Position numbers and translations under genes: made by a program. A stretch of DNA of 51,759 bases, from the NCBI GenBank assembly GCA_017994695.1, contig JAGOKF010000020.1, positions 1 to 51,759 of the forward strand, given 5' to 3'. The notes under the pieces are model-generated. The model was not told where the DNA came from. It was given only the letters and a program-made list of their open reading frames with translations, and made no database searches. Origin of the DNA: Myxococcota bacterium. GTDB taxonomy: Bacteria; Myxococcota_A; UBA9042; DTJE01. Numbering within the stretch: the first letter of the stretch is position 1; every line of letters starts with the position of its first letter. Shown one piece after another: positions 1 through 51,759 of this stretch.

Positions 1-39
1 CAGAGCCCGACGTGGCTTTACCACTCCACAGTCCGCGGG

Positions 40-120
40 TGGTCCCTAATTGGTGGCAATCACCTGGTCCCTAATTGCTGGCAAACCAGGCCTCCAGGTG
101 GTCCCTATATCGTGGCAAAC
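40..120. repeat. Three degenerate 22-bp direct repeats upstream of IS481 remnant
   Basis: Three copies of a 22-base unit of the form TGGTCCCTAATTGgTGGCAA plus two bases lie at 40-61, 65-86 and 99-120. Units 1 and 2 differ at a few positions and unit 3 has TATATC in the middle. They sit 137 bases ahead of the transposase remnant. The likely role is as transposase-binding repeats at one end of the element, as known for multi-repeat ends in some IS families. No inverted copy was found between 1400 and 2200, so the other end appears lost. Confidence 0.6.
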
Positions 121-256
121 GACACCGTTCCACGGCCTCGCCCTGATGGGAGTCCTCGTGGGGCGTGAGGAGGTCCAATGCGGGTAGATCCGTTCCAGGT
201 CAGACCGGGCAGAAGGGTGTCCCTTGGAGGCACCGGATGGATCGAGGAGCCCGGCG

Positions 257-1410
257 ATGCCATGGAGGGTTCGAAGCATCCTGGACGCACGGATGGAGTT
301 CGTGACCCTGGTGAGGGCGGGCGGACGCAGCGTTGCGGAGGCCGCCCAGGAGTGGGGGGTGAGTCGGCAGACGGCGCATCGCTGGCGGAAGCGGTATGAC
401 CTGTGGGGCCGAGAGGGGTTGCGAGACCGCTCCAAGGCGCCGCACGGGATTCCGCACAAGACGCCCGAGACCATCGAGGAGCGGGTGCTGCAGGTGCGCA
501 GGCAGTACCCGACTTGGGGGCCCCGGAAGATCCGGGCGTGGCGGACCCGTCGGGAGCCCGGCCTGGCCTGCGGCCAGCACGATGGGCGAGATCCTGGAGC
601 GGGCGGGAATGATCGTTCCCCGGAGGATGCGTCGCAGGACGCCGGCCTCGACGACGCCACTGAGCCACGCCGGCGGTCCCAACGACGTCTGGTCGCTGGA
701 CTTCCAGGGGCAGTTCCGGCTGGGCAACGTCCGCTACGGTTACCCGCCGACCGCGACCGACCACCACCGTCGGATGTTGCCGAACTGCCATGCATTTGAG
801 ACCACTTGGGCCCAGGACGTCCGGGTGTGCCTCGAACCGGTCTCCACGACCCATGGTCTGCCCCGGGCCTTGCGGTCGGACAACGGCTCTCCTTCAGCGG
901 TCCACTGCGTTCCGGGCATGAGCGCGCTGGGCGCCTGGTGGATGCCCCTGGGCCTGCGGCATGAGGGCATCGCGGTCGGCCATCCCGAATGAAATGGCCG
1001 CCACGAACGCATGCACCGGACGTGGAAACAGGAAACGACCAGGCCTCCCGCCCACACCCTGGGGACCCAGCAGGAGCGACTCGACACCTTCCCGACCTGC
1101 TTCCACGAGCAGCGGCCTCACGAGGCCCTCGGCATGCAGACGCCAGCCAGCGTTCATTTGCCGAGTGCGCGCCCCTACTGCGAGGTCCAGCCCTACGACG
1201 ACTCTCGCTTCGATGACGTTCGCGTCGTCCGCTCAAACGGCGCGATCCGTTTCCTGCGCTCTACCAACGGAATCACCGCCGCCATCGCAGGCCACGAGGT
1301 CGGTCTCTTCGAACTCGACGACGATGTCTGGCTCGTCCGTTTCTTTGGGCAGGACCTCGGTCTGTTCGGGGTGGGGGAGTCCGCCATCTCACCCCTCCAG
1401 TCCCATCACC
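257..1410 (+). pseudogene. IS481-family transposase, disrupted (frameshift plus in-frame stop)
   Basis: This is a remnant of a DDE integrase-type transposase. The N-terminal part from ATG 257 reads MPWRVRSILDARMEF followed by a helix-turn-helix (AAQEWGVSRQTAHRWRKRYD), the usual IS481 start. Near 555-565 the reading frame shifts by one base: the similarity moves from the frame of 257 to the frame containing WPAASTMGEI. The catalytic region follows, with VWSLDFQGQF (first Asp), LRSDNGSP (second Asp) and HPE (Glu). Directly after HPE a TGA at 990-992 replaces the codon expected for Gln in HPEQNGRHERMHR. The same frame then continues with NGRHERMHRTWK and a C-terminal beta-rich tail to about 1390. 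Other insertions or deletions around 740-800 are likely. With two disabling lesions it cannot be active as written. The open frame runs on to 1592 but the similarity ends earlier. Confidence 0.88.
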
Positions 1411-1413
1411 GCG

Positions 1414-1440
1414 AGGCTGCCCCGCATGCGGGGGCAGCCT
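1414..1440. terminator. Perfect 10-bp hairpin downstream of IS481 remnant
   Basis: AGGCTGCCCC (1414-1423) pairs perfectly with GGGGCAGCCT (1431-1440) across a 7-base loop that contains the palindrome GCATGC. There is no T-tract on either side. It could be a transcription terminator of the element, a terminal structure, or an unrelated palindrome. Confidence 0.4.
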
Positions 1441-1699
1441 GCCTTCCCCAATGGATCAGGTGGAACGCATGTGCCCGATTTCCTGTGACACCCATGTTCC
1501 CGGTTGCACAGGATCGTCCCTGTAGGCCCGCGCGTCTTTCCGCCGGCGAGCCAGTTTCAGGAAGTCCATGTCGCCCTTCTCGCGTTCCCTAGACCACCGC
1601 CAGCATGATCCGCGAGAAGGTCGCGCCGGGACCGGGCGCTTGCACGCAGGTGCGTCTTGAAGCGAGAATTCCCCTGGACCGGAACTGGAGACTTTGGGG

Positions 1700-2122
1700 A
1701 TGAGGTGCCCGCACGACCAGGCCGAGTTGGAGCGTGTCCGCTACGAGTCGGACGTCCAGATCGACGAGTGCCCGCGATGCCACGGGGTCTGGTTGGACCC
1801 CGGCGAACTGCGCACCATCCAGGAGACGCTGGAACGGAACTACGCCGAGATCCTGAGGCGGCCCCCACCGGATGGCTGCCTGGACGCCTACCGGATGGCC
1901 CGACAAGCGCGCGCCGACCGCATCGCGTGCCCGGTCTGCGGATGCGAGATGAACCGGCGCGAGTACGGCTACTGCTCCCAGGTGATGATCGACGAGTGCA
2001 CCTGCGGCACGTGGCTGGACGCGGGGGAGATCGAGCGCTTGGAGGTCTTCTTCGAACGCAACCGCTCCGTACACGCCCCCGGCTTCCTGGCCCGCCTGAA
2101 GATCGCCCTGCAGGGGCGGTGA
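1700..2122 (+). CDS. Zinc-ribbon protein with two TFIIB-type (zf-TFIIB) modules
   Basis: A 140-residue cytosolic protein made of two tandem zinc-ribbon modules. Module 1 has CPHDQ near the N-terminus followed by DECPRCHGVWLDPGEL. Module 2 has CPVCGCEMNRREYGY followed by DECTCGTWLDAGEIERL. The CPxC...C..C.G.WLD.GE pattern is that of the zf-TFIIB family, small proteins of unknown biochemical role. In module 1 the first pair is CxxxQ rather than CxxC, so its zinc site may be incomplete. ATG 1700 is preferred over the in-frame TTG at 1694 because GGAG at 1687-1690 is well spaced for it. It stands alone between the IS remnant and a gene-poor stretch, so no partner is suggested by context. Confidence 0.8.
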   Translation: MRCPHDQAELERVRYESDVQIDECPRCHGVWLDPGELRTIQETLERNYAEILRRPPPDGCLDAYRMARQARADRIACPVCGCEMNRREYGYCSQVMIDECTCGTWLDAGEIERLEVFFERNRSVHAPGFLARLKIALQGR

Positions 2123-3413
2123 ACGCACGCGGCGTCCCCACCCCTCTTTGCTTTGCCACCTCCATCCACGGAAACGGCTGCCTTCTTGGAGCGTGAGGAC
2201 GGCCACGTCGAATCGGACACACTCCCTACCCCCGATGACGCCGACGTGGCCGCCCTGGGCCGATGCATCGCCGAACGCCTCACGCCCATCGCCAGACGCG
2301 GACTCCAAGCCGAGGGCGACGTCCCCCGATGGTCGGACTCCGATCGCGCCGCGATGCCCGCCTCCCACCAGGAGGCACTGCGCCTGCCCGGCTCGCGCGG
2401 CCAAGGCCACGACGACCCCGGTTCCAAGTCCCTCTGCGCTCGTGTCCACCCGATCTCGTCCTCGAGCCGGTACCCCTCCTGAGACGCCTCGCGGCCCTCA
2501 TTGCCGCGCCCTACGCCACCTCCTGCGCTACCCTGGCGCCTTCGCCAACCGCAGCAGGCGTCAGTCCAGGCTCCCATCCGCGCCGGCAGGGGGATTGGAC
2601 CCCGCGGCCTCCGCCACAGCGCAGGACCGGAGCGCTACGCCCAGCTCCATCGTCCCGACTTCCTCTCATTCCCTCCGCCCGCCGGCGCCAGCCTCGACAA
2701 CCCCCGCACCTCCTCGTCGCCGGAAAACCCCGATGAAAGTTCTTGCACGCTGTCCCAGCGGGACCGCCCACGTCTGACCGTCGGACTGGCACGGCAATGA
2801 CCCAAGCGGGCCCGATGCACGGACCGTGACATCAGGCGGTGTCAGGTCCAACTGCTGGTTGGGGCGCCAGGTATCCCATCGGCCCCGAGATCCGTGCCAC
2901 GTCGGCCGCCGTGCAATCCGGGTTCCGGTTGGTGAAGATCACCAGGAAGTTCCCGAAGACCATCTTCCGAGGCAGGCCCGTGGCGGGACCACAGGTCCAC
3001 ACGGCGCCGGTCACGGCCACCGGGTTGCCTGTTCCGTTTCGCCGGACGACGGGCAGCAATTGTTTGCCGGTGCTGCCGGCCAGCATCGCGCCGAGTTTCC
3101 CTCCGGCCCGGGGCACCGAGGCGAGTCGCGTACCCCCGCCCTTCCCCGCAGGCCCCAGCGAGGCCCGGGCCTGTCAGGACCAGTATCCCGGACCACCGGA
3201 GAAGACGCGATCGACCAGGAGGGCCAGGATTTCTGGACACGAGGCACCTTCCTCCCGGGAACGGCGGGGTCGGCACGCCCGCGGATATGCCTTGGACACG
3301 CACGGAGTGTTGGCAGGGGAGAAGGACTGTCGAACTGGGCGCCCGGCGGGTCCCTCCACGCCACCGGAGGACCGGCGCCATGCTGCCGGTGCCGGGCGCG
3401 ATATACTGCCGCG
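2123..3413. other. Gene-poor, probably decayed stretch
   Basis: No reading frame here shows family resemblance or the G/C third-position pattern seen in the neighbouring genes. The one stretch that looks protein-like is on the minus strand, 3116 to 2832: a 94-codon frame containing GAMLAGSTGKQLL and FLVIFTNRNPDCTAADVARI. It may be the end of a lost gene, since it has no clear start or ribosome-binding site. Together with the broken transposase to its left, the stretch looks like degraded mobile or duplicated DNA. The promoter of the antiporter lies at its right edge. Confidence 0.45.
3402..3407 (+). promoter_or_regulatory. Putative -10 box, leaderless antiporter transcript
   Basis: TATACT lies 6 bases before the ATG at 3414, so transcription would begin at or next to the start codon. 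No Shine-Dalgarno precedes the ATG, which fits a leaderless mRNA. No good -35 hexamer is seen 16-18 bases upstream, so the promoter is tentative. Confidence 0.4.
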
Positions 3414-5405
3414 ATGGACGTGGGATCCATCCTGCAGCAGGTCGCCGTGGTCTCCGGCGTGGCGGTGGTGACCGCCGCGTTGCTGTCCCGGCTGCGCCTT
3501 CCCACCACCGCGGGGCTGCTGCTGGCAGGCGCCGTCGCGGGGCCCTTCGGGGCCCGGCTGATCCCGGGGCTGGACACGTTGGAGGTCATGGCCGACATCG
3601 GCGTCGTGCTGCTGCTGTTCACCATCGGTCTCGAATTCTCGATGGACCGGATCCGCCGGATCGCCCGGGTCGTGGCCCTCGGCGGGGGGCTGCTGGTCGG
3701 TCTGACCGTGCTCGCCACGCTGGGCGTGGCCCTATTGGCCGGCGAGACGGTCTCCCGGGGCATCTTCTTCGGGTTCGTGGCCTCGATGTCCAGCACGGCG
3801 ATCATCCTGCAGGTGCTGTCGGACCGGGGCGAACTGGACTCGCCCCACGGGCGGTTCATCGTCGGGACCCAGGTCTTCGGCGACCTGTGCATCGTGCCGA
3901 TGGGTCTCACGGTGCCCGTCCTGGCGGGCATCGGCACGGCGTCGCCCGGCCTGGACCTCCTGGGGGCCCTGGGCCTGGCGGGGCTGGTCGTCGCCGGCAC
4001 CCTGTCCGCCGCCCGGTGGCTCTTGCCTCTCGTCTTCGCCCGCGTGGACGCGACCCGGAGCCGGGAGGTGTTCCTGCTGGCGGTCCTGGGGATCTGCGCC
4101 GGGACCGCCTGGCTGACCTCCCTGGCGGGCCTGTCGCTGGCCCTGGGGGCCTTCCTGGCCGGCCTCGTGCTGGCGGACACCGAGTACCGCCACCGGGCCC
4201 TCGGGGACACGCTGTCGCTGCGCAACGTGACGGCCAGCCTCTTCTTCATCTCCCTGGGATCCCTGTTCGATGCCCGAGTCCTGCTGGAGGCCCCCCTGGC
4301 CGTGCTCGGGGTCTTCGCCCTGCTCGTGGTCGGCAAGGGGGTCATCGGGACCCTGTCGGCGCTGGCGATGCGCTTTCCCGCAAGGGCCGCCCTGATCTCC
4401 GGCGCCGGGCTGGCCCAGTTCGGGGAGTTCGGCTTCGTGCTGCTGGGCCTCGGGCTTCCTCTGGGGCTGGTGTCCCGGCAGGAGATGTCGGTGATCGTGA
4501 CCGGGGGCGTCCTGTCGATGTTCCTGACGCCCCTGCTGGTGGCCGCCGCCCCGAAGATGACCGCCGGGGAACGCCTGCTGCGCCCCCTGGAACGCCTGCT
4601 GGGCGCCCGGGGGATCGACGAGGACGAGGCCCATGCCCGGACCGACGGACTGTCGGACCACGTGGTCGTCGCCGGCTACGGCATCGCCGGCCGGCTGCTG
4701 GTGAAGGCCCTGGCCGAGGCCGGGATTCCCCACCTGGTGATGGAACTCAACGCGGACACGGTGCGGCAGGCCCAGCAGGCCGGGGAGCCGGTCTTCTACG
4801 CCGACGTGTCCAGCGTCGAGGCCCTGTCCCACGCCCGGGTCCGGGAAGCCCGGGCCCTGGTGCTGACGATCAGCGATCCCCAGGCCCTCCGGCGCGCGGT
4901 CCCGGCCGCCCGGAAGTGCGCGCCGGATCTGCCGATCCTGGTCCGGACCCGCTATTTCTCCGAGCGGCCGGCCCTGCTGGCCTTGGGAGCCACCGAGATC
5001 GTGACCGAGGAGGTCGAGGCCGGGATCGAGATGCTGGTCCGGCTGCTGGACCGGATCGGGGTCCCCCGGCCGGAACGGGATCGGCGCCTGGCCGAGGCAC
5101 GATGCCGGACGGCTCCGGAAACGTGCGAGGATCCCGGGAAGGATCCTTCCTCGTTCCCGATCCCCGAACTGGCCGATCTCCGGGTCGCGACCTTCCTGGT
5201 CCGGCCGGGGACCTTCGCCCTGGGCCGGACCGTCCGGGAACTGGAACTGAGGCGATCGACCGGCGTGCTGATGCTGGGGGTGCGCCGGGGAGGCCACCGG
5301 ATCCTGTGCCTGGATCCCGACCACCCGCTCAACGAGGGCGACACGGTCTACCTGGTGGCTCCCGAGGAGGCCCTGGACCGGGCCCTCCAATTCCTGCAGG
5401 GCTGA
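3414..5405 (+). CDS. Cation:proton antiporter, KefB/CPA2 type with RCK domains
   Basis: A 663-residue inner-membrane protein expected to exchange K+ (or Na+) for protons. Residues 1 to about 385 are a run of hydrophobic helices of the CPA2 Na+/H+ exchanger fold, opening MDVGSILQQVAVVSG. A Rossmann-type RCK_N (TrkA-N) domain follows, beginning DHVVVAGYGIAGRLL at about residue 415, with the GxGxxG nucleotide loop. A TrkA_C domain occupies roughly residues 575-663 (ALGRTVRELELRRSTGV). This is the layout of KefB/KefC-like and YbaL-like transporters gated by NAD(H) or other nucleotides. The ATG at 3414 is the only in-frame start adjacent to the membrane domain. The gene is monocistronic and convergent with kce, 12 bases away. 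Confidence 0.9.
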   Translation: MDVGSILQQVAVVSGVAVVTAALLSRLRLPTTAGLLLAGAVAGPFGARLIPGLDTLEVMADIGVVLLLFTIGLEFSMDRIRRIARVVALGGGLLVGLTVLATLGVALLAGETVSRGIFFGFVASMSSTAIILQVLSDRGELDSPHGRFIVGTQVFGDLCIVPMGLTVPVLAGIGTASPGLDLLGALGLAGLVVAGTLSAARWLLPLVFARVDATRSREVFLLAVLGICAGTAWLTSLAGLSLALGAFLAGLVLADTEYRHRALGDTLSLRNVTASLFFISLGSLFDARVLLEAPLAVLGVFALLVVGKGVIGTLSALAMRFPARAALISGAGLAQFGEFGFVLLGLGLPLGLVSRQEMSVIVTGGVLSMFLTPLLVAAAPKMTAGERLLRPLERLLGARGIDEDEAHARTDGLSDHVVVAGYGIAGRLLVKALAEAGIPHLVMELNADTVRQAQQAGEPVFYADVSSVEALSHARVREARALVLTISDPQALRRAVPAARKCAPDLPILVRTRYFSERPALLALGATEIVTEEVEAGIEMLVRLLDRIGVPRPERDRRLAEARCRTAPETCEDPGKDPSSFPIPELADLRVATFLVRPGTFALGRTVRELELRRSTGVLMLGVRRGGHRILCLDPDHPLNEGDTVYLVAPEEALDRALQFLQG

Positions 5406-5417
5406 GGCCGGGACCCC

Positions 5418-6242
5418 TCAGCGACGGGGGATGCGCAGCAGGGCCCGGGCCTCCCCGGGCGTGGCGATCGGCCGGTTCGCCTCGGAGGCCATCCGGACCA
5501 CCTCCCGGACCAGTTCCCAGGAACCCTGGGCCAGGCGCCCCTTGGCCAGCCAGAGGTTGTCCTCCAGGCCGACCCGGACGTGGCCGCCCCGGGCGATGGC
5601 CGCCCGGGCCAGGGGCAGTTCGAACCGCCCGATCCCCGCCACCATCCAGGTGGCGTCGGGGGGCAGCATCGATCGGAGGAAGTCCAGGCGGTCCTCGCCT
5701 CCCGACAGGGCGCCGGGGACCCCCAGCACGAAGTCCACGTGCAGGGGCGCCGGCAGCAGTCCCTGGCGCAGCAGCAGCAGCGCGTTGTCCACGTGCCCGG
5801 CATCGAAGGCCTCGACCTCCATCCGGACTCCCCGGGCGAGGGCCTTTTCGGCGATGGCCCGGATCATCGGGAAGGAGTTCATGAAGACCTCGTCCCCGAA
5901 ATTGCAGGTGCCCGTGGTCAGCGTGCAGAACTCCGGATCCAGGTCCAGGGGCTCCGTCCGCTCCTCGACGGACATCCCCACCGCGCCCCCCGTGGAGACC
6001 TGGACGATGACCTCCGGAGCCGCCTCCCGGATGGCCTGGATCGCCTGCCGGAAGGTCTCCCGGTCCTGGGTGGGGGACCCGTCGGGCCGCCGCACGTGCA
6101 GGTGGATCACCCGGGCGCCTTCCTCGAAGCACCGGGCGGCCTCGGCCGCCAGTTCCCCGGCGCTGTAGGGCACGGCGGGGTTCTGATCCTTCGTGACCTC
6201 GGCGCCGCAGATCGCCGCGGTGATGACCAGGGGTTCGGCCAT
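5418..6242 (-). CDS. kce: 3-keto-5-aminohexanoate cleavage enzyme (BKACE family)
   Basis: A 274-residue cytosolic enzyme. In lysine fermentation Kce condenses 3-keto-5-aminohexanoate with acetyl-CoA to give acetoacetate and 3-aminobutyryl-CoA. The sequence has the family start (LVITAAICGAEVTKDQNPAVPYS), the metal-binding pair H47 and H49 in VIHLHVR, the STGGAVGMSVEER loop, and a late Glu in HVRVGLEDNLWL. BKACE enzymes differ in beta-keto acid specificity. Here Kce identity is supported by kal immediately upstream (13-base gap), whose substrate is the Kce product. It is the last gene of the minus-strand operon running from leuS. Confidence 0.87.
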   Translation of the reverse strand: MAEPLVITAAICGAEVTKDQNPAVPYSAGELAAEAARCFEEGARVIHLHVRRPDGSPTQDRETFRQAIQAIREAAPEVIVQVSTGGAVGMSVEERTEPLDLDPEFCTLTTGTCNFGDEVFMNSFPMIRAIAEKALARGVRMEVEAFDAGHVDNALLLLRQGLLPAPLHVDFVLGVPGALSGGEDRLDFLRSMLPPDATWMVAGIGRFELPLARAAIARGGHVRVGLEDNLWLAKGRLAQGSWELVREVVRMASEANRPIATPGEARALLRIPRR

Positions 6243-6255
6243 GATGCGCCTCCTG

Positions 6256-6675
6256 CTACGAAATCCCCGCCGGCCCCCCTTTCCGTTGGCACGGAAGGGG
6301 GGTCACACAGGTCCCGGACGCCCGGAGCACCAGCACCGGCGGATCCAGCACCTCCGCCCGGGAGGGGGTCGCCGGGTCCCGGGAAGCCTCGATCACCTTG
6401 TGGACCGTGAACTCCATCCGCCGGGACGTCCGCCCTTCGGCTACGATCCGCCCCCGGGCCTCGACGTAGTCCCCTGCATGCACCGGCGCCAGGAACTCCA
6501 CCGAGTCGTAGGCCCGGAAGAGCCCCTCGTCGCCGTCCCGGCGGATCAGCAGTTCCGTGGCCACGTCCCCCAGCAGCGCCAGCATCCGCGCCCCGTCCAC
6601 CAGGTCGCCCCCGTAGTGGGCATCGGCCTGGGACAGTCGAAGGCGGATCAGGACCTCCTCGCTGGTCGTGGTCAT
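6256..6675 (-). CDS. kal: 3-aminobutyryl-CoA ammonia-lyase, hotdog fold
   Basis: A 139-residue hotdog-fold protein. Kal removes ammonia from 3-aminobutyryl-CoA to give crotonyl-CoA in lysine fermentation. Diagnostic stretches are [36 protein letters not shown] and [15 protein letters not shown], which match the Kal pattern closely and separate it from generic thioesterases. Its ATG (6675-6673) overlaps the TGA of the upstream glycosyltransferase-methyltransferase gene in an ATGA, implying translational coupling. The last 15-20 residues are Pro/Gly-rich and probably disordered. Other pathway genes (lysine 2,3-aminomutase, beta-lysine mutase, 3,5-diaminohexanoate dehydrogenase) are not in the window. 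Confidence 0.87.
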
Positions 6676-8153
6676 GGGGCACCTCCCGACCCGCTCCGGG
6701 CCACCACGATCCAGGACAGCCCGAGGGGCAGCGACTCCCCGATCCGCTGCTCCATGCGGAGGGTCACCGGGGCCATCTTCTCGTAGATCGACAGCTGGCC
6801 GATGGGCAGGCGATTGCGCTTCAGCAGGCGGCCGTTGGCGAACCAGCCCGCCACGCCCAGCAGGTTGAAGGCGAAGGTCTTCTCGATGAGGAAGCCGGCC
6901 CCGGCGACCCGGGCCTCCAGGTCCGCCCGGGAGTACCGGCGGAAGTGGCCGAGGCTCTGGTCCAGCGGCGAGTAGAGGGCCGGGTGGGCAGGCACCAGCA
7001 GCACCAGCCGTCCCCCCGAGGGGCGGAGGATGCGCTCCATGTTCCGGAGGGCCCGGTCCTGTTCCTCCACGTGTTCCAGCACGTTCAGGCAGACCACCGT
7101 GTCGTAACCCCCTTCCAGGAGGCCGTCCGGGGGCGGGCTCGCGCAGTCCCAGACCAGGGCCCCGAACCCGTCGTGCTCCGCGAAGGACTCCTTCAGCCGG
7201 GCGATGCTTTCCGCGGAGATGTCCGTCGCCGTGACGTCCCCCTGGGACAGCAGGAACCGGGTGATGTTGCCCGTCCCGGACCCCACCTCCAGCATCCTCC
7301 GTCCCAGGTAGGGCCGGATCGTCCGGAAGAGGTGGGTGTTGAAGCGCTCCAGGGCGTTCATCTTCGACAGGGTCTCCTCGACGACCCGCCCCTTCACGAA
7401 GTCGCTGTCAAACCACGAGTAGCGGACGATGGCGTAGAGGGCCTCGAAGCCGTCCTTCACGCCGATCTTCTTCCCCTCGGCGTAGGACCGCCCGTGGTAG
7501 GCGATGGGGACCTCGTAGATCCGGTAGCGCATCCGGGCGATCTTCGCCGTGATCTCGGGCTCGATCCCGAAGCGCTCGGAGGTCAGGTGCATCTCCCGGA
7601 TCACGTCGGCCCGGAAGGCCTTGTAGCAGGTCTCCATGTCGGTCAGGTTCAGGTCTGTGAAGGCGTTGCTCAGGAAGGTCAGGAAGCGGTTGCCCAGGGA
7701 ATGCCAGAAGAAGTGGACCCTCCGGGTGTCCCCGGCGAAGCGCGACCCGTAGACGACATCCGCCTTGCCCTCCAGCAACGGGGCCAGCAGGCGCGGGTAG
7801 TCGTTGGGGTCGTATTCCAGGTCCGCGTCCTGGACCAGCACGAAGTCGCCGGTGACGGCCTCGAAGCCGGTGCGCAGGGCCGCGCCCTTGCCCCGGTTCA
7901 CGGGGTGGAACAGGCAGCGGACCTCGGCCTGGTCGAGACGCTTCTTCGGGACTCCCAGTTCCGCCATCTCGGTCCGCCAGGAGGACTCAAGGCGCTCGAC
8001 CAGTTCCCGGGTCCCGTCCCGGGAGCAGTCGTCCACCAGCAGCACCTCCTTCCGGAGGTCCGGGCCCAGGTCCACCTTCAGCACCCGGGCGAGGATGGCC
8101 CGGAGCGTCCGGCGCTCGTTGTAGACCGGGATCACGATGGAGAGGGTCTTCAT
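6672..8153 (-). CDS. Glycosyltransferase family 2 / SAM methyltransferase fusion
   Basis: A 493-residue two-domain protein. Residues 1 to about 245 form a GT2 domain like dolichyl/polyprenyl-phosphate sugar transferases: [14 protein letters not shown] at the start, [24 protein letters not shown], and the metal/donor site QDADLEYDP at about 108-116. Residues 270-493 are a class I methyltransferase with motif [11 protein letters not shown] (287-296), a [18 protein letters not shown] segment and [19 protein letters not shown]. No C-terminal membrane helix is evident. The acceptor is unknown; a lipid-linked or cell-envelope sugar is the reasonable guess. Start and stop both overlap neighbours as ATGA (with the PHP-like gene and with kal). 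Confidence 0.85.
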
Positions 8154-9001
8154 CGGGCACCTCGATCGGACCCCCGGGGAGGCCGGTTCCCCGGCCGGTT
8201 CCCCCGGGGCCGGGAGTCGTTGCGGAACGGGCGGTTCCGGGAGGACCCCGCGGGGTCCCGGCCCCGGGACTGCCGATCGTCCCTGCCCCGATCCCGTTCC
8301 GGGGACGGGGATCCGCCCCGGCGGGACTCCCGGCCCTCGGGGGCGCTCCCGGCCCCCTCGGACATCCACGCGTCGGGCCGGGAGAGCAGCTCCACCGCCC
8401 AGGCATCCTTCGACAACAGGGCCTGGACCAGGGCCTCCTGGGAGGACAGGGTCTCGACGAAGGCCGTCGCCGAGGCCCCGATCCGCTCCGGCCCGCACCC
8501 GGGACCCGTGCCGCCGATCGTCGGCACGCCCAGGCGCTGGGCCGCCGTGCAGGCCATCAGGTTCCGGGTGTGATCCCCCGATCCCGATCCCGCCATCACG
8601 CCGTTCAGGAACCGGAGCGTCATCACCCCGTCCACGAAGGGGGGACCCCCGGCCCGATCGTAGGGATGGGTGGCCACCAGGACCCCCCCGTGGCGTTCCC
8701 GCAGGATCTTCGCCCCCTCGATCCCCGATTCCAGGGATCCCTGCCAGTCGGTGCCCAGCAGCACCTCCGGGTCCGGGGGGATCCAGATCAGCCGCCCCCG
8801 GTTCAGGGGGATCTCCAGGCCAAAGGCCAGGAACAGCCGATCGGCGAACCGGCTTCGCCGGGCCGCCTCGATGGGGGGGCACTCTCCCGGCCCCACCAGG
8901 CAGGCTCCGTCCAGGCCCGCCTCCACGCAGGCCTCCAGCAGTCGGTCCAGCCCCGGGCCCTCGAGTCCCCGGGGTGCGACCAGGTACAGGTCCACCAGCA
9001 T
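8150..9001 (-). CDS. Degenerate PHP-superfamily protein with Arg/Gly-rich tail
   Basis: A 283-residue protein. Residues 1 to about 205 keep the outline of a PHP (polymerase/histidinol phosphatase-like) barrel: [53 protein letters not shown] and IGASATAF. The metal ligands expected of an active PHP enzyme are largely absent: the first beta strand reads LVDLYLVAP instead of DxHxH, and the late GSDAH is replaced by GGTGPG. Only the His in THPYDR remains. Residues 220-283 are a disordered basic tail rich in Arg, Gly, Ser and Asp (RGG/RG type), as seen in RNA-binding proteins. It sits 50 bases after leuS and overlaps the next gene by ATGA. A non-catalytic binding role is plausible; the function is unknown. 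Confidence 0.72.
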
Positions 9002-9051
9002 GTCCGCTCCTCCGTGCAGGATGCGCCCCGGTCCCCTCTCGCCGGGCGGCC

Positions 9052-11484
<2,433 letters not shown>

Positions 11485-11531
11485 CCCGCTGCAGGAAATC
11501 GGAGGGGCGATCCCTCCGCGAAAAGCGGCCT

Positions 11532-11537
11532 ATTATA
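11532..11537 (-). promoter_or_regulatory. Putative leuS operon -10 box
   Basis: On the minus strand this reads TATAAT, a perfect -10 hexamer 47 bases before the leuS start. No strong -35 is apparent. The core is nearly symmetrical (CTATTATAG), so it could also serve the divergent propeller gene at 11627. Confidence 0.45.
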
Positions 11538-11626
11538 GACCGTTGTTCGCCGGGCGGATGCCCGGTCGCGAGGGGAAGGACGCGCCTTTCGGGAAACGCC
11601 CGGGGCCCCGAGGAGGAGAGGAACGA

Positions 11627-13270
11627 ATGAGAAGGGGATTTCCGCTGACGCTGGCCGTGGCGCTGCTCGGGGTCTCGGAGGCCCGGGGGGCCTGGACCGA
11701 CTGGAAGCCGATCCTCCGGCAGACGGACCCCGACGACCTGCTGATGGCCGTCGATGCCCTGTCGCCCCGGCTGTTCTTCGCCGGAGGCCTCCAGGTGAAG
11801 ATGACCGGCGGCATGTTCCCGACCATGAAGCCGGTGATCTACCGCAGCCAGGACGGCGGCACGACGGTGCAGCCCATCCTGGGTGGCCTCTCGGGCGCGA
11901 TGGGGGACTTCGTGTCGGCCATCTCGATGGAGAGCCTGACTAGCGGCATGGCGGCCATGGGGGCGGACGCCTGGATCACCCGCAACGGGGCCACCTGGCA
12001 GAAGGTGGCGCTCCCGGGGATCGGCGAGGGCCAGGTGGGAGCGATCCAGGCCCTGGGAGGCGGCGAGGGGGTCGCCGTCGGGTCCTCGGGGGGCGCCTGG
12101 AGGACCCTCGACGGCGGGGCCTCCTGGTCGCAGGTCTCCACCGGAACCCGGGCGGACCTGGGGTGCCTCTTCTTCCGGGACCGGCTCCGGGGATGGGCGG
12201 CGGGGGCCATCGTGACCGAGGAGGAGACCGAGGAGATGCGGACCCTGTTGTCCTACGGCGACGTGGTGGTGCTGGGGACCACCGACGGGGGGGCGTCCTG
12301 GAAGGTGCTGGCCACGCTGCCGCCGGACTCGAAGGCCGACGGGGCCGGGGGAAAGACCGCCTGTCCCCTCTTCTTCCTCCCCGATGGCCGGACGGGGTTC
12401 CTGGCCCTGTCCCGCTACGACCGGGACAAGGGGCGGGCCCGGGAGGCGCTGCTCTACCGCACCGCCGACGGGGGCGCCTCGTGGCAGGACACCGGCACCG
12501 ACTTCCAGGTCGGCACGCTGAACATGTTCATGAAGATGCCGATCCGGGTGTCCTACCTGGCGGGGATGTTCTGGCAGGACGCCGATCACGGCCACCTGGT
12601 CGGGGCGGCGGACACGGGGATGTCCGGTTCGAGCGGTGGCGGAGGGGGCGACCAGTCCATCTACCGGGCGGTGGACATGATCACGCTGGACGGCGGGCGC
12701 ACCTGGGACAAGACGGACATCGGGGAGATCTCCTTCAACGTGGGGGGCGGGATGATGCCCCAGGGGGACCCCCGGCCCACCCGGGCGCGGTTCCTGGACT
12801 GGTACACCGCCTGGCTGGTGGGGGAGAAGGGGAACGTCTGGTGGTGGGACTACAAGTGCATCAAGCAGAGCCAGTGCCTGCCGGGGTATCGGTGCGAGAA
12901 GCGCGAGGGCGACGAACACCCCCGCTGCTACCCCGACGCGGGCAGTCCCGACGGGGGATCCGGGGAGACCGGGGGAGGGGGTGATCTCCCGGGAACTCGG
13001 GACGCGGCAACGGGGGAGGAGGCCGGGGGCGGGGACCTGGTGGTGCTTCCCGACGCGGGGACCTGCGAGGGGGATTGCGGTCCTGCCGGCGGTTCCGGGG
13101 GAGGGTGCCGGGCCTCGGCCCGGGGGACCGGCCTGCTGCCGGCGCTGCTGGTGCTGGCCTGGCTGGCAGGGCGGGCGGCCAAGGGGCGCCGAGGACGATC
13201 CGCCCCGGTGGCCGCGACGGGGGGCTTCCGGGCCCGGGAGGGATCGGGCCGGGCGCAAAAAACCCCTTGA
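11627..13270 (+). CDS. Secreted beta-propeller (BNR/YCF48-like) with MYXO-CTERM-like tail
   Basis: A 547-residue exported protein. It starts with a signal peptide (MRRGFPLTLAVALLGVSEARGA) after a strong ribosome-binding site AGGAGGAGAGG. The body, about residues 24-410, contains repeated DGG-x-(S/T)W blades (SQDGGTTVQPI, TLDGGASWSQ, TTDGGASWKV, TADGGASWQD, TLDGGRTWDK), typical of BNR/sortilin or photosystem-II-assembly-like propellers. A short Cys module (CLPGYRCEKREG) and a Gly/Asp-rich linker follow. The C-terminus has a Gly-Gly-Gly-Cys, a hydrophobic segment (GLLPALLVLAWLAG) and an Arg/Lys cluster, the arrangement of MYXO-CTERM sorting tails, though about 25 further residues trail it. It is probably surface-anchored; the ligand is unknown. 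Confidence 0.8.
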   Translation: MRRGFPLTLAVALLGVSEARGAWTDWKPILRQTDPDDLLMAVDALSPRLFFAGGLQVKMTGGMFPTMKPVIYRSQDGGTTVQPILGGLSGAMGDFVSAISMESLTSGMAAMGADAWITRNGATWQKVALPGIGEGQVGAIQALGGGEGVAVGSSGGAWRTLDGGASWSQVSTGTRADLGCLFFRDRLRGWAAGAIVTEEETEEMRTLLSYGDVVVLGTTDGGASWKVLATLPPDSKADGAGGKTACPLFFLPDGRTGFLALSRYDRDKGRAREALLYRTADGGASWQDTGTDFQVGTLNMFMKMPIRVSYLAGMFWQDADHGHLVGAADTGMSGSSGGGGGDQSIYRAVDMITLDGGRTWDKTDIGEISFNVGGGMMPQGDPRPTRARFLDWYTAWLVGEKGNVWWWDYKCIKQSQCLPGYRCEKREGDEHPRCYPDAGSPDGGSGETGGGGDLPGTRDAATGEEAGGGDLVVLPDAGTCEGDCGPAGGSGGGCRASARGTGLLPALLVLAWLAGRAAKGRRGRSAPVAATGGFRAREGSGRAQKTP

Positions 13271-13295
13271 CAGGAAGGCTGGATCCCCGCATCAT
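13267..13295 (+). promoter_or_regulatory. Putative sigma-70 promoter of speD
   Basis: TTGACA (13267-13272) is separated by 17 bases from CATCAT (13290-13295). It overlaps the stop codon of the preceding gene. Transcription from it would give a leader of about 120 bases ahead of speD. Confidence 0.55.
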
Positions 13296-13332
13296 CTCGT
13301 CCGTTTTCCGGGGGCCATCCCCGGACCAAGTC

Positions 13333-13349
13333 GGCCGTTCCGAACGGCC
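13333..13349 (+). other. Hairpin in speD leader
   Basis: GGCCGTT (13333-13339) pairs perfectly with AACGGCC (13343-13349) over the loop CCG. It lies just upstream of the ATG-TAG and the pseudoknot-capable segment. No T-run follows, so it is not a classic terminator. Confidence 0.45.
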
Positions 13350-13350
13350 A

Positions 13351-13368
13351 GGGAGGTGGGTCATGTAG
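13351..13368 (+). promoter_or_regulatory. Shine-Dalgarno plus bare ATG-TAG start-stop element
   Basis: GGGAGG (13351-13356) is followed after 6 bases by ATG immediately followed by TAG (13363-13368). As written, a ribosome could initiate and terminate at once, 50 bases upstream of the speD start. A ribosome held there would cover the 5' arm of the downstream stem at 13372. The function is inferred. Confidence 0.4.
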
Positions 13369-13371
13369 GTT

Positions 13372-13420
13372 GAGGTCGGGCGCTGGATGCCCGGCCTCGT
13401 GTCAAAGGAGGGCATCCAAA
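13372..13420 (+). promoter_or_regulatory. Candidate riboswitch-like pseudoknot leader of speD
   Basis: GAGGTCGGGC (13372-13381) pairs over all 10 positions (one G-U) with GCCCGGCCTC (13389-13398). The 7-base loop contains TGGAT (13384-13388), which is complementary to ATCCA (13414-13418). This gives an H-type pseudoknot whose third loop holds the speD Shine-Dalgarno AAAGGAGG (13404-13411). Alternatively TGGATGCCC (13384-13392) pairs with GGGCATCCA (13410-13418), which breaks the first stem and occludes the ribosome-binding site. Two exclusive folds at the start of an S-adenosylmethionine-consuming enzyme suggest metabolite control. I could not match it to a known SAM riboswitch consensus by eye. 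Confidence 0.5.
13404..13411 (+). promoter_or_regulatory. Ribosome-binding site fixing the TTG start of speD
   Basis: AAAGGAGG is placed 9 bases before TTG 13421. No ATG or GTG in frame lies at a suitable distance, so this site decides the start. Confidence 0.75.
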
Positions 13421-13828
13421 TTGAACGCGCTGGGCCGACACCTCGTGGCCGATTTTCATGGCTGCACCGCGGACCTGAACGATCCGGAACTGGTGATGAA
13501 GGGGCTGGAAGGGGCCTGCGAGGTCTCCGGGGCCACCATCATCAGCCGGACGGGCTACCACTTCAGCCCGTACGGGGTCACCGCGGTGGTCGTGATCGCC
13601 GAATCGCACCTCGCGGTGCACACCTGGCCGGAGTACCGGTACGCGGCGGTGGATCTCTTCACCTGCGGCACCTCCGTGGACACCTGGAAGGCCTTCGAGT
13701 TCGTCAAGAAGGCCTTCGGGGCCAGCCGCGTCGACCTCAAGGAGATCGCCCGGGGCCAGTTGAGCCAGCGGGAGATCGCCGAGGCCCAGGGATACGTGGC
13801 GCCCTCCGACCGCTCCGTGGCCGCCTAG
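13421..13828 (+). CDS. speD: S-adenosylmethionine decarboxylase proenzyme
   Basis: A 135-residue class 1b (Thermotoga/Bacillus type) AdoMet decarboxylase. It makes decarboxylated SAM, the aminopropyl donor for spermidine. The proenzyme cleaves itself between E61 and S62 (IAESHLAVHTWPE), creating the pyruvoyl group from S62. H67 and C82 (DLFTCGTS) are the conserved processing and catalytic residues. The length fits the family (120-140). Translation starts at TTG, fixed by AAAGGAGG. It has its own likely promoter and a structured leader. No speE, speA or other polyamine gene is adjacent. Confidence 0.95.
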   Translation: MNALGRHLVADFHGCTADLNDPELVMKGLEGACEVSGATIISRTGYHFSPYGVTAVVVIAESHLAVHTWPEYRYAAVDLFTCGTSVDTWKAFEFVKKAFGASRVDLKEIARGQLSQREIAEAQGYVAPSDRSVAA

Positions 13829-13837
13829 GGGCGGCCC

Positions 13838-13867
13838 TTGACAGGAACGGGGTTCCGCCGCGATAAT
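13838..13867 (+). promoter_or_regulatory. Sigma-70 promoter of tRNA cluster
   Basis: TTGACA (13838-13843), an 18-base spacer, then GATAAT (13862-13867). It lies 73 bases before the first tRNA, with no gene between. Confidence 0.7.
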
Positions 13868-13939
13868 CGGCGCCGTTTCGGGGTTCTTTGGCATCGCAGG
13901 GGGCAGTGGTCGCCGGGGTGGTCGCGTCGAGGAAGCCGT

Positions 13940-14014
13940 GCGCCTGTAGCTCAGCCTGGATAGAGCAGCGGACTTCTAATCCGCCGGTCGGAGGTTCAAA
14001 TCCTCTCAGGCGTA
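13940..14014 (+). tRNA. tRNA-Arg (UCU anticodon)
   Basis: The acceptor stem GCGCCTG pairs with CAGGCGT (terminal G-U pair), discriminator A. The anticodon arm is GCGGA-CTTCTAA-TCCGC, giving anticodon TCT. The T arm contains GGTTCAAATCC. CCA is not encoded. Confidence 0.95.
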
Positions 14015-14058
14015 CCCGCTCCTTCCTGGCGGGGGAGAGGTGGCGGCAGCGTTTCGAT

Positions 14059-14135
14059 GGTGCCTGTAGCTCAGTTGGCAGAGCACTGGATTGTGGCTCC
14101 AGGTGTCGTGGGTTCAAATCCCTCCAGGCACCCCA
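14059..14135 (+). tRNA. tRNA-His (GUG anticodon), CCA encoded
   Basis: The acceptor stem GTGCCTG pairs with CAGGCAC. The extra G at 14059 (G-1) opposite discriminator C 14132 is the histidine identity mark. The anticodon arm is CTGGA-TTGTGGC-TCCAG, anticodon GTG. The T arm is GGGTTCAAATCCC. CCA follows at 14133-14135. Confidence 0.95.
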
Positions 14136-14181
14136 TGCAGCGTGCGAATGGATGGCGTTCCCGGCCCCCTGCCCCTTGCCT

Positions 14182-15652
<1,471 letters not shown>

Positions 15653-15673
15653 CCCGCCGTTTCCCCCCGGGAT

Positions 15674-17680
15674 CTACCGGCAGGTGCCGCCGGAGCAGGT
15701 GTAGCCCGGATTGCAGGTGTACCCGACCCACACCGGGCACCCGGAGTAGGAGTCGGACTGGCACTTCCACAGTTTCGTGGTCGTCTCGCAGTACGCCTGG
15801 TTCACCGTGCACTCGTTGCTGCAGACGCAGTCCCCGTTCTGGCAGACCTGGCCGGTGTAGCAGGAGGTGGAGGACCAGTACCAGCAGCCGGAGGTGCTGC
15901 TCTGGGTGCACCACTCCGTCACGGTGGGGTCGTCGGCCAGGCACCGCTTCTGCCCGCTGGTGCACTCGTTGGTGCAGACGCAGCGGCCACTTCCGTCGGA
16001 CTGGGTCCGGCAGGTGGACGCGGTGCCGCAGTGGGAGGCGCTGCCGTATTCCAGGCAGGGGTCGTCGTCGTGGTCCCCGCAGGACAGGATGCTGATGGGC
16101 TCGGTGGTGTCGTCGGGGTTGCAGATCTTCTGGCCCGAGGTGCACTCGCTGACGCAGGGGGCGATGCAGGTCTTCGACTTGCCGCAGACGGGCTTGCCGG
16201 GGGTCTTGCAGTCCCGGTCCGACAGGCACTCCACGCAGCGCCGGCTCCCGGCGGCGTCGCAGACCTGGGGCCAGGAGCAGTGGCTGTTGTCCAGGCATGC
16301 GTAGCAGGCACCGTCCTGGGCGCAGTGCCACCCGGGCACGGCGCAGTCCTGGTCGCCGCGGCAGGCCCGGCAGGTGCGGTCGAAGGGGTCGCAGCGCACC
16401 CCGGCGCAGTCGGAATCGGTGCCGCAGCCGTAGCAGCCCTTGTCCACGCAGACGTTCCGGCCGGTGCCCAGGAGGTCCAGGCACCCGATCCCCATCAGGC
16501 ACCCCGGGATGCATTGCCGGGTCAGGGGATCGCAGACCTGGTCCAGGAACCCCGGGAAGATGGAGAGGCAGTCCTGGTCGCTCGCGCAGGCCTTGGACGG
16601 CAGGGCCTCGCAGGAGAACAACAGGGGGTGGCAGTACTCCTGACGGGCGCAGTCCGTGTCCCGGGCGCACTCGGCGCTGGTGCACTGGTAGGACCGGCAC
16701 TCTTGGCCCTCCTGGCAGTGGGCGTCCTCCGTGCACGGGACGCAGGACCCGTTGCCGCAGTGCAGGGAGGTCCCGCAGTCCAGGTCCGTTTCGCATCCCG
16801 GCTGGCACGCCTTCTGGATGCAGAGATGGCCTCGGGGACAGTCCCCCTTCACGAGGCACTGGAAACAGGACCCGGTCGCCGGGTCGCAGACCGGGCGCTC
16901 GGCGGGGCACCGGATCAGGCCGCAGTCGATCACGCACTGGTGGTCCCGGCAGACCTTCTCGCCGCAGTCGGCATCCTGGACGCAGGGGAAGCATCCCCCG
17001 TAGGATCCGAAGGCGCGATCACACTTCTGGGGCGGGGGGCAGTCCCGGTCCGACCGGCATCCCGACTGGCACCTGCGGTCCACGCAGAGGGACCCCAGGG
17101 GGCAGTCCGTCTCGGTCAGGCAGGCGACGCAGAGCCCGCTGCCGGTGTCGCAGACGGGGGTCTCGGGGGTCCCCTGGCAGTCGGCACCGGACCGGCAGGT
17201 GGTGATGCAGTCCCCAAGGATGCAGGTCTGGCCCTCCCGGCAGTGCTCTGGGACCAGGCAGGCCAGGCAGGCCCCCTGCGGGGGAGCGTCGGCCTTGCAG
17301 TGGCGGTCCCGGGGGCAGTCCCGGTCGCTCAGGCAGCCCTCGAGGCAGTCGCCGTCGATGCAGAGGAAGCCCAGGGCGCATTCGGAGGTGCTGCGGCACC
17401 GGGGTTCGGCATCGGGGCCGGGGTCGGCGGCGGCCGGGTCCGGCGGGGATCCGGGGTCGGTCCCTCCTCCGCCCGGATCGCCGGGTGCCTCGTCCGGGGC
17501 CGGGGGCCGGTCCGTTCCGGAAGGGTCCTCCGGCGGCTCCAGGTCGCCCGGGAGGTCGATCCCGTCGCCGGTCACCTCCCCGGCCACCGGCAGGTCCATC
17601 GGTTCCGTCCTGGGTGACGAGGCGCAGCCCGCCAGTCCCAGGGCCAGACAACACCAGGATACCGTTTGCAGTCTCTTCAT
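15674..17680 (-). CDS. Large Cys-rich repeat lipoprotein
   Basis: A 668-residue predicted lipoprotein: MKRLQTVSWCCLALGLAGC has a clear lipobox (LAGC, Cys19). A Pro/Asp/Gly-rich linker (about 25-95) is followed by some 20 short modules with spacings such as CxxDxDCPxxxxC and CxxCxxxxDC, for example SDRDCPRDRHC, TDSDCAGVRC and DNSHCSWPQVC. The last 130 residues change to modules containing ECTSGQK and CNPGYTC. Modules of this kind are frequent in Myxococcota surface proteins and resemble Dickkopf/EGF-like disulfide knots. The protein should be disulfide-bonded and surface or periplasmic. Met17680 is chosen because it begins the signal peptide. An upstream in-frame Met at about 17710 would add ten polar residues. 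Confidence 0.8.
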   Translation of the reverse strand: MKRLQTVSWCCLALGLAGCASSPRTEPMDLPVAGEVTGDGIDLPGDLEPPEDPSGTDRPPAPDEAPGDPGGGGTDPGSPPDPAAADPGPDAEPRCRSTSECALGFLCIDGDCLEGCLSDRDCPRDRHCKADAPPQGACLACLVPEHCREGQTCILGDCITTCRSGADCQGTPETPVCDTGSGLCVACLTETDCPLGSLCVDRRCQSGCRSDRDCPPPQKCDRAFGSYGGCFPCVQDADCGEKVCRDHQCVIDCGLIRCPAERPVCDPATGSCFQCLVKGDCPRGHLCIQKACQPGCETDLDCGTSLHCGNGSCVPCTEDAHCQEGQECRSYQCTSAECARDTDCARQEYCHPLLFSCEALPSKACASDQDCLSIFPGFLDQVCDPLTRQCIPGCLMGIGCLDLLGTGRNVCVDKGCYGCGTDSDCAGVRCDPFDRTCRACRGDQDCAVPGWHCAQDGACYACLDNSHCSWPQVCDAAGSRRCVECLSDRDCKTPGKPVCGKSKTCIAPCVSECTSGQKICNPDDTTEPISILSCGDHDDDPCLEYGSASHCGTASTCRTQSDGSGRCVCTNECTSGQKRCLADDPTVTEWCTQSSTSGCWYWSSTSCYTGQVCQNGDCVCSNECTVNQAYCETTTKLWKCQSDSYSGCPVWVGYTCNPGYTCSGGTCR

Positions 17681-17748
17681 CCGGAACTCCGATTCCGGGA
17701 TCTGCCGCATGGTAGCATGACGGCGGACGCAGGGAGAGGGAGGGTGCC

Positions 17749-18387
17749 GTGTGGACGCTTGGAGTCCTGGGAACCCTGGGACTGGTGCTGGTGATCGGGG
17801 GAGAGGTCCGGGGGAACAAGACGGCCCAGGGGATCGGGAAACCGCTGGCCTCGCTGGCCTTCCTGGCCGCGGGGACCGCCCGGTGGCAGGCCGGGGGAGG
17901 GGTCGCCTTCGGGACCCTGATCTGGGCCGGGCTGGCGTGGTCCGTGGCCGGGGACCTGTGCCTCCTCTCCCGGGGGACCGGGCGGATCTTCCTGGTCGGG
18001 ATGGCCGCCTTCCTGCTGGCCCACCTGTGCTACATCGGGGCCTTCTGGCAGCGGGGGATCCACTGGGATTTCGCCCTCTGGGTGATCCTTCCCCTGGCCG
18101 GGATCGGGATCGCGATCCTGGGCTGGCTGTGGCCACGGATCCGGGGGGCGATGCGCGTGGCGGTCCCGGCCTACCTGCTGACGGTCACGGGGATGCTGGC
18201 GGCGGCGCTGCTGGCCGTGCTGCCCTCCTGGAGTCCCTGGACCCTGGGAACCGGCGCGGCGCTGTTCTTCCTGTCGGACGCCCTGGTGGCCCGGCAGCGG
18301 TTCGTGCATCCCTCACCGTGGAATCGGGTCGTCGGCCTGCCTCTCTACTACGGGGCCCAGTGGCTGCTGGTCTTCACGATTCCCTGA
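17749..18387 (+). CDS. YhhN-family membrane protein (lysoplasmalogenase-like)
   Basis: A 212-residue integral membrane protein with about eight hydrophobic helices. YhhN/TMEM86 members include lysoplasmalogenases that hydrolyse the vinyl-ether bond of lysoplasmalogens. Family signs are KPLASLAF near the start, SVAGDLCLL (the conserved Gly-Asp), FLLAHLCYIGAF and ALFFLSDALVARQRF. Anaerobic bacteria often make plasmalogens, so the lysoplasmalogenase role is reasonable but not shown. It starts at GTG 17749 with a purine-rich AGGGAGAGGGAGGG upstream. It is divergent from the Cys-rich lipoprotein gene. Confidence 0.8.
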   Translation: MWTLGVLGTLGLVLVIGGEVRGNKTAQGIGKPLASLAFLAAGTARWQAGGGVAFGTLIWAGLAWSVAGDLCLLSRGTGRIFLVGMAAFLLAHLCYIGAFWQRGIHWDFALWVILPLAGIGIAILGWLWPRIRGAMRVAVPAYLLTVTGMLAAALLAVLPSWSPWTLGTGAALFFLSDALVARQRFVHPSPWNRVVGLPLYYGAQWLLVFTIP

Positions 18388-18410
18388 CGTTTCGCGAAGG
18401 GGTCTCGCGG

Positions 18411-18439
18411 GTGACGCCGGGCCGGGGACGGTGCATACT
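18411..18439 (+). promoter_or_regulatory. Putative promoter of HMG-CoA synthase gene
   Basis: GTGACG (18411-18416), a 17-base spacer, then CATACT (18434-18439). This would give a short leader with Shine-Dalgarno AGGAAGGAG at 18451. Confidence 0.45.
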
Positions 18440-18467
18440 TCCCCGGGTGCAGGAAGGAGCGGTCGGG

Positions 18468-19769
18468 ATGGGTTCGGGAAACCCGGTGGGAGTGCATGGG
18501 CTGGCGCTGCACCTGCCCCGGGATCGGGTGGACCTGGCGTCCTGGTGCCGGTGGACCGGGTCCGATCCGGGCAAGGTGCTGGGAACCGTTGGGACTTCCT
18601 TCCGGATGCCCCGGTCCCACCGGGACGTCTATGGCATGGCCCGGGAGTCCGCGCTGTCGCTCGCCGAAAGGGGCCTGCTCCGGCCGGACCGGGTGGGCCT
18701 TCTGGTGCTGGCGACCGAGTCGTCCCTGGACAACGCCGCGGGGCCGTCGCTGATCCTCGAGTCCCTGGAGAAGGGCCTTCGGGACCTCGGGCTTCCGCCC
18801 CTCTCGGATCGGTGCGAGGCCCTCGAGATCAAGCAGGCCTGTCTGGCCGGGGTCCTGGGACTGGCCGCGGCGGTGCGCTTCCTGGCCCTGGAGGAACCCG
18901 GTCGGCAGGCGCTGGTGGTGGCCTCCGACATCGCCCTGTATGCCGAGGGCAGCACCGGGGAGCCGACCCAGGGGGCCGGAGCGGTGGCGATGGTGCTCCA
19001 GGCCGACCCCGGCCTGCTCGAGATCGACCCGGGGTCCCTGGCGGCGACGGTCCGCTGGCGCCCAGGGGACTTCCGGAAGCCCCTGCTCCCCCCCGGCCAC
19101 CCCTTCGGGGTCCCTTCCTTCGACGGTCCCTGGTCCGCCGCCTGCTACCTCGACGAGACCCTCCGGGTCGTCTCGGCCCTCGCCGACCGCCTGGGCAGTT
19201 CCCTGGCAGGCCTGCTGGAGGACTCGGCCCTGGTGCTGGCCCACCGGCCCTATCGCAAGATGCCCCGGGATGCCCTGGCCCTCTGGTGCCTCCAGGCATT
19301 CCCCGACGTCCGGGGCGCCGTCGCGGAACGGCTGGGGATGGCCCCGGAGGAGGTCCGGGCGACGCTGCTCCGGGGTCCGCCGGCCGCCGGGGACCCCTGG
19401 GACGAGGCCCGGCGGATCCTCCGGGCGGCCCGGGACCATTCCGGGTTGCAGGAGCGCCTGGCCCGGTGGATGGACCCCGGGGAGATCGCGATGTCCCAGT
19501 GCGGCAATCTCTACGCAGCGGCCCTGCCGGCCTGGATCGGGGCGGCCCTGGAGGACTGCGCGGCCCGGGGCGAATCCCTTGCGGGAAGACCGATCCTGCT
19601 GGTGGGATACGGAAGCGGAAACGGCGCCATGGCCCTTTCGGCCCGGGTGGCCTCCGGGTGGCGGGAGACCCTCTCCCGGTGCGTCGTGTCGGCCGCCCTG
19701 GCCGGGGCGACCGACCTGGACCGGGACGGGTACCGGGAGCGGCACCGCAGGCTGTGCGAGGGGGAGTGA
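18468..19769 (+). CDS. Hydroxymethylglutaryl-CoA synthase family protein
   Basis: A 433-residue thiolase-fold enzyme. HMG-CoA synthase condenses acetyl-CoA with acetoacetyl-CoA, the first committed step of the mevalonate route. Key residues are present: the catalytic Glu in LLVLATESSLDNA, the nucleophile C125 in ALEIKQACLAGVLG, the His in LAHRPYRKMPRDAL, and SQCGNLYAAAL. The His is preceded by Ala rather than the usual Phe. No other mevalonate gene is adjacent, so a beta-branching or other acyl-CoA role is possible. ATG 18468 has a good Shine-Dalgarno 8 bases upstream. The following gene begins 3 bases after the stop. Confidence 0.83.
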   Translation: MGSGNPVGVHGLALHLPRDRVDLASWCRWTGSDPGKVLGTVGTSFRMPRSHRDVYGMARESALSLAERGLLRPDRVGLLVLATESSLDNAAGPSLILESLEKGLRDLGLPPLSDRCEALEIKQACLAGVLGLAAAVRFLALEEPGRQALVVASDIALYAEGSTGEPTQGAGAVAMVLQADPGLLEIDPGSLAATVRWRPGDFRKPLLPPGHPFGVPSFDGPWSAACYLDETLRVVSALADRLGSSLAGLLEDSALVLAHRPYRKMPRDALALWCLQAFPDVRGAVAERLGMAPEEVRATLLRGPPAAGDPWDEARRILRAARDHSGLQERLARWMDPGEIAMSQCGNLYAAALPAWIGAALEDCAARGESLAGRPILLVGYGSGNGAMALSARVASGWRETLSRCVVSAALAGATDLDRDGYRERHRRLCEGE

Positions 19770-19772
19770 TCG

Positions 19773-20543
19773 ATGTCCCGGCGGTCGCTGCTGGTCTGCC
19801 TGCTGGCCTGCCTCGGGGTTCCGGCTGCGACGGGAGAGGCCTCGGACCTGGACTGCTTCCGGGTGGCGCAGCTCGCCGTCGGCGGCCGGGCGCCGGTGCG
19901 TTCCAGCGCTCCGATGGTCCTGGCCCAGGAGGTCCGCTACCGCACGTTCGTGGAGGTCCGGCTGGATCGGGTGGTCGTGTCCCTGGACAGCGACGCCTTG
20001 TACCAGTATCCCTTCCTGCTGTGGGTCGGGGACGGGGCCTTCCCGCCCCTCGCGCCGGAGGAACGGGATCGCCTGAGGACCTTCCTGCAACTGGGGGGCT
20101 TCCTGCTGGTGGACAACGCGGGGGAGGGGCCCGCCCGGGAGGCCTTCGAGAAATCCTTCCGGGAGGAGTTCCGGCGGCTGCTGCCCGGCGCGGACCTGCG
20201 GCCGATCCCCCCCACCCACGTGATCTTCCGGAGCTTCTACCGGCTGTCGTCCGTGGCCGGCCGGTGGCGGTTGCGTCCCTTCCTGGAAGGGGCCTTCCTG
20301 GGGGACCGGGTGGCCCTGGTCTATTCCCACAACGACCTGTCCGGCGCCTGGTCCCGGGACGGCTTCGGCCGTTGGGAATACGAGACGGTGCCCGGAGGGG
20401 CGGTGCAACGGGAGGAGGCGATCCGCCTGGGGGTCAACCTGGCCCTCTATGCCCTGCTGCTGGACTACAAGGACGAGCAGGCCCACGTGGAGGGGCTGCT
20501 GAACCGCCGGCGGCTGCCACCGGCACCGCCGCGAGGGCCCTGA
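19773..20543 (+). CDS. Secreted DUF4159-domain protein
   Basis: A 256-residue protein with a signal peptide (MSRRSLLVCLLACLGVPAATG). The body matches DUF4159: DALYQYPFLLWVGDG, RTFLQLGGFLLVDNA, PPTHVIFRSFYRL and a late YSHNDLSGAW. The fold is thought to resemble class I glutamine amidotransferases without the catalytic residues. In many bacteria DUF4159 genes lie next to VWA/BatA-type membrane proteins and MoxR ATPases, and here the VWA protein follows after 4 bases. The role is unknown, probably in the envelope. Confidence 0.8.
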   Translation: MSRRSLLVCLLACLGVPAATGEASDLDCFRVAQLAVGGRAPVRSSAPMVLAQEVRYRTFVEVRLDRVVVSLDSDALYQYPFLLWVGDGAFPPLAPEERDRLRTFLQLGGFLLVDNAGEGPAREAFEKSFREEFRRLLPGADLRPIPPTHVIFRSFYRLSSVAGRWRLRPFLEGAFLGDRVALVYSHNDLSGAWSRDGFGRWEYETVPGGAVQREEAIRLGVNLALYALLLDYKDEQAHVEGLLNRRRLPPAPPRGP

Positions 20544-20547
20544 ACCG

Positions 20548-22764
20548 ATGGACCGCCTCTTCTTCCCCTACCACAGTCCCCTCTCCCTGGCGGTGGTGGG
20601 AGTCCTCAGCATGGTCGGTCTGGTGCTCTATGCATGGCGGGTCCGGTCCGCCGCCGGGGTCCGTGACCGCCTGGTGCTGCTGGGACTCCGCCTGCTGGCC
20701 ATCGGCGGCATCCTGGGGGCCTACCTCCAGTTCGGGACCCAGGATCGCCAGGAGGTGCGCCGGAAGGGGAGGGTCGCGGTGCTGGTGGACGTCTCGGCCA
20801 GCATGGGAGACGGGCGGACCGAGGAGGGGACCCCGAGGGCCCAGGTCCTGGCGATGACCCGGGGGCTTCCCGACTGGTGGAGGGGGCTGGAGGCCCGCTG
20901 GGACCTGCGCTTCTACGAGTTCTCCCGGGGGCTCCGGGAGGTCCCGGTGGAGGAGGCGGGCACCGGGCCGGCCCGAGGGGGCGCCACGGACCTGTTCGGG
21001 GCCCTGCGGGACCTGGCGGGGGACCCGGAGGGCCTGGCGGGGGTGCTGCTGCTGTCCGACGGGGGTCTGACGGGCCCCGAGGGGGAGGTCCTTTCCCCGG
21101 AGGACTGGGCCCTTCGGACCCGGGAGCCGCCGCCTGCCCCGATCGCCTGGCTGCGGCCGATTTCCCCGGGGGAGGCGGAGGAAGGGGCGTTCCTGTCGTC
21201 GGTCGAGGGGCTGTCGTACCTGGTGGTCCGGGATGCCTCCCCCGTCCGGGTCCGGGTGGGCGGCATCCCGGAGTCGGGGCCGCCGCTGAAAGTGTCGATC
21301 CGGGAGGGATCCCGGACCCTGGCCACCGCGGAGGTCCCGGGGAGGAACGGGGCCGGGGAGGCGGTCGTCGAGGTGCCGCTGTTTCCCCGGAAGGCCGGGG
21401 AGCATGTCTACGAGGTCCGGCTGGAGGGCCCCCCGGAGGCCCTCTCCCCCTCCCGGTCCCGGCGGTGGGTGTCGGGGACTGCGGCGAGGGACTCGATCCA
21501 GGTGCTGCTGCTGGCCGGGCAGCCCTCCTGGGATGTCCGCTTCCTCCGGGGCTGGCTCCGGTCCCGGCCCGGAGTGGACCTGGTGTCCTTCGTGACCCTC
21601 CGGGCCCCCGATTCCCTGGTGGAGGACGACGAGGAGACGACCCTGGTGCCCCTTCCCGCCCGGGACCTGCTGGTCCGGAGGGTCGAGGGGTTCGACCTGG
21701 TGATCCTCCAGAACGAGGAGATCCGTCGCCCCGACACGCCGGAACTGGTCCGTTCCCTGGAGCACCACGTCCGGGGGGGCGGCGCCCTGTGGATCATCGG
21801 GGGCGACCTGGCCCTGGGGGCGGGGTTCCCGTGGCCCGACCACCTCGATCCCCTGCTGCCGGTCCGGCCGCCTCCCTCGAGAAGAGGGGGCCTGCTGGAG
21901 GGCGAGTTCCGCGTCGAGATGGCTCCCGGGGGACGCAGGCACCCGGCGGTGCGGGGGATCGATCGCCTGCTGGCCACGGCGCCTCCCTTGACGGCGGTCC
22001 ACGCCCTGGGGGGAACGACCCCCGAGGCCTCGGTGCTGCTGCGGACCCAGTCCCCGGGGTCCGAGGCCAGGCCCCTGCTGGTGACGGCCTCCCGGGGCCA
22101 GGGTCGGGTGGCGCTGCTGGCCACCGACACCCTCTGGCGCTGGGCGGCCCATCCGGCGGGGCAAGAGGTCCACGACGCCCTGCTGCGGGGGCTCCTGGCC
22201 TGGCTGACCCAGGACCTCCAGGCGGCCGATCTCCGGGTCCGCCTGGTCCCCCGGGAGGGGCTCCCGGGGACGGCCTTCCTGGCGGAGGTCGAGGCCGTGG
22301 ACGGCCTGGGGTCCGTCCGGCTGTCCTGGGAGAGGCAGGGGGAGGACGGGGAATACGAGGCCCTCGACCCCGAGGTCCCCCTGGAACTGGATGCCCGCCG
22401 ACGGGCCCAGGTCGCCCGGGTCGTCCCGGGGGAGGGTCCGATCCGCGTCCGGGTGACCGCGGCCCAGGGGGACCTGGTGCTGGAGTCCGAGGCCCTGGGA
22501 CTGGTCCAGCCCGGGCCGGGGGAACGGGAGCCAGCGGGGAAGGCGGGAGATCGGCTGGCCTCCTGGATCCGGGCCTCCGGCGGCCTGGTGGCGCCGATCG
22601 CCGCGCTCCCCGACCCCGGGAGACTGCCGTTTCCCGTGGAGGAGGCCCAGCAGGTCGGGGTCTCCCGGGTGGATCCCCTGTGGAACCACCCGCTGCTGTG
22701 GCTGCTGCTGGTGGCCATCCTGATGATCGAGTGGTACCTGGAGCGGAAGATTGGATATACCTGA
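20548..22764 (+). CDS. Membrane protein with VWA domain and glutamine-amidotransferase-like region
   Basis: A 738-residue inner-membrane protein. Two N-terminal helices (SLAVVGVLSMVGLVLYAW and VLLGLRLLAIGGILGAYL) lead into a von Willebrand A domain with the MIDAS motif DVSASMGD at about residue 80 and LLLSDGGL later. The middle part (about 310-530) resembles a GATase1-like fold (VLLLAGQPSWDVRFL, DLVILQNEEI, GGGALWIIGGD). A single C-terminal helix, LLWLLLVAILMIEWYLERK, closes it. This is the layout of BatA-like proteins that accompany DUF4159. No MoxR ATPase is in the window. Confidence 0.82.
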   Translation: MDRLFFPYHSPLSLAVVGVLSMVGLVLYAWRVRSAAGVRDRLVLLGLRLLAIGGILGAYLQFGTQDRQEVRRKGRVAVLVDVSASMGDGRTEEGTPRAQVLAMTRGLPDWWRGLEARWDLRFYEFSRGLREVPVEEAGTGPARGGATDLFGALRDLAGDPEGLAGVLLLSDGGLTGPEGEVLSPEDWALRTREPPPAPIAWLRPISPGEAEEGAFLSSVEGLSYLVVRDASPVRVRVGGIPESGPPLKVSIREGSRTLATAEVPGRNGAGEAVVEVPLFPRKAGEHVYEVRLEGPPEALSPSRSRRWVSGTAARDSIQVLLLAGQPSWDVRFLRGWLRSRPGVDLVSFVTLRAPDSLVEDDEETTLVPLPARDLLVRRVEGFDLVILQNEEIRRPDTPELVRSLEHHVRGGGALWIIGGDLALGAGFPWPDHLDPLLPVRPPPSRRGGLLEGEFRVEMAPGGRRHPAVRGIDRLLATAPPLTAVHALGGTTPEASVLLRTQSPGSEARPLLVTASRGQGRVALLATDTLWRWAAHPAGQEVHDALLRGLLAWLTQDLQAADLRVRLVPREGLPGTAFLAEVEAVDGLGSVRLSWERQGEDGEYEALDPEVPLELDARRRAQVARVVPGEGPIRVRVTAAQGDLVLESEALGLVQPGPGEREPAGKAGDRLASWIRASGGLVAPIAALPDPGRLPFPVEEAQQVGVSRVDPLWNHPLLWLLLVAILMIEWYLERKIGYT

Positions 22765-22767
22765 ACG

Positions 22768-23550
22768 ATGAAGACCTTCAAACTGGTGGTGCAGTACGAC
22801 GGGACCGGTTTCCACGGATGGCAGTGGCAGGACGGGGTGCGGACCGTCCAGGGGGTGCTGGGGGAGGGTATTCGCCGCCTGGCCGGCCAGGGTGCCACGC
22901 TCCATGCCTCCTCCCGGACCGATGCCGGGGTCCACGCGGCGGCCCTCCCGGTCTCCTTCCGGATGGAGACGGCCCTGCCTCCCAAGGCCTTCGTGCTGGG
23001 GCTCAACCGCTTCCTGCCCCCGGACCTCCAGGTCCTGGAGTGCCGGGTGGTGCGGGAGGAGTTCCATGCCCGGTTCAGCGCCCGGGGGAAGACCTACCGG
23101 TACCGTGTCCAGACGGGACCGGCGGCGCTGCCCCTGTGGCGCCACCAGGCCTGGCACGTGCCCCTGCCGCTGGACGGCGACGCGATGCGGGAGGCGGCGG
23201 GGCTGCTGGTGGGGGTCCACGACTTCTCGGCCTTCCGGTCCGCCCACTGCGATGCGAAGTCGCCGGTGAGGGACCTCCGGCGGCTGGAGGTCCTCCAGGT
23301 CGATCGGCAACTTTGGTCCATCGAGGCCGAGGCGGGAGGCTTCCTGCGGAACATGGTCCGGGTGCTGGCCGGGACGCTGGTGGAGGTGGGGCTCCGCCGC
23401 CATCCCCCGTCCTGGGTGGCCTCGCTGCTCGCGGACCGGGACCGGACCCGGGGAGGGATCACCGCTCCGGCCCACGGCCTGACCCTGGTCCGGGTCGAGT
23501 ACCCGCCGGGCCTGGACGACCCTCTGGAGAGGTGGCCTCCGGGACCTTGA
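22768..23550 (+). CDS. truA: tRNA pseudouridine(38-40) synthase
   Basis: A 260-residue enzyme that makes pseudouridine at positions 38-40 in the tRNA anticodon arm. The start VVQYDGTGFHGWQWQ and the catalytic Asp D52 in SSRTDAGVHA are diagnostic. Also seen are RGKTYRYRV, HDFSAFRS and a C-terminal GFLRNMVRVLAGTLVEVG. It begins 3 bases after the VWA gene and probably shares its transcript. Confidence 0.95.
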   Translation: MKTFKLVVQYDGTGFHGWQWQDGVRTVQGVLGEGIRRLAGQGATLHASSRTDAGVHAAALPVSFRMETALPPKAFVLGLNRFLPPDLQVLECRVVREEFHARFSARGKTYRYRVQTGPAALPLWRHQAWHVPLPLDGDAMREAAGLLVGVHDFSAFRSAHCDAKSPVRDLRRLEVLQVDRQLWSIEAEAGGFLRNMVRVLAGTLVEVGLRRHPPSWVASLLADRDRTRGGITAPAHGLTLVRVEYPPGLDDPLERWPPGP

Positions 23551-23623
23551 GACCCCTTCCTTCCGGCGGGGCATGGCCCGCGTCCGAGGGGCGGGAGTTC
23601 CGGTCATGGGGAGGAGCGGTCGG

Positions 23624-23653
23624 TTGACGGGACGGCCGGTCCCCGTCTAGGAT
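23624..23653 (+). promoter_or_regulatory. dnaN promoter
   Basis: TTGACG (23624-23629), an 18-base spacer, then TAGGAT (23648-23653), 36 bases before the dnaN ATG. Confidence 0.6.
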
Positions 23654-23689
23654 TGGTCAGGCCGGGTCGTCAACGGAAAGGAGTAGGGG

Positions 23690-24811
23690 ATGGAGTTCAC
23701 CGCCGCGAAGAAGGACTTTCTGTCCGCATTGCAGAAGGTGGGGGGCATTCCGGAACAGAAGAACCTGAGCAGCGTGATGGCGCACGTGCTGCTGGAGGAC
23801 GACGGGCCCGAGGCCGTCCGGCTGCTGGCCCAGTCCTACGAGGCGACCATGCAGGTCCGCTTCCCCGCCCGCGTCGCCGAGTCCGGGCGCCTGGCCCTTT
23901 CGGGTCGGAGCCTGCTGGATGCCGGCAGGATGCTCCCCGACGCGCCGGTGCACCTGAAGTCCGCCTCGAACTACTGGGCCGACCTGGTGGCGGGGCGCAC
24001 GGAGTACCGGATCCCCGGCATCCTGCCCGAGAACATCCCCACTCCGATGCCCCTGCCGGTCTCGCTGGAGGTGTCGCTGCCCCGGGACCTGCTGCTGGAG
24101 ATGGTCGAGCGGGTGGGCTTCGCGATGTCCCAGGACGAGGGGCGCCCGAACCTGAACGGCATCTGCCTGAAGGCCCAGCCCGAGGGATCGGGGGTCCGCA
24201 TCGAGGCCGTGGCCACCGACGGGCACCGCCTGGCCCGCATGATCCGGGTGGTCGAGGCGTCGGGCCTGGCCGAGGCGGTCCAGGGCATCCTGCACCGGAA
24301 GGGCATCGTGGAACTGCGTCGGTTCCTGGAGGGGGAGAAGGGGCCCGTGCAGGTCGGGTTCCACCGCAGCGCCGTCTTCTTCCGGCTGGAGACCGGCCAC
24401 CTGATGGTGCGCCAGATCGAGCTGGAGTATCCCGACTATCCCCGGGTCATTCCCACCGAGCACCAGTGGCGGTTCGAGGTGGACCGGTCCGAGCTGATCG
24501 ACGCGGTGAACCGGACCGTCGTCGTGCTCGGAAGCGACCGGACGCCGCTGGTCCGCCTCCGGGTGGAGACCGGCCGGATGACCGTGTCGGCCCAGGACCC
24601 CGACAAGGGCGATGCCCGGAGCGAGATGGACGTGGCCTACGAGGGGGACTCCTTCGAGATCTGCTACAACAACCGGTACATGCTGGAGGCCCTGAAGGCC
24701 CTTCCGGGGCAGATGGTGGCCTTTTTCCTGAAGGATCTCCAGAACGCCACGCTGATCCGCAGCCTCCAGGACGACGGCCTGCTGCAGTTGATCATGCCCC
24801 TGCGCGTCTGA
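23690..24811 (+). CDS. dnaN: DNA polymerase III sliding clamp (beta subunit)
   Basis: A 373-residue ring-forming clamp that tethers polymerase to DNA. The sequence follows the three-domain beta-clamp plan: [17 protein letters not shown] at the start, a second-domain [11 protein letters not shown], and a C-terminal [17 protein letters not shown] with the final LIMPLRV (the usual end is MPMRL). A strong ribosome-binding site GGAAAGGAG precedes ATG 23690. recF follows after 35 bases. dnaA and gyrB, often adjacent, are not here. Confidence 0.96.
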
Positions 24812-24846
24812 CCCTGCGGAGCGCGACCCTTCTCCGCGGGAGTCCC

Positions 24847-25956
24847 ATGCGCCTCGCCTCGCTGGAAATCCAGGACTTCCGGAACATTCGGGAAGCGGCG
24901 CTGGCCTTCTCTCCGGGCCTGAACCTGCTGGTCGGGGACAACGGCCAGGGGAAGACCAACCTGGTCGAGGCGGTCGCGTTCCTGTCGTGGCTGCGATCCT
25001 TCCGCACCAGCCGGAGCCAGGACCTTCCCACGGCGGGATGCCCCGCGGCGCGGCTGTCGGCCCGGGTCGAGGGGGCGTCGGGTTCCCGGCAGATCGAGGT
25101 CCGCATCGAGCAGGGGCACCGCCGGGCGTGGCTGGACGGGAAGGGGGTCCGGTCCCGCCGGGAGGTCCGGGAGGCCCTGGCGGTGGTGTGCCTGTCTCCC
25201 GACGACCCGGCCGTGCTGGAGGGGGGCGGGGAGGGGCGGCGCCTGCTGCTGGACCGCCTGGCCTGGCTGCTGGATCCCGCCGCCGAGGGGCCCCTGAACC
25301 AGTATGCCCGGCTGCTGAAGGAGCGGAACCGGCGCCTGAAGGACCCGTCGGGGCCCGGGGATCGCCGATGGGGAGAGGCCCTGGAGGAGGCCCTGGCCGA
25401 GGCCGGGGCCCAGGTGACAGCCCGCAGGCTGGCCCTGGTCCGGGAGATGAAGCACCGGCTGCCCGAGACGCTTCGGGCGTTCGCGGGCGAGGACCTCCGG
25501 CTGTCGATGCGCTACGATTGCCGCTGGTTCGCCGGGGACGGGGACCCCTCCCGGGAGGACCTGGTCCGGGCCCTCCGGCAGCGGGCCGAGGTGGACCGGG
25601 CCGCGGGGCACACGACGGCGGGACCCCACACGGACGACCTCGAGGTCGTGCTCCAGGGGCTGCGGGCCCGGGGCAATGCCAGCCGGGGGCAGCGCAAGGT
25701 CCTGATGGTGGCCTGGAAGGCCGTCGAGGCCGCGCTGTACCGGGAACGGTCCGGGGAGGAGCCGGTGATGGTGCTGGACGATGCCCTGGCGGACCTGGAT
25801 CCGGATCGCCAGCGGAGAGTGCTGGGGATGCTGGCCCTCCGGCCCGGCCAGACCTTCGTCACCAGCGCCGAGGCCCGCCTGGACGGCCAGTGGGGAGTCC
25901 GGGTCCACCGGGCCCGGGAAGGGACGTTCCGGCTGGAACAGGAGGAACAGGGATGA
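24847..25956 (+). CDS. recF: DNA replication and repair protein RecF
   Basis: A 369-residue SMC-like ATPase that helps load RecA at gapped DNA. Walker A is GDNGQGKT (30-37), the N-terminus reads [15 protein letters not shown], the signature region is [14 protein letters not shown], and Walker B is [12 protein letters not shown]. The length is typical. ATG 24847 is the start of the conserved N-terminus. Its TGA overlaps the murA ATG (ATGA), so murA is probably translationally coupled. Confidence 0.94.
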
Positions 25957-27233
25957 GCCGCTTCCTGATCGAGGGTGGCTACCGGGTGTCGGGGGACATG
26001 ACGCCCTCGGGGAACAAGAACGAGGCCCTCCCGGCCCTGGCCGCGTGCCTGCTGACCGAGGAGGAGGTGCTGCTGGAGAACGTGCCCCGGATCCAGGACG
26101 TCGAGGTGATGGTCCGGATCCTGGAGGCCCTGGGGGTGGAAACCGAGTGGCAGGAACGCCACCGCCTGCGCCTGCAGGCCCGGGAGGTCCGGGGGACGGC
26201 CCTGGACCGGGACCTCTGCCGGCAGGTCCGGGCCTCGGTGCTCTTTGCGGGACCGATGGTGGCCCGGTGCGGCGGGGTGGTGCTGCCTCCTCCGGGGGGG
26301 GACGTGATCGGCCGCAGGCGCCTGGACACCCACTTCGATGCCCTGACGGCCCTGGGGGCCCGGCTGGAGGTGGCCGACGTCTACCGCCTGACCGGGCAGT
26401 GTCTCCAGGGGACGGCGATGTTCCTGGACGAGGCCTCGGTGACCGGGACCGAGAACGCCGTGATGGCGGCGGTGCTGGCCCGGGGGACCACCACGATCGA
26501 GAACGCGGCCTGCGAGCCCCACGTCCAGGGCCTCTGCCGGATGCTGAACCGCATGGGCGCCCGGATTTCGGGCATCGGCACCAACACGCTGACCATCGAG
26601 GGGGTGGACCGGCTCCACGGGACCCGCCATGAGATCGGTCCGGACTACCTGGAGGTGGGTTCGTTCATCGGCCTCGGGGCCGTGATGGGGGACGGCCTGA
26701 CGATCCACGGCGTCCGGCCCGAGGAACTGCGCAAGATCCGCAAGGTCTTCGAGAAACTGGGCGTCCAGATGTGGTTCCAGGACGACCGGGTTCACGTGCC
26801 GGGACGCCAGCAGCTACGCGTCGTCCCGGACCTCCACGGGGCCATTCCCCAGCTGGACGACGCTCCCTGGCCCCAGTTCCCCACGGACCTGATGTCCATC
26901 GCGATCGTGGTGGCGACCCAGTCCGCCGGGACGACCCTGTTCTTCGAGAAGATGTTCGAGGGACGGATGTTCTTTGTGGACGGCCTGATCGGCATGGGGG
27001 CCTCGATCATCCTGTGCGATCCCCACCGCGTGGTGGTCGTGGGCCCCTCCCGGCTCTACGGGACCACGCTGGTGAGCCCCGACGTCCGGGCCGGCATGGC
27101 GATGCTGATCGCCGCCCTGGCCGCCTCGGGGCGGTCCGAGATCCGCAACATCCGCCAGATCGACCGGGGCTACGAGGCCGTGGACGAGAAACTGCGCCTG
27201 CTGGGGGCCCGCATCGAGCGCGTGGACGACTAG
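25953..27233 (+). CDS. murA: UDP-N-acetylglucosamine 1-carboxyvinyltransferase with Cys-to-Asp active site
   Basis: A 426-residue enzyme that adds enolpyruvate from PEP to UDP-GlcNAc, the first step of peptidoglycan synthesis. K22 and N23 (SGNKNEAL) and the Asp of FPTDLMS are conserved. The loop that carries C115 in E. coli reads [14 protein letters not shown] here, with D117 in the Cys position. In enzymes with natural Asp (Mycobacterium, Chlamydia) activity is kept but fosfomycin cannot alkylate the site. Two rather unusual insert segments ([13 protein letters not shown]) are otherwise compatible with the family. It overlaps recF by ATGA. Confidence 0.92.
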
Positions 27234-27364
27234 CGCCATCCCGGCCGTGATGCCGGGGGGAGGGACGCCGGCCACCCCGGCGGTCGGGGACGCGACGGCT
27301 CCCCCGATCGCATCGACGGGGAACCGGAAGCCGGTCCGATGCGGAAGGCCGCCGCTCCGGCGGG

Positions 27365-27393
27365 TTGCCATTCCTGTTGGGAAACCTTATCAT
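27365..27393 (+). promoter_or_regulatory. feo operon promoter
   Basis: TTGCCA (27365-27370), a 17-base spacer, then TATCAT (27388-27393), 31 bases before feoA. No convincing Fur-type palindrome overlaps it. Confidence 0.55.
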
Positions 27394-27424
27394 CAGTGCG
27401 GGTCGAGGGGATGGAGAGGGCGCG

Positions 27425-27667
27425 ATGACGCTTTCGGAGGCCCCGGTCGGAAGTCGCCTGAGGGTGGTGGGCCACGAGCGTCGCGGTGCCTGCGAGTGCG
27501 CCTCCGCGATCGCGGCGATGGGGATCCATCCCGGGGACGAGATCCGGGTGGTCCGGGCCGCTCCGTTCCACGGGCCGGTGCTGGTGGAGGTGCCCTCCTC
27601 GGGGGTTCGCCTCGCCCTGGGCCGGGGCATGGCCCGGTCCCTGATCGTCGAGCCGCTTCCCGCCTGA
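27425..27667 (+). CDS. feoA: Ferrous iron transport protein FeoA
   Basis: An 80-residue SH3-like cytosolic protein of the Fe2+ uptake system. It shows the FeoA pattern: TLSEAPVGSRLRVVGH at the start, AAMGIHPGDEIRVVR, and GVRLALGRGMARSLIV near the end. ATG 27425 is the natural start. The next gene in the same direction is an outer-membrane protein, then feoB, so the usual feoA-feoB pair is split by one gene. Confidence 0.9.
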   Translation: MTLSEAPVGSRLRVVGHERRGACECASAIAAMGIHPGDEIRVVRAAPFHGPVLVEVPSSGVRLALGRGMARSLIVEPLPA

Positions 27668-27831
27668 TTCCGCCGGCCCGGTGGTTGTTTCACGGACGCC
27701 GGGCCGACCTCCCGGGCCATCTCGTGGCCGTCCGGAGGGTATGTCTTGATGAAAACAGGAGATTTCGGATTCGACTGGACTTTTATTGAGAAGTGTTCGC
27801 AGTATAGACTTGGTTCGCTCGGGAGGTCGGA

Positions 27832-28722
27832 GTGGCCCGGCATCGGTGGGCGCTGGGGATGGTGATCGGAATCGTGGCATGGATTCCTGCCGGGGCTGTC
27901 GGGCAGGAGGAGGGGATGCATCCCGGGCAGGAGAAGGACGCCGCTCGCGCCGAGTGGCCCCGGATCCGGGACAACCTCTTCGTGCTGGAGGAGGCCTACA
28001 ACCAGGAACCGGGAGTCGCCCAGCACATCCTGGTCTTCCGGCTGGATCCGAAGAGTCGTGGCTGGACGCTGTCGTTCACCGACGAGTGGCCCGTCCCGAC
28101 GGACCGGAACCAGGTCTCCCTGACGCTGAACCTTGCCCGGGACCCCGGCGTCGAAGAGGTCGGCCTCTTCGAAGTCCTGGTGAACTGGCGATACCAGGCC
28201 GTGGGCCTCGGGGGCACGGGCCCGGTGGCCCTGGCTCCCCGCCTCAGCCTGGTGATCCCGACGGGATCGCTGGCCCGGGGAGGGTCCCGGGGTGTCCTCG
28301 GGGTCCAGGGGAACCTGCCCCTGAGCATCGAGGCCGGAAGGTGGATGGTGATCCACCTGAACGCCGGCCTCGCGGTGACGCCGGGGGCGATGGGAGCAGG
28401 GGTTCGCAAGACCCTCTGGGAGCCCTCCGCCGGCGTGGCCCTGGTGGGGCAGCCGCTGCCGTGGTTCAATCTGATGGTGGAAGGCCTCTTCGCGTCCACC
28501 GAGGAGGCCGACCAGGGCCGATGGAGGCGGGAGCAGCGGGTCACGGTGGCTCCTGGGGTGCGGTTCGCGATCGATCACCGGGAGTCGGGGCTCCAGGTGG
28601 TTCCCGGAGTGGCGGCCTCCCTGGACTTCCTGGTCCGGAGGGATTTCCGGGCCGGGCGGGATCTCGCGGTCGGGATCATCGCCTACCTGTCCTTCGAGCA
28701 CCCGGCCTTCCAAGTCGACTGA
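27832..28722 (+). CDS. Predicted outer-membrane protein between feoA and feoB
   Basis: A 296-residue exported protein with a signal peptide (MARHRWALGMVIGIVAWIPAGAVGQ). The mature part begins NLFVLEEAYNQEPGVAQH and consists of alternating hydrophobic/polar strands (VSLTLNLARD, APRLSLVIPTGSL, VIHLNAGLAVTP, IIAYLSFEHPAFQV), as expected for a small beta-barrel. No named family was recognised. It starts at GTG 27832 after GGGAGGTCGG. Its position between feoA and feoB suggests a channel or receptor for iron across the outer membrane, which is inference. The leader DNA (27745-27810) is unusually AT-rich for this genome and contains TATAGA at 27803-27808. Confidence 0.68.
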   Translation: MARHRWALGMVIGIVAWIPAGAVGQEEGMHPGQEKDAARAEWPRIRDNLFVLEEAYNQEPGVAQHILVFRLDPKSRGWTLSFTDEWPVPTDRNQVSLTLNLARDPGVEEVGLFEVLVNWRYQAVGLGGTGPVALAPRLSLVIPTGSLARGGSRGVLGVQGNLPLSIEAGRWMVIHLNAGLAVTPGAMGAGVRKTLWEPSAGVALVGQPLPWFNLMVEGLFASTEEADQGRWRREQRVTVAPGVRFAIDHRESGLQVVPGVAASLDFLVRRDFRAGRDLAVGIIAYLSFEHPAFQVD

Positions 28723-28741
28723 GTCCGGGCGGGAGGCAACG

Positions 28742-30703
28742 GTGAGGAAAAAACCGTCGGAGATCCGGGAGGTCCGGTCCGTGGCCCTGGTGGGCCAGCC
28801 GAACTGCGGCAAGAGCACGCTCTTCAATGCCCTGGCGGGGTTCAAGGCGAACACGGGCAACTTCCCGGGGACCTCCATCCGGTACACCCGGAGCCTGGTG
28901 TCCGTCGGGGGGCAGTCCCTGGAGGTGGTGGACCTGCCGGGGACCTACTCCCTGACGCCCCGGGACGCAGCCGAGGAGGTGACCCGGCGCTTCCTGGAGC
29001 AGCGGCGGGCCGACGCGGTGATCGCCGTGCTGGACGCGTCGGTGCTGTCCCGGAGCCTGGAACTGCTGCTGGAGGTGCTGGAGATGGGGCTGCCGACCGT
29101 GGTGGCCCTGAACATGATGGACGAGGCCGGGCGGAAGGGGGTCGAGGTGGACCCGGCGGCCCTGGAGGCCCGCCTGGGGGTGCCGGTGGTGCCGACGGTA
29201 GCCACCCGGGGCAAGGGGGTCGTCCAGGTGCTGCTGAAGGCCCTGGCCCAGGCGATGCGCCCCGGGTCCGGCCGCCCTCCGGCCTACGACCGGGACGTGG
29301 AGGAGTCCCTGGGCCGCCTGTCGGCCGAGGTGCCGCCGGGGCTGGCCGAGTCGGTGGGACGGTCGCCCCGGTCCCTGGCGATCCGTCTGCTGGAAGGGGA
29401 TACCTGGGAGGTCCAGCGCCTCGGGGGGCATCCCGAGGCGGTGGCCCTGGTCGAGGCGGCCGCCCGGGAGCGGCGGCTGCTGGCCGAGATGCACGGCTGG
29501 CCCGAGGACACGGTGTTCGCGAGCCACCGGCATGCCCTGGCGGTGGACCTCTTCGAGGCGGTGGCCACGGTGCGGCCCCGGAGGCGCCCCTCCCGGCGGG
29601 AACGCCTGGACGACTGGCTGATGCACCCGGTGCTGGGCCTGGTGCTGGCCCTCCTGGTCTTCGCGGGGCTCTTCGGGGTGTCGTTCCATTTCGGGAACTT
29701 CCTGTCGGAACGGGTGGCGGGACCCTTCGACCGCCTGGTGGAGGCGGCCGCTCCCGGGGACGCGACCGGGATCGGGGCCTTCCTGCTCCGGGGATTCCTG
29801 CAGGGGGTCTCGGGAGGGGTCGGGATCGTGCTGCCGTACCTGCTGCCGCTCCTGCTGATCCTGTCGCTGCTGGAGGACGTCGGGTATCTTCCCCGGGCGG
29901 CCTTCCTGGTGGACGGGCTGCTGCACCGCGTGGGCCTGCACGGCAAGAGCGTGATCCCCCTGATCCTCGGGTACGGGTGCAACGTGCCCGGGATCTACGG
30001 GACCCGGATCCTGGAAAGCCACCGGGACCGGGTGCTGACGGCGCTGCTGGTCCCGCTGACGGCCTGCTCGGCCCGGACCGTGGTGATCCTGGCCCTGGTC
30101 GGGGCCACGATGGGGCCTCTGTGGGCCCTCCTGGTCTACGGGCTGAACGTGCTGGTGACGGCCCTGGCGGCCCGGGGTCTGTCGGCCCTGGCGCCGGGCC
30201 AGGTCACCGGCCTGCTGATGGACATCCCTCCCTACCGGATCCCCCCCCCGGAGGCCGTGGCCCGGAAGGTCTGGTTCCGGGTGCGGGAGTTCCTGGTCCA
30301 GGCCTGGCCGATCCTGGTGGCGGCCTCGATGGTCCTGGGACTGCTGGAGTGGATGGGGGTGGAGCAGGGGATCAACCGCGCCCTGGCTCCCGTGACGGCC
30401 GGCCTGCTGGGACTCCCGGAGGCACTGGGGGTGACCCTCTTCTTCGGGATCCTGCGGAAGGAACTGGCGCTGGTGATGACCTTCCAGGCCCTCGGGACCC
30501 GGTTCCCGGCCGAGGTGATGACCCCGGTCCAGCTAATGACCTTCACGCTGTTCCTGACCTTCTATGTCCCGTGCGTCTCGACGCTGGCAGCCCAGGTGCG
30601 GGAGGTGGGAGTCCGTTGGACCGCCGCGGGAGTGCTCCTGAGCACGGGCATCGCCCTGGCGGTGGCCTTCGCGACCCGCCTGGTCGGGATCGTTCTGCCT
30701 TGA
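28742..30703 (+). CDS. feoB: Ferrous iron transporter FeoB
   Basis: A 653-residue Fe2+ transporter of the inner membrane. An N-terminal G domain has G1 GQPNCGKST, the NFPGTS switch I, VVDLPGTYSLTPR (G3) and LNMMDEAG (G4). The membrane part starts near residue 300 (LIGLVLALLVF-like helices) and contains two gate repeats, including LILGYGCNVPGIYGTR and PLTACSARTVVI. The GTG start at 28742 has a modest upstream purine run. The length is at the shorter end of the family. It converges with the response-regulator gene. Confidence 0.95.
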   Translation: MRKKPSEIREVRSVALVGQPNCGKSTLFNALAGFKANTGNFPGTSIRYTRSLVSVGGQSLEVVDLPGTYSLTPRDAAEEVTRRFLEQRRADAVIAVLDASVLSRSLELLLEVLEMGLPTVVALNMMDEAGRKGVEVDPAALEARLGVPVVPTVATRGKGVVQVLLKALAQAMRPGSGRPPAYDRDVEESLGRLSAEVPPGLAESVGRSPRSLAIRLLEGDTWEVQRLGGHPEAVALVEAAARERRLLAEMHGWPEDTVFASHRHALAVDLFEAVATVRPRRRPSRRERLDDWLMHPVLGLVLALLVFAGLFGVSFHFGNFLSERVAGPFDRLVEAAAPGDATGIGAFLLRGFLQGVSGGVGIVLPYLLPLLLILSLLEDVGYLPRAAFLVDGLLHRVGLHGKSVIPLILGYGCNVPGIYGTRILESHRDRVLTALLVPLTACSARTVVILALVGATMGPLWALLVYGLNVLVTALAARGLSALAPGQVTGLLMDIPPYRIPPPEAVARKVWFRVREFLVQAWPILVAASMVLGLLEWMGVEQGINRALAPVTAGLLGLPEALGVTLFFGILRKELALVMTFQALGTRFPAEVMTPVQLMTFTLFLTFYVPCVSTLAAQVREVGVRWTAAGVLLSTGIALAVAFATRLVGIVLP

Positions 30704-30717
30704 TCCGTCGTCCGGCC

Positions 30718-30734
30718 GCCGGGCCGTTCCCGGC
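30718..30734. terminator. Possible hairpin between feoB and response regulator
   Basis: GCCGGG (30718-30723) pairs with CCCGGC (30729-30734) over CCGTT, in the 66-base convergent gap. It has no T-tract, so it is weak as an intrinsic terminator. Confidence 0.3.
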
Positions 30735-30769
30735 ATCGGCGGGCGTCCGACGGGGGCCGGCGTCCCGCG

Positions 30770-31459
30770 TCACTCGACCCGGAGCCGGTAGCCGACTCCC
30801 CGGACCGTCTCCAGCAGGTTCCCCGCGGCTTCCATCTTGTCCCGCAGACGCTTCATCATCGTGTCCACGGTGCGGGTCTCGATCTCGGCCTGGATGCCCC
30901 AGACCCGGTCCAGCAGCGTTTCCCGGCTCAGGACCCGTCCCTGGTTCGCGGCCAGCGTCGCCAGGAGGCGGAATTCCAGGGCGGTCAGGAAGACCTCCCG
31001 GTCGGCGACGAAGACCCGGTGGGCCGGTCCGTCGATCCGGATCGGCCCCACCTGGAGGTCCGGCGTGGCCTCCTCCAGGGCGGACTGCCGGGCACGGCGC
31101 AGCACCGCGTGGACCCGCAGCACCAGTTCCCGCATCACGACGGGCTTCACCACGTAGTCATCCACCCCCAGTTCGAACCCCACGATCCGGTCGATCTCCT
31201 CCCCCCGGGCGGTGACCATGATCACCGGGATGTCCCGGGTCGCCGGGTCCAGTTTCAGGCGCCGGCAGACCTCGGTTCCCGAGAGGTCCGGGAGCATCAG
31301 GTCGAGGAGCACGATGTCCGGTCGCCGGCGCCGGGCCTCCAGGAGGCCCCCCTCCCCGGTCCGGGTCGTCGTGACGTCGAAGGACACCCGGCGGAGATTC
31401 ATCGCGATGATCTCCGCGAAATCGGTCTCGTCCTCGATGATCAGGGCGCTTCGGGCCAT
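30770..31459 (-). CDS. OmpR/PhoB-type response regulator (orphan)
   Basis: A 229-residue transcription factor. The receiver domain (1-120) has the acidic pair ED/E at the start, phospho-acceptor D53 in VLLDLMLPDLSG, a conserved Thr in VIMVTARGEE and the Lys in DYVVKPV. The C-terminal winged helix (about 130-229) has LTALEFRLLATLAANQGRVLSRETLL and ends TVRGVGYRL, the PhoB/OmpR DNA-binding signature. No histidine kinase gene is adjacent. It is transcribed away from the tonB operon, from a promoter only about 200 bases from tonB, so it may control that operon. Confidence 0.9.
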   Translation of the reverse strand: MARSALIIEDETDFAEIIAMNLRRVSFDVTTTRTGEGGLLEARRRRPDIVLLDLMLPDLSGTEVCRRLKLDPATRDIPVIMVTARGEEIDRIVGFELGVDDYVVKPVVMRELVLRVHAVLRRARQSALEEATPDLQVGPIRIDGPAHRVFVADREVFLTALEFRLLATLAANQGRVLSRETLLDRVWGIQAEIETRTVDTMMKRLRDKMEAAGNLLETVRGVGYRLRVE

Positions 31460-31495
31460 CGGCCTTCCTCCGGGCCTGGGGTTCTGGGCGGTTCT

Positions 31496-31524
31496 TCCAT
31501 AACAAAGGGATCCCGGCCGGTCAA
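31496..31524 (-). promoter_or_regulatory. Promoter of response regulator
   Basis: On the minus strand TTGACC (31524-31519), a 17-base spacer, then TATGGA (31501-31496), 37 bases before the ATG. Confidence 0.55.
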
Positions 31525-31695
31525 CGCGGTGCCGGGGCCATGACGGCCGGCCCCTGCGTCCGGCAGATATCCAGCTAGAACCGCTAGTTGCACGCCACCG
31601 GGCGGTCCTGTCATCCAATGTTTGCAATCCGGCCACCGAGAAGTTTCCTTCCCCGCACCGAATCTTCACCGCCCCCGGTCATCCTCCACGGCAGC

Positions 31696-31701
31696 GAGGA
31701 G
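31696..31701 (+). promoter_or_regulatory. Ribosome-binding site selecting the tonB start
   Basis: GAGGAG lies 6 bases before GTG 31708. The upstream in-frame TTG 31588 and ATG 31618 have no comparable site and would add a polar, Pro-rich extension ahead of the membrane anchor. Confidence 0.6.
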
Positions 31702-31707
31702 CGGGAC

Positions 31708-32466
31708 GTGTTCGAGGCCCTGAACCAACGGCACGGGAAGCGCCGGGGTCGCCGGTGGATCCTCTTCGTGCTGGGATCGCTGCTGGTCAACGGGGGATGG
31801 ATCGCGGGGGCCTGGTTCCTGATTCCCCGGGAGGTCGTCCCCGGAGACTTCGAGCAGGTCCCGATCACCTTCGCGCCCCGGGCCGAATCCCCTGCCGAGG
31901 AGCCGGCCGCCGCGGCCCCGCCTCCTCCTCCGCCCCCGCCGGCGCCGGCATCCCGTCCGGGAAGCGGCGGCGGTTCGGGGGAGGCCCGGATGCGGAAGGC
32001 CCTCGAGGCCCCGGCCGTGATCCCGGACCGTCCTCCCTCGGAGACCGACGTGATCCGGCCGCCGGGGTCGGACCAGTGGACCGGGAAGGGAGGCGAGGAA
32101 CGGGGCGCCGAGGAGACCAGGGGTCCGGATCCCGAGTCCCAGCCCGTGGCGAGCGCCGGGACCGACCGGCGGGGTCCCGTGTCCTACAACGAGACGATCG
32201 ACCCCCCGGTGGCCGATCCGGCCAACCGGCTCCCCGAGTATCCCGAGGAGGCCCGGAAGGCCGGCCTGGAGGGTCTGGTGGAGGTGCGCATCGCCATCTC
32301 CGAGGAGGGATCGGTGTCGGTGATCGACGTGGCCCGGGGGGAGGAACCCTTCGTGGCGGCGGTGATGGCCAGGGTGCCGGAATGGAGGTTCCGGCCCGCG
32401 CGGCTGGACGGGGAGGTCGTTGCGGTCCGGCGCCTGGTGCGGGTCCCGTTCCGCCTGTCCCGTTGA
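31708..32466 (+). CDS. tonB: TonB-family energy transducer
   Basis: A 252-residue periplasm-spanning protein that couples the proton motive force from ExbB/ExbD to outer-membrane receptors. From GTG 31708 it reads MFEALNQRHGKRRGRR, then one membrane anchor (WILFVLGSLLVNGGWIAGAW), a Pro-rich stretch (PPPPPPPPAPAS) and a Gly/Ser linker. The C-terminal TonB domain runs LPEYPEEARKAGLEGLVEVRIAI to PEWRFRPARLDGEVVAVRR. The basic N-terminus and single anchor support this start. exbB follows after 15 bases. Confidence 0.88.
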   Translation: MFEALNQRHGKRRGRRWILFVLGSLLVNGGWIAGAWFLIPREVVPGDFEQVPITFAPRAESPAEEPAAAAPPPPPPPPAPASRPGSGGGSGEARMRKALEAPAVIPDRPPSETDVIRPPGSDQWTGKGGEERGAEETRGPDPESQPVASAGTDRRGPVSYNETIDPPVADPANRLPEYPEEARKAGLEGLVEVRIAISEEGSVSVIDVARGEEPFVAAVMARVPEWRFRPARLDGEVVAVRRLVRVPFRLSR

Positions 32467-32481
32467 CGAGAGGAGGATCCG

Positions 32482-33225
32482 ATGGAGTTCAACCTGGTCG
32501 AGATCTTCGAGAAGATGTCCGCCTTTGCGCTGATGATCGTCGGGGCGCTGCTGGCCATGGCCGTCGCGTCGGTGTCGGTCGTGCTGGAGCGGCTCTGGTC
32601 GTTCCGGCGCTACCAGGCCCGGAGCCTGGAACTGGCCGGCCGCATCGAGCCCCTGCTCCGCCGCGGGGCCTGGAGCGAGGTCTCCGAGGCCGCCGCCCGG
32701 GCCCGCCAGAGCCCCTTTGCACGCCTGGTGAGCGGGGTGGCCCGGGTGTGCGTGGAGGCCTGCCGCGAGGCGCCGGCGCACCTGGCCGAGCGGGTCCGAA
32801 ACGAGGCCGCCAGGCGCCTGGAGAACGGGGAGGCGGACCTCCGGCGAGGCATGGGCATCCTGGCCTCCGTGGGGTCCGTGGCCCCCTTCGTGGGGCTCCT
32901 GGGCACGGTGATCGGCATCATCAACGCCTTCGAGGGGATCGCGGCCGAGAACGCCAGCGGGATCGGGTCCGTGGCGGCGGGGATCGCCGAGGCCCTGGTG
33001 GTGACCGCCATCGGGCTGGCCGTGGCGATCCCGGCGGTGCTGCTGTTCAACTACCTGAACGGCCGCGTCGAGGCCATGATGCTGGTCCTGAAGACCGCCG
33101 CAGGCGAGATGACCGACGCGATGACCCTCGGGAGCCATGCCCGGCCCTCCCGGGAGGAGGTGCCGTCCCGGGTTCCCCCCATCCTCGCCCCGCTGAACGC
33201 GGCGATGGAGAACAGCCCCTGTTGA
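32482..33225 (+). CDS. exbB: ExbB/TolQ/MotA-type proton channel protein
   Basis: A 247-residue inner-membrane protein with three helices: FALMIVGALLAMAVASVSVV near the N-terminus, and SVAPFVGLLGTVIGIINAF and ALVVTAIGLAVAIPAVLLFNY in the second half. The APFVGLLGTV and ALVVTAIGLAVAIPA signatures identify the MotA/TolQ/ExbB family. The cytosolic loop between helices 1 and 2 is Arg/Glu-rich. It forms the channel with ExbD, energising TonB. It has a good ribosome-binding site (GAGAGGAGG) and is followed by two exbD genes. Confidence 0.93.
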   Translation: MEFNLVEIFEKMSAFALMIVGALLAMAVASVSVVLERLWSFRRYQARSLELAGRIEPLLRRGAWSEVSEAAARARQSPFARLVSGVARVCVEACREAPAHLAERVRNEAARRLENGEADLRRGMGILASVGSVAPFVGLLGTVIGIINAFEGIAAENASGIGSVAAGIAEALVVTAIGLAVAIPAVLLFNYLNGRVEAMMLVLKTAAGEMTDAMTLGSHARPSREEVPSRVPPILAPLNAAMENSPC

Positions 33226-33237
33226 CAGGAGTCGGCG

Positions 33238-33645
<408 letters not shown>

Positions 33646-33646
33646 C

Positions 33647-34068
<422 letters not shown>

Positions 34069-34072
<4 letters not shown>

Positions 34073-36906
34073 TCCGGATCCCCCTGTCCTCCGGGGCCGC
34101 CATCGCGTGTTGGCTGATCGTCCTGGCGGGCATGCCCATCCCGGCCCGGGCCCGGACCGGGACCGAGGACCCCGGAAGCCTGTCCGGCGAGGTGCGGGAC
34201 AAGGGGACGGGGCAGCCGGTGGCCGGGGCGGTGGTGCGGTTGCTGGAGGGCGGGGTGGGGGCCGCCGAAGCCGACGACCGGGGCCGCTTCGTGCTGTCCT
34301 GTCCCGCGGGAACGGTCCAGATCCGGGTGACGGCCGACGGATACCGGCCCCGCCGGGTGCGGGGAATCCGGGTGGAACCGGGACGCCGGACCGGGGTCCA
34401 GGTGATGCTGGAACCCGAGCCGCTGGCGGTGCTGGAGGTGGTCGTCTCGGCCCGGGCGGACCTGCGGACCGAGGGGGCGCTGCTCCAGGCCCGGATGCGA
34501 TCCGGGAGCGTCTCCGACGCGGTGAGCAGCGAGGAGATGTCCCGGGCGCCGGACAGCGCCGCGTCGGATGCCGTGAAGCGGGTCGTGGCCACCACCCTGA
34601 TCGACGGCCGGTACGCGGCCATCCGGGGCCTCGGGGGGCGCTACACCTCCCTGCTGCTGAACCGGGTGAACCTCCCGAGCCCGGACCCCGACGAGGTCTC
34701 CTTCCCCATCGACCTGCTGCCCGCCTCGCTGCTGTCGAACCTGTCGGTGACGAAGACCCACACCGCCGAGATGCCGGCGAACTTCGGGGGCGGGACGCTG
34801 GGCATCGAGACCAACTCCTTCCCGGAAACCCTGGAGGTGAAGGCGAAACTGGGCCTGGGAATGCGGTCCGATTCCACCTTCCGGTCGATGCCGACCTACC
34901 GGGGCGGCAAGGCGGACTTCCTGGGTTACGACGACGGATCCCGGGGGCTGCCGGGAACGCTCCCGGAGGGCATCCCGGCCGCCTCCTTCGTCCCCGGCAT
35001 GGATGGAGCGACGATGGAGGCCATCGGGGAATCGTTCCGCAACGAGTGGGAATCCTCCCGGCGACGGGCATGGCCCCACGTGGACCTCGGCCTGACGGTC
35101 GGGGACACGGTGCCTCTGGGAACGACGCGCCTGGGATATCTCCTGTCGGCGAACTACTCCCACCGGGATCACGTCCGGCGATCCCGGACGATCAAGGTGG
35201 CCCTGGACGACGACGGAACGGGGCTGCGGGTGCGGGACGAAGCCGAGGTGCTGCGGGGGGCCGAGAACGCCCGGATCGGGGTGCTGGTGGATCTGGGTCT
35301 TCGGATCGACGCCTCCCATGCCCTGGAGGTCCTGTCCCTCTATCTCCACGACGCGGACAAGGTGGCCGAGGCCGCGGCGGGATACAACGAGACCGACGGG
35401 CAGGACTTCGAATCCGGCCGGCTGCAGTTCATCGCCCGGACCCTTTCCTTCAGCCAGTTGAGGGGCCTCCACCGGTTTCCCGGTGCCCGGAACCTGGAAC
35501 TGGAGTGGAGCGGGGACGTCTCCCTGGTGATCCGGGACGAGCCGGACACCCGGGACATCAAGCACCAGGTGCTGGAGGATGGGAGAAGGCGGTTCTCGAT
35601 GGGGCCGGGAAGCGGAGAACGCCGGTTCACCCGCCTCCGGGACCTCGCCCTGGGAGGACGGATCGAGGCGATGCTTCCGCTGCCGGCAATCCATCTGCGG
35701 CTCGGAGGAGCGGTGCAGCACTCCTCCCGGGACCTGGATTCCCGGCGCTTCCGGTATCAGTTCGTGGGACAGGACCCCTCGGTGCTGTTCCTGCCGCCCT
35801 CGGAGATGCTGGGGCCCGAGTCCGTCGGCCCGAACTTCCGCATCGAGGAGCGCACCTCCAACGCGGACGCCTACCAGGCCTCGCTGCTGGTTGCATCGGC
35901 CTGGGTCTCGGGGCAGATCCTGGCATCGGAACCCGTCCATCTTCTCCCGGGCCTGCGCATGGAGTACGCCCGGCAGAGCCTGGAATCCGGGACTCCCTAC
36001 TCGGTCGTGGACCAGGGGGAACCGGGAGTGCACCGGGACGACCTCTCCTTTGTTCCCTCCCTGAACGCCCGGTGGGCGATCCGGAAGGACATGAACCTCC
36101 GAGCGGCCTACGGGTGGACGCTGGCCCGTCCCCAGTTCCGGGAACTGGCCCCCTTCGCCTACTACGACTTCACCCGGCGCCGGACGGTGTCGGGCAATCC
36201 GGGACTGGACCTGACGCGGATCCACGGGGCGGATCTCCGGTGGGAATGGTTCCCGAAGGGAAGTGACGGGGTGCTGGCCGCCAGCGTCTTCTACAAGCAC
36301 TTCGATGCCCCCATCGAGCGGGTGATCCTGACGGCTTCCCAGGGGGACGTCGGATACCAGAATGCGCCCAGGGCCTGGCTGACCGGGGGGGAACTGGAGG
36401 TCCGGACCAGCCTGGGGGTCCTCTGGAAGGGCCTTCGGGAATTCCGGCTCTGGGCGAATGCCGCGGTCATCGCCTCCCGGGTGGGGTTCCGCAGCGATCA
36501 GGCGACCCTCCAGACCAGCCGTCGTCGCCCGCTCCAGGGCCAGTCCCCCTGGGTGGTGAACGTCGGGTTGGGATGGACGGGCCGGGCCTCGGGGACGGAG
36601 GTCCACCTCCTGTACAACGCCTTCGGGCGACGGATCACCGAGGTGGGCTTCGACCGCCTTCCCGACATCCACGAGGAACCGGTCCACCGGTTGGACCTGA
36701 CCGTGTCCCAGCGCCTGGGCCACGGGTTCCGGGTGCGGCTGGCCCTGGCGAACCTGGCATACCAGCCTGTCCTGGCCAGGCAGGGGGACGTCACGGTCTT
36801 CCGGTACCAGCCCGGGATCTCCGGGTCTCTGTCCGTGGACTGGTCTTTCGGACAGGGAAACCGGGGCGGCAGCGCAGCGGAGGAATCAACAGGAGGAACT
36901 CCATGA
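34069..36906 (+). CDS. TonB-dependent outer-membrane receptor with N-terminal carboxypeptidase-regulatory-like domain
   Basis: A 945-residue outer-membrane beta-barrel that imports or binds a substrate at the expense of TonB energy. A signal peptide (about 1-29, ending PIPARA) is followed by a carboxypeptidase-regulatory-like beta sandwich (SLSGEVRDKGTGQPVAGAVVRL, residues 37-120). The plug domain contains AIRGLGGRYTSLLLNRVNLP and VTKTHTAEMPANFGGGTLGIET. The barrel follows (NLRAAYGWTLARPQFRELAP; GNPGLDLTRIHGADLRWEWFPKG) with an aromatic-poor end, SLSVDWSFGQ, before a short tail. The substrate is not evident. It starts at GTG 34069 inside exbD and overlaps the next gene by ATGA. Confidence 0.92.
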
Positions 36907-38246
36907 GGATCCAGAGTCGGGTGTGGATGGTGGCGTGGTTCGGCCTGCTGGTGGCGGCGTGCGAAGGGAACGACGGGGGAACGGTCGACGTGCAGGGGTC
37001 GCCGGACATCGCGGGGGATGCTTCCGGTCCGGGGACTCTGGAGGTGGACGGGGACATCAACGGGAACGTGACGTGGAAGGCCGGCAGCACGGTGAGGCTG
37101 CGGCGCTACGTCTTCGTGGAGAACGGGACGCTGACCATCGAGGCGGGGGTCACGGTCCTGGGCGACCAGGGCAGCGCCCTGGTCATCACCCCGTCCGGCC
37201 GCCTGGTGGCCGAGGGAACCCGGGAAGCACCGGTCGTGTTCACCAGCAGCCAGCCCGCCGGGAGCCGGAACGCCGGAGACTGGGGCGGGGTGGTGCTGCT
37301 GGGCAGGGCGCCGATCAACGTCGCCGGGGGGACCGAGAAGATCGAGGGTTTCCCGGCCACCGAGTCCCGGACCAACTACGGGGGCAGCGACGCGGACCAC
37401 GACTGCGGGATTCTGCGGTACGTCCGGATCGAGTTCGCGGGGTACGAACTGGCCAAGGACAACGAACTGAACGGGCTGACGATGGGCGGGTGCGGCCGGC
37501 GCACGGTGGTGGACTTCGTGCAGGTCCACAAGGGGGCCGACGACGGGGTCGAGATGTTCGGAGGCACTGCGGATCTCCGCCATGTGCTGGTGTCCCAGCC
37601 AGATGACGACGGCCTGGACTGGGACTTCGGGTGGACCGGCCGGGTCCAGTTTCTGATCGTCCAGCAGAACGCCCTGGTGGGAGACAAGGGGATCGAGGCG
37701 GACAACAACAAGAACGACAACGGGGCGACCCCGAGGTCGATGCCGGAGATCTGGAACGCGACCCTGATCGGGTCCAATGCGGACCCCGGGACGGCCGGCA
37801 AGACCCAGAGCGGCATCCACTTCCGTCGGGGGACCGCCGGCCGCCTGTCGAACGTCGTGCTGGCCTGGTTCGCCGATTACGGGATCCATGTGGACGACGC
37901 CGCGACCCGGGCCCAGGCCGACGGCGGGACCCTGTTCGTCCGGCACTCGATCTTCTGGGACAACGGCAACGACACCGCGTCGCTGCCCACGAAGACCGGC
38001 CTGGAGGGCTACGACCCGACGGCCTTCTTCCTGGGCGCCTCCCAGGACAACCGGGTGGCGGATCCGGGGCTGGCGGCGCCCCTGAACCTGGCGGCCCCCT
38101 CCTTCGTGCCCAAGCCGGGATCCCCCGTCCGGACCGGCGGCGGGACGCCTCCGTCCGACGGGTTCTTCGACCCCACCGCGACCTTCGTCGGCGCCGTCGG
38201 GGACCAGGACTGGACCGCCGGCTGGACCGCCTTCCCCGCCAACTGA
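36903..38246 (+). CDS. Beta-helix surface lipoprotein coupled to TonB receptor
   Basis: A 447-residue lipoprotein: [20 protein letters not shown] with Cys20 in the lipobox. After a short Asp/Gly linker it has repeating short strands of a right-handed parallel beta-helix ([87 protein letters not shown]). Its ATG overlaps the receptor stop (ATGA), so the two are made together. By analogy with receptor/lipoprotein pairs in which a surface lipoprotein captures the substrate, it may be the binding partner of the receptor; this is inference. The substrate is unknown. Confidence 0.78.
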
Positions 38247-38249
38247 TCC

Positions 38250-38547
38250 GGGGACAGTCACCTTATTACATGTCCTAACCATCCGTATCTGTTTGATATT
38301 TGCCTGGCCTGGGCCGAAGCCGGTCCCGGGATTCGCGGTCGGGCTCCCGGCTTCCAGGCCGGCAGGCGAACGCCAGGTGCGTCCCGGCCCGGGACAGGAA
38401 AACGTCGCGCGGAGGCGGGCGGTTCGTTGGCGACCCCGGAAGGACCCGGGGCGGATCCCGGAAGGCCGGAATCGGGGGCATGTCCAAGGGGGGCAGGATG
38501 AACAGTGGAATCGGAGGGTTGGGTGTGGTAGATAGGTGACTGTCCCC
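38250..38547. mobile_element. MITE-like element with 14-bp terminal inverted repeats
   Basis: GGGGACAGTCACCT (38250-38263) is perfectly repeated in inverted orientation as AGGTGACTGTCCCC (38534-38547), bounding 298 bases. No gene lies inside. The left end is locally AT-rich (TTATTACATG, TTTGATATTTG), unlike the genome. Ends of this sequence type are, from memory, seen around REP-associated (RAYT, Y1) transposase elements in related genomes, but no transposase is present here. The element fills the whole space between the beta-helix lipoprotein stop and the L,D-transpeptidase start. Confidence 0.68.
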
Positions 38548-38565
38548 TGGGGAGGGCCGGGTGCG

Positions 38566-39912
38566 ATGGGTCGTCGATTCGGGGCAGCGGTTCCATGGAT
38601 GCTGGCAGCGGTGGTGGGTGCCTGCGAGACCGGGGACCCCGGGGAGGGAGCATCCGATCCGGAGGAGGAACTGGGGATTGGATCCATCGACGACCTGAAG
38701 GAGGACGGCGGCTGGGGATCAGCGCTCACCTGCAAGCCCCTGCCCGACCTCCCGGTACTGCCCCACCCGGAGATCGTCGTCTCCCTGGACGGGCTGACGT
38801 TGCGCCTGTTCGACGCCAGCACCGGGTTCGAGAAGGTCTTCCCCATCGGTCCCGGCGCCATCCGGAACGGAGAGTCCCTGACCCCCACGTCGCTCTCGCG
38901 CCCGGACCTCCGGTTCCATCTCCGGCTGGACAAGCCCCTGGTGAAGGAGATCCCCGATTCCAGGAAGGCCCAGCCCTGGGGCTATGCCTACAGTTGCAAG
39001 TACTGGTGGAAGGACCCGTCGTCGGGAAAGCAGGTGCCGGTCTTCGCGGGGCTTCCGTTCCTCCGCCTGGAGGGGGCTCCGTCCCTCGCCTACGCGATCC
39101 ACGGGCCCATCGACGCGTACACCGAGCCGTCGGGAGGGCGCCTGAAGCGGGGCTACGTGTCCCACGGGTGCATCCGGATGGAAGCGGCGGACGTGCTGGA
39201 ACTGGCGGCGCGGTGCAAGGGCCGGAAGGTCCCCGTCCGGGTGCAGCGGTCGGTGGAGCGCCGTTCCGACGGGACCGCGGTGGACCTTCCGGGCCGGTGG
39301 CTGCTGTCGGAGTGCGTCGAGGATGGGGACTGCAACTTCGCCGGGGGGCGATGCCTGAGGAATCCGTGGTCCGCCAGGGGGTTCTGCACCGCCGCCTGTT
39401 CGCGCCTCTGTCCCCTGGATCGCTGGGGCTACCCGGAGTCCTTCTGCATCGCCCATCCAGAGGACGCCCGCCAGGGGATCTGCACGCTCAAGTCGGGTCC
39501 CCTGAATGCCTGGTGTGCCCGCCATCCGGGGTTCACGACCGGGATCCAGGAACCCAGGTTCAGCCAGGCCTCGGTGAAGGCGGACGTGTGCCTGCCGGGG
39601 TCCCCGGGATACCTGGGTGCCCCCTGCTTCACCGATCCCGAGTGCCGGGAGCCCGGCGGGTTCTGCGACCTGGACGAGGCCGGGCCGGGTCGTCCGGGAC
39701 GATGCACGCTGGCCTGTTCGAAGACCTGCCCGGACCGCCCGGGGGCACCGGGGACGTTCTGCGTGGACGACCAGGGCCGGGGCCGTTGCGTCGCCAGGTG
39801 CGTCCTGGACGACGATTGCCCGGCGGGAGATGTCTGCACGTCGGGCGTCCCGCGGTTCGGTCAACCCTCCGTCACGGCGTCGGTCTGCGGTCCCAGTTCC
39901 CCGACCCTGTAG
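38566..39912 (+). CDS. L,D-transpeptidase (YkuD) lipoprotein with Cys-rich C-terminus
   Basis: A 448-residue predicted lipoprotein: MGRRFGAAVPWMLAAVVGAC with Cys20. The YkuD domain (about 60-225) contains EIVVSLDGLTLRLFDA, YAIHGPIDAY and the catalytic VSHGCIRM with H200 and C202. These enzymes cross-link peptidoglycan or attach proteins to it. The remaining 220 residues hold about 24 Cys in modules such as CVEDGDCNFAGGRC, CFTDPECREPGGFC and CVLDDDCPAGDVC, like the other Cys-rich lipoproteins of this window. The combination suggests a wall-linked surface anchor. ATG 38566 is just 18 bases beyond the MITE-like element, so its promoter must lie in or beyond that element. Confidence 0.87.
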   Translation: MGRRFGAAVPWMLAAVVGACETGDPGEGASDPEEELGIGSIDDLKEDGGWGSALTCKPLPDLPVLPHPEIVVSLDGLTLRLFDASTGFEKVFPIGPGAIRNGESLTPTSLSRPDLRFHLRLDKPLVKEIPDSRKAQPWGYAYSCKYWWKDPSSGKQVPVFAGLPFLRLEGAPSLAYAIHGPIDAYTEPSGGRLKRGYVSHGCIRMEAADVLELAARCKGRKVPVRVQRSVERRSDGTAVDLPGRWLLSECVEDGDCNFAGGRCLRNPWSARGFCTAACSRLCPLDRWGYPESFCIAHPEDARQGICTLKSGPLNAWCARHPGFTTGIQEPRFSQASVKADVCLPGSPGYLGAPCFTDPECREPGGFCDLDEAGPGRPGRCTLACSKTCPDRPGAPGTFCVDDQGRGRCVARCVLDDDCPAGDVCTSGVPRFGQPSVTASVCGPSSPTL

Positions 39913-39937
39913 GTCGGGCCCCGGCAACGGGCCCGAC
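39913..39937. terminator. 9-bp hairpin between convergent genes
   Basis: GTCGGGCCC (39913-39921) pairs perfectly with GGGCCCGAC (39929-39937) over CGGCAAC, immediately after the L,D-transpeptidase stop and before the end of yqhD. No T-tract follows; it may still act in both directions. Confidence 0.55.
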
Positions 39938-39948
39938 AGGCCGCCCCG

Positions 39949-41109
39949 TCAAAGCGACTGGCGGAGGATCTCCGCGGCGACGTCGGGGGTGATGTCGCGG
40001 TTCTCGCCGAGGGCCACCATGCCGTGGACCTGCAGTTGGGCGACCACCTCGGGGATGCGATCGGAACCGATGCCATAGGCCGACAGGCGGGTCGGAACCC
40101 CGAGGGATTCGAAGAATTCCCGGGTGGCCGCGATGGCCGCGTCGGCCCTCCCGGCATCCGTCCCCTCCCGCACGCCAAAGACGCGATCGGCGAACTGCAC
40201 CAGTTTGGCCATCTTCTGCTGTCGGCGCACCGCGAGGAGGCTCGGGAGCACGATGGCCAGCGACTGCCCGTGGTCGATCCCGAACAGCGCCGTCAGTTCG
40301 TGGCCGATCATGTGCGTCGCCCAGTCCTGGGGCACCCCGACCCCGATGATGCCGTTCAGGGCCATCGTGGCCGTCCAGACGTGCTGGGCCCGGATGTCGT
40401 AGTCGTCCGGACGTTCCACGGACGGGCGGCCGATCTCGATCAGGGTGGACAAGATCGCCTCGGCCATCCGGTCCTGGAGGATCGCCCCGACGGGGTAGGT
40501 CAGGTACTGCTCGGTGGTGTGCACGAAGGCGTCCACGATGCCGTTCGCGACCTGCCGGGGCGGCAGCGTGAAGGTCAGGGAGGGGTCCAGGATCGAGAAC
40601 CTCGGGAACGTCAGGGGGCTCAGGACCGGCAGTTTGTCCCGGCCGCGGCTGATCACCGCCCCGCCGTTCATCTCGGACCCGGCGGCGGGCAGCGTCAGGA
40701 CGGTCCCGAGGGGGATCGGCCGTGGGACCATAGCGGAGGTCACGTTCCGGTGGCCCAGGAGCGTGGCCGGGTCGCCGTCGAAGCGGGCCGCCAGGGCCAC
40801 GAACTTGGTGCCGTCGATCACGGACCCTCCTCCCACGGCCAGCAGGAAGTCGATGTCGTGGGCCCGCACCTCCTCGACGGCTCTCATCAGGGTATCGAAC
40901 TGCGGGTTGGGCTCGATCCCGCCGAACTCCCGGACGAACCGCCCGCCCAGGGCCGCCTTCACGCGCCCGATCAGGCCGCTGCGCACCGCGCTGCCGCCGC
41001 CGTAGGTCACCAGCACCCGGGCGTCGGCCGGCACCAGGCGGTCGATCCGCCCCAGCCGGTCCCTGCCGAACACGATGTGCGTGGGGTTGTGGAATTCGAA
41101 GTCGAACAT
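39949..41109 (-). CDS. yqhD: Iron-dependent alcohol dehydrogenase, YqhD type
   Basis: A 386-residue NADPH-dependent aldehyde reductase of the Fe/Zn alcohol dehydrogenase family. It closely follows E. coli YqhD: FNxxNPTHIVFG-type start, VLVTYGGGSA, EFGGIEPNPQFDTLM, LLAVGGGSVIDGTKF, TLPAAGSEMNGGAVISR, LPPRQVANGIVDAFVHT and QDWATHMIGHELTALFGIDHGQ, which carry the metal-binding His and Asp. The likely role is reduction of short aldehydes or detoxification. It has no close operon partner (177 bases after the GT39 gene). Confidence 0.92.
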   Translation of the reverse strand: MFDFEFHNPTHIVFGRDRLGRIDRLVPADARVLVTYGGGSAVRSGLIGRVKAALGGRFVREFGGIEPNPQFDTLMRAVEEVRAHDIDFLLAVGGGSVIDGTKFVALAARFDGDPATLLGHRNVTSAMVPRPIPLGTVLTLPAAGSEMNGGAVISRGRDKLPVLSPLTFPRFSILDPSLTFTLPPRQVANGIVDAFVHTTEQYLTYPVGAILQDRMAEAILSTLIEIGRPSVERPDDYDIRAQHVWTATMALNGIIGVGVPQDWATHMIGHELTALFGIDHGQSLAIVLPSLLAVRRQQKMAKLVQFADRVFGVREGTDAGRADAAIAATREFFESLGVPTRLSAYGIGSDRIPEVVAQLQVHGMVALGENRDITPDVAAEILRQSL

Positions 41110-41286
41110 GGCCGCTCCTCCCTGGATGGAATCCCGGGTCGCCCGCCGCGCGGCGATCCGGGGAGCCCCAAGTGTACGGGAAGTCCGCGGTCGAGGGATC
41201 GCCGGGCCCGGTTGGCCGCGCTGCTGCGAAGGGATCCGGGTCCGGGAGTCCGGGGTCCCGGACGGCGGGGCCCGGCGAGGGGCCTT

Positions 41287-42831
41287 TCAGGGCCGGCGTT
41301 CCTCGGCCGGGTCGTTGGGATCCTCGTCGGGGGGCGCTTCGTCCTCCCGGGAGGGGAGGCTGCCCACCGCCTCCAGGGAGACCACGACCCGACGGGGCAG
41401 ATCCCGCTGCACCTGGACCCGGAGACCGACGGACCCGGCGGCCCGGGCCAGGGAGGGCAGGCGATCGGGCACCGTGACCAGCAGCCCTCCCCGGGCGGCG
41501 ACCTCCCGGAAGATCCGGGGGGATGCCGGCACCGCGACCCCCTTCAGCATCGGGATGTCCCGGGTGGCCTGGTGGAACCCGGGGTCCAGGGCCAGGAACC
41601 GGATGGGGCAGTTGCAGTACCAGACCAGCGCCGGGTCGTGGAGGTCCACGGTGGCGACGAGGTCCCGGCCCCCCGGAGGCGGACCCTCGCAGAGTGCCCG
41701 GCTGTCCGGGGCGTAGTCGGGGTCCCGGAGGTCCCGGGCGTTGGTCCAGAGGAACACTCCGGTCCACAGCGTCGCCACGGCGAGCCAGGGAAGCCACCGG
41801 GCCCCGGGAAGGGGCTCGCCGGTCGGGGACAGGGCGGACCCGATCCGGGTCCCCTGGAATCCGGTCACCGTGGCCGTGGCCGCGAGTCCGATCCCCGGCA
41901 GCAGGGCCACCAGGTAGTGGGGCAGGGCCGTGCGGGACGCCAGCAGCGGCAGGCCTCCCCCGGCCGCCAGCGCCAGGGCCAGGCGGGCCGCCGGCTGGCC
42001 CCGGATCGCCAGCACTGCCGATCCGGCCAGGGCCAGGCCGGCCAGCAGGGCCGCCGGGCCCTCCCGCTCGACGACCCAGGCCGCGTAGACCTCGCTCCCC
42101 GGGCCCACCACGGTCTCGGCGGCCCGGTGCAGCAGGTGGTAGCCCACGTAGGTGGACAGGAAGGCATCCCCGTGGCGGAGGATCATCGCCAGGTGCCAGG
42201 GCAGCGCCGCCGCCAGCGCGATTCCCAGCGTCGCGGCCAGCCGTCCGGGCCCCCGGAACCTCCGGTCCCCCTGCAGCAGCACCAGTGCCGCGACGACGGG
42301 GAACGGGGCGACCGCCTTGGTGAGCGCCGCCAGCCCCAGCAGGATCCCCGCCGCGACGACCCCCCGACGGGATCCCTCCAGGAACCAGGCCAGGCCCCAG
42401 AGGGCCAGGGTCGCCCCCGGGACGTCGGTCATCGGCCGTCGCGCGTTCAGGAACAGCAGGTTCGTGGCCAGCAGCAGCGCGGCTCCGGCCCAGGCCTCCC
42501 GGCCGCCGGCCCCCAGGCGGGTCCCGACCCGGTGCACCGCCAGCAGCAGCATCAGCCCGGCCAGCACCCCCGGGATCCGGGCCGCCAGGTCCGTGGGGCC
42601 CAGGAGGGCCATCGTCCCTTCCAGGGCCCAGAACAGCACCGGGCCCTTCTCGTAGAGGGGACGCCCCTGCCAGGTCACGTCCAGCCAGCGGCCCGCCTCC
42701 AGGGCCTCCCGGGCGGCCTGGGCATAGATCGAGTCGTCGCTGGACAGCAGGGATCCCTTCCCGAGGTTCCAGCACAGGGCCGCGAGGACCACCAGCCAGG
42801 GCAGCCCCCGAAGCCACCGGGAACGGGTCAT
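41287..42831 (-). CDS. GT39-family membrane glycosyltransferase (PMT/ArnT-like)
   Basis: A 514-residue integral membrane protein with about 11 helices. The first loop has SSDDSIYAQAAREALEAGRW, with the catalytic Asp-Asp expected for PMT/ArnT-like GT39 enzymes, and LYEKGPVLFWALEG. These use polyprenyl-phosphate sugars and transfer them to proteins or lipids on the outer face. The C-terminal domain after about residue 370 is soluble and Arg-rich. It begins within the stop of gcvPB (ATGA), so translation is coupled to a functionally unrelated gene. Confidence 0.8.
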   Translation of the reverse strand: MTRSRWLRGLPWLVVLAALCWNLGKGSLLSSDDSIYAQAAREALEAGRWLDVTWQGRPLYEKGPVLFWALEGTMALLGPTDLAARIPGVLAGLMLLLAVHRVGTRLGAGGREAWAGAALLLATNLLFLNARRPMTDVPGATLALWGLAWFLEGSRRGVVAAGILLGLAALTKAVAPFPVVAALVLLQGDRRFRGPGRLAATLGIALAAALPWHLAMILRHGDAFLSTYVGYHLLHRAAETVVGPGSEVYAAWVVEREGPAALLAGLALAGSAVLAIRGQPAARLALALAAGGGLPLLASRTALPHYLVALLPGIGLAATATVTGFQGTRIGSALSPTGEPLPGARWLPWLAVATLWTGVFLWTNARDLRDPDYAPDSRALCEGPPPGGRDLVATVDLHDPALVWYCNCPIRFLALDPGFHQATRDIPMLKGVAVPASPRIFREVAARGGLLVTVPDRLPSLARAAGSVGLRVQVQRDLPRRVVVSLEAVGSLPSREDEAPPDEDPNDPAEERRP

Positions 42832-44303
42832 TGGGAGGGCCCCGGCCGCCAGGTCAGGACGGGCTGGCGCGCGGCGGTCACCTCGTCGGGACGTTGGATC
42901 GCGGTCAGGGTCGGGGTGTGGTGGAGCGTCTCGGGGGACTGGCGGATCTCCTCGGCGATCTCCGTCATGGCCTGGACGAACTCCTTCAGCGTGCCCAGGT
43001 CCTCGGTCTCGGTGGGCTCGACCATCAGGGCCCCGTGGACGTTCAGGGGGAAGTACACCGTCGGGGGGTGGAATCCCTTGTCGATCAGGCGCTTCGCGAC
43101 GTCCATCGTCTCGACGCCCTGCTTCTTGTGCCCCTTGTCGCTGAACACGACCTCGTGCATGCAGGTCCTCGGGAAGGGCAGGTGGAAGTGGTCCTGGAGG
43201 CGCACCCGGAGGTAGTTGGCGTTCAGGACCGCCCTCTCGGCCACCCGCTTCAGGCCGTCACCCCCCAGGGCCAGGATGTAGGTCAGCGCCCGGACCATGA
43301 CCAGGAACTGCCCCTGGAAGGACCGGACCCGCCCGATGCTCTGGGGGAAGTCCTCCGACAGGGCCAGGGTCCCGTCCTCCCGCCGCACCACCCGAGGCAC
43401 CGGCAGGAAGGGGGCCAGGACCTCCACGACGCCCACGGGTCCGCTCCCGGGGCCCCCGCCGCCGTGGGGAGTGCTGAAGGTCTTGTGCAGGTTGAACTGG
43501 ATCACGTCGATGCCCAGGCAGGCGGGCCGGACCTTCCCCATCAGGGCGTTCAGGTTGGCGCCGTCGCCGTAGACGAAGCCTCCCCGCTCGTGGACGATCC
43601 GGGCCACCTCCGGCAGGTGCCGCTCGAAGAGCCCCAGGGTGTTCGGGTTGGTGATCATGATGGCGGCGGTGTCCTCGTCCATCGCCGCCGCGACGTCTCC
43701 GGGATCCAGGACCCCGTCCTCGCTGCTCTTCAACGGCACGACCTGGTAGCCGTGGAGGGCCGACGAGGCGGGATTGGTGCCGTGGGCGGTGTCCGGGATC
43801 AGGACCTTCTTCCGGGGGTTGCCCCGGGCCTCCAGGGCCGCCCGGATCACCTTGATGCCGGTCCACTCCCCGTGGGCGCCGGCGGCCGGCAGCAGCGACA
43901 CCGCGCTCATGCCCGAGATCTCCGCCAGGGCGGCCTCCAGCAGCGCGAAGACCTCCAGGGCGCCCTGGACCAGCGCGTCCGGGGCCAGGGGATGCAGCCC
44001 GGCGAAGCCCGCCAGGGAGGCCATGTCCTCGCAGACCTTGGGGTTGTACTTCATCGTGCAGGACCCCAGGGGATACATCCCCAGGTCCACGGCGTAGTTC
44101 ATCCGGGACAGCCGCGTGAAGTGGCGCACCGCCTCCAGTTCCGAGACCTCGGGAAGCGGCAGGGGGGACGATCGTCGCAGGGATTCCGGGAGGTCGTCGG
44201 CCTCCGGGGCCTCGCCGCACGGGAATTCCACCCCCCGGCGCCCCGGCGATCCCCGTTCGAACACCAGGGGTTCCTGAAGTTCCAGGCCGCTTCGTGCCGC
44301 CAT
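42828..44303 (-). CDS. gcvPB: Glycine dehydrogenase (decarboxylating) subunit 2
   Basis: A 491-residue PLP enzyme, the C-terminal-type half of the glycine cleavage P-protein. With GcvPA it decarboxylates glycine and passes the aminomethyl group to the H protein. Diagnostic segments are YPLGSCTMKYNP, SLLPAAGAHGEWTG, IPDTAHGTNPAS, FVYGDGANLNALMG and the PLP Lys in NLHKTFSTPHGGGGPG. The split P-protein length is correct. gcvPA, gcvT and gcvH are not in the window. It overlaps the downstream GT39 gene by ATGA. Confidence 0.95.
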   Translation of the reverse strand: MAARSGLELQEPLVFERGSPGRRGVEFPCGEAPEADDLPESLRRSSPLPLPEVSELEAVRHFTRLSRMNYAVDLGMYPLGSCTMKYNPKVCEDMASLAGFAGLHPLAPDALVQGALEVFALLEAALAEISGMSAVSLLPAAGAHGEWTGIKVIRAALEARGNPRKKVLIPDTAHGTNPASSALHGYQVVPLKSSEDGVLDPGDVAAAMDEDTAAIMITNPNTLGLFERHLPEVARIVHERGGFVYGDGANLNALMGKVRPACLGIDVIQFNLHKTFSTPHGGGGPGSGPVGVVEVLAPFLPVPRVVRREDGTLALSEDFPQSIGRVRSFQGQFLVMVRALTYILALGGDGLKRVAERAVLNANYLRVRLQDHFHLPFPRTCMHEVVFSDKGHKKQGVETMDVAKRLIDKGFHPPTVYFPLNVHGALMVEPTETEDLGTLKEFVQAMTEIAEEIRQSPETLHHTPTLTAIQRPDEVTAARQPVLTWRPGPSQ

Positions 44304-44350
44304 GATGCGCTCCTGTTGATGGGCTGTCGAGGGACCTCCCGGAAACGGAT

Positions 44351-45439
44351 CTACTGGGCCGGCGGGGGAGCCGGCTGGACCGCGGGGGCCGGGGCGGGTG
44401 CCGCAGCCGGGACGGGAGCCGGGGCGGGGGCCGCGGCTGGCGCAGGTGCCGGCTGGTCCAGGCCGGGGATCAGGATCTCGACCTTCCCGTCCTTCCGCAA
44501 CTGCTCGACCAGTTCCCGGCGGGCCTTGAAGGTGTTCCGGTTCCGGAGGCTCTCCCGGATCTGGTCCTGGACCTCCTCGAAGGGCTTCACCCGCTCGGCC
44601 TTCCGGTCCGTCACCTGGATGATGTGGAACCCGAAGGGTGTGCGCACGGGCTCCTTCGACATCTCACCCGGCTGCATCGCGAAGGCGGCCTCCTCGAACT
44701 TCGGCACCATCACACCGCGGCGGAAGAAGCCCAGGTCCCCGCCCTTCTCCTTGGACATCGCGTCGTCGGAATGGGTCCTGGCCACGTTCCCGAAGTCCTC
44801 GCCGCCCCGGACCTTCTTCAGGGCCTCCATCGCCTTCTTCCGGGCCGCCTCCACCTGGTCGGCGGGGGCGTTCTCGGCCACCTTGATCAGGATGTGCCGG
44901 GCCTGCACCTGCTCCGGCTCGGTGTACATCTTGATCCCGGTCTGGTAGGCCTGCCGCACCTCCTCTTCCGGGACGTCCAGCCTGCCCAGTTTCTGCAGCA
45001 GTTTCGTCAGCGCCAGGGAGGACCGGAGCCGGGCCCGGATCTCCTCGATCGTGGTCTTGCCGTGGGTCAGGTAGGAGTTGAACTGCTCCTCGCTCTTGAA
45101 TCGGCCCCGGTACTTCTCGAACTCGGCGTCGATCTCCGCCTCGGTGACCTGGATTCCCTGCCGCTGGATTTCCTGGGCCAGCAGTTCCTCCTCGACCAGC
45201 CGGTTGACCACGTTCTCCTGGATCTTCCGGAGGCGGTCCTCGGGGATCTGGCGGGTGCCTCCCTGGGTGATCTTGTTCATCTCGGCGTCGAAGGCCGCCC
45301 TGGGGATCTCCTTGCCGTTGACCCGGGCCACCGGGCCACCCTCGACCGCCGCCGGCTTCTCGGCCTTCGGAGCCTCCTTCTTGCAAGCCACCGGCACCGT
45401 CAGCATCATCGCCAGCGTCCACCAGAACCACCGCTTCAT
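44351..45439 (-). CDS. PpiC-type peptidyl-prolyl isomerase lipoprotein (SurA/PrsA-like)
   Basis: A 362-residue lipoprotein: MKRWFWWTLAMMLTVPVAC with Cys19. A chaperone-like N-terminal part (VARVNGKEIPRAAFDAEMNK; LVEEELLAQEIQRQGI) is followed by a parvulin domain (VQARHILIKVAENA; KKVRGGEDFGNVARTHSDD; KGGDLGFFRRGVM; FGFHIIQVTDRK). The last 35 residues are an Ala/Pro repeat (APAPAAAPAPAP). It should assist folding of exported and outer-membrane proteins. Met45439 is the only start that gives a signal peptide. Confidence 0.9.
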   Translation of the reverse strand: MKRWFWWTLAMMLTVPVACKKEAPKAEKPAAVEGGPVARVNGKEIPRAAFDAEMNKITQGGTRQIPEDRLRKIQENVVNRLVEEELLAQEIQRQGIQVTEAEIDAEFEKYRGRFKSEEQFNSYLTHGKTTIEEIRARLRSSLALTKLLQKLGRLDVPEEEVRQAYQTGIKMYTEPEQVQARHILIKVAENAPADQVEAARKKAMEALKKVRGGEDFGNVARTHSDDAMSKEKGGDLGFFRRGVMVPKFEEAAFAMQPGEMSKEPVRTPFGFHIIQVTDRKAERVKPFEEVQDQIRESLRNRNTFKARRELVEQLRKDGKVEILIPGLDQPAPAPAAAPAPAPVPAAAPAPAPAVQPAPPPAQ

Positions 45440-45568
45440 GGAACACCTCCTGCAGGCCCGAAAGCCAGCGGATTCTAGACCGAAGGGGGAGTCAAGACAA
45501 CCGTTCCCGACAGGAGACACGGGAGATCCCGGGGGTGGTAGGATTCCCATGCCGAACGAGGAGCGGCC

Positions 45569-45757
45569 ATGCAGGACTCCCCCTGTGCACGATGCCGATT
45601 CCGGGCCCGCTACGACCGGGATCCCCGGTCCCTGCTCGGCCGGCTGTGGCGCTGGCATGCCGGGTGGTGCCCCGGGTTCCGGGCCTACCTGAAGTCGCTT
45701 CCCGTCGAGGAGCGGCAGGCGCTGGCCGATCGCTACGGCCTGTCGAAGTACCGGTAG
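45569..45757 (+). CDS. Small conserved Cys/Trp-rich protein
   Basis: A 62-residue protein, MQDSPCARCRFRARYDRD followed by SLLGRLWRWHAGWCPGFRAYL and LPVEERQALADRYGL. The CxxC pair plus the WHxxWCPG motif gives four possible metal ligands (three Cys, one His). It has a good ribosome-binding site (GAGGAG) and codon usage like its neighbours, so it is probably a real gene. I recall similar small proteins from other anaerobes but no assigned function. It lies 129 bases from the divergent PpiC gene. Confidence 0.7.
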   Translation: MQDSPCARCRFRARYDRDPRSLLGRLWRWHAGWCPGFRAYLKSLPVEERQALADRYGLSKYR

Positions 45758-45903
45758 GGAGAAGACTGGGAGACGGTCGCCGGATCGCCTCCCAGGGGTC
45801 CCTGTCACCGGACCGACGGGAAATCGTCACCCGAAGGACATGGAGTCGCACTATCCTGGGGCGGGTGGTTCCCCGGCGGAACTCTCGCCGGAAGGAGACG
45901 GGA

Positions 45904-46956
45904 ATGACGACTCCCCGACGATGGAAAGCGGCGTGGACCCTGGCGGCCGGAATCGCCCTGCTGGTCCTGCCCGCCGGGGGCTGCGGCACCGAGGGCGGCT
46001 GGTCCCGGGAGGTGTCCCGGCGGGTCGGGGAGGTGATCCGGGCCCACGAGGACCAGGTCCATGTCCCCGAGGGGAACCGGGCGCCGCCCGTGGCCGTCTT
46101 CGACCTGGACAACACGCTGATCTGGGGGGACATCTCCTTCGCGTTCCTGGAATTCCAGGTCCGGACCGGGAGGTACGGCTTCGACCCTGCCCGGGCGGAG
46201 GACCTGCTTCCGGCCGAGGCCCGGGAGGCCTTCGCCCGGATGGCCGCGGCCGCCGACGAGGCGGCGCGGGAGGCCGCCCGGCAGGACGCGGTGTACCACG
46301 TCCTCCGGGGCTACGAGGAACTCTGGGCCTCCGGGTGCGAGGTCGCCGCGTGTGCCTACCTCGTCCGGCTGCTTCGGGGCCTGACCCCGGAGCAGGCGAG
46401 GCAACTGGGGCGGGAGGCCCTGGAGTTCGCCCTGGAACAGCCCCGCTGCCTGCGGCGCCACGCCCCGGCCACCGGAGAATGGGAATCCATCGTCGAGGAG
46501 ACCGGCATCCGGATGCGTCCGGACATGGGGCGGATGGTCCGGCGGCTCGGGAATGCGGGCTTCGAGGTCTTCGTGGTCTCCGCGTCCCCGAAACCCGCGG
46601 TCGAGGTCGTGGCCGAGCGGTACGGCATCGCGCCGGACCGCGTGATCGCGGTGACTTCCGAGGTCGCAGGCGGCGTGCTGACCGACCGGGTTCTGGAACC
46701 GGTGACCTACGGTCCAGGGAAGATGGCGGCCATCCGACAGCGGATCGGGCGCGTTCCGGCGGTCGCCTTCGGGGACGCCCGGACCGACTTCGAGATGCTG
46801 GTCGGGGCCGAGGCCGCGGTGCTGGTGGACCGGGGGGATCCGATCCTTTCCGGGGAGCTGAGGCAGCGCGGCGTGCTGATCCAGCCCCTGTTCCCGGGGG
46901 AGGGGCCGCTGCCGGCCTGCGAAGCCCCGGAGGCCGCCGCGTCGCCGCGGCCGTGA
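45904..46956 (+). CDS. HAD-superfamily phosphatase lipoprotein (SerB-like)
   Basis: A 350-residue protein with a signal peptide and lipobox (MTTPRRWKAAWTLAAGIALL to PAGGC, Cys27). The HAD fold has motif I FDLDNTLIWGD (D67, D69), motif II FVVSASPK, a Lys in PGKMAAI and motif IV FGDARTDFEM. Subfamily IB, phosphoserine-phosphatase-like, fits the helical cap between motifs I and II. Most HAD-IB enzymes are cytosolic, so a lipid-anchored periplasmic one is unusual. The substrate is unknown. ATG 45904 follows GAAGGAGACGGG. Confidence 0.8.
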   Translation: MTTPRRWKAAWTLAAGIALLVLPAGGCGTEGGWSREVSRRVGEVIRAHEDQVHVPEGNRAPPVAVFDLDNTLIWGDISFAFLEFQVRTGRYGFDPARAEDLLPAEAREAFARMAAAADEAAREAARQDAVYHVLRGYEELWASGCEVAACAYLVRLLRGLTPEQARQLGREALEFALEQPRCLRRHAPATGEWESIVEETGIRMRPDMGRMVRRLGNAGFEVFVVSASPKPAVEVVAERYGIAPDRVIAVTSEVAGGVLTDRVLEPVTYGPGKMAAIRQRIGRVPAVAFGDARTDFEMLVGAEAAVLVDRGDPILSGELRQRGVLIQPLFPGEGPLPACEAPEAAASPRP

Positions 46957-46962
46957 CTTCCC

Positions 46963-47715
46963 CTACCGGCCGTCCGATTGGCCGGTCATCGGGACGAAGC
47001 GGACCCCCATCAGGACCTCCCGGTCGTACCCGGTCCTGGTGCGACGGATGCGGACCAGGTCCTGGACGCCCTCGCCGATGGGGGCCACCAGCACCCCGTC
47101 CACGGCCAGTTGCTGCAGCAGGGCCGGGGGCACCTCCCGGGGCGCCGCGGTGACCAGGATCCCCTGGAAGGGGGCCTCCTCGGGCCAACCGAACCATCCG
47201 TCACCCACCCGGAGCCGGACGTCCCGGTATCCCAGGTCCTCCAGGGTCCGGGCCGCCTGCCGGGCCAGGGGTTCCAGGATCTCGATCGAGTGGACCCGGC
47301 CCTCGGGCCCGACCACCTCGGCCAGCACGGCGGCCTGGTAGCCCGACCCGGTCCCGATCTCCAGCACCCGGGCCCCGGGTCCCACGCCCAGGGCCTCGGT
47401 CATCGCCGCGACGATGTAGGGCTGGCTGATGGTCTGCCCCTGGCCGATGGGCACCGGGTGGTCGTCGTAGGCCTCGTGCTGGAGGCCCGGGGGGATGAAG
47501 CGGTGCCTGGGGACCCGTTCCATCGCCGCGATCACCCGGGGATCCCGGACTCCCCGGGCCGCGATCTGGGACTCGACCATCCGGCGGCGTTCTTCCATGC
47601 GCTCCTCCCGGGCAGCGGCCCCGGCGGTCTCCGGTCCCCCGGGAGGCCGGTCCCGGAGATGGCACCGGGGGAGGCCCAGCAGCCCGATCCCCAGGGCCAG
47701 GATCACCCGTCTCAT
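46963..47715 (-). CDS. pcm: Protein-L-isoaspartate O-methyltransferase with N-terminal hydrophobic segment
   Basis: A 250-residue repair methyltransferase that methylates L-isoaspartyl residues in aged proteins. The catalytic part begins MVESQIAARGVRDPRVIAAM and has RFIPPGLQHEAYDDHPVPIGQGQTIS and SAM motif I VLEIGTGSGYQAAVLAE. Ahead of it are about 45 extra residues with a short hydrophobic start (MRRVILALGIGLLGLP), a possible signal peptide or membrane anchor. SAM is not expected in the periplasm, so an inner-face anchor is an alternative. Its ATG overlaps the stop of the PFK gene (ATGA). Confidence 0.85.
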   Translation of the reverse strand: MRRVILALGIGLLGLPRCHLRDRPPGGPETAGAAAREERMEERRRMVESQIAARGVRDPRVIAAMERVPRHRFIPPGLQHEAYDDHPVPIGQGQTISQPYIVAAMTEALGVGPGARVLEIGTGSGYQAAVLAEVVGPEGRVHSIEILEPLARQAARTLEDLGYRDVRLRVGDGWFGWPEEAPFQGILVTAAPREVPPALLQQLAVDGVLVAPIGEGVQDLVRIRRTRTGYDREVLMGVRFVPMTGQSDGR

Positions 47716-48938
47716 GACGCTCCCGCCTGCGGGTCCGGAGTCGCCCGGACACCCCGCAACCGGGCCATCGGGGGCAGGGGCCCGCCCACCAGGGGCCGGA
47801 GGTACCGGAGGAACTCCTCGGTGACGAACGACCGTTCCCGATCCAGGAAGGCCTCGGGCATCCGCTGCTTGCCCTCGTTGACCCGGGTCAGGGGCACGTC
47901 CACGTACCGGATCCGGTAGGTCGGGCCCGGATCCCGTTCCATCGCCACCATGCGCCCGGTCTTCCCGGCCACCGCCAGCCGGACCGCCTCCCGGCCCGCC
48001 TGGAAGGCCTCCTCCCGGTCCACCTCCGACACCCGGTCCTGACCCGCCATCTGGAGCGACTCCACCACCTGGAACTCCCCTCGCAGCCCCAGTTCGTTGC
48101 AGAGGATCGTCTTCAGCACCATCGCGGCGCTGCTCCCCCCGGCGGCCCCGAACTCGGGGTTGCCGAAGCGGTCCCGGACCGTCGTGCCCGATACGGGGTC
48201 GCCGTTCTCCCAGGTCACGCCCTCCCCGACCGAGACGGCCACGAAACCGAACCGGGACAGGCACCGCTCGGCGTCCCGGAGGACCCTCTCCCGCGACAGG
48301 GGCACTTCGGGGACGTAGATCAGGTGGGGCGGGTCGCTTTCCTGCTCCCGGGCCAGGGCCGCCGCCGCGGCGAGCCACCCGGCGTCCCTGCCCACGGCCT
48401 GGTAGACCAGCACCGGGTCCACCTTCTGCATGTCCCGGGCCAGGCGCCCGCCCTGCTGCATCGAGAGGGCGACGTAGCGCGCCGCGGACCCGTAGCCCGG
48501 GGTGTGGTCCGTCCCGAAGAGGTCGTTGTCCACCGTCTTGGGGATCCCGATGCCGAAGACCTCGTGGCCCTGGTCCAGGCAGTACCGGACCACCCGGTGG
48601 GTGGTGTTCTGGGAGTCGTCGCCGCCGATGTAGAAGAAGTAGCGGACGTCGAAGCGCCGGAACACCTCCAGGATGCGCGGCAGGTGATCGTCCTGGACCT
48701 TCAGGCGGCAGGACCCCAGGGCCGAGGAGGGGGTCGTCCGGAGCAGGGCCAGCGTCTCGGGATCCTCGGATCCCAGGTCCACCAGGTCCTCCTCCAGGAG
48801 GCCCTGGATGCCCCAGCGCATGCCCAGCAGCCGCCCGATGCCCGGGTGCCGTTTCGCCTCCTCGATCACCCCCGCCAGGGAGGCGTTGATCACCGCCGTC
48901 GGTCCCCCGGACTGCCCGATCAGCAGGTTTCCGGCCAT
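47712..48938 (-). CDS. pfp: PPi-type 6-phosphofructokinase
   Basis: A 408-residue glycolytic enzyme. The decisive residues point to pyrophosphate as phosphoryl donor: GGDDSQ at 105-110 (the second Asp replaces the Gly of ATP enzymes) and the Lys in GIPKTVDND (K134). It begins GNLLIGQSGGPTAVINAS. The reaction, fructose-6-phosphate to fructose-1,6-bisphosphate, is reversible with PPi, which fits an energy-limited anaerobe. ATG 48938 has GGAGG upstream. An in-frame upstream Met at 48995 would add 19 residues with no resemblance to the family. Confidence 0.92.
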   Translation of the reverse strand: MAGNLLIGQSGGPTAVINASLAGVIEEAKRHPGIGRLLGMRWGIQGLLEEDLVDLGSEDPETLALLRTTPSSALGSCRLKVQDDHLPRILEVFRRFDVRYFFYIGGDDSQNTTHRVVRYCLDQGHEVFGIGIPKTVDNDLFGTDHTPGYGSAARYVALSMQQGGRLARDMQKVDPVLVYQAVGRDAGWLAAAAALAREQESDPPHLIYVPEVPLSRERVLRDAERCLSRFGFVAVSVGEGVTWENGDPVSGTTVRDRFGNPEFGAAGGSSAAMVLKTILCNELGLRGEFQVVESLQMAGQDRVSEVDREEAFQAGREAVRLAVAGKTGRMVAMERDPGPTYRIRYVDVPLTRVNEGKQRMPEAFLDRERSFVTEEFLRYLRPLVGGPLPPMARLRGVRATPDPQAGAS

Positions 48939-49079
48939 CGCGTCCTCCGTGCCGCTCCCTGCCCAACAACTATCGCACCGGGGCTTTTCGGGCAATGGCC
49001 CTTCGGGGGTTCCGGGGCCCGTGAAGAACCGGACCTGCGAGCGCGGCGAGGGGCCCGTCGCGTCCCCGTCGCCCGGGGG

Positions 49080-49955
49080 TCAGTGGTCAAGACAGTCCGA
49101 GTAGGGGGTGGCGCAGGCGCCGGCCAGGGCGGCCCTCTCGCAGGCATCGAGGGGCAGCACGGGGCTGTCCGGAATGCCGGATGGGCATTCCGCCACCAGG
49201 CACTGGCCCAGGGGGTCCAGCCAGATCCTGGCTTCGAGGGAGGCTCTTCCCACGCAGGCGATGCAGGCCTCGAGGTCCTGGCAATCGTCGATGCAGGCCA
49301 CGACCTGGGCGCAGGTCCACTCCCCGAAGTCCCAGCAGCGCAGCGTCTCGGTGCGACAGGCGTCCGCCTGGGCTCCCTGCTCGCACTCGTCGCACTCCCG
49401 GGGTCGCGGCTCCTGCTCGCAGGCGGGGCACTGGTCCCGGATGCATCCGAGGTAGGCGTTCATGTCCGCCTGGGCCTCGGGAGAGGCCTGGTTCCAGCAC
49501 AGGTCCCCGCAGTGGTCCGGACAGGGGCTCTGGTTATCGCAGCACTGCTGGAAGCAGGCCTGCAACTCCTTGCAGTCCCGGATCGCGTAGGAGACGTCCT
49601 CCGGGCCGTCCGCGGCATCGAGATCCGTCGCGAACCCGTCTCCCGGGGCATCGTTCGGCGGAGGCAGGTCCGGGTTGCCCGGGTCGGGTCCCGGTCCCGG
49701 GTCGTCGGGGCGGGCATCGGGGAGGTCCGCCGGTGCGGCCCGGTCCTCCGGGGCATCCGTCGGGGAGGCCGCGTCCCCGGGGCCGTCCGGCACCCCTTCC
49801 GGCAGCCCGTCGGTTCCCGTCGCCGAGTCCTCCACCGTTCCGGGCACGTCGGCATCCGGGTTCCCTCCCGGTCCCGGATCCCTGCCGGCCGTGCCTCCTG
49901 CGCATCCCAGGGCGAGGATCATCCCCGCGAGCCACATCCGCCCGTCCGGTCGCAT
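49080..49955 (-). CDS. Cys-rich lipoprotein, function unknown
   Basis: A 291-residue predicted lipoprotein: MRPDGRMWLAGMILALGC with Cys18. A long Pro/Asp/Gly-rich linker (about 20-120) precedes a helical Cys domain with repeated CxxxC and CC pairs (CKELQACFQQCCDNQSPC, CIRDQCPACEQ, CIDDCQDLEACIACVG). The spacing differs from the beta-type Cys modules of the 668-residue lipoprotein, so this is another family. No function is recognised. The start could be Met7 instead. Confidence 0.72.
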   Translation of the reverse strand: MRPDGRMWLAGMILALGCAGGTAGRDPGPGGNPDADVPGTVEDSATGTDGLPEGVPDGPGDAASPTDAPEDRAAPADLPDARPDDPGPGPDPGNPDLPPPNDAPGDGFATDLDAADGPEDVSYAIRDCKELQACFQQCCDNQSPCPDHCGDLCWNQASPEAQADMNAYLGCIRDQCPACEQEPRPRECDECEQGAQADACRTETLRCWDFGEWTCAQVVACIDDCQDLEACIACVGRASLEARIWLDPLGQCLVAECPSGIPDSPVLPLDACERAALAGACATPYSDCLDH

Positions 49956-50012
49956 CGCTCCCTCCTTCCCAGTTGCCCGGCTGCTGCCTTGGAACTGGCC
50001 GCAACCCGGATA

Positions 50013-50042
50013 TTTATAGCGTTCCCGGCGTTCCGGAGTGAA
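50013..50042 (-). promoter_or_regulatory. Promoter of the Cys-rich lipoprotein gene at 49080-49955
   Basis: On the minus strand TTCACT (50042-50037), an 18-base spacer, then TATAAA (50018-50013), 58 bases before the start codon. Confidence 0.5.
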
Positions 50043-50117
50043 ATGGACGGCCGCATCCCGGGGATCCCTGGATCCCGCAGGAGTGCCATGGAATCCCCGA
50101 ACAGTCGGGAACCAGTC

Positions 50118-51038
50118 CTATCGAAGCCCACGGGAACGGAGGTGCTCGAAGAGTCCCCCGGGGTCGTCGGTGATGATCCCGTCCACGGCCATTTCCAGCA
50201 GCCGGTCCCAGTCCCGGGGGTCGTTGGCGGTCCAGGGGATGACCCGGATCCCGGCCTGATGCAGGACCCGGACGTCCGAGGCCGTGATCCACTGGTGGTG
50301 GGGCGACAGGATCGAAGCCCGGGCATCCCGGGCGACCGCCACCAGGTCCACCGGCCGGTCCTGGTCCAGCAGCGCCGCCAGGGGCACCTCGGGCATCCGG
50401 GCATGGAAGGCCCGGAGCACCCGGTGGTCGAAGCACTGCACCGTGACCTGCCACCGGACCGGCGAGGACCGGATCGCCTCGGCCAGCAGCGCCGCCAGGC
50501 GGTCGGGGTCCGGACCCAGGTCCGGCCGTCCCGGGACGGTCTTCAGTTCCAGGTTCAGCCGGACCGGCACGTCCCGGAAGACCCCGGCGATCCGCGCCAG
50601 GGACAGGACCTCCTCGAGGGTCGGGATCCGCTGTCCCGGCACGGCCTGCTGTCCGGGAAACCGCGGATTGGCCCGGGACCCGCAGTCGAAGGCCCGGACC
50701 TCCCCGAGCGTCAGCGACCGGATCGCCAGGCCTTCCGGGGGCGGCTGGCCGTCGGGTCCCAGGCAGAGGTCCCGGGGCACCCACAGGTCGTGGATCACCA
50801 CCAGCCGGTCGTCCCGGGTCACCGCCAGGTCCATTTCCAGCACGTCGGCGCCGGCCTTCAGAGCGAAGTCGAACCCCGCCAGCGTGTTCTCGGGCCGGAG
50901 GGCCCGGGCCCCCCGGTGTCCGTGTACCTCGACCTTCCGGGGACCCGGCGGCGGCCCAGGGACGTCCCGGGTGACCTGCCTCGGGGCGGCGCACTGCACC
51001 AGGATCCCCGGCAGCAGGAACAAGGGCCATCGCCTCAT
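50118..51038 (-). CDS. Exported glycerophosphodiester phosphodiesterase
   Basis: A 306-residue enzyme that hydrolyses glycerophosphodiesters from phospholipids to glycerol-3-phosphate and an alcohol. GDPD landmarks are VHGHRGARALRPENTLAGF (catalytic His, Glu), GADVLEMDLAVTRDDRLVVIHD, VRLNLELKT, and the C-terminal VIPWTANDPRDWDRLL and GIITDDP. A hydrophobic start (MRRWPLFLLPGILVQC) suggests export; the lipobox is atypical (Gln before Cys16). Its ATG overlaps the stop of the CCA/poly(A) polymerase gene by ATGA. Confidence 0.92.
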   Translation of the reverse strand: MRRWPLFLLPGILVQCAAPRQVTRDVPGPPPGPRKVEVHGHRGARALRPENTLAGFDFALKAGADVLEMDLAVTRDDRLVVIHDLWVPRDLCLGPDGQPPPEGLAIRSLTLGEVRAFDCGSRANPRFPGQQAVPGQRIPTLEEVLSLARIAGVFRDVPVRLNLELKTVPGRPDLGPDPDRLAALLAEAIRSSPVRWQVTVQCFDHRVLRAFHARMPEVPLAALLDQDRPVDLVAVARDARASILSPHHQWITASDVRVLHQAGIRVIPWTANDPRDWDRLLEMAVDGIITDDPGGLFEHLRSRGLR

Positions 51039-51759
51039 GGCGGATTCCTCCCGTTTTTCCCGCCTCCCCGGTCCCGGTCGCCGGCATTTCCCGGGCGATC
51101 CCCGCCTCCGGTCCCAGGCGGATCCGGACGGTCCCGGACCAGGCTCCGGGCCAATGCCAGGGCCTCCTGCCGATCCCGCACCTCGCCCCGGAGCTGGGCA
51201 TCCTCGATGGCCCTGAGGATCGCCGCCACCTCCGGTCCCGGGACCGCGCCGGACCGGATCAGGTCATGGCCGTCGAGGAGACGCTCCGGGAACAGGTCCT
51301 CCGGGCCCCAGAGGGCCAGTCGATCCCGGGCTGCCCGGAGGGGGTCCGGGGACGGCCTCGGGTCGGGATTCCAGGCCTCGGCCACCGACAGGGCCGCCGG
51401 GAACTCCGGCCGCCGGACCAGCCGCTTCTCCCGCGCGACGTCCCCCATCGGCAGGCCCTGGAGGTCCGCCGCCGCCTGGAGGGTGGCGGCCACTTCATCC
51501 CGGAGAGCCGTGCTGCGGCGAAGCCGCCCCAGCATCTCCCGGGCCTTCCCGGGCCCGGACGGGAGCAGCGCCCCGGCCCAGAGCCAGGACAGCGGCCGGC
51601 CCCGGAGGCGCTCCAGGGCCTCGGCGGTGGCATCCACGGGCCCCTCCCACCCCGGCAGCACGACCGGCAGCAGGCCCTACCGGTGGAGCAGGCGCCAGCC
51701 CAGGCCCGGGCGATCCGACTGGAGCAGGCGCCCCAGTTCCTCGGTGATCCGTTCGGGGC
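51035..51759 (-). pseudogene. CCA tRNA nucleotidyltransferase / poly(A) polymerase, C-terminal part with in-frame TAG, cut by window edge
   Basis: This is the C-terminal region of the nucleotidyltransferase-superfamily enzyme that adds CCA to tRNA or poly(A) to RNA. The family motif LLDGHDLIRSGAVPGPEVAAIL with IEDAQLRGEVRDRQEALAL is near the end, followed by a Gly/Arg/Asp-rich tail. Reading inward from the window edge, the same frame gives PERITEELGRLLQSDRPGLGW then RLLHR, a TAG stop (51677-51679), and continues GLLPVVLPGWEG. The similarity is unbroken across the stop, so a nonsense change (one base from Gln CAG) or a sequencing error has split the gene. Restart at GTG 51661 would give a 208-residue fragment without the catalytic head. 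Confidence 0.75.

Follow-up and report, generated by a model that had tools for sequence, protein, structure and literature searches.

The locus comprises speD, which encodes the S-adenosylmethionine (SAM) decarboxylase proenzyme, and its 5' leader, both located on a contig of 51,759 nucleotides from a Myxococcota bacterium (JAGOKF010000020.1, hereafter called the window). An ORF at 11369-13270 lies 5' of speD, and its stop codon (13268-13270) falls within the -35 hexamer that belongs to the promoter of speD; the encoded protein carries a hydrophobic C-terminal stretch that resembles a MYXO-CTERM sorting tail. On the 3' side, speD is followed by a tRNA cluster, Arg-TCT, His-GTG and Arg-TCG, at 13939-14255, and in the related genome G001 (L030) three tRNAs are found downstream of speD with identical spacing. 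A gene of the spermidine-synthase family (PF01564) is also present in this genome.

The features of the leader are collected in Table 1. A preliminary description of the window had listed the sequence GGGAGG (13351-13356), the ATG-TAG pair, a 10-bp stem, the TGGAT and ATCCA segments and a competing helix, and all of these were found again at their places. The promoter, the P0 and P1 hairpins, the GTGTC block and a seven-codon form of the mini-ORF in relatives had not been noted before. With the transcription start taken from the promoter, the predicted leader length is about 115-120 nt. The relatives share a common plan, i.e., promoter, P0, P1 (ending 0-2 nt before SD1), GGGAGGTGGGTYATG, mini-ORF, P2, GTGTC, SD2 and the TTG start codon; by eye, TTGAC is seen about 17-18 nt ahead of an AT-rich hexamer in them as well.

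Table 1 Features of the speD leader in the window
Feature	Position	Strand	Remarks
Sigma-70-like promoter, TTGACA-17-CATCAT	13267..13295	+	10/12 matches; shuffles mean 0.0
P0 hairpin, CCGGGG-GCCAT-CCCCGG	13308..13324	+	near predicted mRNA 5' end; equivalents of different sequence in most relatives
P1 hairpin, GGCCGTT-CCG-AACGGCC	13333..13349	+	adjoins the mini-ORF Shine-Dalgarno on its 5' side; 95.5% of cells paired
SD1, GGGAGGTG, ribosome-binding site of the mini-ORF	13351..13358	+	GGAGGTG invariant in 12/12; distance to ATG constant
Mini-ORF, start-stop ATG-TAG	13363..13368	+	7-8 codons with TGA end in seven relatives
P2 hairpin, 10 bp, 7-nt loop GCTGGAT	13372..13398 (arms 13372-13381/13389-13398)	+	covariation
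TGGAT	13384..13388	+	inside the P2 loop
Competing helix, 5' strand TGGATGCCC	13384..13392	+	9 bp with GGGCATCCA
GTGTC, unpaired block directly after P2	13399..13403	+	retained in 11/12 leaders (alignments)
SD2, AGGAGG, of speD	13406..13411	+	sequence
Competing helix, 3' strand GGGCATCCA	13410..13418	+	includes ATCCA of the proposed pseudoknot; intact in G000, G001, G005 and G012, interrupted in G011
ATCCA	13414..13418	+	
speD, SAM decarboxylase proenzyme, TTG start	13421..13828	+	TIGR03330, 127.8 bits, above cut-off; PF02675

Each of the 13 genomes examined from the window's family has a speD gene, and in 12 of them the covariance model of the leader (R1) detected a single copy, always directly 5' of speD; the start codon of speD is TTG in each of the 12. 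The remaining genome, G010, possesses an orthologous speD without the leader. Application of the model to the other 272 of the 284 phylum genomes scanned gave only one weak match (E 0.085), by-eye reading of about 65 further leaders of speD from this phylum revealed no equivalent, and no copy was detected before genes other than speD in the 12 genomes. A second occurrence of GGAGGTGGGTCATG in the genome was considered as another leader and rejected, as it is the ribosome-binding site of an ordinary gene. The element looks specific to this family of uncultured, myxobacteria-like bacteria and to speD within the species examined. The speD leader is a real, conserved RNA, and its lack of an Rfam 15 match points to one that is apparently new to description.

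Other arrangements were observed upstream of speD elsewhere in the phylum. The leaders L028, L100 (G059) and L016 (G027) and that of the second speD of G010 share a different motif, GAGGAGRGGGnGnGTGTTGACTGGGT...GCCCCCTTTT before GGAGGG, which is not the same element as the leader of the window's family. One genus (G094, G233, G276 and G280, with leaders L136, L127, L125 and L126) carries a conserved GC-rich leader, CATGCGGGCCCCCTGTTGCATCGGGCCCCCGTGCAAGAGG. In G121 (L175), G182 (L134) and G213 (L141), the speD TTG overlaps a two-codon ORF, ATG-AAT-TGA or ATG-GAT-TGA, located right after GGAGGAAC. Possible short upstream ORFs (uORFs), MRSGQGGYLNFG and MRWPPLT, each followed by a stop, precede speD in L018 (G020) and L017 (G030) of another family, and no conserved hairpins were seen in these two leaders.

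The pairing of P1 and P2 is retained by compensating changes. With hand-placed arms in the 12 leaders, the covariation score of P1 and P2 together was 0.583 against 0.250 for shuffled controls (0/500) and at most 0.170 with the partners slid, and changes on both sides were found in five of six P1 pairs and three of eight P2 pairs, figures for which the P1 arms were picked by eye because they pair, the counts are inflated by relatedness, and the 12 leaders of a single family reflect few independent events. For P2 alone, the model-made alignment (R1, itself fitted to P2) gave 0.309 against 0.155 (0/500 shuffles). The stem noticed in the window as P2 is in this way borne out by covariation among the 12 family leaders. 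P1 differs greatly in its letters between genera and still pairs. The folding energies of the P1 and P0 segments alone were modestly better than those of shuffles (mean z about -1.4 and -1.5, respectively); P0, equivalents of which are weaker or unclear in G004, G006 and G009, is the weakest part of the plan because its folding energy exceeds the controls only modestly.

Membership of a known RNA class was not supported. The preliminary description had pointed to SAM-II, SAM-V and SAM/SAH riboswitches as models to be compared, and a search of Rfam returned no match to these, to SAM-I-type or to other riboswitch or leader families at the gathering score; at E up to 10, the window leader matched only ybhL, H19_1 and Scr6106, all far below cut-off. 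A hairpin followed by a T run, as in an intrinsic-terminator attenuator, was looked for in the leader and was not found. A new metabolite-binding riboswitch, in which the GGAGGTGGGTYATG and GTGTC strands flanking P2 would form a pocket for SAM, decarboxylated SAM or a polyamine and the ATG and stop would be incidental aptamer letters, is one alternative. The covarying helices are bordered by highly conserved unpaired blocks, the leader is tied solely to a SAM-consuming polyamine gene, and GTGTC is not explained by translation of a uORF. In other bacteria, speD is among the polyamine genes that follow the spermidine riboswitch, a SAM-I variant described in 2023 (PMC10853860). Control of a polyamine gene by RNA would be the shared feature, but the SAM-I-type aptamer of the spermidine riboswitch has no Rfam counterpart here. 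Against an aptamer, the conserved 5' block is fully accounted for as a Shine-Dalgarno sequence and start codon, with the same GGAGGTGGGTCATG before an ordinary gene of the genome, and the P1 and P2 loops are not conserved. Moreover, the in-frame stop is retained despite the variable length and sequence of the loop, and it relocates. Taken with the lack of a Rfam family, these points make such a riboswitch rather improbable. For GTGTC, pairing partners in the P1 loop, in SD1 and in the coding region of speD were also considered and rejected: its complement GACAC in the window, located in the first speD codons, is not kept in relatives.

The strong ribosome-binding site SD1 and the ATG, which P1 and P2 frame, are kept in all 12 leaders, and an in-frame stop follows by codon 9 in every one of them (chance 0.14-0.28 each); a short ORF with its own ribosome-binding site, as in uORF attenuators, is therefore conserved throughout the 12. 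Its length takes two forms. In G002, G003, G004, G007, G008 and G009 the mini-ORF has seven codons ending in TGA, and in G006 it has eight, being exactly 3 nt longer with the frame kept; in these longer mini-ORFs the TGA sits in the P2 loop. In G000, G001, G005, G011 and G012, which belong to two sister genera only, TAG stands at codon 2 and no TGA is left in the loop, and the loop TGA is lost only where the codon-2 TAG has been gained. The five ATG-TAG genomes form one clade (94/94) in the tree of leucyl-tRNA synthetase (LeuRS). Since this is a single clade and the other branches with a leader have the longer form, the most parsimonious account is that a seven-codon mini-ORF was shortened to a start-stop pair a single time, its stop relocating from codon 8 to codon 2. 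The ATG-TAG pair is thus kept in all five genomes of its clade but not family-wide, the seven other relatives having seven to eight codons. An absence of covariation together with an absence of ATG-TAG conservation had been named as grounds for abandoning the initial proposal; it came through this check, as P2 covaries and ATG-TAG is kept clade-wide. An in-frame upstream start of speD was ruled out, because spacing and frame vary among the relatives.

In the genome G000, the pattern GGAGG-N4-8-ATGTAG occurs nine times against ten in the reversed control, which is the background level, so that the pattern alone is not unusual and conservation must carry the argument. This background frequency, together with a match between P2 loop and spacer that by itself reaches only p about 0.07 in the window, would agree with a start-stop pair and complementarity that arose by chance and have no function. 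At the same time, conservation, covariation and relocation of the stop across seven genera disfavour chance, which we regard as the least credible explanation. A constitutive expression or stability element is also conceivable, with hairpins at the 5' end protecting the mRNA and SD1/AUG serving as a place where ribosomes load or stand by for the weak TTG, without any sensing. The position of P0 near the predicted 5' end, the abutment of P1 on SD1 and the TTG start of speD in 12/12 leaders are consistent with it. However, a standby site would need no AUG with a nearby in-frame stop, and it is difficult to account for a stop that stays close by and yet moves if termination is of no importance. 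The relocation suggests that termination at the mini-ORF does matter, and a constitutive role is an unlikely, if respectable, alternative.

The sequence of the encoded peptide, on the other hand, has not been conserved. Most differences between sister species replace an amino acid (MNLGPER/MNLRSDR and MNLGPTA/MRLGSAA), and the letters that are similar lie largely within the paired P2 arm. An attenuator of the speFL/mdtU type, in which a nascent M-(N/R)-L-G-(P/S) would stall the ribosome when a polyamine or an amino acid is sensed, can draw on a weak resemblance that the seven longer mini-ORFs show in codons 2-5 and on precedents for uORF attenuation of polyamine genes (PMC6386406, PMC7815308). 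Yet a conserved nascent peptide of this type was not found, five genomes encoding Met-stop alone, and the shared letters of the others overlap the paired arm of P2; a sensor of the nascent peptide is unlikely, and a stalling attenuator of this kind very improbable. Judging from the comparison of these mini-ORFs, it is probably initiation and termination that count and not a peptide.

The competing fold over the speD Shine-Dalgarno has a narrower distribution than the hairpins. Compared with shuffled spacers, the 9-bp masking helix stood out in the window (p about 0.001), G012 (0.025) and G005 (0.042), but not in G011 or outside the ATG-TAG clade. It is limited to that clade and intact in four of its five genomes, reading TGGATGCCC/GGGCATCCA in g1 and TGTTGCCC/GGG(C/T)AGCA, with compensating letters, in G012 and G005; only TGTT/AACA plus CCC/GGG are left in G011. 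For the clade, the folding predictions favour the masked fold over the P2 fold by 5.8-9.7 kcal/mol, and forcing P2 raised the predicted accessibility of SD2 from 0.17 to 0.54 in the window, the rise being smaller elsewhere (0.17 to 0.23 in G005). Only in the ATG-TAG clade do the predictions also show a long-range fold in which SD1-AUG pairs with codons of speD. The leaders of the seven relatives outside it have no predicted alternative that masks SD2. The masking helix of the two-state switch proposed earlier is thus intact in four of five clade genomes, but it is not a family-wide design. A structural link between the mini-ORF and SD2 is a prediction for this clade only; at the same time, P2 overlaps the longer mini-ORFs and covaries, and with no masking alternative outside the clade one mechanism need not fit both forms. 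Because masking is the predicted ground state in the clade even without a ribosome, the P2 state would hinge on folding kinetics. The pairing of TGGAT with ATCCA, initially proposed as a pseudoknot, uses nucleotides of the masking helix, so that its support is not separable from that of the helix; it could act as the first contact (toehold) for strand exchange.

The reading we favour, to which about an even chance may be assigned, is that the structured 5' leader sets speD translation through translation of the mini-uORF. SD1 would load ribosomes, and a ribosome on the mini-ORF would have to open P2, since P2 begins 8-9 nt past the AUG, within the ribosome footprint. The readout would be occupancy (initiation, termination and recycling) and not the peptide. 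In the ancestral form, where termination occurs 33-36 nt before the speD TTG, the ribosome would end in the P2 loop, from where it would act on speD through coupling, through reinitiation or as a block. In the ATG-TAG clade, P2 would be the first structure to form during transcription and would represent the open state; a ribosome at the AUG would cover the 5' arm of P2 and free the loop and 3' arm, which could then zip onto the speD Shine-Dalgarno, lowering speD. The control probably serves polyamine feedback, and the likely purpose would be a response to the polyamine or SAM state through translation with no dedicated aptamer. The ligand and the sign of regulation are guesses, and these as well as the mechanism we infer; polyamine feedback on initiation or termination would, as a guess, fit the pathway, for which the PF01564 gene is present. 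Among the points against control by the mini-uORF, it leaves the GTGTC block unaccounted for, and the speD ortholog of G010 has no leader. On the comparative evidence, the ribosome is a better candidate for the switch than the ligand riboswitch with possible pausing that was first suggested.

Several described systems resemble the leader in part. In the speFL (orf34)-speF leader of enterobacteria, translation of a short uORF refolds the RNA around the ribosome-binding site of the gene (PMC6386406), and in the E. coli mdtU-mdtJI leader, uORF translation is required for the spermidine response (PMC7815308). As in the speD leader, a short uORF precedes a polyamine gene in speFL, but speFL has 34 codons, a conserved peptide and Rho involvement and serves ornithine decarboxylase, whereas Met-stop or 7-8 codons with no conserved peptide precede speD here, in a different phylum. 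The mdtU uORF also has 34 codons, with a conserved C-terminus, and belongs to an exporter; the present mini-ORF stands before a biosynthetic gene. In plants, AdoMet decarboxylase is preceded by tiny and small uORFs, and NIP5;1 by AUG-stop (reviewed in PMC7503886). The likeness lies in an AdoMet decarboxylase with a tiny uORF and in AUG-stop as a regulatory unit, while the plant systems involve eukaryotic translation and mRNA decay without homology, and the bacterial leader adds covarying hairpins and a Shine-Dalgarno sequence. Bacterial start-stop sites have been reported from ribosome profiling, in a work that cites E. coli studies (PMC11955535); in these, the start is followed by a stop at once or within a codon, as here, but the sites are internal and out of frame, and none is described there as the conserved leader of a metabolic gene. 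In the open-access literature, with subscription papers mostly outside this scope, no paper on a uORF-controlled bacterial speD was found.

The bacterial uORF attenuators that are, to our knowledge, known in detail act via arrest peptides or codon-specific pausing. In the speD leader, the peptide appears dispensable and the leader outlasted the shift of its stop from codon 8 to codon 2, so that the act of initiating and terminating may itself be the sensed step. More tentatively, and with less confidence than in mini-uORF control as such, the start-stop pair may be the switch, a ribosome that initiates and terminates without making a peptide picking between two mRNA folds; a longer mini-ORF would have shrunk to this form, which would parallel the plant AUG-stop and AdoMetDC mini-uORFs independently. 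The role of bacterial AUG-stop units thereby becomes directly testable. For AdoMet decarboxylase, bacteria and eukaryotes may separately have reached mini-uORF control of one enzyme.
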